DNA of 64,000 nt from Rhizobium sp. ACO-34A. GTDB taxonomy: Bacteria; Pseudomonadota; Alphaproteobacteria; Rhizobiales; Rhizobiaceae. Below the pieces are notes generated by a model that had not been told where the DNA came from, made no database searches, and saw only the letters and a program-made list of their open reading frames with translations. Location: assembly GCA_002600635.1 (NCBI GenBank), contig CP021373.1, positions 372,001 through 436,000 on the forward strand. The letters are read 5' to 3'. The translations under genes and the position numbers were made by a program. Shown piece after piece: positions 1-64,000 of this stretch. Position 1 is the stretch's first letter, and each line of letters begins with the position of its first letter.

Positions 1-1034
1 GCACGCTCCTCGTCGGTGTTTCCGCCGGTTGGCACGATCTGCAGTTTCCTGTAGCCCAGAACCTCTGCGACGATCTCGAAGATCGGGCGCGGATCATGGC
101 GAAACGACAGCGGGGCCTTTCCGTCGCCCGGCCGGATATCATAGCAGACCAGTTCGTCGGCCACCTCCTTGAAGGTGGTCACAACGTCGCCGCCGCACAG
201 GGTGAACACCGTGTCCAGATGCATTGCGGCACGCGATTTCGGAATCCGGAACGCCAGAACGCGGTCAACGATCCCCTTCGCGAACAATGCCTCGGCCAGT
301 TGGCCTATCCCCTGCGGCGACGATCGTTCCCCCATGCCGACAAGCACAGTACGGTTGCCGACCGGCATCACATCCCCGCCTTCGAGCGTGGCAAGACCAT
401 GCTCCTTCGTCGGGTCCCCCCAGTGGATCGTCACATCGCCCGCGAATTTCGGATGGAACCTGTAAATCGCGGCATTCAGCAGGGTTTCCGGACGTCGGGC
501 GGGCCAGTACATCGGGTTCAGCGTCACCCCGCCATAGATCCATGCAGAGTTATCCCGTGTGAACAGGGCATTGGGCAATGGTGGGAATACGAAACCATGA
601 TGGCCGAGATAGCTGCCGAACAGTCCTGCCGGACGGAAAGGAAGATCGTCCGCGGCCAGCCCCCCAAGCAGATATTCCGCCAGTTTGGCGCCCGGCAGCT
701 CTTCCATCCACGCGCGCAGTTCCGCCGTAAACCCCACCCCGACCTGATCGGGATTGATGCGGTGGTCAAGCACCCAGGCCCGCCCGTCCCTGCGATCCAG
801 CGTTTCCGCAAGGAGTACGTTCACATCCAGCACTTCCACGCCTTCATCGCGCATCAGGCCGGAAAACACATCATGATCCTTCTGGGCCTGCTTGACCCAG
901 AATACGTCGTCAAACAGCAGTTCCTGGCAATTCGACGGCGTAAGTCGCCGATGAGCCAGTCCCGGACGGCAGACGATCACCTGCCGCAACCTGCCGGTTT
1001 CGGAATGGACACCGAGTTTCTGAGATATGGTCAT
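1..1034 (-). CDS. arcA: Arginine deiminase, 3' part cut off by window edge
   Basis: Most of arginine deiminase, which hydrolyses L-arginine to citrulline and ammonium, the first step of the cytoplasmic ADI pathway that yields ATP through carbamate kinase. The frame reads about 344 codons from the ATG at 1034 ([14 protein letters not shown]) and runs off the left edge. The C-terminal active-site cysteine (family length is about 410 residues) is therefore outside. Visible family motifs are FTRD followed by NSAWIYGG, then LEGGDVMP and MHLDTVFT, which hold guanidinium-binding and catalytic acidic and His residues. It begins 25 bases after the arcD stop on the same strand, so it is the second gene of an arcD-arcA operon; arcB and arcC may follow beyond the edge. 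The identification is firm and only completeness is unknown. Confidence 0.95.
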
Positions 1035-1059
1035 CGTATCGATCCAATGCTCGAGGCGG

Positions 1060-2529
1060 TTACAGGGCGCTGATTGCGCCGGTCCACATCAGATAGGCGG
1101 CAATGGCTGCGGCAATCACGATGCCGATCCCGATCAGGGCTTCGATGCCGGAGAAGGCCTTTTCGCCCTTCGCATGCCGGGCCCACCAATATACGGGAAC
1201 GCCCACGGCATAGAGAAGCGCGCACATCAACAGGTAGTTCAGGCCTGCCGCATAGATCAGCCAGGCGCCATAGACCGTTGCGAGCGCGCCTGTGAAAATG
1301 TCCCTGCCGCGCTGCTCTCCCGGGCGGTAACCCTCGCCACTGATGGCGAGTTTGAGCGCGTATGCTCCCGAAAGCACGTATGGCACCAGGATGGCGGCCG
1401 AGGCGATGTAGAAGAGTGCAAGATAGGTGGAGTTGGCATAAAACGTCACGATCAGGAAAATCTGCACCAGAATGTTGGTGATCCAGAGGGCTCCGGCGGG
1501 CGAGCCGTTCTTGTTCTCCTGTGCGAACACATCCGGCAGCATGCCTTCACGAGCGGCACGGTAAGGAATTTCAGCCGCGAAAAGCGTCCAGCTCAGGAAT
1601 GCGCCGGCAACCGATATGACAAGTCCGATCCGCACGACCACGGAGCCCCACGGCCCGACCATCTGTTCAAGAACGCTCGCCATGGAGGCGGCGGCCGGCA
1701 GGGCGGCAAGCTCGGGCTGTGTCATGATGCCGAAGGACAATAGCGACACGCAGAGATAGACGGCGAGCGCGAGCGCAAAGCCGATAATCGTGGCGCGCCC
1801 GATATCGGAACGATTTGCGGCCCGGCCCGAAACGACGCTTGCGCCTTCAATGCCGATGAATACCCACAATGTCACGAGCATCGTGCTCTTCACCTGGGCC
1901 ATCACGCTGCCGAGATCAGGCGTTGCCGCACCCCATAGATCGATTTCGAACTTCGGGAGATTGAAGGCGAACACGGCAAGGACAATGAAAAGCGCGATCG
2001 GAACCAGTTTGGCGATTGTCGTTATAACGTTGAGGATGGCCGCCTCGCGGATACCCACCAGGATCAGGGCGTGGGTCGACCAGAGCACTATCGACGCTCC
2101 GACAATCGCCTGGACCGTGTTTCCTTCCGCTCCGAAGGCCGGGTAGAAGTAACTCAGCGCGCCGAAGATCAGGACGACATAGGAAACGTTGCCGATCCAG
2201 GCACTTAGCCAGTATCCCCACGCGCTGTTGAAGCCCACGAAGTCGCCGAAGCCGGCGCGAGCATACGCATATGGCCCCGCATCCAGTGCCGGTTTGCGCG
2301 TTGACAATCCCTGATACACAAAGGCCAATGCAAGCATGCCAACGCCCGTTATCAACCAGCCGATCACGACCGCGCCGGGGGATGCACCCTTCGCCATGTT
2401 TTGCGGCAGACTGAACACGCCGCCGCCGATCATCGAACCAACGACGAGTGCCACGAGCGGCAGCAATCCGAGTCCGCCAGCCTTTTTCGCTGTGGTGGCG
2501 GGGCTGAAGGAGGTCTCTGAAATAGTCAT
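1060..2529 (-). CDS. arcD: Arginine/ornithine antiporter, APC family
   Basis: A 489-residue inner-membrane amino acid transporter of the APC superfamily, read as the ArcD-type arginine/ornithine exchanger that feeds the deiminase encoded next to it. The N-terminus carries the APC signature [12 protein letters not shown] in the first membrane helix, and about twelve to thirteen hydrophobic segments follow to the C-terminus. I chose the ATG at 2529 because GAGGAG (2538-2543) sits eight bases upstream. An in-frame extension to 2565 has no ribosome site. The gene is first in the operon, with an FNR/FixK box and a second palindrome in its leader. The APC family also includes other basic-amino-acid exchangers; the arcA neighbour is what points to arginine/ornithine. 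Confidence 0.9.
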
Positions 2530-2631
2530 GATGGCATCTCCTCGGTTGAAAACCCATAAAGCCATACTCCGCAGCTCTTCTGGCTGCGTTGCTCTCGACT
2601 TCCCATTGCCGGGAGCATCTCCATTTTTTTA

Positions 2632-2643
2632 TGTTGTACAACA
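2632..2643. promoter_or_regulatory. Perfect 12-base palindrome in the arcD promoter
   Basis: TGTTGTACAACA is a perfect palindrome lying between the FNR box and arcD, where the -10 region would fall if the FNR box sits at -41.5. The TTGTACAA core resembles operators of GntR/FCD-type repressors. A second regulator could therefore act here, but no regulator can be assigned. Confidence 0.45.
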
Positions 2644-2659
2644 AAGATGACGAGCGTAA

Positions 2660-2673
2660 TTGATGCATATCAA
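2660..2673 (-). promoter_or_regulatory. FNR/FixK/ANR box of the arc operon
   Basis: TTGATGCATATCAA matches the consensus TTGAT-N4-ATCAA exactly. It lies 131 bases upstream of the arcD ATG. Class II placement (centre at -41.5) would put transcription start near 2625. Control of arginine deiminase by ANR/FNR under low oxygen is known in Pseudomonas and fits this site. Confidence 0.8.
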
Positions 2674-2809
2674 GATGAGGTCGAAAATGTTGCGGGGCCT
2701 GTTTGATATGCTGCCGGGGTCGGTCATGGAGGCGTCCAGGCCGGATCGCGGAGACGGCCTTCATCCTCTGCAGGATAGTCGTAGCGCCACGGCAAGAAAC
2801 CCGTCGATC

Positions 2810-2935
2810 TCACCAGATGATGCGGAACCCCGCTTTTCCTTGTAGCGAGTGACTTTCGCCGAAATTACCGAGGCTCGTGGTGACAGGGCCCTCGGCGTAA
2901 AGCGAATGACTGCCGCCATTCCAGCTGGCCGCCAT
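2810..2935 (-). pseudogene. Remnant of an autotransporter beta-barrel C-terminus
   Basis: The last 41 codons of a minus-strand frame end in HSLYAEGPVTTSLGNF and then GKAGFRIIW. Alternating residues, the SLYAEG...TSLxNFGxSxSLxGxAGFRxxW pattern and the terminal aromatic residue are typical of the final strands of autotransporter outer-membrane barrels. Nothing upstream continues the barrel. The frame instead enters unrelated sequence just past a tandem 16-base duplication (copies at about 2911-2926 and 2927-2942) that shifts the frame. I read this as the surviving 3' end of a deleted or decayed gene. Confidence rests on the C-terminal pattern only. Confidence 0.55.
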
Positions 2936-3277
2936 TCCAGCTTTAGGTCCCGCCGCTGCCGACATTGCCCCCACGGTGCAACTGCCGGCGAAGGCTGGCT
3001 GCCGCATATAGAGAATGATGGCAAAAACCCGAAAAGCAACGATCGCAAAGACTGGAAACATGCGCGTGACCCCGGGCCTTTTTCCCTGTTCCCGCATCGG
3101 CTGACAGCCTTGGTCTCGAGCGGCAGGCCGGTCGAGTGCAACGCATCCTGATCGAGCCTCGGCCATGAAGTCCCGTTGGAAATCTCCCACCGTAAATCCA
3201 ACATCGCGGAGATTTTTGCAGCGGGGCCATATATGCTGAAACGGAGGAGGCGTTGTGGTTCACGGAGGGCGCCTTGG

Positions 3278-4237
3278 ATGGGAGAGGCGCCTGTGACAGC
3301 AAGAGACACACATATCGAACGCGTCCGGGATTCGGTTGCCAGGGGCGATGCATCCCGCTCGCTTCATGCAGCTTCCTGGCGGCGATGCATATCCCTCTAT
3401 GGCATGGATCCTGCCGAACCCCGGCCATCGCATGTCCTCGGTCACGCTGAACTCGGTGCGGCACGGGAACGGTCGGAGGAACTTCTTCATGCCGGGGTTC
3501 CGGTGATCGACCGCCTGTTCCGGCTTGCGGGTTCCGGCGTCTGCCTGCTCTGGGCGGATGAAGAGGGGGTTCCGCTGCAGTCCTGGGACGAGGAGGCGGA
3601 TGCTGTCGATCTGCGGCATATGGGGCTCTGCGCGGGCACCGACTGGAGCGAACGTCACGAGGGCACCAACGGGATCGGCACCTGCCTTGTGGAACGACGG
3701 CCCCTGATCGTCCGCGACGATCAGCACTTCTTCCCGAGGGAGGCGCGGATCACCTGCCTCGTTGCCCCCATCTTCGACCATCAGGGTAGCCTGAGGGGTG
3801 CTCTCAATGCGACGATCTATGGCCGGAACGACGTTTCCGGCCGCACTGAACTTCTGTTCGCGGCGATTTGCGATGCCGCGCAGGAGATCGAGGCCGAGTA
3901 TTTTCACCAGGCCTTCGAGGGATTGCGTATCCTGTCCGTCGGCGGGCGGCGCGGCACGGCCCTTCTGGCCGTCGATCGCGATGAAATTCTCGTCGGTGCC
4001 ACCAGAACGGCGAGAGCCGCGCTGGGCCTGAGCGACAGCCTGATCGACACCGGCTGCTGCGTAACGGATCTCTTCGAAGATGGTCAGGACGGTCTTGACG
4101 GGGCGGAACGTGGTGTTCTTCGTCGCGCACTTGCCCGGCAGCGAGGCAATGTCACGGCCGCTGCCCGTGAACTCGATATCAGCCTCGCCACGATGAAGCG
4201 GAAAATCCAGCAGCACCGCCTGCGCCGCAAGCCATAA
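3278..4237 (+). CDS. AcoR-like GAF plus Fis-type HTH transcriptional regulator
   Basis: A 319-residue cytoplasmic regulator. The N-terminal half resembles the sensory region of AcoR-type activators: a GAF fold around residues 70-210 containing GLCAGTDWSER and GTNGIGTCL. The C-terminal 45 residues form a Fis-type helix-turn-helix (GNVTAAARELDISLATMKRK). The central AAA+ sigma-54 activation module of true AcoR is absent, so it should act as an ordinary sigma-70 regulator. The ATG at 3278 is preceded by GGAGGG (3264-3269); longer in-frame starts at 3176 and 3233 lack such a site. It lies directly upstream of aldA on the same strand, so it probably senses an aldehyde or its precursor and controls aldA-lldD. 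The effector is unknown. Confidence 0.8.
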   Translation: MGEAPVTARDTHIERVRDSVARGDASRSLHAASWRRCISLYGMDPAEPRPSHVLGHAELGAARERSEELLHAGVPVIDRLFRLAGSGVCLLWADEEGVPLQSWDEEADAVDLRHMGLCAGTDWSERHEGTNGIGTCLVERRPLIVRDDQHFFPREARITCLVAPIFDHQGSLRGALNATIYGRNDVSGRTELLFAAICDAAQEIEAEYFHQAFEGLRILSVGGRRGTALLAVDRDEILVGATRTARAALGLSDSLIDTGCCVTDLFEDGQDGLDGAERGVLRRALARQRGNVTAAARELDISLATMKRKIQQHRLRRKP

Positions 4238-4251
4238 GCGTCTGGCGAACA

Positions 4252-4267
4252 GGCTCACCTTTGAGCC
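4252..4267 (+). terminator. Short hairpin after the GAF regulator
   Basis: GGCTCA-CCTT-TGAGCC is a perfect six-base-pair stem 15 bases after the regulator's stop. No clear T-run follows, so it may be a weak terminator or simply a processing hairpin. Confidence 0.35.
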
Positions 4268-4333
4268 GGTTGAAGCGTTTGCCTGATGGCTGCCGGCTGA
4301 CAGTTCATCATGTCCGCGTCAGGGTACGGCGGC

Positions 4334-4351
4334 CCCCGGTAACGTCCGGGG
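4334..4351 (+). promoter_or_regulatory. GC-rich hairpin in the aldA leader
   Basis: CCCCGG-TAACGT-CCGGGG forms a six-base-pair stem ending 13 bases before the aldA ribosome site (GAGGAGG at 4365-4371). It could stabilise the transcript or tune expression. No known riboswitch family is recognised. Confidence 0.35.
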
Positions 4352-4378
4352 CGCTGCGTTTCTTGAGGAGGAAACATC

Positions 4379-5857
4379 ATGAACAAGACAGACCTGCGTC
4401 CGCGCGCTGAGAGCTTTTCCAGCACGCCGGCCGACTATCGCAACTATATCGACGGCGCTTTCGTGGGTGAGGCGTCCGACTGGATCGAGGTATCCAACCC
4501 GGCGACCGGCGCCCTGCTCGGACGCATTCCCGACAGCGATGCCGCTGCTGTCGATGCGGCGGTGGCTGCCGCTCGCCGCGCTCAGCCGGCCTGGGAAAAG
4601 CTGCCGGCAATCGAGCGCGCCAACCATCTCCGCAAGATTTCCGCGAAGCTGCGCGAACACAGGCTCGAGCTTGCCGATATCATCGTGCGCGAGCAGGGCA
4701 AGGTTCGCGGGTTGGCGCAGGTCGAGGTTGATTTCACCGCTGACTACATCGACTACATGGCCGAGTGGGCGCGCCGTATCGAAGGCGAGGTACTGACCAG
4801 CGACCGCCCGAACGAGACGATGCTGCTCCTGCGCAAGCCGCTCGGCGTCGTTGCCGGCATTCTGCCGTGGAACTTTCCGTTCTTCCTGATCGCCCGCAAG
4901 ATGGCGCCGGCTCTGGTGACCGGCAACACGATCGTCATCAAGCCGAGCGAAGAGACCCCGATCAACGCCTATGTCTTCGCCGAGCTTCTGGCCGAGACCG
5001 ACCTGCCGGCAGGCGTGTTCAACTTGGTCGGCGGGCGCGGCCGCATTTCCGGCGAGGCGCTGGCCAGCCATCCGGGTATCGACCTCATCACCTTCACCGG
5101 CAGCGTGGCGACCGGCTCGCACATCATGCAGCTTGCCGGCAAGAACCTGACCAAGGTCAATCTCGAGCTCGGCGGCAAGGCTCCGGCCATCGTTCTGGCC
5201 GATGCGGATCTCGATCTGGCGGCAAAGGCGATCTTCGATTCCCGCGTCATCAACACCGGGCAGGTGTGCAATTGCGCCGAGCGCGTCTATGTCGAGCGTC
5301 CGGTCCACGATGCGCTCGTTGCCAGGCTCAAGGCGCATTTCGAAGGCACGCGTTACGGCGACCCTTCGGTCGAGGCCGACCTGCATATGGGACCGCTCGT
5401 CAACAAGGCAGGTCTCGACAAGGTGGCGCAGGCCGTCGATACCGCCCGTCAACAAGGCGCGACGATCGTCCTCGGCGGCAAGGTCGCCGACAAGGGACAG
5501 GGCTTCCACTACGAGCCTACGCTCATCACCGACGCGACGGCGGAGATGGATATCATGAAGCGGGAAACCTTCGGTCCTGTCCTGCCGGTCCAGGTGGTCG
5601 ACAGCCTCGACGAGGCGATCCGGCTCGCCAATGATTCCGACTATGGCCTGACCTCGTCCATCTACACGACGAACCTCAACGCGGCGCTCAAGGCATCGCG
5701 CGAACTGAAGTTCGGCGAGACCTACATCAACCGCGAGAACTTCGAAGCCATGCAGGGCTTCCACGCTGGCCGCCGCAAGTCCGGCATCGGCGGCGCCGAC
5801 GGCAAGCATGGTCTTTACGAGTTCACCGTGACGCACGCCGTCTACATCCAGGGCTGA
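4379..5857 (+). CDS. aldA: Lactaldehyde/glycolaldehyde dehydrogenase
   Basis: A 492-residue NAD-dependent aldehyde dehydrogenase closely resembling AldA of enteric bacteria, which oxidises L-lactaldehyde to L-lactate and glycolaldehyde to glycolate. Matching blocks run the whole length, for example VEVDFTADYIDYMAEWARR, GILPWNFPFFLIARKMAPAL and the C-terminal GETYINRENFEAMQGFHAG. The catalytic pair is visible: Glu263 in LELGGKAP and the GQVCNCAER cysteines at 297/299. GAGGAGG lies eight bases before the ATG. The next gene, lldD, would oxidise the lactate formed, so the pair completes lactaldehyde to pyruvate, the tail of L-fucose/L-rhamnose-type catabolism. The upstream GAF regulator is the likely controller. 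A broader aldehyde range cannot be excluded. Confidence 0.92.
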   Translation: MNKTDLRPRAESFSSTPADYRNYIDGAFVGEASDWIEVSNPATGALLGRIPDSDAAAVDAAVAAARRAQPAWEKLPAIERANHLRKISAKLREHRLELADIIVREQGKVRGLAQVEVDFTADYIDYMAEWARRIEGEVLTSDRPNETMLLLRKPLGVVAGILPWNFPFFLIARKMAPALVTGNTIVIKPSEETPINAYVFAELLAETDLPAGVFNLVGGRGRISGEALASHPGIDLITFTGSVATGSHIMQLAGKNLTKVNLELGGKAPAIVLADADLDLAAKAIFDSRVINTGQVCNCAERVYVERPVHDALVARLKAHFEGTRYGDPSVEADLHMGPLVNKAGLDKVAQAVDTARQQGATIVLGGKVADKGQGFHYEPTLITDATAEMDIMKRETFGPVLPVQVVDSLDEAIRLANDSDYGLTSSIYTTNLNAALKASRELKFGETYINRENFEAMQGFHAGRRKSGIGGADGKHGLYEFTVTHAVYIQG

Positions 5858-5862
5858 GCGTT

Positions 5863-5902
5863 GCCGGAAGGCGACACCGCTTGCCGGTTGTCGCCTTCCG
5901 GC
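5863..5902 (+). terminator. Fourteen-base-pair hairpin after aldA
   Basis: GCCGGAAGGCGACA (5863-5876) and TGTCGCCTTCCGGC (5889-5902) are perfectly complementary with a 12-base loop, starting six bases after the aldA stop. No T-run follows, so it probably acts as a partial terminator or a 3' stabiliser between aldA and lldD. Confidence 0.55.
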
Positions 5903-6049
5903 CAGATTACCGCTTGCCGTGGGCGGCGATATCCTTCACGGATCAACCCCTAGCAGGTGTAATTTCCGGTTTCACATCCGTTTTCCAGAGCCGGGCCGTC
6001 GTTCTTCCAGAACAGGCGGCAGGCCTGTCTGGACCGAGAGACAAAGATC

Positions 6050-7195
6050 ATGCGGCTTGCCGATTGCCACAATTTTCATGATTTCCGCCGACTGGCCAAA
6101 CAGCGGCTTCCGGGGCCGATCTTCAACTATATCGACGGCGCGGCCGAGGACGAGGTGACGTACCGGCGCAATACGGCATCCTTCGAAAGCTGCGATCTGC
6201 TTCCGAGCGTGCTCGCCGGTGTGAGCGATGTCGATATGTCGGTGACCGTGATGGGCCAGAAGCTGGCCATGCCCGTTTACTGCTCGCCGACGGCCCTGCA
6301 ACGCCTCTTCCATCACGACGGCGAGCGCGCCGTTGCGGCCGCGGCCGACCGGTTCGGAACCATGTTCGGCGTATCCTCGCTCGGCACGACCAGCCTTGAG
6401 GAGGTGCGTCGCATCAGCAAGTCGCCCCAAGTCTATCAGTTTTATTTCCATAAGGACCGCGGGCTTAACCGCGAAATGATGATCCGCGCCAAGGAGGCGG
6501 GCGTCGAAGTGATGATGCTGACGGTGGACAGCATTACCGGCGGCAACAGGGAGCGCGACAAGCGCACCGGCTTCTCCATACCCTTTCGCCTGACCCTGGC
6601 CGGCATGGCGCAGTTCGCCATAAAGCCGGCCTGGGCGATCAATCATTTTACCCATGAGAAATTCAAGCTGCCGCAGCTCGACAAACATGTCGACATGGGC
6701 AGCGGCACCATGTCGATCAGCCGGTATTTCACCGACATGCTCGACCCCACGATGAACTGGTCCGACGTCGCCGAGATGGTGAAGACGTGGGGCGGGCAGT
6801 TCTGCCTCAAGGGCATTATGACTGTCGAGGATGCCAAACGCGCCATCGATATCGGCTGCACCGGCATCATCCTGTCAAATCACGGCGGACGCCAGCTCGA
6901 CGGGTCGCGAAGCGGTTTCGACCAGCTGGCGGAAATCGTCGATGCGGTCGGTGACCGTATCGACGTGATGATGGATGGCGGCGTGCAGCGCGGTACCCAT
7001 GTGCTGAAGGCGCTTTCGCTCGGCGCCAAGGCTGTGGGTCTCGGCCGCTATTACCTGTTTCCGCTCGCCGCCGCTGGCCAGGCCGGCGTGGAAAGAGCGC
7101 TGCTGCAGATACACACCGAGCTCGAGCGCGACATGAAGCTGATGGGGTGCCGTTCGGTCGCGGATCTGTCGAGGAACAATCTTCGCTTCCGGTAA
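6050..7195 (+). CDS. lldD: FMN-dependent L-lactate dehydrogenase
   Basis: A 381-residue member of the FMN-dependent alpha-hydroxy acid dehydrogenase family, read as the membrane-associated, quinone-linked L-lactate dehydrogenase (L-lactate to pyruvate). The active-site block SNHGGRQLDG places the catalytic His at residue 278 and the substrate-binding Arg at 281. FMN-barrel motifs FNYIDGAAEDE near the N-terminus, QVYQFYFHKDRG and DVMMDGGVQRG are present, and the length matches LldD (about 380-396). The gene lies 193 bases after aldA on the same strand. A strong terminator follows it. Other family members (glycolate oxidase, mandelate dehydrogenase) are possible; the aldA context favours lactate. 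Confidence 0.87.
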   Translation: MRLADCHNFHDFRRLAKQRLPGPIFNYIDGAAEDEVTYRRNTASFESCDLLPSVLAGVSDVDMSVTVMGQKLAMPVYCSPTALQRLFHHDGERAVAAAADRFGTMFGVSSLGTTSLEEVRRISKSPQVYQFYFHKDRGLNREMMIRAKEAGVEVMMLTVDSITGGNRERDKRTGFSIPFRLTLAGMAQFAIKPAWAINHFTHEKFKLPQLDKHVDMGSGTMSISRYFTDMLDPTMNWSDVAEMVKTWGGQFCLKGIMTVEDAKRAIDIGCTGIILSNHGGRQLDGSRSGFDQLAEIVDAVGDRIDVMMDGGVQRGTHVLKALSLGAKAVGLGRYYLFPLAAAGQAGVERALLQIHTELERDMKLMGCRSVADLSRNNLRFR

Positions 7196-7243
7196 AGCTA
7201 CCGTTGCGCCGATAGATGCGCATTCTCACAGACTGCAAATGGA

Positions 7244-7267
7244 CTGCCTCGCGAGGCAGGTTTTCTT
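7244..7267 (+). terminator. Rho-independent terminator after lldD
   Basis: CTGCCT-CGCG-AGGCAG followed by GTTTTCTT gives a six-base-pair GC-rich stem with a T-run, 48 bases after the lldD stop. This is the clearest intrinsic terminator on the plus strand here and marks the end of the aldA-lldD unit. Confidence 0.75.
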
Positions 7268-7331
7268 GGAACGTCCCGATGCGGGACAATTCTGATTGAC
7301 GATTGACATCTCGGGAAACTAAAATTGCTGG

Positions 7332-7778
7332 ATGAAAGAATTGTTCGATCCGGGCCGGGCGCCCCGACGTTGGCAGGGCTGCTTGATGGTCGGCCTATTC
7401 ACGCTGACGATAGCCATTGACGGTATTTCATCGGCGGCTCTTGCCTTAAGTGACGAGAGACTCAACCAGCAACTACTCAAGCTCGATCCAGAAACCAGGC
7501 TGGAGCAAACCTGCGATACGGAGGTTATGTTTCGTATCAACCATGATGCCAACAAGTTTGAAGTCGACAAGGTGATAGCCTACGCATTCGGCGACAGCAC
7601 CAGTAGCGGGAACAGCTTCAATGCTCCCGGAGCAGTGTTTAGAAGTCGCGGTCAGTGGTACCACTTGAAATACATGTGCCAGACCGGCCCCCGACATCTC
7701 GATGCACACAAACTCACATACGAGATTGGGCCGGTTGTGCCGCGTTCAGAGTGGAGTGAGCATTACCTCTACGACTAA
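7332..7778 (+). CDS. DUF930-type exported protein
   Basis: A 148-residue protein whose N-terminus (positive residues, then a hydrophobic stretch at about 18-38) looks like a signal peptide or signal anchor, so the protein is probably periplasmic. The rest fits the DUF930 pattern: LDPETRLEQTCDTEVM, DKVIAYAFGD, APGAVFRSRGQWYHLKYMC, EIGPVVPRSEW. Two conserved cysteines could form a disulphide. DUF930 proteins are common in Rhizobiales and have no established biochemical role. The gene stands alone after the lldD terminator and faces the minus-strand argE-like unit. Codon use looks normal. The family call is from memory of the pattern and no function can be offered. Confidence 0.7.
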   Translation: MKELFDPGRAPRRWQGCLMVGLFTLTIAIDGISSAALALSDERLNQQLLKLDPETRLEQTCDTEVMFRINHDANKFEVDKVIAYAFGDSTSSGNSFNAPGAVFRSRGQWYHLKYMCQTGPRHLDAHKLTYEIGPVVPRSEWSEHYLYD

Positions 7779-8175
7779 TCGATCGATGCTACCCCAAGGG
7801 AAATCGGTATCGCATCATTGAAAATGTACCTGCTCAGTGCCCCTGAGACAGAACTGGTTGGGTGGAGATAGAGGGTTTTCGGCTCATCGCAGCTCCTTCA
7901 AGGGAGGCGACGATGCACGAGATATCCGGGTGCTTCTTCTGGTCGACGGGCGTCGACGAGAAGGAACGCTCTTGCAGCGATGACCGGCGGACAAATCATC
8001 GATACGCGTCTGAACTTTCCGGCTTTAACGCTCTTCGCCCAAACGAGCGGGGCCGGAGCCCTTCCGCAGTTTCTAACGGTGACCCAGGGCGCCTGTTGAT
8101 TTCCATCGGGGATGGTTGGCTCGGAAGTTCACTTCAATGGCGGTTCAGTTACGGTCCGGAGCAGCAAAGGATGTT
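7779..8175. other. Convergent intergenic region, no gene seen
   Basis: About 400 bases between the ends of the DUF930 gene and the minus-strand hydrolase gene. An open frame at 7862-8245 on the plus strand has no credible start, product or composition and overlaps the hydrolase gene. No repeat or convincing terminator was found. Confidence 0.4.
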
Positions 8176-9336
8176 TCAGACGGACCCGTCGGAGGCCAGC
8201 TTCTGGACCGCTTGCTCCAGAAAGGCGTCGCAGGCGGCGAGCTGATCGAGCGTGATGAACTCGTCCGGCTGGTGGCCCTGCGCCATGTCCCCGGGGCCGA
8301 TGACCACTGTCGGCAGCGCCAGTTTTTCCACGTAGAGCCCCGCTTCGGTGCCGAATGACACCTTGAATGCCGGGGCTTCCGGAAGGATGTCGCGGACAAA
8401 GGCGAGCGCCGGGGAATTCTCCGCTGTGGCAAGACCCGGATAGGCATTACGGATCGCGAAATCGACACCTGTATCGGGGAAACCCTCGACGAGCGAAGCT
8501 ATCCGAGTTTGAGCGAGCGAGACGATTTCCTCAAACAGGATACGGGCATCGTCTTCCGCGAGATGGCGGATCTCGAAATCGACGGTCGCCTCCGTTGCCA
8601 CCACGTTCAGCGCATCGCCACCCCTTATGATGCCGGCATGGGTTGTCGAGTATGGAACGGCATAGGCTGTGTCCCGCCTCCCGTTCTCCACCAGTCGCGC
8701 CTGGACATCGCGGATTGCCCCGACCACTTCGCAGGCAAGATGGATGGCGTTGAGGAAAAGCGGCGCCAGCGACGAATGCCCCGGCACGCCCCTGCAGGTG
8801 GCGCGGGCCGCAAGCTTTCCCTTGTGCCCGATGACTGGATGCATTCCCGTCGGTTCGCCGACAAGAGCGACAGCTGCCCTGAAGCCATTTGCCGCGAGGT
8901 CGTCAAGCAGACCGCGCACGCCGACGCAACCGATCTCCTCATCATGAGACAGCGCAATATGCAGCGGTCTTGCAAGCTTCAGCCGCGAAGCCTTTTCCGC
9001 CACCGCGAGCGCGGAGGCGAGAAAGCCCTTCATGTCGGTTGCACCACGCCCATGGACCCGACCATCCCGTTGCGTCAGCCGGAACGGGTCTGACGTCCAG
9101 ACCTGTCCCTCGACCGGCACCACGTCCATATGGCCGGAGAGCACCAGTCCGTCACCGGAGGAAGGTCCGAGGCTTGCGATCAGGTTCGCCTTCTTGCCCG
9201 TCGCATCCGGCACAAGCCGGCAGGAAAATCCCAGATCGGAAAGATGATCCCGACAGAAGGTCGCGATAGCGAGATTGCTTTCCGCGCTGACGCTTGGAAA
9301 GGCTACGAGCTTTTCGAGAAGGGCAAGGGTTTCCAT
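8176..9336 (-). CDS. M20 family metallohydrolase, ArgE/acetylornithine deacetylase-like
   Basis: A 386-residue zinc-dependent hydrolase of the M20/ArgE-DapE family, cytoplasmic, cleaving an N-acyl amide. Metal-site motifs are in order: SGHMDVVP (first His and Asp), GRGATDMKGF (bridging Asp), HDEEIGCVG (catalytic and metal Glu), GEPTG, and a C-terminal QGHQPDEF (last His). The central dimerisation domain, including GKLAARATCRGVPGHSS, is present. The ATG at 9336 lies eight bases after the stop of the upstream dehydrogenase, so the two are co-transcribed. It resembles ArgE in sequence, but its place at the end of a catabolic operon argues that it deacylates a pathway intermediate rather than making ornithine. 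The real substrate is unknown. Confidence 0.85.
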   Translation of the reverse strand: METLALLEKLVAFPSVSAESNLAIATFCRDHLSDLGFSCRLVPDATGKKANLIASLGPSSGDGLVLSGHMDVVPVEGQVWTSDPFRLTQRDGRVHGRGATDMKGFLASALAVAEKASRLKLARPLHIALSHDEEIGCVGVRGLLDDLAANGFRAAVALVGEPTGMHPVIGHKGKLAARATCRGVPGHSSLAPLFLNAIHLACEVVGAIRDVQARLVENGRRDTAYAVPYSTTHAGIIRGGDALNVVATEATVDFEIRHLAEDDARILFEEIVSLAQTRIASLVEGFPDTGVDFAIRNAYPGLATAENSPALAFVRDILPEAPAFKVSFGTEAGLYVEKLALPTVVIGPGDMAQGHQPDEFITLDQLAACDAFLEQAVQKLASDGSV

Positions 9337-9344
9337 GAAAACTC

Positions 9345-10364
9345 TCAGTATTGATGGATGGCATCCACCACGTTTTCGAGGGGAAGCCCCTTCGAAAACC
9401 GCTCGACATTGCCCGCGAAGATGGAAAGGCAACGGTCGATATAATTGTGGTGGTCGTCGCAGGATGTGTGCGGCGTGATGATGAGGTTCGGCACATCCCA
9501 GAGGTCCGAGCTTTCCGGCAGCGGTTCCTCGTCGAAGACGTCGAGCACCGCGCCTGAAAGCCGTCCTTCCTTGAGCGCGGTAGCGAGCGCCGAATAATCC
9601 ACCACCGGAGCGCGGCCGATGTTGACGAGGCCGGCATGGGGAGGAAGCAGCGCGATCTCGCGCGCGCCGATGGCATTGCGGGTCGCGGGCGTAAGCGGTG
9701 TGGCGACGACGAGGAAGTCCGCCTTCGGCAACCATTCGTGCAGCGTATCGACCGTATGGCAGGCGTCGAATGCTTCGACGGACCGGCCGTTGCGGGAAAT
9801 GCCGATGCGCCTGACGCCGAGCGGTTTCAGGCAGGCGGCAATCGCGCTGCCAAGTGCTCCCGTTCCAAAGAAAAGGGCCGTCTTGCCGCGAATGGTCGAT
9901 GAGAAGGCCTGATCCCAGCGCCGCTGTTTCTGGCTGTCGATGAGACGCGGCATGCGTTCGTTGAGCATCAGAACCGCCATCAGGCCATATTGCCCACCCT
10001 TCTCCTCGTGGGCGCCGGAGGAATTGGTCAGGACGGCACCCGGCGGCAACCAGTCGAGCGGCATGTAGTATTCGACGCCGGCGGACAGGCAGTGGACGAC
10101 GCGCAGCTTGCTGCCGTGATCCTTCAGGCGTTGCGGATCGAAGCCGGAGCCGATGAAGAAGGTCGCGGCCTGGAGACTGGCAAAATCCGGCGCATTGGCG
10201 CTGTTTACGGAAATCTCGACACGATCCGCCTGCGCCCCGAGCGCACGGCGGAGATCATCCTTGGAAACCACGAAGTTGCCGAAAGCATTCTCCCTGTTCT
10301 CCACATAGATGCGGAGTTTGCCGTCGCCGGGCGCAAGGGTGTCGGGCATCGAATTGGCGGGCAT
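9345..10364 (-). CDS. D-2-hydroxyacid dehydrogenase, glyoxylate/hydroxypyruvate reductase type
   Basis: A 339-residue NAD(P)-dependent D-2-hydroxyacid dehydrogenase. The Rossmann motif FGTGALGSAIA lies at about residues 166-176. The three catalytic residues are in their usual blocks: Arg in NIGRAPVVD, Glu in VFDEEPLP and His in ITPHTSC. The length and the lack of a regulatory tail fit the GhrA-like short branch. A ribosome site (GAGGAAACGC before the ATG) supports the start at 10364. It is preceded by the fused permease gene (39-base gap) and followed by the M20 hydrolase gene (8 bases). It probably reduces or oxidises a 2-oxo/2-hydroxy acid product of the pathway. Substrate and direction cannot be told from sequence. 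Confidence 0.85.
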   Translation of the reverse strand: MPANSMPDTLAPGDGKLRIYVENRENAFGNFVVSKDDLRRALGAQADRVEISVNSANAPDFASLQAATFFIGSGFDPQRLKDHGSKLRVVHCLSAGVEYYMPLDWLPPGAVLTNSSGAHEEKGGQYGLMAVLMLNERMPRLIDSQKQRRWDQAFSSTIRGKTALFFGTGALGSAIAACLKPLGVRRIGISRNGRSVEAFDACHTVDTLHEWLPKADFLVVATPLTPATRNAIGAREIALLPPHAGLVNIGRAPVVDYSALATALKEGRLSGAVLDVFDEEPLPESSDLWDVPNLIITPHTSCDDHHNYIDRCLSIFAGNVERFSKGLPLENVVDAIHQY

Positions 10365-10403
10365 GCGTTTCCTCTTTCAGATGACCCCGTGGTCACGACG
10401 GGC

Positions 10404-12185
10404 TCAGCGTCGCGCCGCCCCACCCTTCGGCCTCTGGAAATACTCGATAGCGGCAAACAGGATAACGACCACGAGGAGCACGCAGACCGAGGCTGCGGCG
10501 ATCCTCGGGTTCACGGAAAGCGTGATATCGTCCCACATCTGCTTCGGCAATGTCGTCTTGAGACCGCCACCGATGAAAAGCGCGACCGTCAGTTCCTCGA
10601 AGGATTGCAGGAAGCCGGTCACGAAGCCGACGACCAGGCCGGCCTTGACCATCGGGAAGGTCACGCGCCGGGCGATCTGCAGGCGCGTCGCGCCAAGCGT
10701 CGCAGCCGCCTGATCGAGCCGCCAGTCATGCTCCTTGAAGGTCGCAAGCAGGATGACGAAGACGATGGGCAGTGCGATCACGCTATGACCTATGGCGATG
10801 GCGCTGTCCGTCGCAATCATCGAAAGGCTGGCGAAGAGATAGAACAGCGAGATGGCGATGACGATGGGCGGCACCACCATCGGCGCCATGAAAACGAGGA
10901 AGGCGAGGCCGGAGAGCCGGCTCTTCGAGCGGGCAAGGCCAAGCGCCGCGAAACCGGCAACGATGACGGTGATGATGGCGGTCGCGAAACCGATACCGAA
11001 GGAACGCAGCGTCGCGGACACCCATACCGGCGACGTGAAATAGGCTTCGAACCAGCGGAGACTGAACCCTACCGGCGGGAAGGAAAGGAATTCCGCCTCC
11101 GTGAACGCCATCGGTATGACCCCGACGATCGGGAAGAGCAGCAGGGCGACCACAAGCCAGCCATATGCGGACAGGACGCCGCGCCCGGAAACGCCTCTAA
11201 GGTTGCGTCGGGCGAAGGTCTCTCCCATCGCGAAGAAACGGCCGAGCGCGCCGGTGACGGCCAGCCCGAAGCGCCGCCAGCGTCCGTCAGCGGCTCCCCG
11301 CCTGCTTTCACCCGCAATGGAGGAAAGGCCGAACAGCCGATCATAGACGAAGATGGTCAGTAGCGACGAGACGACGAGCATGACTGCGAGCGCGCTGCCG
11401 AATTTCCAGTTCTGCAACTGGTTGATCTGGGTGATGATCAGCTGGCTGATCATCGTGTCCTTCGGACCGCCGACCAGGGTGGGCGTGATGAAGAAGCCGA
11501 GCGAGGAGACGAAGACGAGCAGGCCGGCCGTGGCCACGCCGCGCGCCGAAAGATGAAAGAAGACCTGCCAGAACGCCTGCGCACCGGTCGCTCCCAGTGT
11601 CTCGGCCGCCATGGTGAGCCGCCTGTCGATCTGGTTCATGGTCGGCATCATGGTGACGACGGCCAGCGGCAGCATGGTGTGGACCATGGCGAAGATGACG
11701 GTCGCGCGGGAAAAGAGCAGCGCATCGCCACCCGGCAGGCCGAGTTTTTCCATGCCCGCGGCAACGATGCCGTTGCGGCCTAGAAGCGCCAGCCAGGCGA
11801 AGTTCTTCACCAGCGCACTCGTCCAGTAAGGCAGGAGCACGAACATCAGCATGACGCGCTGGCGCCGGCCCGGCATGCCGGAAAGCCAGCAGGCCAGCGG
11901 ATAGCCCAGAAGCAGGCACCAGAGCGTGACCTGAAAGGCGACCGAGAAGGTGGTGGACAGCACGCGCAGATAAACGCTCGACGCGGTGATCTTCGAATAG
12001 GTCGCAAGTGTCAGGCTGCCGGCCTTGTCGAAGAAGCTGATGGACATCAGTTCCACGGTCGGCACGAGGAAGAAGACCAGAATGAAGGCAAGGCCCGGCA
12101 CCGCCAGCCAGAAAGGGCCGGCCTTGAAAAGACCCGACAGGCGTCTGGCGGTGGCGGGCGCCGGGCTCGTTGCAGCCATGGTCAT
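10404..12185 (-). CDS. Fused two-domain ABC permease, PotB-PotC type
   Basis: A 593-residue inner-membrane protein that joins two permease halves normally made as separate PotB and PotC chains. The first half (about residues 20-285) has its EAA-type coupling loop at AAETLGATGAQAFWQVF; the second (about 335-590) at AAATLGATRLQIARRVTFP. A basic, roughly 45-residue linker separates them. The second half opens with FLSFPPVGFSLRWFEAYF, close to the equivalent stretch of the separate permease at 42443-43240. The start at 12185 has GAGGAG eight bases upstream. With the binding protein and the PotA-like ATPase of the same operon it forms a complete importer for a polyamine-like or opine-like solute. 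The fusion is read directly, with no frameshift. Confidence 0.9.
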   Translation of the reverse strand: MTMAATSPAPATARRLSGLFKAGPFWLAVPGLAFILVFFLVPTVELMSISFFDKAGSLTLATYSKITASSVYLRVLSTTFSVAFQVTLWCLLLGYPLACWLSGMPGRRQRVMLMFVLLPYWTSALVKNFAWLALLGRNGIVAAGMEKLGLPGGDALLFSRATVIFAMVHTMLPLAVVTMMPTMNQIDRRLTMAAETLGATGAQAFWQVFFHLSARGVATAGLLVFVSSLGFFITPTLVGGPKDTMISQLIITQINQLQNWKFGSALAVMLVVSSLLTIFVYDRLFGLSSIAGESRRGAADGRWRRFGLAVTGALGRFFAMGETFARRNLRGVSGRGVLSAYGWLVVALLLFPIVGVIPMAFTEAEFLSFPPVGFSLRWFEAYFTSPVWVSATLRSFGIGFATAIITVIVAGFAALGLARSKSRLSGLAFLVFMAPMVVPPIVIAISLFYLFASLSMIATDSAIAIGHSVIALPIVFVILLATFKEHDWRLDQAAATLGATRLQIARRVTFPMVKAGLVVGFVTGFLQSFEELTVALFIGGGLKTTLPKQMWDDITLSVNPRIAAASVCVLLVVVILFAAIEYFQRPKGGAARR

Positions 12186-12264
12186 GCGATCTTCTCCTCG
12201 TGGTATCGGCCCGGGCGGCGGCGAGCGCCATCATGACCGTTTCGTCCCCTTTGTCCTGCTCCGT

Positions 12265-13596
12265 TCAGTCGGCCGCGTAGCGGTTCTTCGGGCGGATGAG
12301 GCCAAGGTTCTCGCGCAGCGTCGTGCCCGCATACTCGGTCTTGTAGGAGCCGCGCTCCTGCAGGATCGGGATCACCTTGTCGACGTAGTCATCAAGGTTT
12401 CCGGGGTAATAGCCGATCGGCATCATGAAGCCGTCGCCGCAACCGGCTGCGACCCAGTTCTCCATGAAATCGGCAACCTGCTTGGCGGTGCCGCGCATGA
12501 CGCGATTGCCGCGACGGTAGCTGGTGGCGATCTCGCGCAGCGTCTTGCCCTCGCGGATCAGTTCGGCGATCTGGTTGAAGTAGACCGTGTGGTTGTTCGA
12601 AACCTTCGGAATGCGATCGAGCGGAACCGGTTCGTCGAGCGGCAGGTCGAGCAGCTTCGCCTCGAGGTCCATGCAGAGATACATGACCGACAGTTCGACC
12701 GGCACGAGAGACTGGAGATATTCGAACTTCTCTTCCGCTTCCTTCTCGGTATCGCCGATCACGGCATCGAAGCCGGAGAGAATGTTGAGCTGGCTCGTGT
12801 CGCGACCGTATTTCGCCATACGGCCTTTCAGGTCGTCATAGAAGGCCTTTGCGGCCTGCATGCCGGAGCCCGTGCCGAAGACGATTTCGGCGGTTTCGGC
12901 AGCCAGTTCCTTGCCTGCGTCCGACGCGCCGGCCTGGATGATGACGGGATGGCCCTGCGGCGAACGGGCGACGTTCAGGCCGCCATAGACCTTGAAGAAT
13001 TTCCCCTCGTGATCGACCACGTGATACTTCTTCGGGTCGAACTGCATTGCATTCTCCTTGTCGAAGATGAATGCGCCGTCTTCCCAGGTATCCCAATAGG
13101 CCTTGACCACCTCCACGCATTCCTTCGCCTTCTCGTAGCGTTCGCCGTGGGGCGGAAGCCGGTCGAGACCGAAGTTACGGGCGGCATAGTCGTTTGCCGA
13201 TGTCACGACGTTCCAGGCAGCGCGCCCCTTGGAGATGTGGTCGAGTGCCGCGAACTGGCGGGCGATGTTGAAAGGTTCGAAGAAGCTGGTCGACATCGTG
13301 CCACCGAGGCCGATGTGCCTGGTGTTCATGGCGAGTGCGGTGAGAACGGTGATCGGTTCCAGACCGTTCTGGTAGATCGGCGACTTGGTCCAGATCTCAA
13401 GGTTCTCGGTGCGTGTCGCCGGGGTGTCGGCGAGGAAGAAGACGTCGAACAGGCCTTCCTCGAGCCGCTTGGCCATGCGGATGTAATGATCGATATCGGT
13501 ATCGGCGCCGGCTTCGGCTTCCGGTGTACGCCAGGCGCCCTTGTGGTAGCCGTTGGCTTGGAAAAGGCAGCTGAGAACAATCTTTTTCTTGGTCAT
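12265..13596 (-). CDS. LLM-class flavin-dependent monooxygenase, NtaA/SnaA/DszA family
   Basis: A 443-residue luciferase-like monooxygenase of the NtaA/SnaA/DszA branch, which uses reduced FMN supplied by a separate reductase. Family blocks are GYHKGAWRTPEAEAG near the N-terminus, EEGLFDVFFLAD, STSFFEPFNIARQFAALDH and GRAAWNVVTSANDYAARNFG, then SPQGHPVIIQAGASDAG. Members cleave C-N or C-S bonds in nitrilotriacetate, dibenzothiophene sulfone and, in the related RutA, the uracil ring. The ATG at 13596 was chosen because a 34-codon extension is GC-biased, runs into two hairpins and lacks a ribosome site. The flavin reductase at 18427-18948 of the same regulon is its likely partner. The substrate is unknown. 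Confidence 0.85.
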   Translation of the reverse strand: MTKKKIVLSCLFQANGYHKGAWRTPEAEAGADTDIDHYIRMAKRLEEGLFDVFFLADTPATRTENLEIWTKSPIYQNGLEPITVLTALAMNTRHIGLGGTMSTSFFEPFNIARQFAALDHISKGRAAWNVVTSANDYAARNFGLDRLPPHGERYEKAKECVEVVKAYWDTWEDGAFIFDKENAMQFDPKKYHVVDHEGKFFKVYGGLNVARSPQGHPVIIQAGASDAGKELAAETAEIVFGTGSGMQAAKAFYDDLKGRMAKYGRDTSQLNILSGFDAVIGDTEKEAEEKFEYLQSLVPVELSVMYLCMDLEAKLLDLPLDEPVPLDRIPKVSNNHTVYFNQIAELIREGKTLREIATSYRRGNRVMRGTAKQVADFMENWVAAGCGDGFMMPIGYYPGNLDDYVDKVIPILQERGSYKTEYAGTTLRENLGLIRPKNRYAAD

Positions 13597-13642
13597 GGTT
13601 CCGCACTCTGGAAAGGGCGACGCGCGCGCGCCGAAGAGAAAG

Positions 13643-13697
13643 GGACCGGGTCTGATGGACCCGGTCCAGTTCGGATGCGCGCCGGGGGCAGCGCGCA
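13643..13697 (-). promoter_or_regulatory. Two consecutive hairpins after the binding-protein gene
   Basis: GGACCGGGTC-TGATG-GACCCGGTCC (13643-13667) is a ten-base-pair stem with a five-base loop. TGCGCGC-N8-GCGCGCA (13676-13697) is a second stem beside it. Both lie between the binding protein and the monooxygenase gene and could protect the upstream mRNA or attenuate downstream expression. Confidence 0.55.
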
Positions 13698-13711
13698 CCC
13701 ACAGGAGAAGC

Positions 13712-14776
13712 TTACTGCAGCAGGAATTCCTGCATGCGCTCGACTGCCGCGTCGTAGTTTGCCGACCACCACTTCGAGTCGATCTCGTAGAGATTGCCGA
13801 AGTTCTGCGGCGCGGTCGGCAGCACTTCCGCGCGATCGGCGGGCATGAAGTCGAAGGCCTTCTTGTTGCTCGGACCGTTGGCGACGATCGAGGAATAGGC
13901 GCCCTGCTGTTCCGGCTTCATGCAGAACTCGATGAACTTGTGGGCAGCCGCCATGTTCGGGGCATCCTTGACGATCGACCAGCCATCGACGGAATAACCG
14001 CCCTGGAAGACGGTCTTGACCGGCGCACCGGCTGCCTTGGCGGCATAGGCGCGGGCCGACCAGGTATCGCTCATGTCGACTTCGCCGTTCTGCAGGATCT
14101 GCGTATTGTGAGCGCCGCTGGTCCACCAGACGGCAACATGCGGCTTCAGTTCCTCGAGCTTCTTGAAGGCGCGGTCCATGTCGAGCGGATAGAGATCCTT
14201 CGGCGCGACGCCATCGGCCAGCAGTGCGAATTCCAGCGCAGCCCAGGCACCCTTGTAGAAACCGCGACGGCCCGGGAACTTCTCCACATCCCAGAAATCG
14301 GCCCAGCTGGCCGGGCCGGCATCCGGGTACTTGTCGGTACGGTAAGCCATGACGGCGCCGAAAACCGAGAAACCGAGCCAGTTGCTGGTCAGCATGCCAG
14401 GCAGGAGATCGGCGGTTTCAGGACCGGAGATTTCGAGCGGAACCGTGTAGTCCTTCTCTTCGGTCAGACGCATCACGTGGTCGGGCGTGACCATGCAGAC
14501 ATCCCACAGATAGGACTTGGTATCGACCTGCAGCTTGAACTGGGTGACCGGATCCGGATCATGGGCAACGCCGACAACCTTGATGCCGGTCGCCTTTTCG
14601 AAGGGATCGTAGAAGGCCTTCTTGATGGCTTCGCCCGGCGCGCCGCCAACGTCGGCAACGGTGAGCTGACCGGTCGCATAGGCAGAGCGCAGCAGTCCGG
14701 GCGTGGCAAGCGCACCGGCCGCCAGACCTGCGGTCTTCAGGAGACTGCGGCGGGTGGGATGGAGGATCGATGACAT
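13712..14776 (-). CDS. Periplasmic ABC substrate-binding protein, PotD type
   Basis: A 354-residue solute-binding protein of the PotD/PotF group. The N-terminus MSSILHPTRRSLLKTAGLAAG has a twin-arginine-like motif (RRSLLK) and a hydrophobic stretch ending near AYA, so it is exported, perhaps by Tat. Mature-protein blocks include WDVCMVTPDHVMRL, ADGVAPKDLYPLDMDRAF and AVWWTSGAHNTQILQ. These blocks recur with small changes in the second binding protein at 44229-45275, so the two bind related ligands. The gene lies 54 bases after the ATPase and is followed by two strong hairpins. The ligand is probably a cationic or amide-bearing metabolite; classic polyamine specificity is not proven. Confidence 0.88.
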   Translation of the reverse strand: MSSILHPTRRSLLKTAGLAAGALATPGLLRSAYATGQLTVADVGGAPGEAIKKAFYDPFEKATGIKVVGVAHDPDPVTQFKLQVDTKSYLWDVCMVTPDHVMRLTEEKDYTVPLEISGPETADLLPGMLTSNWLGFSVFGAVMAYRTDKYPDAGPASWADFWDVEKFPGRRGFYKGAWAALEFALLADGVAPKDLYPLDMDRAFKKLEELKPHVAVWWTSGAHNTQILQNGEVDMSDTWSARAYAAKAAGAPVKTVFQGGYSVDGWSIVKDAPNMAAAHKFIEFCMKPEQQGAYSSIVANGPSNKKAFDFMPADRAEVLPTAPQNFGNLYEIDSKWWSANYDAAVERMQEFLLQ

Positions 14777-14830
14777 TCAGGTTCCCTTCTGGTTGTGGTT
14801 TATGATTGGCATGCGAGGCGGATGAAACGG

Positions 14831-15925
14831 CTAGCGATCGAGGAAGCGGGCGTCCTCCGGGTTCCAGGAAAGGCCGACCGGTTCGCCATGCCGCAGCGGC
14901 GGCAGGCTGGACGAGCGAAGCGCGGTGACCGTGAGGCCGCTGTCCAGCCTCACGATGAGCCTGCTCTGCGGGCCGGCATAAATCGTCTCGGCGAGATGAC
15001 CGGCAAGCGTTGCGCCCTCGGGTTTCTCAAAGCGGATATGCTCCGGGCGAACGATCAGAAAACCCTTGGCGGCTTGTGTCGTCGCAGGCAGCGGCAAGGC
15101 GCCTTCGGCCGTAACGAGACGGCCGTTTTCCACGCGTCCCTCGAAGATGTTCGAGACGCCGATGAAGTCGGCGGCAAAGCGGCTGACGGGCCGTTCGTAG
15201 ATTTCCTGCGGACTGCCGATCTGCTCGATCCGGCCGGAATTCATCAGGCAGATGCGATCGGACAGCGCCAGCGCTTCTTCCTGGTCGTGCGTGACGAAGA
15301 TGATCGTCGAGCCCGTTTCACGATGGATGCGGCGGATCTCGATCTGCATGGCTTCCCGCAGCTTGCGGTCGAGCGCGGAGAGGCTTTCATCCATCAGGAT
15401 CAGCGAGGGATGATAGACGAGGCAACGGGCAAGCGCGACGCGCTGCTGCTGGCCGCCCGACAGCTCCGATGGAAAGCGCTTGCCGAAATCGGCAAGCCCG
15501 ACCATTGCAAGCGCCTCCGCGATCCGGCGCTCCGCCTCGCCCCTTGCGACCCGGCGCATTTCGAGCGGAAAGCCGACGTTCTCATGCACGGTCAAATGCG
15601 GGAAGAGCGCGTAGTTCTGGAACACCACGCCAACGTCCCGCTGGCTGGCCGGCGTCGCGGTATGGTCGCGTCCGTCGATGGTCAGTATTCCGTCCGAAGG
15701 CTGCACGAGGCCGCAGATCAGCTGCAGCAGCGTCGTCTTGCCGGAGCCGGATGGCCCGAGCAGCGTCAGAAGTTCGCCCGCGTGAACCTTCAGCTCCGTC
15801 GGGTGCAGGGCCGCAAAGCCGTCATAGAACTTGCAAAGTCCTTCGGCGTGGAGCTTGAGCGCGGGAGAGGTCGTCGAGGCGCTTACCGGTGTCGATGTCG
15901 TCACGTCGATCACGCTGTTCTTCAT
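14831..15925 (-). CDS. ABC transporter ATPase, PotA type
   Basis: A 364-residue cytoplasmic ATPase driving the importer encoded downstream. Walker A is LLGPSGSGKTTLLQ, the signature is LSGGQQQRVALAR, Walker B is LILMDESLSALD and the switch His is in VTHDQEEA. A C-terminal TOBE-like regulatory domain (about 280-360) is present, as in PotA and UgpC. One oddity is DES in place of the usual DEP after the Walker B Asp; the catalytic Glu itself is kept. I chose the ATG at 15925 (MKNSVIDV); an in-frame GTG at 15964 is less likely. The gene opens the transporter half of the regulon, behind the shared 33-base element at 16028-16060. Confidence 0.88.
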   Translation of the reverse strand: MKNSVIDVTTSTPVSASTTSPALKLHAEGLCKFYDGFAALHPTELKVHAGELLTLLGPSGSGKTTLLQLICGLVQPSDGILTIDGRDHTATPASQRDVGVVFQNYALFPHLTVHENVGFPLEMRRVARGEAERRIAEALAMVGLADFGKRFPSELSGGQQQRVALARCLVYHPSLILMDESLSALDRKLREAMQIEIRRIHRETGSTIIFVTHDQEEALALSDRICLMNSGRIEQIGSPQEIYERPVSRFAADFIGVSNIFEGRVENGRLVTAEGALPLPATTQAAKGFLIVRPEHIRFEKPEGATLAGHLAETIYAGPQSRLIVRLDSGLTVTALRSSSLPPLRHGEPVGLSWNPEDARFLDR

Positions 15926-16027
15926 GTTGCAACTGTCATCCTGTAGCTGCCGCCGAGAGACCACTCCGGCCGGTTTGGCGGATCGCCGAAAGGCTTGTGA
16001 TGGAAGTAAGTCGGATGGGGTGGCGGG

Positions 16028-16060
16028 TGTAAATTATGAAATTCTGGCCCACTGCTTAGC
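16028..16060 (-). promoter_or_regulatory. Shared 33-base operator/promoter element, copy 1
   Basis: On the plus strand it reads TGTAAATTATGAAATTC, six spacer bases, then ACTGCTTAGC. The same element occurs at 21484-21516 with 26 of 33 positions identical and identical spacing. Read in the direction of transcription it includes a T-N11-A LysR-type box (TTCATAATTTACA) and a CATAAT that could be a -10. It lies about 100 bases before the ATPase start, so it likely binds the LysR protein encoded next door. Confidence 0.65.
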
Positions 16061-16147
16061 TGCTGTCTAATCACGTGCCAGCGCCCAAAATATAGGCAAA
16101 ACAAGCAGAGGAATCGGTTCGCATAAATGCAGATGCCCTGATGCGGA

Positions 16148-17098
16148 TCAGGACAGACGAACGCGCTTTTCCATTGCGGGAGCGACCATGCCGGGAATGT
16201 AGGCGTCGGAGATGCGGTTCCGGCAATGGCTCTCGAAAAGTTCGATGAGGCGCGACTTGCGACGATCCCTGAGCGAGACAAGGCCGATCACCATCGGCTT
16301 GTGATCGCCTGCGAGACGCACACGCACCAGCTTGCGGCCATCCATCGCGACGTCCGCCCGAGGCCTGACATTTGCGAGCGTATAGCCGTAGCCGTTGGCC
16401 GCCATGGTGCGCAGAATGTCCTGATGCGGCGAGCGCGCCCCGATATTGGGATCGATGCCGGCCTGCATGAAGATCGCGAGGAAATATTCGCGGCTGATCG
16501 GCAGGTCGAGCAGAAGCAGCGGTTCCGGTGCGATGTCCTGCACGGTGACGGCGGAAAGCCGCGCGAAGGGATGCACCTCTCCCACCAGCACATGCGGTGG
16601 CAGGCTGGCAAGCGGCGTGAAATCGAAACCATCGGGCACAAGCAGATCGTACATGATGGCGACGTCGATCTCCGCGCTGGAGAGCTTCTGCAGCAGGGTA
16701 TCGTGATCGCCGACGACCTGCATCACCTTCGTCGAGGGGAAGGCCGATGTGAAGGCGTGGGAAAGTTCCGGCATGATCATCGGCGCAAGCGTGACCATGC
16801 AGCCAAGGCTGAGTTGCCCCCTCACCTTGTCGTTGGCTTCGGAAGCCACCTGATAGATCTGCTGCGCGTGCTCAAGCAGGCGTTTTGCTTCCACCAGCAG
16901 CGCCTTGCCCGCCGGCGTCAGGATCAGTCCCTGTGCGTGGCGGCGCACGAACAGCTGCGTGTCCAGTTCCTGTTCGAGGTGGGCGATAGCCGTGGAAATG
17001 GAGGGCTGCGAAATGTTGATCCGCTCGGACGCCAGAGTGATCGATCCGGTCTCGGCAGTCGCAATGAAGTACTCGATCTGGCGAAGCGTGTAACGCAT
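16148..17098 (-). CDS. LysR-type transcriptional regulator
   Basis: A 316-residue LysR regulator. The N-terminal winged helix-turn-helix (about residues 1-60) includes RQIEYFIATAETGSITLASE and QPSISTAIAHLEQEL. The effector-binding domain follows, with the usual GxLSLGC opening near residue 95. It sits in the middle of the minus-strand catabolic cluster, 182 bases after the DUF1028 gene and 222 bases before the ATPase gene, and points the same way as both. This placement, together with matching 33-base elements upstream of the aldolase and the ATPase, makes it the likely regulator of the whole set. The inducer is presumably the pathway substrate or an intermediate. Confidence 0.85.
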   Translation of the reverse strand: MRYTLRQIEYFIATAETGSITLASERINISQPSISTAIAHLEQELDTQLFVRRHAQGLILTPAGKALLVEAKRLLEHAQQIYQVASEANDKVRGQLSLGCMVTLAPMIMPELSHAFTSAFPSTKVMQVVGDHDTLLQKLSSAEIDVAIMYDLLVPDGFDFTPLASLPPHVLVGEVHPFARLSAVTVQDIAPEPLLLLDLPISREYFLAIFMQAGIDPNIGARSPHQDILRTMAANGYGYTLANVRPRADVAMDGRKLVRVRLAGDHKPMVIGLVSLRDRRKSRLIELFESHCRNRISDAYIPGMVAPAMEKRVRLS

Positions 17099-17280
17099 GC
17101 CTTCCTATACCTCCCTCTTTCGTCTGACAAAAGCAATCGTTCGGCGAGTAGGACGATCACCGGACGCGGCAGAAGCGACATTCTTCAAAAAAACCGCCTG
17201 AAATCAAGCCGGTAGTCTTCAGCCGAAAAGACTGCTCAAGGGCGATTTTTCTCTTCCCTCGACCTGACCCGGCATGAACG

Positions 17281-17955
17281 TCACTCGTCGCCCGGAACGC
17301 CGTAGCTGGGTGCGGCATCGGGCTTCAGCGCCCGCGTGACATAATCTTCCAGCTGCGGTTCGTAGAGCTTCCAAAGGGCCGCAAGCTGGCCGATCGGGTC
17401 TTCCTCCGCCCAGTCGACACGCAGGTCGGCGATCGGCCAGGAAACATTGCGCACCATCAGGAGCCCGGCGGAATGCACCGGCCCCGCCTCACCGCCTGCA
17501 GCCAGTCCGGCGAGCATCGACGCGATCAGCCGCTCCCCGAGCGCACCCTCCGATGCCTCGAAAGCTTCGACCATTCGGGCGGGAACGTCGGTATTGGCCA
17601 GCAGGTTGCCGGCGGCCGCGCAATTTCTGCCCCTGGCAGTGGCGTAGGTCCCGAGCGTATGCTTGCCGGAATGAACAGCGGTATTGCCGTTCGTGTCGAG
17701 CAACACGAGTTGCCGGTATTCCGCGGTCGCGTAACCATCGAGAAGTTTTTTCAGGGCCTTATCCGCATCGAGGCCCGACGCCATGAGGTCCAGCCCCTTG
17801 TGGCCAAGCGACGGGTCGGTAATGTTCTGGGTCGCGACGACGCCGACACCGGCGCGCGCATGGGCACAGCGAGCCGCGACCGCCGGCGAGGACGAAGATA
17901 TCGCGATCCCGAATGTCCCGGTCTTTTCGCACCGGCCGCTGATGGAGAAGGTCAT
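17281..17955 (-). CDS. DUF1028 family protein, putative Ntn-type hydrolase
   Basis: A 224-residue cytoplasmic protein matching the DUF1028 pattern: MTFSISGRCEKTGTFGIAIS at the start, ARAGVGVVATQNITDPSLG, NTAVHSGKHTLG and ENDPIG-like EEDPIGQLAALWKLYEPQ near the end. DUF1028 proteins resemble Ntn hydrolases and are often found beside RidA and peptidase/amidase genes; their reaction is not established. GGAAGGGAAG precedes the ATG at 17955. The RidA gene ends 18 bases upstream, so they are co-transcribed. A role in hydrolysing an amide or lactam intermediate of the pathway is plausible but is only inference from the fold and neighbours. Confidence 0.8.
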   Translation of the reverse strand: MTFSISGRCEKTGTFGIAISSSSPAVAARCAHARAGVGVVATQNITDPSLGHKGLDLMASGLDADKALKKLLDGYATAEYRQLVLLDTNGNTAVHSGKHTLGTYATARGRNCAAAGNLLANTDVPARMVEAFEASEGALGERLIASMLAGLAAGGEAGPVHSAGLLMVRNVSWPIADLRVDWAEEDPIGQLAALWKLYEPQLEDYVTRALKPDAAPSYGVPGDE

Positions 17956-17973
17956 GATGCTTCCCTTCCAGCG

Positions 17974-18390
17974 TCAATCGGGAATGACGGCGGTGACGTC
18001 GATTTCGACCAGCCATTCCGGACGGGCGAGCGCGGAGACGACGATACCCGTCGAGACCGGGAAAACACCCTTCAGCCACTTGCCGACCACGAGATAGACC
18101 TGTTCGCGATAACGCGGATCGATGATGTAGATCACGATCTTGGTGATGTGGCCGAGTTCCGATCCCGCTTCCTCGAGCAGCATCTTGATGTTGTGCATGG
18201 CCTGCTCGGCCTGCGCGGTGACGTCGCCGAGCCCGACACTTTCGGAGGTATCGAGGTTCTGCCCGATCTGCCCGCGCACGAAAACCATGGTGCCTCGCGC
18301 GACGACGGCCTGGCACAGGTCGTTATCCAGCTTCTGCTCCGGATAGGTCTCCTTAGTGTTGAACATGCGGATGCGTTTATGGACGGGCAT
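17974..18390 (-). CDS. RidA/YjgF/RutC family protein
   Basis: A 138-residue protein of the RidA family, small trimeric deaminases that hydrolyse reactive enamine/imine intermediates to ketones and ammonium. The core contains MVFVRGQIGQNL, QAEQAMHNIKMLLEEAG and IIDPRYREQVYLVVG; the Arg of DPRYREQ matches the conserved active-site position. GLGDVTAQ precedes the helix, as in family members. The gene lies 36 bases after the flavin reductase and 18 before DUF1028. In the uracil-degrading Rut pathway the RidA homologue RutC works alongside an LLM monooxygenase and a flavin reductase, both of which are present in this regulon. The natural substrate here is unknown. Confidence 0.85.
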   Translation of the reverse strand: MPVHKRIRMFNTKETYPEQKLDNDLCQAVVARGTMVFVRGQIGQNLDTSESVGLGDVTAQAEQAMHNIKMLLEEAGSELGHITKIVIYIIDPRYREQVYLVVGKWLKGVFPVSTGIVVSALARPEWLVEIDVTAVIPD

Positions 18391-18426
18391 GGAAAAACCT
18401 TTCGAGATGAATGCGAATGGGGCAGG

Positions 18427-18948
18427 TCAGGCGGTGCAGCCGCGCGCCGCGTCGAGGCGTGCCGGACGACCATAGGCGCGGCCGGAATAGATGAGCGGCA
18501 ATCCCTCATCCTCAGTGGAAATGGCCACCACTTCGCCGATGAAAACGTGATGCGTGCCGATCTTCTGTTCGCTTGCCACGCGGCAGTCGAAGGCAACCAG
18601 CCCGCCGTTCAGGCGGGGTGCGCCCGTCGAGCCGGTTTCCCAGGCCGCGCCGGCAAACTTGCCGTCGATGGTATCCTGCCGGCCTGCAAAGCGATCGGAG
18701 ATGGCCGACTGGCTGTCGCGCAGCACGTTGACGCAGAAGCTGCCGTTGTCACGCATCGCCTGGGCGGTCGCGCTGTTCTGGTGCAGGCAGACGAGCAGCG
18801 TCGGTGCCGCTCCATCGGCCGAGACCGACGACATGGCCGAGACCGTCGCGCCCGACCGGCCGGCAGGGCCGTCCGTCGTGACGATGTTGACCGTGCAGCA
18901 GGCGCGGCTCATGGCGCTGAGGAAATCGTTCCGAAGACTGTTTTCCAT
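18427..18948 (-). CDS. Flavin reductase, HpaC/RutF-like
   Basis: A 173-residue NAD(P)H:flavin oxidoreductase of the small HpaC/RutF fold, which makes free reduced flavin for two-component monooxygenases. Recognisable blocks are FLSAMSRACCTVNIVTTDG, GATVSAMSSVSADGAAPTLLV, NGSFCVNVLRDSQ and the C-terminal HHVFIGEVVAI...PLIYSGRAYG. A GGGAG ribosome site precedes the ATG at 18948. It lies 37 bases after the HpaB-type hydroxylase, its obvious partner. It may also serve the LLM monooxygenase further down the regulon, since no second reductase gene is present. Preference for FAD or FMN cannot be read from sequence. Confidence 0.87.
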   Translation of the reverse strand: MENSLRNDFLSAMSRACCTVNIVTTDGPAGRSGATVSAMSSVSADGAAPTLLVCLHQNSATAQAMRDNGSFCVNVLRDSQSAISDRFAGRQDTIDGKFAGAAWETGSTGAPRLNGGLVAFDCRVASEQKIGTHHVFIGEVVAISTEDEGLPLIYSGRAYGRPARLDAARGCTA

Positions 18949-18985
18949 CGTGATTGCTCCCTGGGAGAACGACCGGTTTCGGCCT

Positions 18986-20506
18986 TTATTCTGCGGCGGA
19001 ACGGGTGGCTTGGGTATCGAACCAGCGCGAGACCGCGCTGTCGCCGGGCGTGCGCGTCGTCTCGCCGAGAACCGAGTCCGACAGACCGGCCGCATGCTTG
19101 ACGAATTCCATCGGGCCGTCCCAGTCGAAGTTGCGGTAGACGGCGGCCAGATGCGCGAACGGCGGCGACTGGGCGAAGAGCTGGAAGGTCAGCCGGTGAC
19201 CGGCATAATCCGAGTTCAGCATGTCCCGCGCGAAGGCGAGCAGCTTGCGGCGATCCTCCGCCACCCAGTCCTCGTTGACCGTGTAGAACTTGTCGAGCCA
19301 CGGCTTGGTTTCCGGTGCATCGAAGGAGGCCTTGTCCGGCGTGACGCAGATCTGGCCACCGCAGAGTTCGCGGGTCAGGTGCATCATTTCGTGAAGCTGT
19401 GAGCAGGCAAGCACACGACCGGAATAGAGCAGCGACTGGTTGGGCATGATCAATCCACCCGGCGAACGCTCGGAAAGCGTGATCGCCGCCGTCAGATGAG
19501 CATTGATGCCCTCGCGGTAGCAGGCGAGCTGGGCCAGCTTTTCCTGAACCGCCTGCTGCTTGTCGAGCCCCGTCTGGCGCACGTTGAAAAGGGCCGCGCC
19601 GATCATCATGTCGGCGAGCTTCAGGTTGCGCTGGGTGAAGGCGAACGCGGAGTAACGGTGCAGCGTGGCGCGAATGAACATCGCCGCCTTGGTGTGGCGG
19701 TAGAAGAGAACATTCTCCCACGGGATCAGCACGTCGTCGAAGATCACCAGCGTGTCGACTTCGTCGAACTTGTTCGACAGCGGATAGTCGTCCGCCGGCG
19801 CGCGTCCGGCAAAACCGGTGCGGCAGATGAACTTCAGGTTCGGCGAGTTGAGGTCGCAGATGAAACCGACGGCATAGTCGGAATAGGCCGAGTTGCCCCA
19901 GTTGGCGATGGTCGGCTTGGTGAAGGCCTGATTGGCGTAAGCGGCAGCGGTCTCGTATTTGGCGCCGCGCACCACGATGCCCTGATCGGTTTCCTTGACC
20001 ACATGCAGCAGCATGTCCGGATCCTGCTCCTGCGGCGGCTTGGAGCGGTCACCCTTGGGGTCGGTGTTGGCCGACACATGGAAGGGGTCATGGTGCAGGA
20101 CCTTCAGGATGTGGGTGCGGATGTTTTCCGAAAACTGCGGGTCGACCTCGTTCAAAACGTCCTGGCCGTCGAACAGCGACCACATCTCGCCGACCGTCTC
20201 GTCACCGACGCGGGTGACGATGCCGCCGATATCTTCGAGAACGGTGTCGGTCGCCCGGCGCTTGTCCCACCAGTCGGCCTGGGTGTGAGGCAGCTTGTTG
20301 TTGACCGCGTTCCACTCGCCGTCTTCCTTGTAGGCCATGATATGGCGCGTCGCCGGATCGTGCTGCATGTCGTAGATGCGGGCGCGGATATCCACCAGCG
20401 GCTTGAACATCGGATGTAGGGTCACATCCTTCACACGCTCGCCGTTTACATAAACCTCGCGTGTGCCGCGAATGGAATCCTTGTATTCTGAACCCGTTCT
20501 GATCAT
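18986..20506 (-). CDS. 4-hydroxyphenylacetate 3-hydroxylase (HpaB) family monooxygenase
   Basis: A 506-residue FADH2-dependent oxygenase component of the HpaB family, which hydroxylates phenols and some heteroaromatics using reduced flavin from a partner reductase. Family features are the acyl-CoA-dehydrogenase-like fold, HPMFKPLVDIRARIYDMQHD near the start, DPDMLLHVVKETDQGIVVRG, FDDVLIPWENVLFYR and the C-terminal RDMLNSDYAGHRLTFQLFAQ. The ATG at 20506 has AAGGG upstream; a 15-residue longer form is less likely. The reductase gene follows after 37 bases. Relatives act on 4-hydroxyphenylacetate, chlorophenols, pyrrole-2-carboxylate and pyoverdine precursors, so only the reaction type is secure. 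Confidence 0.85.
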   Translation of the reverse strand: MIRTGSEYKDSIRGTREVYVNGERVKDVTLHPMFKPLVDIRARIYDMQHDPATRHIMAYKEDGEWNAVNNKLPHTQADWWDKRRATDTVLEDIGGIVTRVGDETVGEMWSLFDGQDVLNEVDPQFSENIRTHILKVLHHDPFHVSANTDPKGDRSKPPQEQDPDMLLHVVKETDQGIVVRGAKYETAAAYANQAFTKPTIANWGNSAYSDYAVGFICDLNSPNLKFICRTGFAGRAPADDYPLSNKFDEVDTLVIFDDVLIPWENVLFYRHTKAAMFIRATLHRYSAFAFTQRNLKLADMMIGAALFNVRQTGLDKQQAVQEKLAQLACYREGINAHLTAAITLSERSPGGLIMPNQSLLYSGRVLACSQLHEMMHLTRELCGGQICVTPDKASFDAPETKPWLDKFYTVNEDWVAEDRRKLLAFARDMLNSDYAGHRLTFQLFAQSPPFAHLAAVYRNFDWDGPMEFVKHAAGLSDSVLGETTRTPGDSAVSRWFDTQATRSAAE

Positions 20507-20602
20507 TTCGGACCCTTCAAGTGTCTCGATCTGGTATTTCGATTGCCGCACCGATTATTGGCGGCTTCGTATCGGCTGGAAAATAAAAGTTTCCGGGCTT
20601 CT

Positions 20603-20621
20603 GCTTCGAACAATACGAAGC
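20603..20621 (-). other. Small hairpin between aldolase and hydroxylase genes
   Basis: GCTTCG-AACAATA-CGAAGC gives a six-base-pair stem in the 126-base gap between the aldolase stop and the hydroxylase start. It may be a processing or attenuation site; there is no T-run. Confidence 0.3.
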
Positions 20622-20632
20622 CGAACTCCGCT

Positions 20633-21364
20633 TCAGCTGGCATAGGAAGGATCTTCCCTGTCCAGCATCCGCTTCATTTCTTCGAAGTGGGCGATGGAGA
20701 AGTCGGCAATACCTTCCCAGTCCTGGGCGGTTTTCTCGGCGACATCGTCATCGAGCACATTGAGCGGCTGGCCCGTCGCATAGGCGTTGACCAGGATCTG
20801 GCAGGCGCGCTCGAGCGTGTAGATGTCGTCGAAGGCCTCGCCAATCGTGCCGGAGGTCACCATGACGCCGTGATTGCCCATCATCAGCCGTGACTTGTTG
20901 CCCAGTAGGCGCGAAAGACGGGCGCCCTCGGCTTCAGTGTCGGCCATGCCGCCATAGAGCGTGTCGACGGCGATGCGGTTGAAGTAGCGCGCCGTGTTCT
21001 GGTCGATCGGCTTGACGGTCGGATCTTTCAGCGTCGCGATCGTGGTCGAGTAGATCGGATGAAGGTGGAGCGCGACGCGGATGTGCGGCGCGAGCTTGTG
21101 AAGCTGGCCATGGATGGACCACGCCGTCGGATCGATATCCGGCCGGCTCCTGGCGTCCTCGTCGTCCGCATCGAGCAGGATAAGGTCGCTCGCCCGGATG
21201 GTCGAAAAGTGTTTCCACTTCGGGTTCAGCAGGAACTTGCGGCCATCGGGAGAAACGGCAGCACTGAAATGGTTCGCGACGGCTTCGTGCATGCCGAGCT
21301 TTGCAACGATACGGAAGCAGGCTGCCAGATCGATGCGGATTTGCGTTTCGTCGGGTGCCGTCAT
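20633..21364 (-). CDS. Class II aldolase/adducin family protein
   Basis: A 243-residue protein of the class II aldolase/adducin fold, zinc-dependent enzymes such as fuculose-phosphate aldolase and related decarboxylases. Visible blocks are NHFSAAVSPDGRKFLLNP (near the N-terminal phosphate/oxyanion loop), ALHLHPIYSTTIATLKD with the two metal His in HLH, and LMMGNHGVMVTSGTIGEAF carrying the third His. The start at 21364 has GAGGAG six bases upstream; a 23-codon extension lacks one. It is the first gene of the cluster, with the 33-base element 120 bases upstream. It might split or decarboxylate a ring-opened product. The exact reaction is unknown. Confidence 0.82.
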   Translation of the reverse strand: MTAPDETQIRIDLAACFRIVAKLGMHEAVANHFSAAVSPDGRKFLLNPKWKHFSTIRASDLILLDADDEDARSRPDIDPTAWSIHGQLHKLAPHIRVALHLHPIYSTTIATLKDPTVKPIDQNTARYFNRIAVDTLYGGMADTEAEGARLSRLLGNKSRLMMGNHGVMVTSGTIGEAFDDIYTLERACQILVNAYATGQPLNVLDDDVAEKTAQDWEGIADFSIAHFEEMKRMLDREDPSYAS

Positions 21365-21483
21365 GGTTCTCCTCTTGGTCGCTATGAACAAACTTCGCCC
21401 CGGCTTCGGCAAAGGCTTGCCGATGCTCAACATTGAAGTTTGCGACTTGCTGTTGGGAGAATAAGAGGCCCCGCACCGGGGAA

Positions 21484-21516
21484 TGTAAAATATGAAATTC
21501 CTGATAACTGGTTAGC
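21484..21516 (-). promoter_or_regulatory. Shared 33-base operator/promoter element, copy 2
   Basis: On the plus strand it reads TGTAAAATATGAAATTC, six spacer bases, then ACTGGTTAGC, matching 26 of 33 positions of the element at 16028-16060. It stands about 120 bases before the aldolase start, the same layout as copy 1. The two conserved blocks separated by a variable spacer suggest two LysR half-sites or a site plus a -10 region. Confidence 0.65.
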
Positions 21517-21626
21517 CAAAACCTAGGCGGGGAAATCGTGCCGTCTTGCCATTTCACGATTTCTCTTGGAGGTGGCTTGACCGGCGCTGATGGAGACAAC
21601 GCGGCATCGTCAGGTGTGGCAGGCCG

Positions 21627-22667
21627 TCAGAAGGCCAGCAGTGCTTCCGGCCGGATCGAGACCTTCACCGTCTCGGCATCGTCCGGCAGAGGCTCGGTCA
21701 GGATTGCCGTAACGGGATGTTCCAGCCCCTCGACGCGCAGGACCACTTTCTCCGAGGCTCCGAGAAAAATCCGCTCTTCGATGCGTGCCGGGTAATCCCC
21801 CATATCCGCCGAGATCCTGATGGCATTCGGACGGACATAAAGGGTCTGGGCGCCTTCGCGCCGGGCAATGGGGGCGAGAACAAAGCTGCCGATGGCGGTC
21901 TCGAAGCGACCGTCCCGATAGGAGCCGGGGATCCTGTTGAAGGTGCCGAAGAAATCCGCGACATATGCGGTCCCGGGACGGCCGTAGATATCGCGCGGCG
22001 TTCCCGCCTGCACGATCTCGCCTGCGCGCATCAGCACGACGCGATCCCCTGACGACAGGGCTTCCTCCGGATCATGCGTCACCATGATCACCGTCGTTCC
22101 CGCTGAGCGCAGGACAGACAGCGTCTCGGTGCGCACGCGCTCCCGCAGCCCCTGATCCAGATTTGAAAAGGGCTCGTCCAGCAGGATGACCGAAGGTCTG
22201 GGTGCAAGGGCACGGGCAAGCGCGACGCGCTGCTGCTCGCCACCCGAAAGCGTATGGGGAAAGCGATCGGCAAGATGCGTGATGCCGACACGCGCCATGA
22301 TGTCGGAGACGGTTGCCAGAGCCTCGCGCCGGGGACCTCGCTTCAGTCCGAACAGGATATTGTCGCGGGCCGAGAGGTGCGGGAAGAGAGCGTAGTCCTG
22401 GAACACGAACCCGATGCCACGACGTTCGGGTTCGACGAAGTCACCGCCATCGACCATGCGATCGCCGAGAAAGACGCGCCCGGTATCAGCGGCCTCCACG
22501 CCGGCGATGATACGCAGCAGCGTGGACTTGCCGCAGCCGGAATGACCGACGAGCGACACGATCTCTCCGCTGGCGATTTCCAGGGAAATGCCCTTTGCGG
22601 CGGCAGTATCGCCGAACGTGCGGCCGACATTGTCGAGCCTTACAGCCGGTTTTAGTTGCATGTTCAT
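21627..22667 (-). CDS. fbpC: Iron(III) ABC transporter ATPase
   Basis: A 346-residue ATPase of the FbpC/CysA/PotA branch that powers ferric iron import with the permease and binding protein encoded just upstream. Walker A is LVGHSGCGKSTLLR, the signature is LSGGEQQRVALAR, Walker B is VILLDEPFSNLD and the switch His is in VTHDPEEA. A C-terminal TOBE-like domain of about 100 residues follows. GGGAG lies before the ATG at 22667, which is only 13 bases after the permease stop. It is last in the fbpA-fbpB-fbpC operon. Thiamine or sulfate transport could give a similar ATPase; the binding protein identifies iron. Confidence 0.87.
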   Translation of the reverse strand: MNMQLKPAVRLDNVGRTFGDTAAAKGISLEIASGEIVSLVGHSGCGKSTLLRIIAGVEAADTGRVFLGDRMVDGGDFVEPERRGIGFVFQDYALFPHLSARDNILFGLKRGPRREALATVSDIMARVGITHLADRFPHTLSGGEQQRVALARALAPRPSVILLDEPFSNLDQGLRERVRTETLSVLRSAGTTVIMVTHDPEEALSSGDRVVLMRAGEIVQAGTPRDIYGRPGTAYVADFFGTFNRIPGSYRDGRFETAIGSFVLAPIARREGAQTLYVRPNAIRISADMGDYPARIEERIFLGASEKVVLRVEGLEHPVTAILTEPLPDDAETVKVSIRPEALLAF

Positions 22668-22680
22668 CGCGTCTCCCGGA

Positions 22681-24393
22681 TCACTGTCTTGCCGCGGTCA
22701 AGGCTTTGGAGGGGCCGCCCGGTTCGTTTCGTCCCAGGCGGGAAAGCAGGATGACGGGCAGAATGCTGATGGCAACGATGGCGAGCGCCGCAATCGACGC
22801 CTCTTCATAGGTGCCTCGCGCCGCTTCTCCATAGAGATGGGTGGCGAATGTCTCGACATTGAGAGGACGCAACAGCAGCGTCGCCGGCAGTTCCTTCACG
22901 CAATCGACGAAGACCAGAAGCGTCGCTGCGGAAATGGCCGTCTTCGACAGCGGCAGATGCACATGGCGAAACGTTCCGACCGTTGTCTGCCCGAGCGTGC
23001 GCGAGGCGTGGTCAAGCGACAGCGGCACACGCGACAGGCCGGCCTCGATCCCACCCGCCGAAATCGCGAGGAAACGCATCGTCAGGGCGTAGATCAGGGC
23101 GGCCCCCGATCCCATGAACAGCAGGCCTGTGGAGATGCCGAACAGGTCCGACGCCGTGCGATCGATGGAGCGGTCGAGGCCGGCGAGCACGATGAGCACG
23201 CCGATTGCGACAACGGTGCCGGGTGCGGCGTAGCCAACAGTCGAGATCCTGAGCAATAGCGCGGATAACCGGCCCGGTCGTACACGGGTTGCGTAGGCGA
23301 CAGCCATGCCAAGCCCGAGCGTGACGATCGTGGCGAGCGCCGCAATCGTCACGGTGTTGATGGCTTCGTCCAGAATGCGCGGCGAGAGGCCCGCGAACCG
23401 GTAGCGTTTCCAGGCTTCGGTCGCCAGATAGAGGGCGGGGGCAACGAAACCGAGCAGAACCGGAAGGGAGCCGGCGAAGAGAAACAGCAGGCCTTTCGAC
23501 AGCCTGACCTTTTGCGGCGTCAGGCCCCGCGCGCGTCGGGTATCCACGGCATAGCGCTGCTTGCGCCGGGCGAGGCGTTCAAGCCCCACCAGCACGACCA
23601 CGATCAGCAGCAAGGCGAGCGCGATCTGGGAGGCGCCGGGCAGGTCGTTGCGGCTGATCCAGGTCGTATAGATCGAGACCGTCAGGGTCCGCACGCCCAG
23701 AAACTCGGCGGCGCCGACATCGTTGAGCGTTTCCATCAGCGCAAGGGCGATGCCGATGGCGACGGCCGGCCGCGCGAGCGGCAATGCAACGCGCCAGAAG
23801 ACCGCGCGACGGGAAACCCCGAGAGTTCGGGCGGCATCTATGAGATTGCCGGACTGCGTGAGAAACATCGCGCGGGTCGGAATGTAGACATAGGGGTAGA
23901 GCACGAAGCCGAGCAGAAGAATGCAGCCGGTCATGGAGCGGATGTCCGGCAACCGGAACTGTCTCGGGCTCTCGAAGCCCAGCATCCAGCGGATGGCCCC
24001 CTGCACCGAACCGATCGGGTGCAGGATGTCCAGATAGGCATAGGCGATGATGTAGGTGGGCACGGCAAGCGGCAACAGCAGCGCCCATTCGAGCACGCGT
24101 CGTCCGGGAAATTCATACGCCGTCACCAGCCAGGCCGTCGTCGTGCCGATGGCGGCGGTAACGAACCCCACGCCGCAGAGCAGGATGATCGTGTCGACAA
24201 TGGCGACCGGCAGGACGGTGGAGAAAAGATGTCCCCAGAGACCTGCCGAGCCTTTCACCGCTTCCAGCATCAGGCCGATCACGGGAAGCATGACGATCAG
24301 GCCTGCCAGGATGGAAGCCAGCAGCCAGCCTTGACCTGAACGTCTGGCCTTTCTCGTGACCAGCGGTCCAACGATCTGCGAGCTGGAAGACAT
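22681..24393 (-). CDS. fbpB: Iron(III) ABC transporter permease, two-domain
   Basis: A 570-residue inner-membrane permease with two repeated permease halves and about twelve membrane helices, the usual architecture of FbpB/SfuB. Each half has its coupling loop: DAARTLGVSRRAVFWRVALP in the first and HASRTLGQTTVGTFRHVHLP in the second. Unlike the fused polyamine-type permease at 10404-12185, a two-domain chain is normal for this family. I chose the ATG at 24393 (MSSSSQIVGPL); the longer in-frame start is a TTG at 24429 inside the fbpA-fbpB hairpin region. The gene lies 67 bases after fbpA and 13 before fbpC. Confidence 0.87.
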   Translation of the reverse strand: MSSSSQIVGPLVTRKARRSGQGWLLASILAGLIVMLPVIGLMLEAVKGSAGLWGHLFSTVLPVAIVDTIILLCGVGFVTAAIGTTTAWLVTAYEFPGRRVLEWALLLPLAVPTYIIAYAYLDILHPIGSVQGAIRWMLGFESPRQFRLPDIRSMTGCILLLGFVLYPYVYIPTRAMFLTQSGNLIDAARTLGVSRRAVFWRVALPLARPAVAIGIALALMETLNDVGAAEFLGVRTLTVSIYTTWISRNDLPGASQIALALLLIVVVLVGLERLARRKQRYAVDTRRARGLTPQKVRLSKGLLFLFAGSLPVLLGFVAPALYLATEAWKRYRFAGLSPRILDEAINTVTIAALATIVTLGLGMAVAYATRVRPGRLSALLLRISTVGYAAPGTVVAIGVLIVLAGLDRSIDRTASDLFGISTGLLFMGSGAALIYALTMRFLAISAGGIEAGLSRVPLSLDHASRTLGQTTVGTFRHVHLPLSKTAISAATLLVFVDCVKELPATLLLRPLNVETFATHLYGEAARGTYEEASIAALAIVAISILPVILLSRLGRNEPGGPSKALTAARQ

Positions 24394-24416
24394 GCAAACA
24401 TCCATCAGATGGAACG

Positions 24417-24452
24417 GCGGCGCCTCCAATCGTGTCCGACCGGAAGCGCCGC
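24417..24452 (-). promoter_or_regulatory. Hairpin between fbpA and fbpB
   Basis: GCGGCGCCTCC (24417-24427) and GGAAGCGCCGC (24442-24452) pair over eleven positions with one wobble, starting eight bases after the fbpA stop. Such hairpins commonly keep binding-protein mRNA levels above those of the permease. Confidence 0.5.
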
Positions 24453-24460
24453 TTTTTCGA

Positions 24461-25483
24461 TTAGTTGTCGAAGCCGACCTTGTCGACCAGCTCGCTTGCC
24501 TGCTTGCGAAGGCCGATGATTTCCGACAGGGGCTTGTTGTCGATCTTCAGCTCGCCAAAGGAGGCAATGATCGGATCGACAGGAGCGCCTGCCTTGACCG
24601 GATATTCGTAATTGGCTTCGGCATAGATCTTCTGGGCCTCGTCGGAGACGAGATATTCCAGGAACTTCACGGCCTCGGCCTTGTTCGGCGCGTTCTTGGC
24701 AACGGCTGCGCCGCTGATGTTGACCTGGGTTCCACCGTCCTTGAAGGTCGGCAGGACCACCTTGATCGCCTCAACCCACTTGGACTGTTCCTCGCCGCCC
24801 TTGCCGGACTTCATCAGGCCGACATAGTAGGAATTGGCGATGCCGATATCGCAAATGCCGCCGAGAATATCCTTGGCCGCGTCGCGGTCGCCGCCGGCAG
24901 CCTTGCGTGCCAGGTTGGCCTTCACGCCGGTCAGCCACTTCTCGGTTTCTTCAGCGCCGTAATGGGCGATGTAATCGGCAAACAGGGCCGTGTTGTAGGG
25001 GTGCTGGCCCGAACGGATGCAGACCTTGCCCTTCCACTTCGGATCGGCGAGATCTTCATAGTTGAAGGAAGCGAGATCGAGGTCCTTGGCGACATAGAGC
25101 ACGCGAGCACGCATGGACAGGCCGAACCAATGGCCCTTTTCGTCGCGCAGTTCAGCCGGAATGGCATCGTTCAGGACCGAGGATTCGACCGCCTGGGTCA
25201 CGCCCTTCTCCGCGAGGTCCGCAAGATTGCCGGCATCGACGGCCATCAGGAGGTCGGCAGGCGAGCTTGCGCCTTCCGAGGCGACGCGCTCGGCCAGACC
25301 ATCCTTCATGAAAACGGTGTTGACCTTGGTGCCGGTCGACTTGGTGTAGGCTTCAAGAAGAGGCGCAATGAGCGCCGGCTCACGGGTCGTGTAGACATTG
25401 ATTTCGGCTGCAGACACGAACGTCGGTGCGCACAGGGCGGACGTGGCAAGAAGCACGGAAGTCAGAAGGGTCTTGGCTTTCAT
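24461..25483 (-). CDS. fbpA: Periplasmic iron(III)-binding protein
   Basis: A 340-residue ferric-iron-binding protein of the FbpA/HitA family. A Sec signal peptide (MKAKTLLTSVLLATSALCAP, cleaved near VSAAE) precedes the mature start EINVYTTREPALIAPLL. The tandem tyrosines of SYYVG, the usual Fe(III) ligands, are present, as are GKVCIRSGQHPYNTA and the GNLADLAEKG turn. The ATG at 25483 has GGGGAG six bases upstream; 31 codons of in-frame extension are ignored. It is the first gene of the operon and a hairpin follows. I saw no clear Fur or RirA box in the 160 bases upstream, only a dyad at 25616-25629. Confidence 0.88.
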   Translation of the reverse strand: MKAKTLLTSVLLATSALCAPTFVSAAEINVYTTREPALIAPLLEAYTKSTGTKVNTVFMKDGLAERVASEGASSPADLLMAVDAGNLADLAEKGVTQAVESSVLNDAIPAELRDEKGHWFGLSMRARVLYVAKDLDLASFNYEDLADPKWKGKVCIRSGQHPYNTALFADYIAHYGAEETEKWLTGVKANLARKAAGGDRDAAKDILGGICDIGIANSYYVGLMKSGKGGEEQSKWVEAIKVVLPTFKDGGTQVNISGAAVAKNAPNKAEAVKFLEYLVSDEAQKIYAEANYEYPVKAGAPVDPIIASFGELKIDNKPLSEIIGLRKQASELVDKVGFDN

Positions 25484-25615
25484 GGAAAACTCCCCGGATG
25501 TAGGGCCAAGAGCGAGATGCCCGCATGCTGGCCCGAGTTTCGATGCTGATTTCGTCTTCTGGCGAAATCTATTCAACGAGACTCCACTTATCCGCCCGGA
25601 CGTGGACAGGCTATG

Positions 25616-25629
25616 CGGACCAAGGTCCG
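25616..25629. promoter_or_regulatory. CGGACC-AA-GGTCCG dyad upstream of fbpA
   Basis: A perfect six-base inverted repeat with a two-base centre, in the gap between the response regulator stop and fbpA. The loop is too short for a stable RNA hairpin, so an operator for a DNA-binding protein is more likely. No binder can be named. Confidence 0.35.
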
Positions 25630-25642
25630 TATCAGCTGTGGT

Positions 25643-26341
25643 TCAGCGTGTTTCGTTCTCGTGCTGCCATTCCCTCATCAGCACCGCAGCCTCGGTTCGA
25701 TTGCGAACCTCCAGTTTGCGCAGGACCCTCGTCATCACATGCTTGATCGACTTTTCCTGAAGTGAAAGGAAGCGCGCGATCTCCTTGTTGCTTTGTCCCT
25801 GTGCAACCAGCGCAAGGATCTGTTCCTCGCGCGGCGTAAGATGTGGCAAGGCACGTTTGGCCGGCTCCGTTCCAGAGGTTTCGTCTTCCCCTGACCGGTC
25901 ACTGGCCATCTCTGAAAGAACGCGTGCCGCCAGTCCCGGGGAGACGATCATCTCCCCTTCGTCGACGCGTCGAAGCACATCCGCAAGATAGCCTGCGTCA
26001 GCTCCCTTCAGCACATATCCTCTCGCTCCCGCTTTCAGCGCCTCGTAGACATCATGATTGTCCTCGGATGCCGTCAGGACGACGATCCGGGCGTTGCCGT
26101 CCATGTCGCGAATGTCTCGAATCGCAGCATGTCCACCGCCGGGCATGGAGAGGTCCAGAAGGCAGATATCGGGTCGCTGCCGTTGATAGATGGACACGGC
26201 TTCGACGGCTGTCGCCCCCTCTCCCACGATCTGGATACCTCCCTCGTCCTCGAGACCGCGAACGACGCCCATGCGAAACATCGGATGATCATCCACAATG
26301 GCGACACGCAGCAATTTCGGCATCCTGACGGCCGTCGTCAT
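25643..26341 (-). CDS. NarL/FixJ-type response regulator
   Basis: A 232-residue response regulator. The receiver domain (about residues 11-128) has the acidic pair DD at 17-18, the phosphoacceptor Asp63 in CLLDLSMP, Thr in VVLTAS and Lys in GYVLKG. A LuxR-type helix-turn-helix at about 165-225 (LTPREEQILALVAQGQSNKE) follows. The ATG overlaps the kinase stop as ATGA (26338-26341), so the pair is translationally coupled. The gene is followed by the iron operon on the same strand, 160 bases away, and may control it, but no shared motif was found. Its targets and signal are unknown. Confidence 0.9.
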   Translation of the reverse strand: MTTAVRMPKLLRVAIVDDHPMFRMGVVRGLEDEGGIQIVGEGATAVEAVSIYQRQRPDICLLDLSMPGGGHAAIRDIRDMDGNARIVVLTASEDNHDVYEALKAGARGYVLKGADAGYLADVLRRVDEGEMIVSPGLAARVLSEMASDRSGEDETSGTEPAKRALPHLTPREEQILALVAQGQSNKEIARFLSLQEKSIKHVMTRVLRKLEVRNRTEAAVLMREWQHENETR

Positions 26342-27738
26342 GGCAGCACCATTTTCACCGCCGTGCCGAAGGCGGGATCACTCTTGATCTCCATTCGCCC
26401 CCCAAGGCTCGCTATTCGTTCGTCCAGACCCGCGAGACCCAGGCCCGCGCTCTGTGGATCGGGTGTAAAGCCGACACCGTCATCCTCTACCGTGACCACG
26501 ATCCCATCAGGCTCTCGCGTCACCGTAACGGCGAGCCGCGTGGCATTGGCGTGGCGGGAGGCATTGCTCAAGGTTTCCTGCAGAAACCGATAGACGCAGA
26601 TCTTCGCGCCGTGGCTTGTCAGTTCAACCTGCGGGATACTGGCGTCGACGGGCGTGCCGGAATGAAGTTCATGGGCCTTGATCGCACGGATCATGACCTC
26701 TTTTCCGGATAAGTGCTCCAGCTCGGGGAGCCGGAGGTCGCGGCAGATATCACGTATTTCGTCAATCGCGCCCTGAACTGAATGGCGGATCAGTTCCGGA
26801 TCGTCTTCCCTTCCCTTGCCCTTCCTGATCGCTTCAACGCGCATCACCGCAAACCCGAGAAGTTGTGCGGGACCATCGTGAAGATCAGAGGATATCCGCC
26901 GAAGATAGCGCTCGTTGAGCGCAACCGTTCGCTGTGAGGCTTCATCCACACGCCGGCGCAAACCGGTATTGACGTCGAGAAGCCGTGAAAGCTCGCGAAC
27001 CTGATCGTCCAGCTTTCGCCTCTGCCGTTCGATCTGTGCGCTGCCACGCGCGACGATCAGGAACAGCAGCGCCAGCATTCCGATCGTGACACCGGCGACA
27101 ACCAGCCAGCTGCGCAGATGTGCCTGCCGAAGCTCGGAAAGGATGTCCCGGGAATCCTCGTAGAATTCCGCAACTCCGATGACTTTCCCCGTCCGCGCCT
27201 CGCGGATCGGGCTGTGGATCTCGAGAAACGGAAGTCCGCTGCGTCTTTCAAAGGAATGCTCATCACCGCGCAGTCCATCGAACTCCGCCGTGACCGCTCC
27301 GGCCAATGCCTTCTGCAACGATGCCTGCGGCGGGAAGACCCTGCCGATCAGCTCCCGGTCGGTGCTGAACGCGACCGTTCCGTCATGCGCCCAGATCTTG
27401 AAGGAGAAGACCCTGCTGGCCAGAGGGCCCTGATGAATGGCGTCGGTAAGCTCAAGGCGGGATTGTTCGTCCAGAACGGACTGGAATGAAAGCTTCTGCG
27501 CCAGAGGAGAAACGATGCTGTCGACAAACAATGCGGCGGCATCTGCCCGGTTCTGAAAGATCGCCCTCTCGATGTTCGCCGACACCCAGATCCCGATTAT
27601 CGACATCCCGAGCAGCAGAACGGGAATGCAAGCCAGGGCGAATTGCCAGGCGTGCGAGAGCTTTCGCCACCATTCAAAGCTCAGCGCGCGATTTCTCGCC
27701 AAGCGCGATCCGGTGAATAAACGCAGCACCGCCTTCAA
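26338..27738 (-). CDS. Membrane sensor histidine kinase, NarX/HisKA_3 type
   Basis: A 466-residue sensor kinase. One membrane helix lies at about 33-54, a periplasmic sensor segment of about 150 residues with a dCache/sCache-like look follows, and a second helix is at about 210-230. The cytoplasmic part has a coiled linker, the HisKA_3 phosphoacceptor block SSDLHDGPAQLLG, and an ATPase domain with ETLSNASRHANAT (N box) and VTVEDDGVGF (G box). The start is a TTG at 27738 with GGGAG seven bases upstream; no ATG lies nearby in frame before the first helix. It is coupled to the response regulator by a four-base overlap. The signal is unknown. Confidence 0.88.
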   Translation of the reverse strand: MKAVLRLFTGSRLARNRALSFEWWRKLSHAWQFALACIPVLLLGMSIIGIWVSANIERAIFQNRADAAALFVDSIVSPLAQKLSFQSVLDEQSRLELTDAIHQGPLASRVFSFKIWAHDGTVAFSTDRELIGRVFPPQASLQKALAGAVTAEFDGLRGDEHSFERRSGLPFLEIHSPIREARTGKVIGVAEFYEDSRDILSELRQAHLRSWLVVAGVTIGMLALLFLIVARGSAQIERQRRKLDDQVRELSRLLDVNTGLRRRVDEASQRTVALNERYLRRISSDLHDGPAQLLGFAVMRVEAIRKGKGREDDPELIRHSVQGAIDEIRDICRDLRLPELEHLSGKEVMIRAIKAHELHSGTPVDASIPQVELTSHGAKICVYRFLQETLSNASRHANATRLAVTVTREPDGIVVTVEDDGVGFTPDPQSAGLGLAGLDERIASLGGRMEIKSDPAFGTAVKMVLP

Positions 27739-28026
27739 GGCTTTCTCCCGACCAACTCAGATATAGCCTGAATACCTGACAAAAGGGCGAAACTTCAAAC
27801 CGTAATGTATGAGGCGCGTTTTTGATCGTCGGAATAAACGCAGACACCGTTCGGGCACGGTGCCTGATGTGCCACGGGCGATGGCATGCAAGAGCACGAG
27901 TGCAAAGGTTTACGACGCGGCTGGGTTCAAAACCTGGGCGTAACGCTCTCCACGTTAACGCATGAGCGAAGCGATGACGGTGGTCGGGATCATTCGCAGT
28001 TGGGCTTCGACCTGTAAGCGGAAACG
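27739..28026. other. Intergenic region upstream of the sensor kinase
   Basis: About 290 bases with no gene between the kinase start and the end of the small RNA. It should contain the kinase promoter. An imperfect dyad GCGTAACG...CGTTAACGC lies near 27940-27962 and a short CACCGT...ACGGTG stem near 27850; neither can be assigned. Confidence 0.4.
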
Positions 28027-28063
28027 AAAAAGCCTGCCGCGGGAGGAGGTGCGGCAGGCTTTT
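28027..28063 (-). terminator. Terminator of the anti-SD RNA with CCUCCUCCC in its loop
   Basis: A stem of thirteen base pairs (AAAAGCCTGCCGC with GCGGCAGGCTTTT) closes a ten-base loop containing CCTCCTCCC and ends in five T on the minus strand. It serves as the 3' end of the small RNA and as one of its anti-SD arms. Confidence 0.85.
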
Positions 28064-28190
28064 CGAAATGATCGAACAACGGCTGGGAGGAGGAGTGCCG
28101 CTGTTCCTTCAGGCTTCCCTTGGGAGGAGGAGTGGGTCGCCCGAAACACGAAGCTCTGTGGGAGGAGGTACATCGCTTCGTTGAGATTGC
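28027..28190 (-). ncRNA. Small RNA with four anti-Shine-Dalgarno (CCUCCUCCC) hairpin loops
   Basis: The minus strand holds four hairpins in a row, each with CCTCCTCCC in the loop. HP1 (28148-28181) has stem ACGAAGC/GCTTCGT. HP2 (28111-28142) has a GGGC/GCCT plus CCC/GGG stem. HP3 (28075-28105) has stem AACAGCGGC/GCCGTTGTT. HP4 (28027-28063) has a 13-base-pair stem around AGCCTGCCGC and ends in TTTTT, so it is also the intrinsic terminator. A TATAAG at about 28190-28195 could be the -10. Loops of this kind define the cuckoo/CcsR RNAs of alphaproteobacteria and resemble alpha-r14 RNAs of rhizobia, which pair with ribosome-binding sites of mRNAs. Stem compensation (for example a G-U pair in HP3) and repeated loops make chance unlikely. 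Whether one or two transcripts are made is unknown. Confidence 0.85.
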
Positions 28191-28378
28191 TTATACACGA
28201 CCTCGCAGATCGGGTTAGAGGCTTTGCCGCAGTCCAGCCATGCGCCTCGCGCACATCGCCGAGAGCCGTTGCCTGATATTGAGCCCTTCGCCGCGAAAAC
28301 GGCCGAAGGTCGTCCAGAACCTGATCAGCGGAATGCTTTGACCGGCTTTGTCGTCCCGGGCCGATCAACGCCGGGAAA

Positions 28379-29695
28379 TCAGCGCTTGTCACCGAAACGC
28401 CGCGGCGCGGCGCGGCCGGTTACCTGCTCCCAGTGTTCGTCCGCCCGCCGTTCGAAGGTTGCACCATCGCGCGCATCGCTCTGGTAGAAGGCGCCGCGCG
28501 GCACGTCCGGCGCATAGACCTGGTCGCTCCAGCCACGGACTTCGTCGTGCGGAAAGGCATAGCCGACATGGCCGAGTGCCGCAGCACCCTTGTAGTGCGC
28601 GTCACGCAGATGCATCGGCACCCCGGACGGCACCTCGTTCGCCACATGCGCAAGTGCCAGCGAAATGCCCCGGCAGGCGGAATTCGATTTCGGCGCGCGC
28701 GCCACGTGAAGTGCGGCGTGCGCCAGGACGATCTGCGCTTCCGGATAACCGATTTTCTCCACTGCATGGAGCGCCGCAACGGCCGTCTGAAGTGCCGTAT
28801 TGTCCGCCAGTCCGACATCTTCCGATGCGTGGATCATGATACGGCGGGCAATATAGCGCGGATCCTCACCGCCATGGATCAGCCGCGCCAGCCAGTAGAG
28901 CGTCGCGTCGGGGTCGGAGCCTCGCATGGACTTCACGAAGGCCGAGACGACATCGTAGTGCGCGTCGCCGGACCGGTCGTGGTTGACCGGCGCGGCCGAA
29001 TAGGCTTCGTCGACCATCGTCTCCGTGATGAGAACCGGCTTGCCCGCCGGATGACCGACGGCGAGGCTTTCCAGCACCGTCAGGGCGCGGCGCGCATCGC
29101 CGCCGGAGCGACCGGCGATGCGCCGCAGGAGTGCGGGGGCGAGTTCCACCGCGATGCCCCCGCTGGCGAGATGATCGAGACCGCGGCGCACGACCTCCTC
29201 CATTTCCTCGATGGCCAACGGCTCCAGTTTCAGGATGGTCGACCGGGAGATGAGAGCGGGCGTCAGGGTGTGATAGGGATTGCCCGTCGTCGCCCCGATG
29301 AAATCGGCGACGCCTTCCTCGCAAAGCGCCAGCAGATGATCCTGCTGCGTCGCGCTGAAGCGATGCACCTCGTCGGCAAACAGAAGCGTCGGGCGCATGC
29401 GCGCCTCGTCCGCGATCTTGCGGATATCGGCCACATTGTTGTGCGCGGCATGCAGCGGCCTGAAGTTCTTTCCCAGCATGTTGCCGATGGCGCGGGCGAT
29501 GGTGGTCTTCCCGAGACCGGGTGGACCGTAGAGAATGATGCTGCCGAGCTGTCCGGCGGCAATACGCCGGCGCAGCATCGTTCCCTTGCCGAGAATGTTC
29601 TCCTGGCCGATGACATCGTCGAGCGTCGCCGGACGCAATTGCGCGGCCAGCGGCATGGAGCCTGTGCGGGGTGCGGCATCGAAAAGATCGGTCAT
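28379..29695 (-). CDS. rarA: Replication-associated recombination protein A (AAA+ ATPase)
   Basis: A 438-residue AAA+ ATPase of the RarA/MgsA/WRNIP1 family, which acts at stalled replication forks and is related to clamp-loader subunits. Walker A is ILYGPPGLGKTTIARAIG, Walker B with the DExH-like box is LLFADEVHRFSATQQD and sensor 1 is FIGATTGNPYHTL; the C-terminal tetramerisation domain contains RGSDPDATLYWLARLIHGG and ASEDVGLAD. The start at 29695 (MTDLFDAAP) has GAGG before it, and 32 extra in-frame codons upstream are not needed. It is the one clear housekeeping gene in the window and appears monocistronic, with the small RNA 200 bases downstream on the same strand. Confidence 0.93.
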   Translation of the reverse strand: MTDLFDAAPRTGSMPLAAQLRPATLDDVIGQENILGKGTMLRRRIAAGQLGSIILYGPPGLGKTTIARAIGNMLGKNFRPLHAAHNNVADIRKIADEARMRPTLLFADEVHRFSATQQDHLLALCEEGVADFIGATTGNPYHTLTPALISRSTILKLEPLAIEEMEEVVRRGLDHLASGGIAVELAPALLRRIAGRSGGDARRALTVLESLAVGHPAGKPVLITETMVDEAYSAAPVNHDRSGDAHYDVVSAFVKSMRGSDPDATLYWLARLIHGGEDPRYIARRIMIHASEDVGLADNTALQTAVAALHAVEKIGYPEAQIVLAHAALHVARAPKSNSACRGISLALAHVANEVPSGVPMHLRDAHYKGAAALGHVGYAFPHDEVRGWSDQVYAPDVPRGAFYQSDARDGATFERRADEHWEQVTGRAAPRRFGDKR

Positions 29696-29984
29696 GCGTG
29701 CCTCGTTGAAAGGGTTCCCATTCCGAGGCCCCATCTGCGTCGTTGCCCGGCTGGATGACGAGCGTCTACCGGCCATGGCGGTCGAGGTCAAATCACAGCA
29801 GGGTACTCAGTGATTCAGGGGACGATTTGGGGCGCCCTGCGTGCTGGGATGCATTACTATCCTGCCAGCTGGGTTCCTCGAAAGAACTGTTTCATTGTCC
29901 AAGCGTATCCATGGGGCAAGGGCCAAAGCGCGATCAACCGAAGTTGGCGATGCGTGGCGCTGCAACATCGCTGCCGCATGGCGA
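29696..29984. other. Degenerate region between rarA and the truncated AraC gene
   Basis: No intact gene. A minus-strand frame directly after the AraC-fragment stop (reading ...ELALMIAMRQR...) may be decayed continuation of that gene. It is too short and divergent to confirm. The rarA promoter should also lie here. Confidence 0.35.
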
Positions 29985-30341
29985 TCATGAGTGCGAGTTC
30001 AGACGGTCCAGTCCTCGACGCGTAAGCCGGGCACGCGATCGAACGCGCGCCGGCCGATCCGCATGGATCGTCATGCTCGTGGGTACGCTTTCACCTGTTG
30101 ATGTGACCCAGACCTCATCCGGGCAGAACCCGCCTTCGATCGCCTCCATGTTGTTGGTCGCGAACCCCTCCAGCACCACCGACAGGCAGATCGCTGGAAA
30201 GGTTCGGCTTTCATACCGGACCGGTGCCTCAAGCTGCACATCCATGACGCCGATCGACATTCCGGGCCTGACCTGACGCCAGCGGCGCGCGTCCTCGGCA
30301 AGGCCGGCCGGAACCGCTGGCGCACCACCCTCCATCTCCAT
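29985..30341 (-). pseudogene. Truncated AraC-family regulator, sensor half only
   Basis: A frame of 118 codons from the ATG at 30341 (GAGGA upstream) that resembles the N-terminal ligand-binding half of PchR-type AraC regulators: RPGMSIGVMDVQLEAPVRY, FPAICLSVVLEGFATNN, FCPDEVWVTSTGESVPTSMT. The stop comes after RLTRRGLDRLNSHS, before any of the two helix-turn-helix motifs, and no HTH can be found in the other frames downstream. An intact regulator of this type would be about 300 residues. It is divergent from the TonB receptor gene at 30483, the normal position for its activator, so it is most likely the dead former regulator of that receptor. A functional sensor-only protein cannot be excluded. 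Confidence 0.6.
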
Positions 30342-30448
30342 TTCCACGTCCTCTGGGTCCCGCCCACAAAGCAAGGAGCATCCGCTCGATCACAAAGTGG
30401 AGTTTCTAAATCACCTATTGCCGACCGTGTCGAGTAATGTTAACTGAA

Positions 30449-30467
30449 TTGGCTGGTAACCTACCAA
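30449..30467. promoter_or_regulatory. Dyad operator upstream of the first TonB receptor
   Basis: TTGG-N2-GGT-N-ACC-N2-CCAA, symmetrical at 14 of the 18 positions flanking a central base, ends five bases before the AGGAG ribosome site of the receptor gene. A repressor or AraC-type activator site is likely; it does not match the usual Fur consensus. Confidence 0.45.
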
Positions 30468-30482
30468 TATAAGGAGACGACG

Positions 30483-32672
30483 TTGGGGATTCGCAGGGAA
30501 ACGCAGTTTCGGGTTTGCAGACAGCTGATCATCGCGGTGACGGCAATACAGGCAACAACCATCCTTTGCCTGCCGGATGACGCGATTGGGCAGGATGCGA
30601 CGGAGAGTGACACCACCGTTCTGGAGGCGATCACCGTCACTGCGCGCAATATCGAGGAGGAAGCCAAGGATGTGCCGTTCTCCCTGTCCCCTCGGCAGGG
30701 GGATGAGCTCCGCGCACAGGATATCGACGATACGCAATCGCTCGCGCGTGGCGTTCCGGGGTTCAATCACGCCGATTCCGGCCTGCCGTTTTCCAATCTC
30801 GTCAACATGCGCGGCATCGGCTCTTCCTCTGCCCTCATCTCGCCTTCCGTGAACTACTATGTCGACGGTGTTCCCGTCCCGGCCCGGATGTTCGACATGC
30901 CTTTTGGCAGCGTGGAACGCATCGAGGTCATGCGCGGCCCGCAGGGAACGCATTTCGGCCTCAACTCGCAGGCGGGCGCGGTCAACATCGTCACCGCGGA
31001 TCCGGCTGAGACCTTTGGAGGCAGCGCCGGTATCCTCTATGGATCGCACGGACGCAAGGAACTCGACGCGACCGTGGAGGGCCCGATCAACGACATGGTT
31101 TCGGGGCGTCTTTCCGGCAGGCTGACGGATTTCGACGGTGACCTGAGCAATGTCCTGTGGGCTTCACCGGGTGTCGTGTCGTCCGAGAAAGACGTGCTGC
31201 GCGCCCGCACCTACGGTTCCCTGTCCGGCAAGTTACTGTTCGATTTCGAGGACGCCGGAGAACTGACGCTCAGCGGCAGCTGGAGCCGCGATCGGCAAAA
31301 CCCGACCACCGGCGTCTGGCTGGACGATCCCGGTTTCCCCCGCAACGCCTATAACCCTCTTCCCGAACTGGAAAGCGAAACGGCGACCTTCTCGGCACGA
31401 TACGAGCGTGACATGGAGGGAGCCCGGTTCACGAGCCTTTCCGGTTACTCCTATTACGATACCCGCCTCGAGGCAGATATCGTCGACGGGTTCCTTGGCT
31501 CCGCCCAGACGGGGGCGCCGGGTTACATGCTGCAAACGCCGGGTCTGAACGTGCGCCGGATCGATGAAAACAGCAGCCAGTTCAATCAGGAATTCAGGCT
31601 GGATGGCGAAACCGATGGGGGCATCCGCTGGGTCGCGGGCGTGAGCGGCCTTTACTCGCATTTCGATTCCACCACGGACATCACCAGTCTCGCCATGGCC
31701 AACGGCAGTTACCGCGGAAGGATCGACACTACCAATCTCGCGGCATTCGGCGAGGTGACCGTGCCGATTACCGAACGACTGAACTGGATCGGCGGCCTGC
31801 GTCTGACCTATGAGAGCAAGGACTTCGATGGCCTGTTTCTCGGCCGCAACGGCGCTCTTGCCCGTTTCGCCGAAAGCGGGGAGGAGGACTATCTTTTCCC
31901 GACCGGCCGCACCGGGCTGACCTATGCCCTGACCGAGGAAATGACGGCATTTGCCACCATCGCGCGTGGAGAAAAGACCGGCGGCTATCTGTTCTACAAC
32001 CAGTTTGCCTCGCTGGGCGTTCCCCTCAGCCCTTTCGAAAGTGCGAAAACATGGTCCTATGAAGCGGGCCTCAAGACCGCCGGCCTCGGCGGCTGGCTCG
32101 ACCTGTCGACCTCCGTCTTCTACAACGATACGAAGGACGAGCAGCTTTTCACCTACAATCCCGTGCTCGGCCGTTTCTCCGTTCAGAACGCCGATACGCG
32201 GAGCTATGGCGCGGAGCTTGAAGCTATAGCCAGACCGACGGATACACTCGATCTCGGGGCGAGCCTGGCGCTGCTCAACGCTGAAATCACGGGAGGCAAT
32301 GCGCTTATTCGCGGCAATGACGTGCCCTACGCACCGACGTTCACCACCATGCTGCATGCCGAGTACCGTCACGACATGACCTTCGGCTCGCATGAAGGCC
32401 AAGCCTATCTGCGTGGTGAATGGAGCTACACCGGCAGCCGTACCGTCGACCCCGCCAACAGTCGCACGCTCGAAGGCTATGCCCTCACCAATCTGCGCGC
32501 CGGCTGGAAGGGAGAGCGCTGGCAGATTTCCGCCGCGGTGGAAAACCTGTTTGACGAGGAATATGTGACCTCTGCCTTCCAGGCCGGCACCGACACCTCG
32601 GGTGCTCCCGTCTTCGCCGGAATCGCCGGTGAGGGCCGCACCTTCTCCCTGAGTGCGCGGGTCGAATTCTGA
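30483..32672 (+). CDS. TonB-dependent outer-membrane receptor, FyuA-like
   Basis: A 729-residue TonB-dependent receptor, probably for a ferric siderophore or other metal chelate. After an N-terminal export signal (hydrophobic stretch about 15-32, cleaved near AIGQDA) comes a TonB box-like AITVTARN, then the plug domain with VNMRGIG, SVNYYVDGVPVP and VERIEVMRGPQGTHFG, and a 22-strand barrel ending in the terminal Phe of LSARVEF. The pattern is closest to the FyuA/pesticin-receptor group. Translation starts at a TTG (30483) with AGGAG six bases upstream; no in-frame ATG gives a signal peptide. Its stop overlaps the MFS start (TGATG). The regulator upstream is truncated. Confidence 0.9.
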   Translation: MGIRRETQFRVCRQLIIAVTAIQATTILCLPDDAIGQDATESDTTVLEAITVTARNIEEEAKDVPFSLSPRQGDELRAQDIDDTQSLARGVPGFNHADSGLPFSNLVNMRGIGSSSALISPSVNYYVDGVPVPARMFDMPFGSVERIEVMRGPQGTHFGLNSQAGAVNIVTADPAETFGGSAGILYGSHGRKELDATVEGPINDMVSGRLSGRLTDFDGDLSNVLWASPGVVSSEKDVLRARTYGSLSGKLLFDFEDAGELTLSGSWSRDRQNPTTGVWLDDPGFPRNAYNPLPELESETATFSARYERDMEGARFTSLSGYSYYDTRLEADIVDGFLGSAQTGAPGYMLQTPGLNVRRIDENSSQFNQEFRLDGETDGGIRWVAGVSGLYSHFDSTTDITSLAMANGSYRGRIDTTNLAAFGEVTVPITERLNWIGGLRLTYESKDFDGLFLGRNGALARFAESGEEDYLFPTGRTGLTYALTEEMTAFATIARGEKTGGYLFYNQFASLGVPLSPFESAKTWSYEAGLKTAGLGGWLDLSTSVFYNDTKDEQLFTYNPVLGRFSVQNADTRSYGAELEAIARPTDTLDLGASLALLNAEITGGNALIRGNDVPYAPTFTTMLHAEYRHDMTFGSHEGQAYLRGEWSYTGSRTVDPANSRTLEGYALTNLRAGWKGERWQISAAVENLFDEEYVTSAFQAGTDTSGAPVFAGIAGEGRTFSLSARVEF

Positions 32673-33862
32673 TGCATGTCCGCACATCTCTTCGACGACA
32701 GGCCCTGCCCCTGCTGTCGGCCCTTGCGGCCAACGCAGCGGCACAGGCATTTCTTCTGGTGGCGCTGCCCTCGCTTGGCCGTGATCTCGGCTTCGATCCG
32801 TTGGAAACCGGCCTGCTGCTTGGAAGCGCGGCACTCCTCCTCATCATCTTCGCCCCCTTGTGGGGCCGGGTGAGCGAACGGGCCGGGAGACGACCGGTTC
32901 TTCTCGTCGGTGTCGTGGGGGCAGCCCTTGCCCCTGCCCTGATGGCCGCAGTCATCGGTTTGCGGCTGGACGGCATGCTTGAACGCATGCCGACGCTCGT
33001 ATTGCTGTTTGCCGTCCGGGCGGGACAGTCGATACTGTCTGCCGGCCTTTTGCCTTCCGCGCAGGCATGGATGGCGGATCGAACCTTGCCTGAAAGCCGG
33101 GCAGAGGGCATGGGCCTGCTCGGCGCATCCTATGGCGTCGGCGGCATTGTCGGAGCAGGTTTCGCCTTCGCTGTCGGCGGAACATATCCGCTTGCCGCAC
33201 TTGCCGGTCTCGCGCTGTTAAATCTGCTCGGTCTGTGCCTCGTCCATGCAGCAATCCATGACGGACCGGCAGTATCCGGCCCGAAGGCAACGCCGCTGGC
33301 CCGTCTCGATATCCCGCGCATTGCCCCCGGTCTGGCCATCACCTTCATGGGTGTCGCCGTCTACGCGGTGATGCAGCACGTCACGGCTCTCAGGTTCGAG
33401 GATGGTATGGGCCTATCCAGGCAGGATGCGATATCGAAGGGCGGCGCGGCCCTCATGGGAGCCGCCATTATCATGGCGCTTGCGCAGACATTCGGGATCA
33501 GCCGGTTCAAGTTTCCCCCGCGCCGACTGATCCTGATGGGTGCCGCCGCCGGAACGCTTTCGCTGGCAGGTGTGACACTCGCGACCTCGCCGGCAATGCT
33601 TCTTGCTTCGCTGTTCCTCATGGGCGGGGCGCTCGGCATTCTCCTTCCCGGCAATCTGGCCATGATCAGCATAAGGGCCGGTGCCGGTGCCCAGGGCCGG
33701 GCGGCAGGCATCAATGCCGTTGCCCAGGGGCTTGCCATGACGGTTGGCCCGATAGCGGGTGCGATGCTCCACCGGCTGTCCGCGATGGCGCCGGGCATCC
33801 TTTCGACCGTCGCCATGCTTTTCGCACTCATCATATGTTTGCGCACACGAGAAAAACCATGA
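32672..33862 (+). CDS. MFS transporter coupled to the first TonB receptor
   Basis: A 396-residue major facilitator protein with twelve predicted helices. The cytoplasmic loop between helices 2 and 3 is WGRVSERAGRRPVLLVG, the MFS motif A position. The start overlaps the receptor stop (TGATG at 32670-32674), and its stop overlaps the methyltransferase start (ATGA at 33859-33862), so the three proteins are made from one coupled mRNA. It most resembles drug/proton antiporters of the DHA group. In this setting it could move an iron chelate across the inner membrane or export a chelator. Direction and substrate are not determinable. Confidence 0.87.
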   Translation: MHVRTSLRRQALPLLSALAANAAAQAFLLVALPSLGRDLGFDPLETGLLLGSAALLLIIFAPLWGRVSERAGRRPVLLVGVVGAALAPALMAAVIGLRLDGMLERMPTLVLLFAVRAGQSILSAGLLPSAQAWMADRTLPESRAEGMGLLGASYGVGGIVGAGFAFAVGGTYPLAALAGLALLNLLGLCLVHAAIHDGPAVSGPKATPLARLDIPRIAPGLAITFMGVAVYAVMQHVTALRFEDGMGLSRQDAISKGGAALMGAAIIMALAQTFGISRFKFPPRRLILMGAAAGTLSLAGVTLATSPAMLLASLFLMGGALGILLPGNLAMISIRAGAGAQGRAAGINAVAQGLAMTVGPIAGAMLHRLSAMAPGILSTVAMLFALIICLRTREKP

Positions 33863-34527
33863 CCGTATTTCCCAATCAGGCAGCACTCGACTACGACGAA
33901 CGCATTGAAATGCTGGTGCCCGGCTATGCATTGGCGTTCGAACTCTTCGCCTGCACGCTGACAGGCCGGATCGATCCACAGAGCAGCATTCTCGTTCCGG
34001 GCTGCGGCACCGGCTCGGAAATACTGGCTCTGGCCCGGACCTTCCCGGAAGCCCGCTTCACGGCGGTGGAACCTTCCGACGCCATGCTGGAAAAGGCGCG
34101 CTATCGTCTCACGGAAGCCGGCATCGCGAGCCGCGTGGAATTCATCAACGGCTTCCTCGAAGACACGCCGGAACAGGCCCACACAGCGGCGACCGTTTCG
34201 CTCGTGCTGCACTTTCTGCCGGATGATGGCGCAAAGGTCGGCTTTCTTGAGAACGTCGCCCGGCGTCTTTCCCCGGGCGCGCCTCTTGTTCTTCTCGATC
34301 CGCCTGACAAGGGGGAAGATGCTGTTTTACGCCTTTGGCTGGAGCGCCGTGGACACACCCCCGGCGCGGCAGACGCCATCTGCCGCCGCATGCGTGAGGA
34401 ATGGCATCGTATCACGCCGGAGCGGCTCGCTAATCTTCTCAACGTGGCCGGCTTCACCCATCCAGAGACATTCTTCAAGGTCCCAGGCTATTGCGGATTC
34501 GTTGCGGAAAGGCGGCGCGGCAACTAG
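33859..34527 (+). CDS. Class I SAM-dependent methyltransferase
   Basis: A 222-residue cytoplasmic methyltransferase. SAM motif I is SSILVPGCGTGSEILALA, the acidic residue of motif II is in FTAVEPSDAM, and later blocks are VSLVLHFLPDDG and LVLLDPPDK. The lid and C-terminal helices resemble the small-molecule or CmoA-like group more than rRNA or DNA methylases. The ATG at 33859 overlaps the MFS stop by four bases; an eight-codon extension inside the MFS gene is unlikely. A methyltransferase in a receptor-transporter operon suggests modification of the imported ligand, or of a chelator made elsewhere. That is inference only. Confidence 0.8.
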   Translation: MTVFPNQAALDYDERIEMLVPGYALAFELFACTLTGRIDPQSSILVPGCGTGSEILALARTFPEARFTAVEPSDAMLEKARYRLTEAGIASRVEFINGFLEDTPEQAHTAATVSLVLHFLPDDGAKVGFLENVARRLSPGAPLVLLDPPDKGEDAVLRLWLERRGHTPGAADAICRRMREEWHRITPERLANLLNVAGFTHPETFFKVPGYCGFVAERRRGN

Positions 34528-34581
34528 AGTATTTCTGGCGAAAACGGAGTCGCCTTCAATGCTCTATCTCTCTGTTTTCAC

Positions 34582-34625
34582 GCAATTCCGGACGCAAAAC
34601 CGGCTCCCACTTTTGCTGGAATTGC
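34582..34625. repeat. Rhizobiales palindromic intergenic repeat
   Basis: GCAATTCC and GGAATTGC are the outer arms, and GCAAAA/TTTTGC inner arms, of an imperfect palindrome whose unit (AATTCCGGACGCAAAACCGG side and the matching arm) recurs in Rhizobium, Agrobacterium and related genomes. It sits between the methyltransferase and tetR genes, where it may also act as a terminator. Confidence 0.7.
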
Positions 34626-34645
34626 TCTAGAAAGAAGCCTGAACC

Positions 34646-35200
34646 ATGCGCCGGAGAGACATATTGGACGCGTCCCAACCGAACCGAAGACAGCTCATTC
34701 TCGATACGGCGCTCGACATCATCGAAAACGAGGGCATGAAGGCCCTCACCCAGCCCCGCATCGCGAAGGTAGCGGGGCTCAGGCAGTCTCACCTCACCTA
34801 TTATTTTCCGCGAAAGGCCGATCTCTATATCGCGCTGCTGGAAGCGTCGCACGAGCGGGCCGAACGCCGCAATCAGGCCGCTGCGCCCTCGCTCGGCGCG
34901 ATGTTGCAGTCCCTTTTCTTCGTCCCGGAGCGGATGCGCTTTTTCCTTTCGATCGTGCTCGAGGTCGGCGAAGACCCGGATCTGAAGAGCGTTGTCGCCG
35001 AACATGCCGCCGGCCTCTGTCGCGAGGTTGCCGGCAAGCTCGGACTTACAGATGATGACGCCCGTGTCGTTGCGTTGGTCGATGAACTGCGTGGCATCGG
35101 CATGCGGCTCCTGGTGGAACCGCCCATGACGGACGAGCCGGCGAAGCTTCTCCGCGACCTCGCCCTTCGCCACGGCCTCGACCCCCGCGCGTTCGAATAG
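34646..35200 (+). CDS. TetR/AcrR family regulator
   Basis: A 184-residue repressor. The N-terminal helix-turn-helix (about residues 14-60) reads LILDTALDIIENEGMKALTQ and AGLRQSHLTYYFPRKADLY, a standard TetR pattern. The remaining helices form the ligand-binding and dimer domain, ending in DLALRHGLDPRAFE. It lies downstream of the TonB receptor-MFS-methyltransferase operon on the same strand, separated by the palindromic repeat, and it ends facing the cupin gene of the opposing operon. It could control the transporter operon in response to its ligand. No operator was recognised. Confidence 0.85.
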   Translation: MRRRDILDASQPNRRQLILDTALDIIENEGMKALTQPRIAKVAGLRQSHLTYYFPRKADLYIALLEASHERAERRNQAAAPSLGAMLQSLFFVPERMRFFLSIVLEVGEDPDLKSVVAEHAAGLCREVAGKLGLTDDDARVVALVDELRGIGMRLLVEPPMTDEPAKLLRDLALRHGLDPRAFE

Positions 35201-35244
35201 ACGCATTGCCGGCGCAGAACCACGCCGCGCCAACGCGATTGGCT

Positions 35245-35526
35245 TCAGACCTTGCCGATCAGGATCAGACGTCCGGGTTCAAGCACCCTGATGGAATGAC
35301 TGCGACCCTGCGGCACAATCATGTAATCACCGGCGTGACAGGTCTGGACCACGCCCTCGACATCGACCTCGAACCGACCGGACAGAACCACGGCGAACTC
35401 ATCCGCCTCCGCGGCATGGACGGGCATGTCTCCATCCACAGCCGCATCGATCACCACCATCTCGCCGAGCGATCCGACGACCCTGCCCACGAAGCCGGGC
35501 GCCTCGAATAGCGTTTGATCAGACAC
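35245..35526 (-). CDS. Small cupin-domain protein
   Basis: A 93-residue single-domain cupin. The two cupin motifs are visible: MPVHAAEADEFAVVLSGRFEV (motif 1, with His and Glu at metal positions) and GDYMIVPQGRSHSIRV (motif 2). Such small proteins bind a metal or small ligand, or shield a reactive product. The start overlaps the end of the second methyltransferase by eight bases (35519-35526), so they are coupled and this is the last gene of the minus-strand operon. It may bind the product of that enzyme. Function is not known. Confidence 0.8.
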   Translation of the reverse strand: MSDQTLFEAPGFVGRVVGSLGEMVVIDAAVDGDMPVHAAEADEFAVVLSGRFEVDVEGVVQTCHAGDYMIVPQGRSHSIRVLEPGRLILIGKV

Positions 35527-36154
35527 GTCCCATCTCCTTGCGTGCGATGAACAGGATACCCGCGCTGGGGACCTGAGCGGTCTCGACCGTGTGCAGGCCT
35601 GCGTCCCTTGCCCAGCCCGCCAGCGTTTCCGGAGCGTCGAACCGCATGCTGTCCGCCATGCTGTGTGAGAAACGGGCGATCTGAGCCTTGAACTCCGGCG
35701 GTGAGGTCACCAGCGCCAGCATGCCGCCTGCCTTCAGCGTCCTTGCCATCTCACACAGGCTCCTTTCCGGCTCCGGAAAGAAGAAGAAGGCGTTCAGACA
35801 GAATACCTTGTCGGCGGAGCCATCCGGAACGGGCAGCGATGCGGCGTCGGCACGATGCAGTACAAGTCGACCTTCCTTGATGGCGCGCCGGTTGAGGCGC
35901 GCCGTGTTGGCGATCATGTCCGGGCTGTGGTCTATGCCGATAGCGCGGCAACCGGTCGCCAGCACCCGGCGCATGAACACGCCCCCGCCGCACCCGACTT
36001 CCAGAACGGTATCGCTTGCCGATGGCGGCATGCGGTCCAGCGCCAGATCGAAACCGGTCTTGTGACCGAAGGGGAAACGATAGAACAGATAGCCCAGAAG
36101 GCCGCCGGGCCGCCGCGCGATGCGGTCGACCATGGCCGGGGAGAGAAGCGGCAT
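35519..36154 (-). CDS. Class I SAM-dependent methyltransferase
   Basis: A 211-residue methyltransferase distinct from the one at 33859-34527. SAM motif I is TVLEVGCGGGVFMRRVLATG, motif II GIDHSPDMIA, and a hydrophobic acceptor block FCLNAFFFFPEPERSL follows. The order and loops resemble UbiE/ArsM-like small-molecule methyltransferases. GAGG precedes the ATG at 36154, eleven bases after the MFS stop. The cupin gene overlaps its end. The operon context (TonB receptor, RhtX-like MFS, cupin) suggests it methylates the imported chelator or metal species; this is an inference. Confidence 0.8.
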   Translation of the reverse strand: MPLLSPAMVDRIARRPGGLLGYLFYRFPFGHKTGFDLALDRMPPSASDTVLEVGCGGGVFMRRVLATGCRAIGIDHSPDMIANTARLNRRAIKEGRLVLHRADAASLPVPDGSADKVFCLNAFFFFPEPERSLCEMARTLKAGGMLALVTSPPEFKAQIARFSHSMADSMRFDAPETLAGWARDAGLHTVETAQVPSAGILFIARKEMGRV

Positions 36155-36165
36155 GAAAACCTCGT

Positions 36166-37416
36166 TCAATGTTTGTTGGAAAAGGACCGAGCCGCCAGCA
36201 CGACGAACAGGATGGCCAAAACGAGGAGTAGCGCCGCTGCTCCGAAGGTTTCGGCATATCCGAAGCGACCGGCTGCCCAGACAACAAGGCCGGCAATAAC
36301 CATCTCGCCGGTGATGTTGGCGCTTTGCAGAACAGTGACGTCGGTGCCCGCCTGCTGGCCTGAGCCGCCGAATGCCATGATGATGGTGGCGGCGGAGACT
36401 GCAATCAGGCCGCTCGCGACCGACAGTATCCCGAGGGCCACGGCGACCGACAGCCAGCCAATGGTCATGGCCCCCCAGGCGATCAGCCCCCACAGCACAA
36501 AGGAGACGGCCGCAAGGAAGATGCCCACCGCCATTGTAAGCCAGCGGTTGCGCGCGGTCATCACACTGCCGAGCGGGCACCCGGCCAGCACCAGCACAAG
36601 GCCGCTCAAGGTGGCGATCGTCCCCGTCTCGTAATTCGACCAGCCGGCATCGACGAGGAATACCTTGGTGACGCTGAGCCCTCCGGCATGGGCGCCGCCA
36701 TAGACGAAGGCCATCAGCAGGAGCAGGTAGATGCCCCTGCGCCGGAAGGTCTCCTTCAGCCGGGCCTGCCTGGCGACGGCAATGGAGGACGGCTCCCGCC
36801 AGTTGGCGCCAACCAGCAGGGAGAGCAGCGGAAAGACGGCCAGCACGAGGAAAGTGCCCGCCTGCCCCAGCATATCCGCGACCATCAGCACGCCGCCGCC
36901 GCCGACCATGAAACCGGCCATGAGCCCGCCGACCTGAAGTGCATTGGCGTGAGCGAGACCCGCACCGCGCAATTGCTCCGCCGCCAGTCCGTCGCTTGCC
37001 GTATCCTGGGTGGCGCTCGCCAGCGAACCGGCGACGAGAATGGCAAAGGCGAACCACAGGCCCGTATCATGAAGCGGCATGAAGGCGAGGGCGGCGAGGC
37101 TGGCCATCACGATAGCCTGCATCGGCAGGATCCAGCTCTTGCGCCGCCCGATCGCCTCGCTCCAGTGATTGTCGACCATCGGCGCCCAGAACAGTTTCAG
37201 TATCCATGGCAGGCCTGCCAGCGGTACCAGCGCGATCATGTCCATCGAGGCGCCGCTCTGGCGCATCAATACCGGTAGCGCCTCCATGGAAAGCCCTATC
37301 GGCAGGCCCTGCGTGAAATAAAGGAGGCCGAGCAGCACCAGCAGGCGCGTCCTGCTTTCGGTGATTGAGCCCGTCTCATCCGTGGCTATGTTCCCGGCGT
37401 TTTCTGTTGCGGCCAT
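36166..37416 (-). CDS. RhtX/FptX-like MFS siderophore transporter
   Basis: A 416-residue major facilitator protein that resembles the RhtX/FptX group of inner-membrane siderophore importers, related to AmpG muropeptide permeases. Characteristic blocks are LLYFTQGLPIGLSMEALPVLM near the first helix, LVPLAGLPWILKLFWAPMVD and ATQDTASDGLAAEQL. RhtX and FptX import rhizobactin and pyochelin chelates after a TonB receptor delivers them, which fits the receptor encoded just upstream. The start is uncertain: an ATG at 37428 overlaps the receptor stop, but the ATG at 37416 has GGTGAG upstream and is preferred. The next gene starts eleven bases later. Confidence 0.85.
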   Translation of the reverse strand: MAATENAGNIATDETGSITESRTRLLVLLGLLYFTQGLPIGLSMEALPVLMRQSGASMDMIALVPLAGLPWILKLFWAPMVDNHWSEAIGRRKSWILPMQAIVMASLAALAFMPLHDTGLWFAFAILVAGSLASATQDTASDGLAAEQLRGAGLAHANALQVGGLMAGFMVGGGGVLMVADMLGQAGTFLVLAVFPLLSLLVGANWREPSSIAVARQARLKETFRRRGIYLLLLMAFVYGGAHAGGLSVTKVFLVDAGWSNYETGTIATLSGLVLVLAGCPLGSVMTARNRWLTMAVGIFLAAVSFVLWGLIAWGAMTIGWLSVAVALGILSVASGLIAVSAATIIMAFGGSGQQAGTDVTVLQSANITGEMVIAGLVVWAAGRFGYAETFGAAALLLVLAILFVVLAARSFSNKH

Positions 37417-37421
37417 GGCGC

Positions 37422-39527
37422 TCACCATACCTTGGCGACCGTCATGCCGATGGTGCGCCCCGGCGCGGCAACGCCCATATCGGTGCCGGAATAACTGAAG
37501 TAGTTTTTCAGATAGGTCTCGTCGGTAAGGTTCTTCGCCCAGAGCGTGGCGCTCCAGCCATCCTTTTCCACACCGATGCGTGCATCCACGAGATGGGTCG
37601 GCGACTGGCGATAGCCATTGTCCGATGTGAACGAGTAGGAGCTGCGGAAGGTGTAGTCCAGGCCCGCCTTGATAACCGCGCCGTTGCCCAGTTCCCGCTG
37701 GAAAGCCAGGCCGGCGGTGACGCTGTGGCGCGGGGCGAATGGCAGGGGATTACCGGAATAGTCCTCACCCATCACACTGTCGACGAAGTCGTCGTAAGAC
37801 GCGCTCGTATAACCATAGCCGAGCCGCAGGCCAATCTCGTCGGTCACTTCAGCCGTACCTTCCAGCTCGAACCCCTTCGAGGTGGCTGCGGCGGCATTGC
37901 GATAGACGCGGGTGAAGGGCGTCGTGTAGATGACCGCCTGCTGGTCCTTCCAGTCGATATAGAACAGCGACGCCGCCAGCGTGTATCGTCCGTCCTCCGA
38001 GGTCGCCTTGGCGCCAATTTCGTAGGATGTGGTCGTCTCGGGATCGTAGCTGTTGGCCGAACCGTCAGCCTCGATGTAAGGGCTGATACCGCCGGACTTG
38101 TAGCCCCGGCTGATTTTCGCATAGGCGATGTTGCCCTCGGAAAAATGATAGGTCGCCGCCGCCTCGGGTGAGATGTTGGAGAAGGAAACATCGCCTTCCG
38201 CCAGCCCCGGTGTGCCGAACATGTAGGTTCCGCTCGGTGTCGAAATCTCGCTGGTGGTCGACTTGCGGTCGTAGGTGTAACGGGCACCAGCCGAAAGCTC
38301 GAGCTCCGGCGTCACGAAATAGCCCGCCTCGCCGAAGACCGAAACCGTGTCCGACGATTGTTCGAAGACGTCGCGGCTCCAGAGATCACGTGGCAACGAC
38401 GAGAAGTCGAAATACTGGGTCCCCTCGAAACGCTCATGCATGTAGAACAGGCCGCCGCTCCAACGGAACCGTTCCCCTTCCGGTGACGACAGCCGGAATT
38501 CCTGACTGAACTGGCTCTGGTTTTCGACTTGCCCCTGCCCGATATAGGGCGTGTCTGTGAAGTCGCCATCCAGGTACATTTCCATCTCGTGGCCGCGAAA
38601 GGCGGTGATGGAGGTCAGCGTGGCGGCATCGAAGTCATGATCGATGCGAACCGAGGCACCACCGCTCTCGGCCCGATTGTCCGGCTCGAAGTCGTGTATC
38701 GCCTCATGGTCGAAGGCGAGCGGCAATGGAGCGTACCAAAGGCCGCCATCGCTGTTGTCACGCGTATAGTCGCCGATGATCTTCACCCGTGTCGCGTCAC
38801 CCACTTCTCCGGTCACCACGAAACGGCCGGAAAAAAGATTGGTGTCGCTGACGTCGTCGCCTGTCGAGAGATTGGTGATGTAGCCGCGATTGCCGCTCCA
38901 CGAGCCCACGCCGCGCACCGCCCATGATGTTCCTTCGATCGGGGTTTCAAAGGCAGCCTTGAACCGGCTTTCGAGATCGGTGCCGATGGTCGTCGAAATC
39001 TCGCCGCCGGCCTTGTCGCCCGGTGTGCGCGAAATCAGGTTCACGGCACCGCCGATGGTGTTCTTGCCGTAAAGCGTCGCCTGCGAACCCCGGACCACCT
39101 CGACCCGCTCCAGATCCTCCAGAACGAAGGGGTAACCCATGGGGCGGGCCAGATAGACGTCATCCAGAAACATGCCGACGGCCGGCTGGCGATCGACGCC
39201 ACCCGCTATGCCGAGCGAAGTCACCCCCCGGATGGACAGCGGGCCTCCCTGACCGTTGAACAGCACGTTGGGCGTCTTGAAGGCGGCGTCCTCCATCGTA
39301 TCTGTTGCGCCCTTGCCGAGATCCTCGCCCGGGATCGCAGTGACGGCGACCGGCGCGTCCTGGATCTTCTCTTCGCGACGACGTGCCGTGACGGTGATGG
39401 CTTCCAGAACCGTTTCTCCCGCAGCATCGGCAAGTTCCTGCGCTGATGCGAAATCCGTATTGAAACATGTGCAACCGGCGGCAAGAACGGTTGCTGTGCG
39501 CAGGAGAAGCTTACGGCTTTTTTTCAT
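37422..39527 (-). CDS. TonB-dependent outer-membrane receptor
   Basis: A 701-residue TonB-dependent receptor. A signal peptide (MKKSRKLLLRTATVLAAG, cleaved near FASAQE) is followed by ETVLEAITVTARRREE, with the same TonB box core as the receptor at 30483. The plug has PLSIRGVTS, VGMFLDDVYLARPM and VEVVRGSQATLYGKNTIGG, and the barrel ends in TVAKVW. The ATG at 39527 has GAGGGA seven bases upstream; 79 earlier in-frame codons are ignored. A stretch of its barrel coding sequence (38001-38075) is duplicated in inverse orientation at 40606-40680. An AraC regulator is encoded upstream and an RhtX-like transporter downstream, so this is a siderophore uptake operon. Confidence 0.9.
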   Translation of the reverse strand: MKKSRKLLLRTATVLAAGCTCFNTDFASAQELADAAGETVLEAITVTARRREEKIQDAPVAVTAIPGEDLGKGATDTMEDAAFKTPNVLFNGQGGPLSIRGVTSLGIAGGVDRQPAVGMFLDDVYLARPMGYPFVLEDLERVEVVRGSQATLYGKNTIGGAVNLISRTPGDKAGGEISTTIGTDLESRFKAAFETPIEGTSWAVRGVGSWSGNRGYITNLSTGDDVSDTNLFSGRFVVTGEVGDATRVKIIGDYTRDNSDGGLWYAPLPLAFDHEAIHDFEPDNRAESGGASVRIDHDFDAATLTSITAFRGHEMEMYLDGDFTDTPYIGQGQVENQSQFSQEFRLSSPEGERFRWSGGLFYMHERFEGTQYFDFSSLPRDLWSRDVFEQSSDTVSVFGEAGYFVTPELELSAGARYTYDRKSTTSEISTPSGTYMFGTPGLAEGDVSFSNISPEAAATYHFSEGNIAYAKISRGYKSGGISPYIEADGSANSYDPETTTSYEIGAKATSEDGRYTLAASLFYIDWKDQQAVIYTTPFTRVYRNAAAATSKGFELEGTAEVTDEIGLRLGYGYTSASYDDFVDSVMGEDYSGNPLPFAPRHSVTAGLAFQRELGNGAVIKAGLDYTFRSSYSFTSDNGYRQSPTHLVDARIGVEKDGWSATLWAKNLTDETYLKNYFSYSGTDMGVAAPGRTIGMTVAKVW

Positions 39528-39568
39528 GATAATTTCCCTCATGTTCATGAGGTTCTTCGCATTCACTG

Positions 39569-39593
39569 CGGCAGGACGGCAATCCGCCTGCCG
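39569..39593 (-). other. Hairpin between araC-type gene and TonB receptor
   Basis: CGGCAGG-N11-CCTGCCG forms a seven-base-pair stem in the 110-base gap between the AraC-type gene and the receptor. It may reduce read-through or lie in the receptor leader. No T-run is present. Confidence 0.4.
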
Positions 39594-39636
39594 TTCGGGA
39601 TCGTGACGAAGATGTTCGGGAAAGAGACGAACTGTC

Positions 39637-40458
39637 TCAGCGACGCCCGGACGCGAAATCCGAGGGAGCAACACCGTAGCGGCGGCGGAATTCGGTCGCA
39701 AAATGCTGGGGTTGATAGCCCACCTCACGCGCCACGAAGGCGATGGATGTTTCACCTTGCTCAAGGAATGTTCGCGCCGCCTCCAGCCGCTGCGTCTTCA
39801 CGAAACCGTAGACGGTATGGCCGAAGAGCGCCTGGAACCCCTCGCCCAGCTTGCGCGCGTTGGTTCCAACGCGCCGGGCGAGTTCCGGCACGCTGGGTGG
39901 CGCCTTCAATTCGGCCATAAGGATATCGCGCGCCTCGTGAAGCCTGGCGACGTCGCGAGAGCGGAGCGCATGCGAGCGCTCGCCGCCGCTGGCAATATCG
40001 ATCACGTGGGCAACCATTTCCATGGCCTTGCCGGTCATCCAGAGTTGGCGGCTCGCACCTTCGAACCGGCTGCCCATCATCTGCCAGGCGATATGGCGTG
40101 TGATCTCGGGGAACACAACCAGCGGCTCCGGCCCCCGCTGTGTCAGCAACGAAAGCACGTCACCACCCACCAGCGTCTCTGCGGTCTCATCCTCGAGCTG
40201 AATGAAAACCGCAGAAATGAAACCGTCTTCGAGCGCCGTATGACGTGTCGCCACGTCACATTCGGAGGAAAAGATAGCCGTGGCGCCACTGGACCACCGG
40301 CGCTCTCCAAACCGCTCCTGATGAACGGCAAGTTCCCCCTCGAGAACCAATCCTATCCAATGCCCCGGTGGCGTCACGCTATCCCACACGGCATGCTTCA
40401 TGACCGGCCCCCGATCGAGAAACACGTTCAGCCCCCTAGACCGGATGATCTCCATCAT
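39637..40458 (-). CDS. AraC-family regulator, PchR type
   Basis: A 273-residue regulator. The N-terminal half (about 1-165) is a sensor with PPGHWIGLVLEGELAVHQERF and an acidic effector pocket. The C-terminal hundred residues carry two helix-turn-helix motifs (PSVPELARRVGTNARKLGEG and TSIAFVAREVGYQPQHFATE) ending in FRRRYGVAPSDF, the AraC signature. PchR-type proteins bind the ferric siderophore and activate the matching receptor gene. This one lies 110 bases upstream of the receptor on the same strand and fits that role. GGGGGCT precedes the double ATG. A consensus promoter with an overlapping palindrome lies upstream. Confidence 0.88.
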   Translation of the reverse strand: MMEIIRSRGLNVFLDRGPVMKHAVWDSVTPPGHWIGLVLEGELAVHQERFGERRWSSGATAIFSSECDVATRHTALEDGFISAVFIQLEDETAETLVGGDVLSLLTQRGPEPLVVFPEITRHIAWQMMGSRFEGASRQLWMTGKAMEMVAHVIDIASGGERSHALRSRDVARLHEARDILMAELKAPPSVPELARRVGTNARKLGEGFQALFGHTVYGFVKTQRLEAARTFLEQGETSIAFVAREVGYQPQHFATEFRRRYGVAPSDFASGRR

Positions 40459-40486
40459 AGCCCCCGCCGTTCACATGATACGGCGC

Positions 40487-40517
40487 TTTATACTTGACTA
40501 TTTTACTCATGTAAAAT
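40487..40517 (-). promoter_or_regulatory. Sigma-70 promoter with overlapping palindrome, upstream of the AraC-type gene
   Basis: On the minus strand TTTACA (40510-40515) and TATAAA (40487-40492) are separated by exactly 17 bases, a near-consensus promoter whose start would be near 40480. ATTTTAC-TCAT-GTAAAAT (40500-40517) overlaps the -35, as expected for a repressor or autoregulation site. The regulator bound is not known; Fur, Mur or the AraC protein itself are options. Confidence 0.6.
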
Positions 40518-40605
40518 TCATCTTTTCCGCGATGTCGAAAAGACAGGAATAAGATGCATCTTGTCAGCTGCAATGCCGAGCGGAGTCCCGTCAAAAGCCC
40601 GTATC

Positions 40606-40680
40606 ATCGAGGCTGGCGGTTCGGCCAACAGCTACGATCCCGAGACGACCACATCCTCCGAAATTGGCGCAACGGCGACG
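40606..40680 (+). pseudogene. Inverted 75-base fragment of the TonB receptor gene
   Basis: These 75 bases match the reverse complement of 38001-38075 at 70 positions, including an exact run through SANSYDPETTTS. They encode IEAGGSANSYDPETTTSSEI where the intact receptor has IEADGSANSYDPETTTSYEI, so most differences change an amino acid. The fragment sits in a chance 39-codon frame (40573-40692) with no receptor sequence on either side. It is therefore a stray partial copy, either from a duplication of this receptor or from a related receptor gene lost from the site. Confidence 0.8.
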
Positions 40681-40751
40681 ATGATGACCTGACATGCTAT
40701 CCGAATTGAAGGTGACGTATGCCGCTCGCCTCCATCACCATTGCCGACCAG

Positions 40752-42446
40752 CTATTGTTCGCTTCGGATGAAGTCTGCAATTCGTTCGGCAATCATGATG
40801 GTGGGCATATTGGTGTTGGCGCATGGAATGGATGGCATCAGCGAGGCGTCGCAAACGCGCAGGCCATCGACACCGTGGATCTTGCCGGTGGCGGACGTAA
40901 CGGCCATCGGATCGTCGGGCGATCCCATTCTGCAGGTGCCGGATGGATGCCAGGTGCCGCCCACATGACGTTTGACGAATTCCGTCAGCGCAGCATCGTC
41001 GTTCAGCAAGCCGTCCATCGTCGTGCCGAGCGTTACAGCGGAATGCACAAGCGCTGCCCGAAATGGTCCCGCCACGTCGAGCAAGGCGGAAAGCAATCCG
41101 CGCTGGATTGCGTTCCAGGTACCCGGAACGGCGACTTTGGCAACCCGCGGCGAATAGCTGGATGGAAAGACCGTGCCGCGATAGCCCTCCATTCGCGGGC
41201 TGCTCAGGGCCTGAGCACCCATGCGCAGGGCAAGTTTCAACCGGTCGAGATCGCGCGGGTCGGTGAGCATCCGGAAATCGACGTCCGGTTCCTGCCGGGG
41301 ATCGGTGGAAGCAAGCTTCAGAAAGCCTCGCGAATAGGATTTGTTGACCCAGAAGAACAGACTGCCCATTCGCAAACCGACCGAATGCCAACCGGATCGC
41401 GCCAGAATGGCGGCGTGCATATCGCCCGCAGGCGTGCCGTCCAGTCCGGAGGTAAACCGCCAGATTGCCTGCTCGTGATGTTCTCCCGGGTTTCTCTCCC
41501 GCACGCATGACGGCAGCGTGGCCGCCACTGCAATCGACGGGTGCTCCATCAGGTTGCGACCAATACCCTTGCGATCAGCCACGACGGCAATTCCGAGTGC
41601 GGAAAGGTCACCCGCCGGCCCCACGCCGGATCGCATCAGCAGGGCCGGCGTATGAATGGCGCCCGACGCAACAATGATTTGCCTGGCCGCGATCGTCTCG
41701 GAAATCTTCCCCTCGATCTTCGCACCAATCGCCCGCCGCCCCTCGAAGAGGATATGGGTCGCCATGCTTCCGGTAACGATCCGCAGGTTCGGTCGCCTGC
41801 GCACCTCTGCCGTCAGATAGGACAGGGAGGTCGGCTGGCGCTCACCCGTGTCGGAGACGGCGACCGCACCCCGGAAGGTTCCATCCTCCCAGGCCCCGTT
41901 CTGGTCCGGGCGGATTGGATAACCCTGCATTTCCAGGGTTTTCATGACCCTCTCGACGAAGGGTGAAATTCTGTCGTCGGTGATGCGCCTGATCCTGATC
42001 GGCCCATCCTTGCCGTGCAGGGGACCATCGAAATCACGATCGGTTTCGATCCTGCGGAAATAGGGAAGGCAATTCTCCCAGTTCCAGCCGTTTGCTCCGA
42101 GAGCCTCCCATTCGTCATAGTCCGATGGCGCGCCGCGGTTGGCCATCAGCGCATTGATGGCCGAGCCACCGCCGAGCAGGCGGGCCTGTTCGTAGCGTCG
42201 CGAGGAGCGCGCCGGGATGCCGGAAGACGAAAAACCCATCAGCGCGGTCAACGAGGCCCAGATATTGCTGGTATCCAGATAGGCACGCCCGGGATAATGG
42301 CTTCGGATGGCATCAGGAACATCATCGACCCTGATGTCCCGACCGGCCTCGACCAGAACGATGTTACGTGATGGATCTTCCGATAATCGAGCGGCCAGAA
42401 CGCAGCCTGCAGATCCGCCGCCAAGGATGAGGTGATCGACTGTCAT
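40752..42446 (-). CDS. GMC family FAD oxidoreductase, choline dehydrogenase-like
   Basis: A 564-residue flavoprotein of the glucose-methanol-choline family, oxidising an alcohol to an aldehyde or ketone. The FAD-binding Rossmann motif is LILGGGSAGCVLAARL at the N-terminus. GMC signature 1 is LLGGGSAINALMANRG, signature 2 is near ASGAIHTPALLMRSGVG, and the catalytic His is in GTWHPSGTCRMG with CANTNMPTIMIAE at the end. The ATG overlaps the second permease stop (ATGA, 42443-42446), so it belongs to the ABC operon. It may oxidise the alcohol group of the imported compound. Choline itself is possible but not specifically indicated, and no betaine aldehyde dehydrogenase is present. Confidence 0.87.
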   Translation of the reverse strand: MTVDHLILGGGSAGCVLAARLSEDPSRNIVLVEAGRDIRVDDVPDAIRSHYPGRAYLDTSNIWASLTALMGFSSSGIPARSSRRYEQARLLGGGSAINALMANRGAPSDYDEWEALGANGWNWENCLPYFRRIETDRDFDGPLHGKDGPIRIRRITDDRISPFVERVMKTLEMQGYPIRPDQNGAWEDGTFRGAVAVSDTGERQPTSLSYLTAEVRRRPNLRIVTGSMATHILFEGRRAIGAKIEGKISETIAARQIIVASGAIHTPALLMRSGVGPAGDLSALGIAVVADRKGIGRNLMEHPSIAVAATLPSCVRERNPGEHHEQAIWRFTSGLDGTPAGDMHAAILARSGWHSVGLRMGSLFFWVNKSYSRGFLKLASTDPRQEPDVDFRMLTDPRDLDRLKLALRMGAQALSSPRMEGYRGTVFPSSYSPRVAKVAVPGTWNAIQRGLLSALLDVAGPFRAALVHSAVTLGTTMDGLLNDDAALTEFVKRHVGGTWHPSGTCRMGSPDDPMAVTSATGKIHGVDGLRVCDASLMPSIPCANTNMPTIMIAERIADFIRSEQ

Positions 42447-43240
42447 GCTACCTTCGACCTTCTGCGCTCGCCATTGCGGGCATTGATCGCCACCAGCATC
42501 ACGGTGATGAAGGAAACCGCAGTCAGAAGCGAACTGATGGCTGCGATCGTCGGGTCGATTTCGTCACGCAAGGCGGTGAACATGCGCTTTGTGAGCGTCT
42601 GGTACTGACCGCCGGAAATGAAAAGCGAGACGACGGTTTCGTCGATTGCAGAAATGAAGGCGAACAGCATCCCGGAAATCACGCTGGGACGGATCTGGGG
42701 AAGAGTGACGATGAAGAACGTCCTGAAGCGGTTCATGCCGAGGCTTCGAGAGACCATTTCCTGTGTCGGGTCGAATTTCCTGAGCCCGACGAGAACCGAA
42801 GTGATGACAAAGGGCATTCCGAGCATGACGTTGGCGAGAACGAGGCCGGTGATGGTCGCAAGAAGTCCAACCTGCGCATAGACAAGGAAGATGCCGACTG
42901 CGGTGATAACGATCGGAACGACGAGCGGCAGCAACAGCAGCATCTGCAGGTTCTTGACGAGGCGTGACGACGTCATGTTCAGGGCGTAGGCGGCGGCCGT
43001 TCCGATGATCGTCGCAACGACCGCGCTGCAGGCCGCGACGATGAGCGTCACGCGGGTCGCCTGCATCCATTGTGGGTTGCCAAGGTAAGACTGATACCAG
43101 CGCAACGACCAGGATGGCGGCGGAAAGCTGAGGAACCGTGCTCCCGAAAAAGACATCGGAACCGTGATGATGATCGGAATCATCAGCCACGCAAGTATCA
43201 GGGCGACGATGACATAGAGAACGATCTTCGAAACCGACAT
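42443..43240 (-). CDS. ABC transporter permease, PotC type
   Basis: A 265-residue inner-membrane permease with six predicted helices. After SFSGARFLSFPPPSWSLRWY, equivalent to the start of the second half of the fused permease at 10404, comes the core and the coupling loop SRSLGMNRFRTFFIVTLP. The start at 43240 (MSVSKIVLY) lies five bases after the stop of the first permease; the long upstream open frame is not part of it. It pairs with the neighbouring PotB-type permease, the PotA-type ATPase and the binding protein of the same operon. Confidence 0.87.
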   Translation of the reverse strand: MSVSKIVLYVIVALILAWLMIPIIITVPMSFSGARFLSFPPPSWSLRWYQSYLGNPQWMQATRVTLIVAACSAVVATIIGTAAAYALNMTSSRLVKNLQMLLLLPLVVPIVITAVGIFLVYAQVGLLATITGLVLANVMLGMPFVITSVLVGLRKFDPTQEMVSRSLGMNRFRTFFIVTLPQIRPSVISGMLFAFISAIDETVVSLFISGGQYQTLTKRMFTALRDEIDPTIAAISSLLTAVSFITVMLVAINARNGERRRSKVA

Positions 43241-43245
43241 GATGA

Positions 43246-44118
43246 TTACCGCGTCCCCATGATGCGTTCGAAAGGGATGACCATGCTGGCCAGCCGAAAG
43301 ACAAGGAAGACGCAGATCATCAGCACGACGCTGATCGATGACGCGGCTCCCCATTCGTTGTAAAGCTCGATATTGCGGGAGACCAGCATCGAGACCATGT
43401 AGGTCCGCCCGCCGCCGAGCAGTTCCGGCGTAATGTAGAAGCCGAGCGTCAGCACGAAGACGAGTACGGTGCCGGCGATAATTCCTGGCAGGGACAGGGG
43501 TAAGAACACCCGCCAGAAGACATGCAGCGGCGAGCCGCCGAGACTTGCGCCAGCCATGGTCAGTTCCGGCGGGATCTTTTTCATGGTCGCGTAAAGCGGT
43601 AGCACCATGAACGGCAGCAGGATGTGGATCGTCGCCATGACGGTACCGAACTCGTTGTTGACGAGCGACAAAGGTTGGCTCGTCAGGCCCAGTGCCTGTA
43701 GCGAGGAATTCACGATGCCGTTTCGCTGGAGCAGGATAAGCCACGCATAGGCGCGCACCAGAACACTTGTCCAGAATGGCAGCAGAACCATCGCAAGAAT
43801 GATGACACTCCATCGCGGCGATGCCTCGGCCGCGACATATGCGATCGGATAACCGAGCAGAAACGCCACGAGCGTGACCACGAAAGCAATGCGAAACGTT
43901 TGCCAGAAGGTCATCCAGTAGACGGGATCGGTCAGGAACCGTTTGTAATGCAACAGCGTGAAACCGCCATCCTGCCAGATCGATTGCCAGGCAAGCCAGA
44001 GAAGCGGCACGACCAGCAGGGCCAGGACGATCACTAACGCCGGCGCCAGGAGCAGCAGCATCAATCGCGTTTCGCGGCGATCGTGGCGTTGCGACGGATT
44101 GAGTTTCGATGCGGTCAT
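43246..44118 (-). CDS. ABC transporter permease, PotB type
   Basis: A 290-residue permease with six predicted helices. N-terminal PALVIVLALLVVPLLWLAW is the first helix, and the coupling loop is GASLGGSPLHVFWRVFLPLS. GFYITPELLGGGRTYMVSML matches the equivalent block of PotB-like proteins. CGGAAG precedes the ATG at 44118; a longer in-frame extension runs back to 44292 over the hairpin and is ignored. It lies between the binding protein gene, with a strong hairpin in the 110-base gap, and the second permease. Confidence 0.87.
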   Translation of the reverse strand: MTASKLNPSQRHDRRETRLMLLLLAPALVIVLALLVVPLLWLAWQSIWQDGGFTLLHYKRFLTDPVYWMTFWQTFRIAFVVTLVAFLLGYPIAYVAAEASPRWSVIILAMVLLPFWTSVLVRAYAWLILLQRNGIVNSSLQALGLTSQPLSLVNNEFGTVMATIHILLPFMVLPLYATMKKIPPELTMAGASLGGSPLHVFWRVFLPLSLPGIIAGTVLVFVLTLGFYITPELLGGGRTYMVSMLVSRNIELYNEWGAASSISVVLMICVFLVFRLASMVIPFERIMGTR

Positions 44119-44186
44119 AGCGGCTTCCGTAAAGGGATCGGCTGAGTCAGTTCGGTCGAGCAGAACACTCGACAGCCATGTCCGAT

Positions 44187-44216
44187 GCGCCGCGAGATAT
44201 CGGACACTCGCGGCGC
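44187..44216 (-). promoter_or_regulatory. Hairpin between binding-protein and permease genes
   Basis: GCGCCGCGAG-N10-CTCGCGGCGC is a perfect ten-base-pair stem starting twelve bases after the binding-protein stop. It probably stabilises the upstream mRNA and lowers permease expression. Confidence 0.6.
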
Positions 44217-44228
44217 TCTCTATCGGTA

Positions 44229-45275
44229 TTATTGCTGCACGAAATTGGCCCAGCGCTTCTGGGCCTCTTCGCCCGCCGGGGAACTCCACCATTCATCCGA
44301 GACGAGCACCTGCCTGGCGGCGTTGTCCGGCGAGCTTGGCATCTGCGCTGCCCTTTCGGGGCTGATCTTGCCAGTCTTGTAGGCTTCCGGATTGCCCGGA
44401 CCGTAGTCGATATAGGTCGGGAAATTCGCCTGGATTTCCGGCGTCAACGCCGCGTTGATGAACTTCACCGCCGTATCGAGATTCGGTGCGCCCTTCAGGA
44501 TGCAGAGCGAGGTATACTGCAGGAAGCCCTCGTTGAAGGTGTAGTCGACGGGCGCGCCCTCCTTGGCGACGGCGGTCACGCGACCATTCCAGGCCATTTC
44601 CATGTCCACTTCACCATCGGCCAGAAGCTGAGCGGATTGCGCGCCGGATGTCCACCACACAGTGATGAAGGGCTTGATCTCTTCCAGCTTCTTGAAGGCA
44701 CGATCGACGTCGAGCGGATAGAGCTTGTCCTTTGGCACACCATCGGCGAGCAGAGCCGCTTCGAGCGTCGCAAGCGGATGGTTGCGAAGCGCGCGCGTTC
44801 CGGGAAACTTCGTCACGTTCCAGAAATCGGCCCAGGACTTCGGGGGATTTCCGCCGAACTTGTCCTTGTTGTAGACGAGTACGCTGGAATAGAACTCGTA
44901 GGCTGCCGAATATGGGCTCTTGTATTCGGCAGGCATCTTGTCGGCATTCGGAATTTTCGAAAAATCGAGCTTTTCGATCATGCCCTGTTCCCCGCCGCGG
45001 ATGCAGTCCTTGGTGGGCGTGTCGATGACATCCCATATGGGTTTGCCCGTTGCGGTCTGGGTCTTGATGACAGGCCATGCGTCCGGGGCACTGTCCTGAT
45101 TGATGGTAATGCCGAGCAATTCGGCAACGGGATCGAGAATGGCCTTGGTCTGCGCCTCCTGATAGGCGCCGCCCTGCGACACAAACATGATTTCTTCGGC
45201 GGACGCGGTCGATGCCATGAGGGCCACCGCAATGCCTGCCGCTCCCACGGCTACTCTGCAATATGCGTATTTCAT
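44229..45275 (-). CDS. Periplasmic ABC substrate-binding protein, PotD type
   Basis: A 348-residue solute-binding protein. The Sec signal peptide (hydrophobic stretch VGAAGIAVALMASTASAEE, cleaved near ASA-EE) gives a mature start EIMFVSQGGAYQEAQ. ADGVPKDKLYPLDVDRAFKK and TVWWTSGAQSAQLL are nearly the same as in the binding protein at 13712-14776, so they are paralogues. SPYSAAYEFYSSVLVYNKDKFGG marks the PotD/opine branch. It is followed by a hairpin and the two permeases. The ligand is probably an amine-containing catabolite, oxidised by the amine oxidase encoded just upstream. Confidence 0.88.
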   Translation of the reverse strand: MKYAYCRVAVGAAGIAVALMASTASAEEIMFVSQGGAYQEAQTKAILDPVAELLGITINQDSAPDAWPVIKTQTATGKPIWDVIDTPTKDCIRGGEQGMIEKLDFSKIPNADKMPAEYKSPYSAAYEFYSSVLVYNKDKFGGNPPKSWADFWNVTKFPGTRALRNHPLATLEAALLADGVPKDKLYPLDVDRAFKKLEEIKPFITVWWTSGAQSAQLLADGEVDMEMAWNGRVTAVAKEGAPVDYTFNEGFLQYTSLCILKGAPNLDTAVKFINAALTPEIQANFPTYIDYGPGNPEAYKTGKISPERAAQMPSSPDNAARQVLVSDEWWSSPAGEEAQKRWANFVQQ

Positions 45276-45340
45276 GCTGGTTCACCTCTTCTTGTTGATT
45301 TCACATGGCCGCCAGGCCAGTTGCTTGCAGGGACAGGGTC

Positions 45341-46648
45341 TTATCGCCCGATTGCATCGAGGAACTGGTACCAGCCGGCGACGAGCCGGACGGCGGGTTC
45401 CCGGATGGGATAGAAGGGAACGGGCTTCAATCGTTCCGAAGTGAGAAGCCCGAGATCGGGGTTTTCGCCGGCAACCAGCGCCGCGACGTGACGGCCCATG
45501 TTGGAGGCCAGGGCCACACCGGTGCCGTTGTAGCCGACGGCATAGACGATGCGGTCGTCCAGCCGGCCGAGATGCGGAATGCTGTCCATCGTCATGGCGA
45601 CAAGACCCGACCAGCGATGAGTGACGGCTGTATCCCGCAGAATCGGGAACTGCCGGACCATTGCCTTGTGCAGAGCGAGAAAAGCGCTCTCCGAATCCGT
45701 TTTGCCGAACGCACCGCGTCCACCATAGAGCAGACGGTCGCCTGATTTTCGAAACCAGCGCATCATGCGCCGCGTCTCCGTGTAGCTGCGGCCGGCAGAC
45801 AGAAGCTCGCCCCCCGGCCTGCCCGTCAGCGGCTCGGTGGCAATCATCGCGGAACGGAAGGGAATAATCGATTTTCGCACGCCGTCCGTCGCCTGCGAGA
45901 AATCGGAATAGGCATCCGTGGTGATGACGGCCTGACGCGCCGAAACGATGCCATGGCTGGTTTCCAGAACGACGCCCGTGCCGTCACGCCCGATGCGGTT
46001 GACCGTGGTCGTATCGACAATGTCAACACCTTCGGCCTGCAGGCCACCCGCAAGGCCAAGCACGAAATTGAGCGGATGAATGACGCCGCCATGGGTGTTC
46101 AGCATACCGCCCACGAAATCCGGAGATCCCGTTTCCTGCGCCATCTCCTCTGCGGTCAGGATGGTACAGGCCCGGTCACCGAGCGTGCCGCGCAGCCACT
46201 CCGTTTCCTTTTTCAGCGCTTCCAGCGATATGCCATTGTGGGCGCAACGAAGCGAGCCGGTCGGGCGATAATCGGCACTGGCAAGACCGTATGCTTCGAC
46301 CAGTTCTCCGACATGATCGATGGCCTCCAGTCCGAGATCGTGCATGCGGCGCGCCGTATCCAGCCCCCAGCGGGCGGCGATGTCGGAGAAGGCAAGCCGG
46401 AACTTGCCCGATACGACGCCGCCATTGCGCCCGCTGGCGCCCCAGCCGATGCGGTTTGCCTCGATGACGACCGGCGAGAGACCGCGGCGCGCAAGATAAC
46501 GCGCGGTCGAAAGGCCGGTATAGCCGCCGCCCACGATCGCCACGTCATAGCGCCCGCCGCCCGCGAGCGGACCGAAAACGGGCCGGTTCGCAGCGGTTTC
46601 CTGCCAGAGGGAGGCAATATCGGGAAAGGGAGGGCGGGCGGATGTCAT
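45341..46648 (-). CDS. FAD-dependent amine/amino acid oxidase, DadA/PuuB-like
   Basis: A 435-residue flavoprotein of the DAO family, like gamma-glutamylputrescine oxidase or D-amino acid dehydrogenase. The ADP-binding fold is VAIVGGGYTGLSTARYLARR, the next block GWGASGRNGGVVSGK is typical of PuuB/OrdL, and the C-terminal FAD-contact block is VYAVGYNGTGVALASNMGR. SGLVAMTMDSIPHLGRLDD is the usual substrate loop. It lies 66 bases before the binding-protein gene and 15 after the HAD gene. It likely oxidises a secondary or primary amine brought in by the ABC transporter, releasing an aldehyde or oxo acid. Confidence 0.88.
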   Translation of the reverse strand: MTSARPPFPDIASLWQETAANRPVFGPLAGGGRYDVAIVGGGYTGLSTARYLARRGLSPVVIEANRIGWGASGRNGGVVSGKFRLAFSDIAARWGLDTARRMHDLGLEAIDHVGELVEAYGLASADYRPTGSLRCAHNGISLEALKKETEWLRGTLGDRACTILTAEEMAQETGSPDFVGGMLNTHGGVIHPLNFVLGLAGGLQAEGVDIVDTTTVNRIGRDGTGVVLETSHGIVSARQAVITTDAYSDFSQATDGVRKSIIPFRSAMIATEPLTGRPGGELLSAGRSYTETRRMMRWFRKSGDRLLYGGRGAFGKTDSESAFLALHKAMVRQFPILRDTAVTHRWSGLVAMTMDSIPHLGRLDDRIVYAVGYNGTGVALASNMGRHVAALVAGENPDLGLLTSERLKPVPFYPIREPAVRLVAGWYQFLDAIGR

Positions 46649-46662
46649 CGACGGCGTCCTTC

Positions 46663-47394
46663 TCAGGCAGCGCTTGCTGTCGGACGCACCGACGCGAAGG
46701 ACGCATCGACGGCATCGGCGAGCTGCTTAAGCGAGGAGAAATGGAAGTCAGGCGTTGTCAGAACCTTCGGCTCCGGCGTGCCGCCGAAGCCTTTCTGGCC
46801 CTGACGTCGCTCGATCCAGCAGGTGGTGTACCCCAGTTCCTTGGCGACGCCGATATCGTGATGCTGGCTCTGGGCGACATGCAGGATTTCCGCCTGCTGA
46901 AAACCGAGCGCGGATTGACGGCCCTTGTTGAAGGCGAAGAACTGCGGGTTGGGCTTCGCGCAGCCGGCTTCATCGCAGGTGACACTGTCATGGAACGGGT
47001 TGCCCAGCGTGGCGGAATAGGCGGAGAATGCCGTGCGGTCGGCATTGGTCATGGCCACGAGGCGGAAGTTGCGGCGCAGGCGTGCCAGGGCGTCAACGGA
47101 ATCTGCGAAGGCCGGCCAGCGCAGCACTGCGAGCTGGAAGGCTTCGGCCGTTGCCTCGTCGGAGGCCAGGCCCAGTTCTGCCGCAAGCGACAGATACACA
47201 TCCTTCATGGCAAAGGACGAGCGACCGTAAAACTTGTCGCGGCCGCGCTTGTAGGGCTCGAAGATGTCGTCGTCGGAGAGCGAGGGGGTCTTGGGACCGC
47301 CAAGCGCACGCACGGCGTTCAGGACACCGGTTTCAAAGTCGATCAGGGTGCCGACGACATCAAAAGTCATCACCTTGAATTGGTTCAGTTGCAT
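46663..47394 (-). CDS. HAD hydrolase, type II haloacid dehalogenase-like
   Basis: A 243-residue HAD-superfamily enzyme. Motif I is MTFDVVGTLIDF with nucleophile Asp12. The +2 acid of phosphatases (DxD) is Val here, as in 2-haloacid dehalogenases, so a non-phosphatase hydrolase is more likely. Motif II is VAMTNADR, motif III CAKPNPQFFAF and motif IV HVAQSQHHDIGVAKEL. GGAAAGAAG precedes the ATG at 47394. It lies between the ATPase and the oxidase in the same operon. Type II dehalogenase-like genes are common next to amine-catabolic ABC operons and often have unknown substrates; dehalogenation is not shown. Confidence 0.82.
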   Translation of the reverse strand: MQLNQFKVMTFDVVGTLIDFETGVLNAVRALGGPKTPSLSDDDIFEPYKRGRDKFYGRSSFAMKDVYLSLAAELGLASDEATAEAFQLAVLRWPAFADSVDALARLRRNFRLVAMTNADRTAFSAYSATLGNPFHDSVTCDEAGCAKPNPQFFAFNKGRQSALGFQQAEILHVAQSQHHDIGVAKELGYTTCWIERRQGQKGFGGTPEPKVLTTPDFHFSSLKQLADAVDASFASVRPTASAA

Positions 47395-47435
47395 AGTCTT
47401 CTTTCCTTGTTGACTATCAGGATGGTGGATGCAGT

Positions 47436-48527
47436 TCAGGAGCATTCCGGAACGACGATCGTGTCTTCAGGGTGCAGCGCAACGGTCATTGCCTCTCCCG
47501 GCGCTCTGAGATGAGACCGCCCGAGATGATTGCCGGGCAGTCGGAAACTGAGTTCCTCGCCGCTCGCGAGCTTCAGGAAAACGCGGATGCTTTCACCCTG
47601 GAAGAGAGTCTCGGTAACAGTGCCCGTCAGGCGGTTCGAGCCGGGAGGCTCCGTGCCATCGGCGATCACGAGCTTTTCCGAATGGACGACGAGCCGCAGG
47701 TGCAGGTTGTTCGGCACGCGCCGGTCGGCTCTGAGGACAATATCTCCCAGCATGACGGTATCATCGCCATGCCTGTGCACCGGCAGCAGGGTCGCCTCGC
47801 CGATGAAGCGGGCAACAAAAGCGTCTACCGGACGATCATGCAGCCGTTCCGGCGTATCGATCTGCGCGAACCGCCCTTTGTTCATAATGGCGACGCGGTC
47901 GCTCATCGTCAGGGCCTCCCGCTGATCGTGCGTGACGTAGATTATCGTGGCGCCAAGCCGCCTGTGCAGGCGCTTCAGCTCGATCTGCATGCTTTCCCGC
48001 AACTGCTTGTCGAGAGCCGACAGCGGTTCGTCCATCAGGATGAGGCGAGGCTCGAAGATGATGGCGCGGGCCAGCGCCACACGTTGCCGCTGGCCGCCCG
48101 ACAACTCGTGAATGCGGCGGTCGCCGTAGCCCCCGAGTTCGACCATGTCGAGCGCCGCCTTCAGCCTTTCCGGCCAGCCCGCCTTGGGCAACCTGCGTGC
48201 CCGCAAAGGGAAAGTGATGTTCTCGGCGACACTCATATGCGGAAACAGCGCATAGTTTTGGAACACGATACCGATATCGCGTTTGTGCGGTGGCTCGAAT
48301 GTAATGTCTCTGTCACCGAGAAAAATTGCACCGGATGTGGGTTGCACAAAGCCGCCGAGAATTCCCAGAAAGGTTGTCTTGCCCGATCCCGACGGCCCGA
48401 GAATGGAGACAAATTCGCCTGCCGCGACTTCCAGACTGATATCGTCGAGCGCCTGAAAAGCGCCGTAAGCCTTGTTTGCGGAGCGGATGGAGACACCGAC
48501 AGGCCCTGATTTGTTTAAATCAACCAT
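47436..48527 (-). CDS. ABC transporter ATPase, PotA type
   Basis: A 363-residue ATPase. Walker A is ILGPSGSGKTTFLG, the signature LSGGQRQRVALAR, Walker B LILMDEPLSALD (canonical, unlike the variant at 14831-15925) and the switch His is in VTHDQREA. A TOBE-like C-terminal domain is present. It is the first gene of the seven-gene operon and its ATG at 48527 faces the LysR gene across 235 bases. The gene order ATPase, HAD, oxidase, binding protein, two permeases, GMC oxidoreductase mixes transport with catabolism, which argues for a single substrate pathway. Confidence 0.88.
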   Translation of the reverse strand: MVDLNKSGPVGVSIRSANKAYGAFQALDDISLEVAAGEFVSILGPSGSGKTTFLGILGGFVQPTSGAIFLGDRDITFEPPHKRDIGIVFQNYALFPHMSVAENITFPLRARRLPKAGWPERLKAALDMVELGGYGDRRIHELSGGQRQRVALARAIIFEPRLILMDEPLSALDKQLRESMQIELKRLHRRLGATIIYVTHDQREALTMSDRVAIMNKGRFAQIDTPERLHDRPVDAFVARFIGEATLLPVHRHGDDTVMLGDIVLRADRRVPNNLHLRLVVHSEKLVIADGTEPPGSNRLTGTVTETLFQGESIRVFLKLASGEELSFRLPGNHLGRSHLRAPGEAMTVALHPEDTIVVPECS

Positions 48528-48750
48528 ATGATTCCACTATAGAAATATCACCACCTCGCGCCATGGCGGCACGATCGACAGTCTTCTTTCGAGTAGAAAC
48601 TTGAACATATGAGCGCGCTGGACGCCAACCGAGTGGCACACGATCCGATGTTCCGTTCCCCAATCTTCATTGAAGGTCTGACGCCTTCTACGGGGGACAG
48701 GAGACCAAAGAAGCACGCCATCGGCAATTGAAAAAAAGTTCGGCGTGATG

Positions 48751-48763
48751 TTACATTATGTAA
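48751..48763. promoter_or_regulatory. Palindrome at the start of the LysR gene
   Basis: TTACAT-T-ATGTAA is a perfect 13-base palindrome, which also fits the LysR T-N11-A rule. It ends on the first base of the likely start codon of the LysR gene, so binding would block its own expression. The half site ATGTAA also occurs in the GntR-linked region at 50615-50639. Confidence 0.5.
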
Positions 48764-49716
48764 TGCCTACGTTACGCCGATCCCTGCCATCCATGAATGC
48801 GCTTTTCACTTTCGAGGCTGCCGCCCGCCGGGGGAGCCTTTCGAAGGCCGCGGATGAGTTGAATGTAACGCCTGCGGCAGTCAGCCGGATGGTGGCGCGC
48901 CTGGAAGAGCATCTGGACACGATCCTTTTCCTCCGTCAGGCGGCGGGTGTGAGCCTGACCGAACCCGGACGGATCCTGTTCGAGGCGATCGCGCGCAGCT
49001 TTGTCGGAATAGAACAGGCATTGCGGGAAATAGAGGACCGCAAGGTCGGCACACAGACCGTGTCTCTTTCCGTTTCCACCGGGTTCACCACCCACTGGAT
49101 GATGCCTAGAATGCCTGAATTCAAGAAGCATTTTCCGGCAGTCGATCTGCGTTTTCAGCTGATAAACGGAGCGGTCGCGGGACCGGTCAACGATGTCGAT
49201 CTTGGCATGCGTTTCGTCAGTGGTCCCGATGCGCTTCATGATGCCGTGTTCGTCATGCCCGAGATCCTGATTCCGATCTGCAGCCCCAAATATCGCGAGG
49301 AACATGGATCGGTGGAAGGTATCAGGCGAACACCGGATACGACGATCAATTTCAGCGACACATTCCCCAATCTCGTGAGCCTTTTTTCGCCGGCCGAAGG
49401 GGAAGTCGTCAATTCGATGATCTTCTCCGATTACGCCGTCGTGGTGCAGGCCGCGCTTCTCGGTCAGGGCGTCGCCCTCGGCTGGCTGAATGTCGTGGCA
49501 CACTGGCTGCGGACGGAAGCTCTGGTGCCAGCCCGCGAACAACTGATGATGCCCGGCAGGCGGTGCCATCTGGTGCGTCTGCGAGACAAACCCTTGCGCC
49601 CTATCGTCGCCCAGGTTCGGGACTGGATTATTTCGGAGATGAACGAGGATGTGGCCGCCGTTGATGCACTTTATCCGGCGCTGGAACTGAAGCCGGGAAA
49701 CTGGGCAAAGTCCTGA
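48763..49716 (+). CDS. LysR-type regulator, GcvA-like
   Basis: A 317-residue LysR regulator. The helix-turn-helix (about 10-65) reads LPSMNALFTFEAAARRGSLS and ADELNVTPAAVSRMVARLEE, the pattern of the GcvA/AmpR branch. The effector domain begins near TQTVSLSVSTGFTTHWMMPR, and GQGVALGWLNVVAHWL is the usual C-terminal subdomain motif. The in-frame ATG at 48763 gives the normal N-terminus; earlier ATG or GTG codons at 48745-48748 are possible and neither has a good ribosome site. It is divergent from the ABC/amine-oxidase operon and is its likely regulator. Confidence 0.83.
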   Translation: MPTLRRSLPSMNALFTFEAAARRGSLSKAADELNVTPAAVSRMVARLEEHLDTILFLRQAAGVSLTEPGRILFEAIARSFVGIEQALREIEDRKVGTQTVSLSVSTGFTTHWMMPRMPEFKKHFPAVDLRFQLINGAVAGPVNDVDLGMRFVSGPDALHDAVFVMPEILIPICSPKYREEHGSVEGIRRTPDTTINFSDTFPNLVSLFSPAEGEVVNSMIFSDYAVVVQAALLGQGVALGWLNVVAHWLRTEALVPAREQLMMPGRRCHLVRLRDKPLRPIVAQVRDWIISEMNEDVAAVDALYPALELKPGNWAKS

Positions 49717-49809
49717 TAGGCAACAGGCAGAAGAACGCCGCCTCAACTGATCGATTGCATCCCTGTCCCGGTTGAATGCCTGACCCACGGCCGGTTCACC
49801 GGATGAGAG

Positions 49810-50508
49810 TTACAGAACCCAACCTGATGACTTCCTGCGGCCGTCAATGATGGAGGCCAGCAACACATTTCTCGTACCCTCGATATGGTCCACCATAGCT
49901 GCGCGAGCTGTGCCGACATTACGTGCCTCCATCGCCGCCACTATATCCCGGTGGCTCGCATGGCGCTCCGGATAGGCCATGGTTGAGCGGGCCTCGATAT
50001 AAAAGAAGCGCTCCAGTTCGCCCAGCATCTGCATGACTGACCGATGCAGGCGGGCGTTGCGTGACGCCAGCGCGATGTTTTCATGAAACAGGTTGTTGAT
50101 GCTGTTCGAGCGGTCCGGCTGCTCGTGATAGCTCTCGTCGTCCTGCGACAACGCTATCTCCTTCAGCCGCGCGATATCCTCGTTCGTCGCGCGTTCCACC
50201 GCAAACTGGACCGCGCCAGCTTCCACAATGAGGCGCATGTCGAATATTTCGTTGATATCGGAGACCTTGACCGGCTCGATCACGTAGCCGCGGCGCGGAT
50301 AGGCCCTCACCAGCCCTTCGAACTGCAGTTTCATCAGTGCCTCGCGCACAGGGGTCTTGCTGATGGAAAACCGCTCGGCCATGTCCAGTTCGGTGAATTC
50401 AAGGCCCGGCTCCAGCGTGCAGGCAATGATTTCCTTTCGGATCAGCGCGTAGGCCTGTTCGGTAAGGGAAACCTTTCCGCCCCGGCCGGGTCTGCCATCC
50501 CTGGACAT
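49810..50508 (-). CDS. GntR family regulator, FCD subgroup
   Basis: A 232-residue repressor. The N-terminal winged helix-turn-helix (about 15-80) includes LTEQAYALIRKEIIACTLEPG and SISKTPVREALMKLQFEGLV, and the C-terminal FCD domain has DMRLIVEAGAVQFAVERA and HASHRDIVAAMEARNVGTARAA with metal-binding His positions. ACGGAG precedes the ATG at 50508; a 27-codon extension is ignored. It is divergent from the peptide-transporter operon at 50728 onward, and tandem 12-base repeats lie between them, so it most likely represses that operon until its ligand is present. Confidence 0.87.
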   Translation of the reverse strand: MSRDGRPGRGGKVSLTEQAYALIRKEIIACTLEPGLEFTELDMAERFSISKTPVREALMKLQFEGLVRAYPRRGYVIEPVKVSDINEIFDMRLIVEAGAVQFAVERATNEDIARLKEIALSQDDESYHEQPDRSNSINNLFHENIALASRNARLHRSVMQMLGELERFFYIEARSTMAYPERHASHRDIVAAMEARNVGTARAAMVDHIEGTRNVLLASIIDGRRKSSGWVL

Positions 50509-50614
50509 TATATGCTCCGTCACACCTGTCTCCTGAAACTGTCGTTCCCGTTCAAATGCGTCGCAGCAAAAAATTTGCGCGGCGCACAAAAAACGGCTTG
50601 TGCATCATAATCCG

Positions 50615-50639
50615 ATATGTAACATATTTTGTAATATAT
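50615..50639. promoter_or_regulatory. Tandem operator between GntR gene and peptide-transport operon
   Basis: TATGTAACATAT (50616-50627) is followed at once by TTTGTAATATAT (50628-50639); ten of twelve positions agree. The first also forms the perfect palindrome ATATGT-A-ACATAT (50615-50627). This is an AT-rich dip in GC-rich DNA and is the probable binding site of the divergent GntR protein and part of the promoter. Confidence 0.6.
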
Positions 50640-50727
50640 TAAGTGACAGATCAAATTCTGCACAACTAAAAAATCGCGAATGACCGGCAAACGGCATCGC
50701 AGGGAACAGCGAAGCGGAGAATGGCGC

Positions 50728-51672
50728 GTGGGAAGCTACGTGATCAGACAGGCGTGTCTATCGGCTGGGGTCCTCCTGACCGCGATCATCATCCTGTTCA
50801 GCCTCATCTATCTCGTGCCGGGCGATCCGGCGACGATCGCGCTCGGGCCGCGGGCAACCGAGGCGCAGAAGGAAATATTCCGTCAGTCAATGGGGCTGGA
50901 CCGACCCGTCCCCGTACAGGCCATGCATTTCGTCGGCAATCTTCTCAAGGGTGATCTCGGAACGGATCTCCTGACACGCCAGCCGGTTCTCGTTCTGGTG
51001 GCCGCGGCCCTGCCGAAGACCCTGGTGCTGGCGCTGACTGGCCTCGGCTGGTCGATCCTTCTGGGCATCCCGCTTGGCTGCGTCTCCGCACTGCGTCCCA
51101 ATGGCTGGACCGACCGGGTCATCGGCCTGTTCTCCACCAGCGTCATCGCATTGCCGTCATTTCTGCTCGCCATTTATTCGCTCATCATCTTCTCGGTGAC
51201 GCTCGGCTGGCTTCCGGCGATGGGTGCCGGAGACGCGGGGGACCTGAAGGATCAGCTCATGCATCTCATCCTGCCCGCCTTCGCCGTCGGCCTGGGCTGG
51301 GTCGGCTATATCGCCCGGCTTGTGCGCGCCTCCCTGCTGGAGACCCTGCAGGAAAACCACATCCGCACCTATCGAGCCTTCGGCATCTCGGATGCGCGCA
51401 TCGCCCTGCGCTTTGCCCTGCCGATCGCCATGATACCGGTCGTGGCGGTGATCGGCGTCGGTCTCGGCAATCTTCTATCCGGAGCGGTGCTGGTCGAGGT
51501 GGTGTTTTCGCGTCCGGGGCTCGGCTCACTCGCTCATGAGGCGGTCACGTCCCGCAACTCGCCGGTACTCGTCGGCACGGTGCTGGTGACCACCCTTCTC
51601 TATGTATCCGCCAATCTCGCGACCGACCTTATTGCCGCATTGCTTGATCCACGCATCAGGAAGGAGGCCTAG
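50728..51672 (+). CDS. Peptide ABC transporter permease, DppB/OppB type
   Basis: A 314-residue inner-membrane permease with six helices. LIYLVPGDPATIALGPRATEAQ after the first helix and the loop FGISDARIALRFALPIAMIP are the DppB family marks, and GAVLVEVVFSRPGLGSLAHEA near the end is the conserved periplasmic block. The start is likely the GTG at 50728 with GCGGAG eight bases upstream, giving a usual N-terminus; an ATG 16 codons earlier (50680) has no such site. It opens the operon and pairs with the DppC-type permease two bases downstream. Confidence 0.87.
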   Translation: MGSYVIRQACLSAGVLLTAIIILFSLIYLVPGDPATIALGPRATEAQKEIFRQSMGLDRPVPVQAMHFVGNLLKGDLGTDLLTRQPVLVLVAAALPKTLVLALTGLGWSILLGIPLGCVSALRPNGWTDRVIGLFSTSVIALPSFLLAIYSLIIFSVTLGWLPAMGAGDAGDLKDQLMHLILPAFAVGLGWVGYIARLVRASLLETLQENHIRTYRAFGISDARIALRFALPIAMIPVVAVIGVGLGNLLSGAVLVEVVFSRPGLGSLAHEAVTSRNSPVLVGTVLVTTLLYVSANLATDLIAALLDPRIRKEA

Positions 51673-51674
51673 CC

Positions 51675-52574
51675 ATGGCGTTCTCCTCCCGTGTGGAAAC
51701 CCGTGCGGCCTCTGCCGGTCGTGACGATCCCCATCCCTTCCGGCAGTTCGCCCGGCGTTTTCTCGCCAATCGCGCCGGCGCCGTTGCGCTGGCTGTGGTG
51801 ATCATCCTTGCCGTCTGCGCGGTCTTCGCGCCATGGGTCTCTCCCTACGATCCGATCAAGATCAGCCCCCGCATTCGCTTTCAGCCGCCGTCATGGGCTC
51901 ACTGGCTCGGAACCGACCAGCTTGGTCGCGACATTCTCTCCCGCGTCATTCACGGCACGAGCGTCGCATTCAAGGTTGCCCTGTTCGGCACCGCATCGGC
52001 CCTTCTGCTCGGAGCAGTCCTCGGAATCATCGCCGGGCTCGGACGCCGTTGGATCGACGGGGCGCTGCTGCTGCTCTGCGATGCCATGCGCTCGCTTCCG
52101 ATGATCCTTTTCGCCCTGGCAATCGTCGCGATATACGGGCCGAGCATGGCGACTCTCATCGCCGTCATCGCCTTCTCCATGGCGCCCGGCTACTTCCGCG
52201 TTGTCCGCAACCAGGTTCTGGTACTCCGGAACATGGATTTCGTCGTCGCATCGCAATCCATGGGCGCATCGCTTCCGCGCATCGCGCTCACCCATCTCGT
52301 GCCCAACCTGCTCGGGCCGATCATCGTCCTGATTGCCATGGATATTCCGGCCGTCATCGGGATCGAGGCCGGCCTCTCCTTCCTCGGACAGGGAATACAG
52401 CCGCCCGATCCGAGCTGGGGCACGATGCTCAACGACGGCTACAGCTTCATTCGCCAGGCGCCCCATATCGCCATCACCGCCGGCCTGCCCGTGATCGTTT
52501 CCACCGTTGCCTTCACTTTTCTCGGCGAAGCCCTTCGCGACGTGCTCGACCCGAAGAGCGCAAGGAGCCGGTAA
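51675..52574 (+). CDS. Peptide ABC transporter permease, DppC/OppC type
   Basis: A 299-residue permease. The N-terminal OppC-specific block (FARRFLANRAGAVALAVVII) precedes the first helix, WLGTDQLGRDILSRVIHGT is the strongly conserved DppC periplasmic block, and the coupling loop is SMGASLPRIALTHLVPNLLG. GGAGG lies six bases before the ATG. It starts two bases after the DppB stop. It completes the transmembrane pore of the peptide importer. Confidence 0.88.
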   Translation: MAFSSRVETRAASAGRDDPHPFRQFARRFLANRAGAVALAVVIILAVCAVFAPWVSPYDPIKISPRIRFQPPSWAHWLGTDQLGRDILSRVIHGTSVAFKVALFGTASALLLGAVLGIIAGLGRRWIDGALLLLCDAMRSLPMILFALAIVAIYGPSMATLIAVIAFSMAPGYFRVVRNQVLVLRNMDFVVASQSMGASLPRIALTHLVPNLLGPIIVLIAMDIPAVIGIEAGLSFLGQGIQPPDPSWGTMLNDGYSFIRQAPHIAITAGLPVIVSTVAFTFLGEALRDVLDPKSARSR

Positions 52575-52577
52575 ACC

Positions 52578-53543
52578 ATGGAAACGATCATCGACATCCG
52601 CGACTTTTCCATCACCTATGCCGGCGATCGTGGCCCGGTTCCCGCAGTGCGCGGCGTCAGCCTTGCGCTCCGGCGCGGACGCATCCTCGGCCTCGTCGGG
52701 GAAAGCGGCTCCGGCAAGTCGAGCCTCGTCAGCGCCATGCTGGCATTGCTGCCCACAAGTGCCGCAATCAAGGGCAGCCTGACGATCGACACCCACGATC
52801 TCTATGCGCTCGGCGAGCGAGATCGGCGCGCGCTGCGCGGACGCGACCTCGCAACCGTCTCGCAGGACCCCTTCACCGCGCTCAATCCGGTGGTGCGCAT
52901 CGGTCGCCAGCTTGTCGAGTTCCAGCACAAGATCGACGGGCTTTCCCGCGCAGACAAGATGGAGCGCGCCAGCGCCATGCTGGAACGTGTCGGCATATCC
53001 GACCCGGCGGCACGGCTGAAACAATATCCGCACCAGCTTTCCGGCGGCCTGCGGCAGCGCGTGGCGATCGCCGCCGCATTGCTGGTCAATCCCAGGCTGC
53101 TGATCGCCGACGAACCGACGACGGCACTGGACGCCACGACCGAAGCGGAGGTGATCGAAATCATCCGAAGCATGCGCGGAGAGGTGAACGGTTCCATCGT
53201 CTTCGTCACCCACGACATGGGCGTGGTCGGCAGGCTCTGCGACGATGTCGCGGTCATGTATGCCGGCGAACTGGTCGAAAGCGGCCCGGTCGCGGACGTG
53301 CTGCAGTACCCGCAACATCCCTATACGCGCGCCCTCCTCGCCTGCGATCCGGCTCGCATCGAGACGCCCTCGCGCAACCTGCCGACCATTCCCGGAACGG
53401 TGCCCAGTCCGATGAACCTGCCGGAAGGCTGCATCTTTTCAACCCGTTGTTCCGCCGTCATGGACGTCTGTCGCCGCATCAGGCCGCCCCTTGTGAATTC
53501 GGGTCACTCCCGCGTCTCCTGTCATCTCGCGGGGGCAGCATGA
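52578..53543 (+). CDS. Peptide ABC transporter ATPase, DppD type
   Basis: A 321-residue ATPase. Walker A is LVGESGSGKSSLVS, the signature LSGGLRQRVAIAAALL, Walker B LLIADEPTTALD and the switch His is in VTHDMGVV. The C-terminal oligopeptide-transport domain with four cysteines (CIFSTRCSAVMDVC and a later C) marks the DppD/OppD iron-sulfur-type motif. It starts four bases after the DppC stop. Its own stop overlaps the DppF start by four bases (ATGA at 53540-53543). Confidence 0.88.
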   Translation: METIIDIRDFSITYAGDRGPVPAVRGVSLALRRGRILGLVGESGSGKSSLVSAMLALLPTSAAIKGSLTIDTHDLYALGERDRRALRGRDLATVSQDPFTALNPVVRIGRQLVEFQHKIDGLSRADKMERASAMLERVGISDPAARLKQYPHQLSGGLRQRVAIAAALLVNPRLLIADEPTTALDATTEAEVIEIIRSMRGEVNGSIVFVTHDMGVVGRLCDDVAVMYAGELVESGPVADVLQYPQHPYTRALLACDPARIETPSRNLPTIPGTVPSPMNLPEGCIFSTRCSAVMDVCRRIRPPLVNSGHSRVSCHLAGAA

Positions 53544-54559
53544 CCCCGCTTCTCGAAGTCAACGATCTCGTCGTCCGTTATCCCTCAGGTTCCCTGCTCG
53601 CCGGGCTGAAAGGCGAACCCCGGCATGTGACGGTGCTCGATGGCGTGAGCCTGACACTCGGCCAGGGCGAAACGCTCGGCCTTGTCGGGGAAAGCGGCAG
53701 CGGCAAGACCATGCTCGGCCGCGCCATCGGCGGCATGACGCCGATGGCTGGCGGTTCCATCACGCTGGCCGGTATCGGAGCGACCGGTGAAAAGGAAGTG
53801 TTCTGGCGTCAGATGCGCCGCAATGTCGGCTTCATGTTCCAGGACCCGATGGCCGCCCTCGATCCGCGCATGCGCCTTTCCACCTCCATATCGGAACCGC
53901 TGGCGATCTATGGCGTCAGCCGCGAGGAACGCCGCCGGCGCGCCGGCACGCTGCTGGCCGAAGTCGGTTTGCCGTCGGAATTTGCCGACCGTTATCCGCA
54001 CCAGATCTCCGGCGGGCAGGCCCGCCGTGTGACGGTGGCAAGGGCACTGGCGCTCAGGCCCCGGCTCGTCATCGCCGACGAGCCGACGGCAGGGCTGGAT
54101 CTTTCCGTTCAGGGCGAGTTGCTCAACCTGCTCAACGCGATCCAGCAGGCGTCCGCGATCAGCTTTCTGTTCATCACCCACAATCTGGCCGTCGCACGCC
54201 ACGTCACCGACCGTATTGCCGTCATGTATCTCGGCCGTATCGTTGAAAACGCCCGTACGGCCGAGATTTTCGCCCGTCCCGCTCATCCCTATACGCGGGC
54301 ACTGCTGTCGATGCATGGCGGCGCAAACGCTCCGGCGCTCATCAAGGGAGAAATTCCAAGCCTCAGGCGGCGGCCACGCGGCTGTGAATTCAATACCCGC
54401 TGCCCCCTCGCAACAGATCTCTGTCGCACTGAAGCACCGCCGGAGCGGCGCGTAGGTCCGCAGCATATGGTCCGCTGTCATTTTCCCCTGGTCACCCCCG
54501 GGGACGAAAGCCCGCAAGTACCCTCAGTTCCTTCCAAAACCGCACGGAGTACACCATGA
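53540..54559 (+). CDS. Peptide ABC transporter ATPase, DppF type
   Basis: A 339-residue ATPase paired with the DppD-type protein. Walker A is LVGESGSGKTMLGR, the signature ISGGQARRVTVARALAL, Walker B LVIADEPTAGLD and the switch His is in ITHNLAVA. The C-terminus also has the oligopeptide domain with CEFNTRCPLATDLC. The signature has QAR in place of the more common QQQR/QRQR. Its stop overlaps the start of the binding protein (ATGA, 54556-54559), an unusual place for a binding protein, which more often comes first. Confidence 0.88.
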   Translation: MTPLLEVNDLVVRYPSGSLLAGLKGEPRHVTVLDGVSLTLGQGETLGLVGESGSGKTMLGRAIGGMTPMAGGSITLAGIGATGEKEVFWRQMRRNVGFMFQDPMAALDPRMRLSTSISEPLAIYGVSREERRRRAGTLLAEVGLPSEFADRYPHQISGGQARRVTVARALALRPRLVIADEPTAGLDLSVQGELLNLLNAIQQASAISFLFITHNLAVARHVTDRIAVMYLGRIVENARTAEIFARPAHPYTRALLSMHGGANAPALIKGEIPSLRRRPRGCEFNTRCPLATDLCRTEAPPERRVGPQHMVRCHFPLVTPGDESPQVPSVPSKTARSTP

Positions 54560-56115
54560 AAATGCCTGTTCTCAATCGCAGACAGATGTTGAAGACGCTC
54601 GGCGCCGCCACCGCCGGCGCCGTCGGCTCCAGCCTTCTTTCGAGCAAGGCTGCCTTCGCCATCGAAGGCAAGACGCTGAAAATCCGCAACGACGGCGACA
54701 TCCGCAATCTGGACCCGGCCACCCGCGGCGGCTGGTACGACGAGACCGTGATGTTCGCGATCTTCTCCGGCCTCGTGCAGTTCAAGGCCGGTGACGAATG
54801 GGGCTGGCAGCTCGATGCGGCCGAAAGCCTGGACAGCACCGATCCGCTCGCCATCCCGTTCAAGCTGAAGCCCGGTCTGAAATGGACGGGCGGTTACGGC
54901 GAGGTCACCGCCGAGGACGTCAAATATTCCTACGAGCGCTTTGCCGATCCCAAGGTCAACGCGGTCTATTCGTCCGACTGGGCGGCACTCGACAAGGTTG
55001 AGGTGATAGACAAGTATTCGGGTGTCATCCGTCTGAAGAAGCCCTTCGCTCCGCTCTTTACCAGCACGCTTCCGCATGCATCCGGCCTGATCGTCTGCAA
55101 GGCTGCCGTCGAGAAGAACGGAGGTGTGATCACCACCGATCCGCTGGCGACTTCCGGCCCTTACATGCTGGCAAAATGGCAGCCGAAGGAGCGCATCACC
55201 CTGACGCGTAACCCGGACTGGACAGGATCGCAGCCCTATTTCGATGAGATCCAGCTCTATCCGATCGACGACAAGATCTCGGCGGAAACCGCCTTCGACG
55301 CTGGCGACCTCGATGTCACCCAGATCGGCATCAGTTCGATCGCCCAGCGGGAGGGTGGCGCGGCCAACCTCGTCGTCAAGCCGGCGCTGGCCTATACCTG
55401 GATGGGCATGAACGTGGAAAACCCGAAGCTGTCGGACGTTCGCGTACGCCGTGCTATCCAGCAGGCCATCAACGTTCCCGAGGTCATAGAGGCGACCTTC
55501 GGCGGCGCGGTGAAACCTGCTTTCGGCATCATTCCGCCGCCGTTGCTCGGCGCCCGCGACAAGCTCGTCTATCCTTACGACCCGGAAGCCTCGAAGAAGC
55601 TGCTTGAGGAAGCAGGCGTTTCCGGCCTCAAGGTCAAGGTCGAGTTCGGCACCGACGCCGACCTTCTGGTGGCCGCACAGGTGATGCAGGCGCAGCTTGC
55701 CGAAGCAGGCATCACGCTCGACGTCCGGCAGATGGACAGCGCGACGCTGACCGCCCAGCAGCAGGACAAGGAAGGCGGCACATGGAAGGACATCGAGATG
55801 TTCTTCATCACCTTCACCACCGCTCCCGATCCCAGCTGGGTTACCGAATGGTTCAAATGCGATCAGGTCGGCGTGTGGAACTTCCAGCGAACCTGTGACG
55901 CAAGCTGGGATGAAGAGAACGCCAAGGCCGCAGAGGAAGCCGATGAGGCCAGGCGCGCCGAAATGTATATCGATCTTCAGAACAAGCTCGAGGAAACCGG
56001 CGCCTACGTCTTCCTCTATCACGGCGTGAATGCGTGGATCTCGCCCAAGACCCTGAAAGGCGCCTGGACGCCGGACGGTCAGTGGGCGCTGCTGCGCGAA
56101 ATGTCGGTGGCGTAA
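54556..56115 (+). CDS. Peptide-binding protein, SBP family 5
   Basis: A 519-residue periplasmic binding protein of the family 5 (DppA/OppA) group. The N-terminus MKMPVLNRRQMLKTLGAATAG carries a twin-arginine motif (NRRQMLK) and an Ala-rich hydrophobic stretch, so it may be exported folded by Tat. Mature blocks are LKIRNDGDIRNLDPATRGGW, GEVTAEDVKYSYERFADP, ATSGPYMLAKWQPKE and NPKLSDVRVRRAIQQAIN. The ATG overlaps the DppF stop. A strong hairpin follows the gene. The ligand may be a peptide or an ester-linked compound cleaved by the hydrolase encoded further on. Confidence 0.88.
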   Translation: MKMPVLNRRQMLKTLGAATAGAVGSSLLSSKAAFAIEGKTLKIRNDGDIRNLDPATRGGWYDETVMFAIFSGLVQFKAGDEWGWQLDAAESLDSTDPLAIPFKLKPGLKWTGGYGEVTAEDVKYSYERFADPKVNAVYSSDWAALDKVEVIDKYSGVIRLKKPFAPLFTSTLPHASGLIVCKAAVEKNGGVITTDPLATSGPYMLAKWQPKERITLTRNPDWTGSQPYFDEIQLYPIDDKISAETAFDAGDLDVTQIGISSIAQREGGAANLVVKPALAYTWMGMNVENPKLSDVRVRRAIQQAINVPEVIEATFGGAVKPAFGIIPPPLLGARDKLVYPYDPEASKKLLEEAGVSGLKVKVEFGTDADLLVAAQVMQAQLAEAGITLDVRQMDSATLTAQQQDKEGGTWKDIEMFFITFTTAPDPSWVTEWFKCDQVGVWNFQRTCDASWDEENAKAAEEADEARRAEMYIDLQNKLEETGAYVFLYHGVNAWISPKTLKGAWTPDGQWALLREMSVA

Positions 56116-56149
56116 CCCGAAAATCCGAAAGGAAAGTCCAATCGTTCTC

Positions 56150-56180
56150 CCGCGGCGGCCGGCACCGCCAGCCGCCGCGG
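56150..56180 (+). promoter_or_regulatory. Hairpin after the peptide-binding protein gene
   Basis: CCGCGGCGGC-N11-GCCGCCGCGG is a perfect ten-base-pair GC stem, 35 bases after the stop and directly before the MFS gene. Its right arm touches the AGGG that might serve as the MFS ribosome site, so it could also limit MFS translation. Confidence 0.6.
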
Positions 56181-56198
56181 AGGGTTGGCGCTTCGATC

Positions 56199-57476
56199 AT
56201 GAATTCAGCTTCCCAGCAACCGCCTCAGGGCACCTGGCATCAGAGGGCCGGCCGCGCGCTGCGCAACCCGCTCTATCGCCGCTATTTCCTTGCCCAGACG
56301 CCACTCGTGGTCGGTTCATGGATCCACTCCATCGCCATCGGCTGGCTGATGTGGCGGTTGAGCGCGTCGCCATGGCTGCTCGGCCTGCTCGCGCTCTGCG
56401 ACCTCGGACCGACCTTTCTCCTCGGGCCGTTCACGGGTACGATCAGCGACCGCATGGACAGACGGCGGCTGCTCATCGTGACGCAGTCCGCCTTCATCGC
56501 ACTGGTCTCTCTGCTTGCCTTCCTGACCCTTACCGGGCAGGTGACAGTCGGGATCGTCATGCTGATGACGCTCGCGATCGGAGTCGTGACCGCTTTCGAC
56601 GGTCCATCCCGGCAGGCCTTCGTCGCCGAACTCGTGGGCCTCGACGACCTCCGCAACGCGATCGCGCTGAATTCCATGCTGTTCAACGCCGCGCGGCTTG
56701 TCGGACCGGCCGTTGGCGGCGCTATCGTGGCGAGCTTCGGGGAGGGATGGTGCTTTCTCCTGAAGGCGCTCGCCTACGTACCCATGCTCGTGACACTGGC
56801 GACGCTGAAGGGCGTGAAATCGGCGGCACGCGAACGGGAGCCATTTTTCTCCGAAATGCGTCGCGGGTTCACCTTCGTCCGGTCCTCACCAACGGCCTCC
56901 CGCATCCTGATCCTCGTGGGGGTCTGCAGCTTCACCAGCGTTCCCTATTTTTCCTTCCTGCCGGTACTGGCCGACAAGATGCTGAAATCCGACGCCAGCG
57001 TGGCCGGCATGCTGATGAGCATTACCGGAGTTGGCGCGGTCACCGCCGCGATCGTGCTGACCGTCTTCGACAAACTGTCGATCCTGCGCCTCTATCCGAT
57101 GTGGTCCGCTTTTCTGCTGGGCCTTGCCCAGACGGGCATCGGCTTGTCCCAGAGCCTGCCTCTTACGGCTTTCCTTGCCCTTCCCATGGGTTTTGCCATC
57201 CTTTCGCAGAACCTCGCTTCCAACTCGCTGCTGCAGCACTACACACCGTCTGCATTCCGTGGCCGCGTCATGGCGATGTATTCGATGATGATGCTCGGCA
57301 CCGTCCCGTTCGGCTCACTGATTGTCGGCGCTGCCGGAGACCGGTTGGGAATGCCCTTTACCTTCATCGCAGGCGGCATCGCCTGCTCCCTCACTGCGCT
57401 GGTTGTCGCCGCCCTGCCGCGGCCGCCCGAACCCCCGGCGCCATCCGACCCGATCCCGAATACCGAGACAGCCTGA
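56199..57476 (+). CDS. MFS transporter, EntS/MFS_3-like
   Basis: A 425-residue major facilitator protein with about twelve helices. GTISDRMDRRRLLIVTQSAF is the motif A loop, and FDGPSRQAFVAELVGLDDLR plus NAIALNSMLFNAARLVGPAVG are typical of the MFS_3 group that includes the enterobactin exporter EntS. The ATG at 56199 is the first start after the hairpin; its ribosome site is weak. It lies between the peptide-binding protein and the hydrolase, so it may export the product or an inhibitor. The role is inferred from position. Confidence 0.82.
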   Translation: MNSASQQPPQGTWHQRAGRALRNPLYRRYFLAQTPLVVGSWIHSIAIGWLMWRLSASPWLLGLLALCDLGPTFLLGPFTGTISDRMDRRRLLIVTQSAFIALVSLLAFLTLTGQVTVGIVMLMTLAIGVVTAFDGPSRQAFVAELVGLDDLRNAIALNSMLFNAARLVGPAVGGAIVASFGEGWCFLLKALAYVPMLVTLATLKGVKSAAREREPFFSEMRRGFTFVRSSPTASRILILVGVCSFTSVPYFSFLPVLADKMLKSDASVAGMLMSITGVGAVTAAIVLTVFDKLSILRLYPMWSAFLLGLAQTGIGLSQSLPLTAFLALPMGFAILSQNLASNSLLQHYTPSAFRGRVMAMYSMMMLGTVPFGSLIVGAAGDRLGMPFTFIAGGIACSLTALVVAALPRPPEPPAPSDPIPNTETA

Positions 57477-57487
57477 AGGATTCCACC

Positions 57488-59473
57488 ATGGAAAATACGT
57501 ATCTCAGCGACAACCCCGCGCCCTATCGCCAGATCACCATCCCTCTTTCGGATGGCACCATCCTGACCGCCCGCCTGTGGCTGCCCGAACAGCCGGCCGC
57601 GGCAAAAGTGCCGGTGGTGATGGAGTGGATCCCCTACCGCCAGTCGGACAACACGGCCGTCGGCGATTCCATGGTGCATGGCTATTTCGCGATGAACGGC
57701 ATCGCCGCGATCCGCGTCGATCTGCGTGGCAGCGGCAACTCCGAAGGTCTGCTGCACGATGAATATCTGAAGCAGGAGCAGGACGACGCCTGCGAGGTGA
57801 TCGCATGGCTTGCCGCACAGGAATGGTGCAACGGCAAGGTCGGCCTGATCGGCATTTCCTGGGGTGGTTTCGCCGGCCTGCAGATCGCCGCCCGCCGTCC
57901 TCCCGCGCTGAAGGCGATTGTGACCTGCTGCTCGACTGACGACCGATATAGCGACGACGTTCACTTCATGGGCGGCGGCCTGCTGATCGACGGGCTGCAG
58001 TGGGGCTCGGGGTTGTTTGCTCAGCTCGGCCGTCCGGCCGATCCCGCCCATGTCGGCGACCGCTGGCGCGACATCTGGATGAACCGCCTCGAAAACATCG
58101 AGCCACCGCTCGAGAACTGGTTGGCCCATATGAAGCGGGACGAATTCTGGAAGCACGGTTCGGTCTGCGAGAATTACGACGACATCGAATGTGCCGTCTA
58201 TGCCGTAACGGGCTGGGCGGACGGCTATTCCGATCCCGTCCTTCGGCTGATGGAAAACCTCAATGTACCGCGCAAGGGCATGATCGGTCCGTGGACCCAC
58301 ATGTATCCGAACTGGGGCGTTCCCGGCCCGAAGATCGGCTTCCTGGAGGAATGCATGCGCTGGTGGCGCCACTGGCTGCTTGATGAGGAGACCGGCATCA
58401 TGGACGAGCCGATGCTGAGGCTCTGGGTCGGAGAGAACCTGCAGCCGCATCCCCGTTACCCGAAGATCGACGGACGCTGGATCACGGTGCCCGGCTGGCC
58501 CAGTGAGGGAGCGTCGCTCGCCCTCCATCCGGATGACCGCATGCTGTCCACAGCGCCCGCCCTGACCGTCGATCCGGTCCGGGTCGATACGCCTCAGCAT
58601 CTCGGCGCCTATGCCGGGGAGTGGTGCCCGCTCGACGGCGGTGGCGACGGCCCAGAATTCCAGGCTGATAACCGCGCCGACGATGGTCTTTCCATATGCT
58701 ACGACACCCCCGTCCTGCGTGAAACGGTGGAGTTGGTCGGCATTGCGCGGCTGAAACTCGACATGGCGATGGATCGCGATAAGGCAACCGTGATCGTCCG
58801 GTTGAACGAGGTTGCCCCGGACGGGGTTTCGGCCCGCGTGACCTTTGCTATCCGCCGTATCGATCGACCCGCAGGCGTCGCGGCCGGCGAGCGCTTCTCC
58901 TTCGAAATCCCGCTCAAGGGCGTGGCTTACGCCTTCCGGCCGGGCAATCGTATCCGCCTGGCGATCTCAACGACTTACTGGCCCATGGTCTGGCCGGAAA
59001 AGGAGCGAAGCGCGATCACCTTCTATCCCGATGCGACCACATTTCTCCTGCCGGGCATGCCCGAAACGGCAGGTCAGTCACCGGTCGTCTTCGGTCCTCC
59101 GGTCTCCGCGGCGCCCATTCCCTCCGAAGATGTCCAGCCGGGGGACATCATTCGCACCGCGACCTGGGACGCGACCACCGGCGAATGCCATCTGACCAAT
59201 GCCAATCAGCGCCGGACCTGGAAACTGGACGGCCAGACGCTTGGCGGACGCGGCGCGCATGGCTATTCCATCCTGCCTTCCGACCCCGCCTCCGCCAAGG
59301 CATATTTCGAAAGCACGCAGAAATATGAACGCGAAGGCTGGGCAATCCGTCTGCAGACGAGAAGCGACGTCTTCTGGGAGGATGGCATGCTGGTGCTGGA
59401 ATCGCGTTATACAGCCTTCGAGAACGAGCAATGCGTCTTCGAGCGAGAATGGCGCCAGCGCTTCCAGTACTGA
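57488..59473 (+). CDS. CocE/NonD family serine hydrolase (S15-like)
   Basis: A 661-residue alpha/beta hydrolase of the CocE/NonD and X-Pro dipeptidyl-peptidase group, which includes cocaine esterase and alpha-amino acid ester hydrolases. The nucleophile Ser124 is in GLIGISWGGF, the acid is likely Asp245 in TGWADGYSD and the His is 271 in GPWTHMYPN. A C-terminal jelly-roll domain (from about residue 430, with RLKLDMAMDRDKATVIVRLN) follows, as in the family. AGGA precedes the ATG. No signal peptide is evident, so it should be cytoplasmic and act on the compound brought in by the Dpp-type transporter. Peptidase versus esterase activity cannot be decided. Confidence 0.87.
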   Translation: MENTYLSDNPAPYRQITIPLSDGTILTARLWLPEQPAAAKVPVVMEWIPYRQSDNTAVGDSMVHGYFAMNGIAAIRVDLRGSGNSEGLLHDEYLKQEQDDACEVIAWLAAQEWCNGKVGLIGISWGGFAGLQIAARRPPALKAIVTCCSTDDRYSDDVHFMGGGLLIDGLQWGSGLFAQLGRPADPAHVGDRWRDIWMNRLENIEPPLENWLAHMKRDEFWKHGSVCENYDDIECAVYAVTGWADGYSDPVLRLMENLNVPRKGMIGPWTHMYPNWGVPGPKIGFLEECMRWWRHWLLDEETGIMDEPMLRLWVGENLQPHPRYPKIDGRWITVPGWPSEGASLALHPDDRMLSTAPALTVDPVRVDTPQHLGAYAGEWCPLDGGGDGPEFQADNRADDGLSICYDTPVLRETVELVGIARLKLDMAMDRDKATVIVRLNEVAPDGVSARVTFAIRRIDRPAGVAAGERFSFEIPLKGVAYAFRPGNRIRLAISTTYWPMVWPEKERSAITFYPDATTFLLPGMPETAGQSPVVFGPPVSAAPIPSEDVQPGDIIRTATWDATTGECHLTNANQRRTWKLDGQTLGGRGAHGYSILPSDPASAKAYFESTQKYEREGWAIRLQTRSDVFWEDGMLVLESRYTAFENEQCVFEREWRQRFQY

Positions 59474-59827
59474 CATGTACTGGCGAGGCTCCGGCTATTA
59501 TCATGTCCTGCGTCAAATTTTGGCGGGATGACGAAAATCGCAAGGGCATGGACGCAGCCTTCATCCTGATGCTGTTGCTGACCGGGCTGACAGGGCTCGC
59601 CCTTCTCGTTTCGAGGGCGGCGCCATCTTGGCTGAGTTGGCAACAGCACGCGCAGGTGCATCGCCGCCCTTCAGGGAGCGATGTGACTGAGAACGCAATA
59701 TGCACTTCACTACACATCGCCTTTTCATTTCCAGATCCCGATGACCTTTCCTGTTCTTGATGAGGTTGAGGGGTCTTGAACGGATGGGGTTGGTTTCAGG
59801 ACGAGGGTCGGCACCACCCGGCCAGAG
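59474..59827. other. Gap after the hydrolase gene
   Basis: About 350 bases between two convergent genes. It contains the possible TcuB-like remnant at 59503-59631 and otherwise no gene or terminator that can be recognised. Confidence 0.4.
59503..59631 (+). pseudogene. Possible remnant of a TcuB/CitB-like membrane protein
   Basis: A plus-strand frame reads CVKFWRDDENRKGMDAAFIL followed by MLLLTGLTGLALLVSRAAP. The pattern (basic loop, GMDxAFI, then a helix with LTxLTGLxLL and a following Arg) is the one seen before the last helices of the tricarballylate-utilisation protein TcuB/CitB. The expected next helix with HLG...YGKFVHG is missing and the frame degenerates after about 43 residues. No upstream iron-sulfur domain is present. 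It may be a relic of a lost tcu gene; a chance match is possible. Confidence 0.4.
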
Positions 59828-61015
59828 CTATACAAGCGAGCCGATCCCGAGTTTCGGAAGACGGTCCCTGGTGAAATGGGCGAATGATGTCGCTGGCAGG
59901 TGACTGGCCGTCATAAGCGAAAAATCGAACGGCCCCCGCCGGTCGGCATCGAGGACATACTGGCGATGCATGCGCAGGAAATCCCGCCGAATTCTCCTGT
60001 AACGATCGGGTTCGAGCATGTTCTTGATGCGAATGAAGGCAATTTGTGCCTGGGGAGCATCCGGATGGCCGGCAAGCGTCACGACTGATGCCTTGTAAAA
60101 ATTGATGACGTCCGTCCGACACTGGATATCCAGCCAGAACCATTTCCTGGCACGCGCGATGATTCCCACGCGAGCCCGCAGCACCATAGCCGAGCGCAAC
60201 AGGGCGCATTGCAATACTGCCCCTCCAAGGGTAACGAAGACGACACGCTTGCCTTCCAGCAATTTGGGTTCCCTGCCCAGCAGCATGCCGATGACATGCA
60301 CGGCGACGCTGGAGCCCATGCTGTGCGAACTGATGACGTATTCGTCAGCGTCTTCGGCAAGCGCCGTTCGCGCCGCAACTGCGCAATCCTCAAGCCAGTC
60401 GAGAACATGGTTGCGATCGAGACGGGCAAGGGCAACCGCCATTTCCCAATCGGAAAACAGATGCAGGATGTGAAACCGGCTCGACCATGGAAGAAATAGC
60501 GAGAAGAAGAACAGATGCGCCAAGGCAATGCCCAGCGGATAGTGCCATGCACCTGCATTCGACCAATATGGATAGCTGGCGATCGCAAGCGCTGTTGCGC
60601 CGGCCAGCCCGACAAGCAGAAAGGGAAACAGGAAAAACAGGCCGAAGCGCCATGCATGCCTGAAATACCCGGCAATGCCGCCTTCGATGACGACGCGGAA
60701 AGCGCTCAGGAACCCGGTCCACAATCGCACCACGAGCGGTCGTGCATTCAGGCGCTCCACCAGGTCGTTGTGATCGAAGATATTGATGCGGCTGGCCGTG
60801 CGCCAATCGGAACCTTCGCAGGCGACATCGAAATACGATCTGCCGTCATCCCGATGGAGCGTACCGACATCGGCCGTGAAATCCCACAGCTTTGACGTCT
60901 TCCGTATCGATCGCTCATAGCGCGCGCGGTGCTTGCGCGCATCCAGCGGTTCGAAGCCGGGGAAGTGCAGGACGACGCGCTTGCCGACATAGCCGGATGA
61001 TATGGCTCCGTGCAA
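59828..61015 (-). CDS. Membrane-anchored alpha/beta-hydrolase-like protein
   Basis: A 395-residue protein of unknown function. Two or three membrane helices lie at about residues 130-215 (LFFLFPFLLVGLAGATALAI and HYPLGIALAHLFFFSLFLPW). A lipase-like nucleophile elbow, VISSHSMGSSVAVHV, follows in the C-terminal domain. The N-terminus VVLHFPGFEPLDARKHRARY looks like the first strand and oxyanion part of such a fold. Translation probably starts at a TTG (61015) with AGAGGAG seven bases upstream; the much longer open frame to 61249 has odd Arg/His-rich composition and is rejected. It follows the small gene at 61045-61416 and may be co-transcribed with it. Confidence 0.7.
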   Translation of the reverse strand: MHGAISSGYVGKRVVLHFPGFEPLDARKHRARYERSIRKTSKLWDFTADVGTLHRDDGRSYFDVACEGSDWRTASRINIFDHNDLVERLNARPLVVRLWTGFLSAFRVVIEGGIAGYFRHAWRFGLFFLFPFLLVGLAGATALAIASYPYWSNAGAWHYPLGIALAHLFFFSLFLPWSSRFHILHLFSDWEMAVALARLDRNHVLDWLEDCAVAARTALAEDADEYVISSHSMGSSVAVHVIGMLLGREPKLLEGKRVVFVTLGGAVLQCALLRSAMVLRARVGIIARARKWFWLDIQCRTDVINFYKASVVTLAGHPDAPQAQIAFIRIKNMLEPDRYRRIRRDFLRMHRQYVLDADRRGPFDFSLMTASHLPATSFAHFTRDRLPKLGIGSLV

Positions 61016-61044
61016 TGGGATCTCCTCTCGTCCAGGCAAGGGAA

Positions 61045-61416
61045 CTACATGCCGCCCGGCAAGGCCGGGGATATGTTCCCGGCGGTGAGCAATATCTGGT
61101 CGACGAATGCCGCCCTGTCGAACAGACAGGTGCGCCGGCCGGTTTCCTCGTCCGTCCACTCGCGGATGAACTGCCGGATGTCGATAAACGGCCATCGGGG
61201 GATGTGACGGATGATCTCGGCCGTTTCCGTCACCGTTACGATCGCGCAAAAACCACCGAACCGTATCGCGTCCTCGAACTCGCCCGGAGTGCTCGCGGTT
61301 GTAATGGCAAAACCCTCCCGAGTGAGAACTTCGCTTACAAGCACGAGCCCTCTCGGGTTGGACAGGCAGACCAGGACCTGTAGCCTGGAGGCGGCGACGG
61401 AACGGGCATGCATCAT
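61045..61416 (-). CDS. Small protein with a degenerate receiver-like fold
   Basis: A 123-residue protein not recognised as a named family. Residues about 12-85 alternate strands and helices in the order of a response-regulator receiver (LQVLVCLSNPRGLVLVSEVL, GFAITTASTPGEFEDAI, GFCAIVTVT), but the expected acidic pair, phosphoacceptor Asp and Lys are missing. It would not be phosphorylated in the usual way. It ends 29 bases before the lipase-like gene on the same strand, so it may regulate or assist it. Function is unknown. Confidence 0.55.
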   Translation of the reverse strand: MMHARSVAASRLQVLVCLSNPRGLVLVSEVLTREGFAITTASTPGEFEDAIRFGGFCAIVTVTETAEIIRHIPRWPFIDIRQFIREWTDEETGRRTCLFDRAAFVDQILLTAGNISPALPGGM

Positions 61417-61514
61417 AAGAATCGTCCTCTCTGATCGACCGGCTTCCTGATTAGTTCGATCGGTGTCAGATGGTGTTCTTTTGTATTGCGTTTTGTTGCG
61501 GGCGCCCGGTCAGG

Positions 61515-61748
61515 TCAAAATGGTGCCGGGCTGGCGCCTTCCCTTGCCGCGCTCCTGTCTCCTTCCCGACAGCTGGAAAGCCTGGGCCGGGAAATTGCCG
61601 TCGACGGCTTGGGGTCGTTGCCAAGCCTGAAAGCGATCTCCCGGAGAAGCTGCGCGAAATCCGAAAGCTGTATGTGATCGGCCTTCAGCATCTGGCGAAT
61701 GAGGGGATCGCGAAGGATTCGGGAAATGGTGAATTCGGCGTCGGACAT
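61515..61748 (-). CDS. Small hypothetical protein
   Basis: A 77-residue frame beginning MSDAEFTISRILRDPLIRQM and continuing LKADHIQLSDFAQLLREIA. This N-terminal half (DPLIxxMLKADxIxxxDFAxLL) resembles short conserved proteins seen in rhizobia; the C-terminal third is basic and of low complexity and may be non-native. Its start at 61748 is preceded by GGAGAACGAG. It lies about 100 bases upstream of the receiver-like gene on the same strand. No function can be given. Confidence 0.5.
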   Translation of the reverse strand: MSDAEFTISRILRDPLIRQMLKADHIQLSDFAQLLREIAFRLGNDPKPSTAISRPRLSSCREGDRSAAREGASPAPF

Positions 61749-61963
61749 CTCGTTCTCCTGTGTTCAAGGAAAACCTAGGCGTGCGGAATGGACGGGTGGT
61801 GGCGGAAACCCGACGAAATGCGGGCATTTCGTTAAATCATGTTGCCGTGAATGCCGCTGTTGCACGGTGTCCGGCCACATGCGGAATGGGCACCATCCCG
61901 CCGGGCCAAGGTCTGGCCCGGCAAGAGACACTGGTTCGGAAGGAACTCCAGCTCTGTCCGATC

Positions 61964-62623
61964 TTATCTGAGTTCCGAAAGAAGAGCGTCGGCGCCCTTG
62001 CGAATGCCGACCTTCGACGCCTCGAGTGCGGAGAAGGTCGCGCCCACATTCATCGCGTTCGGATATTGCTTCGTAACGTAGGCATGCAGGAGACGATTGC
62101 TTTCGGCATCGTAGATTTCAACGGCATAGTTGACGGAGCCCGTCATCGTTCCTTCTCGGTCCCTTGCCGCCTGAACTGTGTTGTAAACACCGCCTCCGAT
62201 GTCGAGATGCGAGAACGGTCCGAGGACAGGCGTCGTCAGTTTGGCTCCCGTCAATGTAAGGTGAAGCCGCAGCGTGCCGGGACCGGGTTCATTGACAACA
62301 GCAAATCGGGATCGCAGCTTTTCCGTAAACTGCTCCCGCATGTAGTTTGCCAGGATCGCCTTGTCCTTTTCCTCCACCTTGACGAACTGGCTGTCGGAAC
62401 CGCCGTAGACGGTGACGGGATCAACGATGATCTTGTCGTACTGCCGCCAGTCGGCATTGTCCTTGTAACGGTAAGGCATGCGACCGCCCTTGTCCTGCGG
62501 GTTCGGCTGAAGCTGCGCAGCCGACGAGAGACCGGAATAAACCGTGGGGCTTGCCGTCGTGCATCCGGCAAGTGCCGTGCTGCTCACAGCCAGCATCGCA
62601 CCGAGGTGGAGTATTTTCTTCAA
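61964..62623 (-). CDS. DUF3313 family lipoprotein
   Basis: A 219-residue lipoprotein. The signal peptide LHLGAMLAVSSTALAGCTTA has a lipobox (LAGC), so the mature protein starts at that Cys and is lipid-anchored, presumably in the outer membrane. The domain fits the DUF3313 pattern: YKDNADWRQYDKIIVDPVTV, AILANYMREQFTEKLRSRF, LRLHLTLTGAKLTTPVLGP and VNYAVEIYDAESNRLL. Translation appears to begin at a TTG (62623) with GGGAG seven bases upstream. DUF3313 proteins have no known reaction. It stands alone between the small gene and the sensor kinase. Confidence 0.78.
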   Translation of the reverse strand: MKKILHLGAMLAVSSTALAGCTTASPTVYSGLSSAAQLQPNPQDKGGRMPYRYKDNADWRQYDKIIVDPVTVYGGSDSQFVKVEEKDKAILANYMREQFTEKLRSRFAVVNEPGPGTLRLHLTLTGAKLTTPVLGPFSHLDIGGGVYNTVQAARDREGTMTGSVNYAVEIYDAESNRLLHAYVTKQYPNAMNVGATFSALEASKVGIRKGADALLSELR

Positions 62624-62749
62624 AGGCTGCTCCCGGGAATCTGATTGAGAAACGATCGGGACCAGTTCTATCGGTGGCGGGGATTGTGGTGTTTTTTTAT
62701 ATGTTGGGAAATGTTCGTGGGTGTCGACCGGTGGCCTGCATCGCTGCCG

Positions 62750-64000
62750 TCAATCGGTGGATGAGGGGCTGTTCTGGACAACGGAAAGGCGGCCGGAGCC
62801 GCTTTCATGGACCGGAGGAAGGCTGATTTCCACGATGAGGCCGTTCGGCTTTCTATCCAGGAAGGTCAGCGTTCCCCCATGCCCTTTCCGGATGATCCCC
62901 TCGGCGATGGGAAGTCCGAGACCGAATCCGCCGCCGGTGCCCGCAGTGCGCGCTTCGTCCGCCTTGAAAAAAGGCTCCAGAACCCGCGCCTTGAGTTTAT
63001 CCGGCAGCCCCGGACCGTTGTCGCTGACCCTCACGAAAATCCCGCGAGCGCCGGCGTCCTGCAATTCCAGATCGATTTTCGTGGCATAGTGGGAAGCATT
63101 TTCGACCAGATTGGACACGGCGCGCGTCAGCGACTCGGGTTTGCAAACATATTTCAGTCGCCGCGGGCCGGAATAGCTGACGTCGATGCCGGTCTCCGAG
63201 AAGTCCGTCGCGATCGTCTGGAGCAGGCTCGAAAGATCCACCTTTCGCGACGGCACCGTGTGCAGGGAGTTCGTCAGAAACGCCAGGCTCTCGTTGATCA
63301 TGGAATCCAGGACTGTCAGATCGTCGAGCATTTTCCGCTGAAGCTCGGGCTGGTCGCAGCGTTCCGCCCGCATCCGCAGTCGGGTGAGCGGTGTCCTGAG
63401 ATCGTGGCTGATCGAACTGAGCATCCGCGTCCGGTTCTCCGCCATCTGCAATACCCGGCTGCGCATCACATTGAGCGAAGTCGCGAGGCTTCTTATTTCG
63501 GAAGTCCCCTCGGCCACGAACGGCTGCTCCAGACTGTCGTCGGCGCTTGCGCGTTCGGCGGCGGCGGCAAAGCGTGCCATCGGCCTGATGATCAGCCAGC
63601 TGCTGACATAGGCGAGAACGACCAGCGGAATGACGATCTTGAGGATACCGCTGACGGCCGCGGGAAAGAACCACAGGTAACGCGGGAAGACGGGCAGATG
63701 AAAAACCAAGGCCCTCTCCGCATCGACCTTCACGATCAGGGGCGGAGGCATGCTCTCCGGGTCGAATACATGCCGGAGAGTTTCAAAGAATTCGCCCTCC
63801 AGAATGCCTCGCAGTCTCGGGAGAATGTCGGGCAATTCCGCCTCGGCCCCATCCCGCCGGGAGAGCTGGCTTGCCGGGATCTCTTCGACGGAAATCCCCA
63901 GTCCGGCAGCCGTCGCCAGGGCCGCCTGTTCCTCGTCGGGGGATCTTGCCTGCCGGAACTGGTCGATCACCCTCTCGATCCGCCCCGCCAGGAAGCCGAT
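62750..64000 (-). CDS. Sensor histidine kinase, N-terminus beyond window edge
   Basis: The C-terminal 416 or so codons of a membrane histidine kinase whose 5' end lies past base 64000. Visible are the end of a periplasmic sensor region, a membrane helix (GILKIVIPLVVLAYVSSWLI), a HAMP-like linker (RPMARFAAAAERAS), the HisKA box SSISHDLRTPLTRLRMRAE with the phosphoacceptor His, and the ATPase domain with NLVENASHYA (N box), VSDNGPGLP (G1) and GFGLGLPIAEGI (G2). It is of the EnvZ/OmpR-partner type, unlike the NarX-type kinase at 26338. A response regulator would be expected upstream, off the window. Its signal is unknown. Confidence 0.9.
   Translation of the reverse strand: MGFLAGRIERVIDQFRQARSPDEEQAALATAAGLGISVEEIPASQLSRRDGAEAELPDILPRLRGILEGEFFETLRHVFDPESMPPPLIVKVDAERALVFHLPVFPRYLWFFPAAVSGILKIVIPLVVLAYVSSWLIIRPMARFAAAAERASADDSLEQPFVAEGTSEIRSLATSLNVMRSRVLQMAENRTRMLSSISHDLRTPLTRLRMRAERCDQPELQRKMLDDLTVLDSMINESLAFLTNSLHTVPSRKVDLSSLLQTIATDFSETGIDVSYSGPRRLKYVCKPESLTRAVSNLVENASHYATKIDLELQDAGARGIFVRVSDNGPGLPDKLKARVLEPFFKADEARTAGTGGGFGLGLPIAEGIIRKGHGGTLTFLDRKPNGLIVEISLPPVHESGSGRLSVVQNSPSSTD

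Follow-up and report, generated by a model that had tools for sequence, protein, structure and literature searches.

RFMSmelA099, described in 2011 by Reinkensmeier and colleagues, is an RNA of four hairpins whose loops all carry CCUCCUCCC (PMC3927594). The same report covers rhizobial members of this group with three and with four loops, as well as RS0680a of Rhodobacter sphaeroides, which has two hairpins (PMC3927594). In S. meliloti 1021, SmelA099 is listed as a cDNA-sequencing candidate of 160 nt on the minus strand of pSymA (1328175-1328334; PMC2873474, PMC7143759). The relative with the most functional detail is NfeR1, an RNA of 123 nt with three hairpins that is reported to be activated by LsrB and repressed by NtrC, LsrB binding a TGCA-N6-GCAT box within the stretch from -72 to -60 (PMC10746234). 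According to the same source, the three motifs of NfeR1 act redundantly and independently of Hfq, and NfeR1 lowers an ntrB reporter, with pairing at the ntrB translation start (PMC10746234). S. meliloti has six NfeR1 copies, only one of which is described as reliably seen on northern blots (PMC7143759).

The window analyzed here, a stretch of 64,000 nt from Rhizobium sp. ACO-34A, carries on its minus strand four successive hairpins with CCUCCUCCC in each loop (Table 1). The nonamer CCTCCTCCC occurs five times in the window, compared with a mean of 0.88 after shuffling (at least 5 in 0 of 100 window shuffles); four of these sites are the loop motifs of the array and the fifth is isolated (31887-31879). 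The predicted fold of the array has four separate hairpins and an energy of -69.1 kcal/mol (z -6.08), a stability equaled in 0 of 200 shuffles, and the four loop nonamers have mean unpaired probabilities of 0.999 to 1.0 in the fold of the window copy. Hairpin 4 consists of 13 pairs and a ten-base loop and has a U run after it; we therefore read it as the terminator. A simple terminator scan did not list this hairpin because it accepts only loops of 3-8 bases. Motif count, fold, and loop accessibility thus confirm the arrangement proposed in the initial annotation, in which every hairpin presents CCUCCUCCC and the last one doubles as the terminator. The interval given there, 28027-28195, also takes in a -10-like hexamer, and the RNA itself most likely has the ends transferred from SmelA099.

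Table 1. Features of the four-loop small RNA locus in the window of Rhizobium sp. ACO-34A
Feature	Position	Strand	Basis
Predicted RNA, 160 nt	28024..28183	-	SmelA099 ends (pSymA 1328334-1328175, minus) transferred to the window
Hairpin 1, loop motif 28168-28160	28148..28181	-	Fold; beyond the Rfam ar14 model
Hairpin 2, loop motif 28130-28122	28107..28146	-	Fold; two-sided changes in 6/6 counted pairs
Hairpin 3, loop motif 28093-28085	28074..28106	-	Fold; two-sided changes in 8/9 counted pairs
Hairpin 4 (terminator), loop motif 28049-28041, U run 28031-28027	28028..28063	-	Fold; two-sided changes in 6/12 counted pairs
Rfam RF02344 ar14 full-length match, hairpins 2-4	28025..28149	-	102.8 bits, gathering score 58.8, E 7.3e-18
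-10-like hexamer TATAAG	28190..28195	-	Sequence and upstream comparison
TGCG-N6-GCAT box, one base off the LsrB box TGCA-N6-GCAT	28240..28253	-	Sequence and upstream comparison

A covariance-model search, which the initial annotation had proposed as a check, places the locus in a known family. Rfam ar14 is the sole family to reach its gathering score within the window, with a match that spans model positions 1-123. The model has three hairpins and hairpin 1 of the window lies outside it. The other candidates fell short: CcsR1 (RF02791) gave 32.6 bits at 28068-28147, under its gathering score of 65.3, ar7 gave 30.4 bits against a gathering score of 60, and matches to RNAI and FsrA in the window were likewise under their gathering scores. 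As defined for NfeR1, alpha-r14 comprises three hairpins with an unpaired CCUCCUCCC in each, whereas the window copy has four; it does show the consecutive CCUCCUCCC loops and variable stems that define the four-hairpin RFMSmelA099. Because three of its hairpins form a unit in agreement with the Rfam model, we assign the window copy to the four-hairpin subtype. The ar14 score and the stem covariation described below support the reading as a cuckoo/alpha-r14-type small RNA gene, and the locus is a further copy of an already described rhizobial small RNA, the four-loop form not being new. Judged from its sequence, the locus is very probably a SmelA099-type alpha-r14/cuckoo member encoding one trans-acting RNA of about 160 nt that is transcribed on its own. 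The ar14 match omits the first hairpin of this subtype, which a four-hairpin model would annotate properly.

SmelA099 is a different locus with the same layout: four hairpins, the last a terminator, a length of 160 nt, and a first hairpin of the same type. The two sequences are identical at 129 of 158 aligned positions, with four gaps, and the 29 differences lie mostly in hairpins 2 and 3. Transfer of the SmelA099 ends gives a length of 160 for the window RNA too, and with these ends the CCTCCTCCC motifs lie at offsets 15, 53, 90, and 134, compared with 15, 52, 88, and 134 in SmelA099. In the SmelA099 fold the third motif has two paired bases, whereas all four motifs are unpaired in the window copy, and the -10-like hexamer is GTATAG in SmelA099 and TATAAG here. 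The likeness to alpha-r14/NfeR1 lies in hairpins 2-4, which fit the whole model, in the shared loop motif, and in an LsrB-type box; the window copy differs by the further hairpin ahead of the model-matching part. RS0680a, which we take to form one family with CcsR1 (RF02791), has the same loop motif but two hairpins in place of four, and the window score is below the CcsR1 gathering score. The initial annotation gave two loops for the known cuckoo/CcsR RNAs, which is incomplete: three- and four-loop rhizobial members have been in print since 2011 (PMC3927594). Nor are four loops exceptional, as the initial annotation had implied, four hairpins being the published architecture of RFMSmelA099 (PMC3927594).

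Four loops in line had also been read as the product of a tandem duplication or as a locus for two RNAs, in which two CcsR-like two-hairpin units are read through as one transcript or processed apart. The CcsR1 match over 28068-28147 is in keeping with such an arrangement, but its 32.6 bits are below the gathering score. Between the hairpins we saw by eye neither a second -10 nor a second U-tailed hairpin; the only U run follows hairpin 4. The single -10-like hexamer and the lack of an internal promoter or U-tailed hairpin on inspection argue for one RNA, and at SmelA099 one 160-nt cDNA-sequencing candidate covers all four hairpins. We consider two RNAs at this locus very unlikely and retain the single SmelA099-type RNA, which may be processed into shorter forms.

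To describe stem conservation, we used an alignment of 81 four-loop sequences, each with exactly four perfect motifs, GAAG in the first 5' arm, and enough flanking sequence, and each with less than 92% identity to any earlier row. The loci L003, L030, and L061 are excluded, and row L178 is shortened to its locus end. In this selected set, pairing holds in 97.8% of cells, compared with a mean of 92.2% after shuffling, and two-sided changes are seen at 22 of 37 pairs, compared with a shuffled mean of 11.5; on none of five measures did any of 500 shuffles attain the value of the real alignment. With the partners offset by one to three columns, 30.0-48.7% of cells remained paired. The stems of hairpins 2 and 3 are the most divergent between copies. 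Two-sided changes occur in each of the four hairpins, which bears out the earlier claim that the stems vary yet keep pairing; an absence of stem conservation in relatives had been named as grounds for rejecting the locus, and pairing is kept. In hairpin 1, two-sided changes are found in 1 of 7 and 1 of 3 pairs of its two helices, an invariance that is partly built in because the selection fixed the first-arm sequence; many of the loci came from a pattern with the first 3' arm fixed. The outermost pair of hairpin 1 is nonstandard in 19 of the 78 sequences with letters there. A separate check of hairpin 1, made without the first-arm filter, covered 40 of 65 places in genomes of the genus, and in 40 of these 40 fetched arrays a local fold of 44 bases left the first motif unpaired between flanking pairs. 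Two of them, L102 and L103, have other first stems; when L103 is folded over a longer stretch, the first motif is closed by only four pairs and the outer arm pairs elsewhere.

Covariation also bears on whether the array is simply a coding or chance C-rich stretch. Two overlapping open reading frames, 27955-28392(-) and 27962-28276(+), are both open, and either could in principle be the real gene. Neither has a Pfam family at E 0.001, and the conserved features are RNA stems and loops, whose covariation speaks against this reading. We regard the chance that one of these frames is the real gene as negligible.

Upstream of the predicted RNA, the TGCG-N6-GCAT box occupies -70 to -57 relative to the predicted start, a spacing in line with that of the NfeR1 box. 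The -35 of the window copy is weak, and a generic sigma-70 promoter scan found no promoter. Among 132 distinct four-loop upstream regions, TGCR-N6-GCAT is present in 57 (1 of 132 after shuffling) and missing from 75, and in 53 of the 57 carriers it lies 84-86 bases ahead of the first motif. A looser form of the box is found in no more than 57 of 132. An adjoining element, GCAT-N2-CTG, is present in 120 of the 132 regions and in none of the shuffled ones. For three-loop copies, counted here only where ATCGAA precedes the first motif (28 distinct regions), the corresponding counts are 10 of 28 for TGCR-N6-GCAT, 27 of 28 for the looser form, and 4 of 28 for GCAT-N2-CTG. These counts indicate that the upstream elements of the two classes are related but not identical. 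One could imagine that loop number is tuned, with four-loop copies forming a separate class that has a higher valency than three-loop copies for titrating ribosome-binding sites and that responds to different conditions through a related but distinct LsrB-type promoter; we think this improbable. The locus bears on the modest question of why three- and four-loop copies coexist in one genome.

Such coexistence is seen in Rhizobium sp. ACO-34A itself, which has four ar14 copies: two three-loop copies on the 4.75-Mb contig C1 and two four-loop copies on the 494-kb contig C3, one of the latter being the window locus. Across 40 relatives, an ar14 search gave a match at E 0.001 in 32 and over the cut-off in 25. 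A pattern of three spaced motifs matched 63 of 63 genomes of the genus (reversed control, 0), and a tighter spacing, that of the first three loops of four-loop copies, matched 36 of the 63 at 65 places (control, 0). A scan of named GTDB genomes returned at least 120 matching stretches; the 80 matches listed include Rhizobium, Neorhizobium, Ensifer, Sinorhizobium, Shinella, Pararhizobium, Mycoplana, Agrobacterium, and others. Among plasmids, 495 records match a 231-base query; in 11 of these, at least 80% of the query is matched in one place. The locus adds one copy of a widespread rhizobial regulator.

With several copies in one genome, the window locus could be a genuine family member, compatible with its SmelA099-type identity, that is silent or has no added effect. 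The four ar14 copies and the weak -35 are in line with this, as is the reliable detection of only one of six copies in S. meliloti (PMC7143759), from which it follows that the window copy may be weakly expressed. Against it, pairing is kept through two-sided changes across the selected set, and the window copy has intact stems, loops, and terminator together with an upstream box. We judge a silent or dispensable copy to be unlikely.

If the SmelA099-type RNA is active, an LsrB-like activator at 28253-28240 would probably drive a housekeeping-sigma promoter, with transcription starting near 28183 and ending at hairpin 4. The four unpaired CCUCCUCCC loops would then be interchangeable, each able to seed pairing with purine-rich ribosome-binding sites. 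By analogy with NfeR1, such pairing would keep translation of many mRNAs from starting and bring about their decay, and the targets would probably be transport and nitrogen-metabolism mRNAs. Most likely, then, redundant anti-Shine-Dalgarno loops cover ribosome-binding sites on mRNAs; the action on such sites envisaged in the initial annotation fits the behavior published for NfeR1 (PMC10746234). Because NfeR1 is reported to be Hfq independent, Hfq binding by the window RNA is doubtful.

The best match in the genome to the NtrB model scores 197.2 bits, below the curated cut-off of 240. Its start reads ACAGGAGGCCGCATG, with AGGAGG, complementary to the loops, just before the ATG; the open reading frame ahead of it is presumably dusB. 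This Shine-Dalgarno match weakly suggests ntrB-type targeting. A simple duplex estimate gives -18.1 kcal/mol for the loop paired with GGGAGGAGG, compared with -14.1 for a 16S 3' end. At the two shorter Shine-Dalgarno sites tried, the 16S end is the better partner (-11.6 versus -9.9 and -9.2 versus -8.7), so selective action should favor mRNAs with extended purine-rich sites.

On the 494-kb contig, the RNA is adjoined by a RarA/MgsA-type AAA+ ATPase gene (28379-29791, minus strand), and DNA similar to this stretch is present on Shinella plasmids. Around the rarA match in Shinella HZN7 and Sinorhizobium BG8 (the latter record unannotated), no motif run was listed. Downstream of the RNA lie a histidine kinase (HisKA_3) and a LuxR-type response regulator (25643-27738, minus strand), and beyond this pair is a solute-binding protein gene resembling those of iron(III) ABC transporters. 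The RNA has a different gene neighborhood in S. meliloti SM11, Rhizobium daejeonense, and Neorhizobium NCHU2750. The neighbors, compared in these five records, therefore say little on function.

Several other loci carry unusual arrangements of the motif. One three-loop ar14 copy on C1 of the same genome, near 2103529, has an extra CCTCCTCCC beyond the terminator U run (L003:1486-1494), 31 bases from the start of the last loop motif, and the spacing is the same in L061. In another family of the order, seven CCTCCTCCC motifs lie within about 430 bases (L030:1301-1733), where ar14 scores do not reach the gathering score; the locus may hold several cuckoo-like RNAs in tandem. L033, also from another family, has three CCTCCTCCC motifs in each of two distinct runs separated by about 330 bases (1473-1570 and 1800-1894), at which no Rfam family came up to its gathering score. 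At L028:1501-1833, a tandem ar14 pair about 210 bases apart scores over the gathering score at both members, without an exact CCTCCTCCC. Finally, one contig of another genome holds two four-loop copies with identical listed sequence about 86 kb apart (G064:C2 378954-379079 and 464655-464780).
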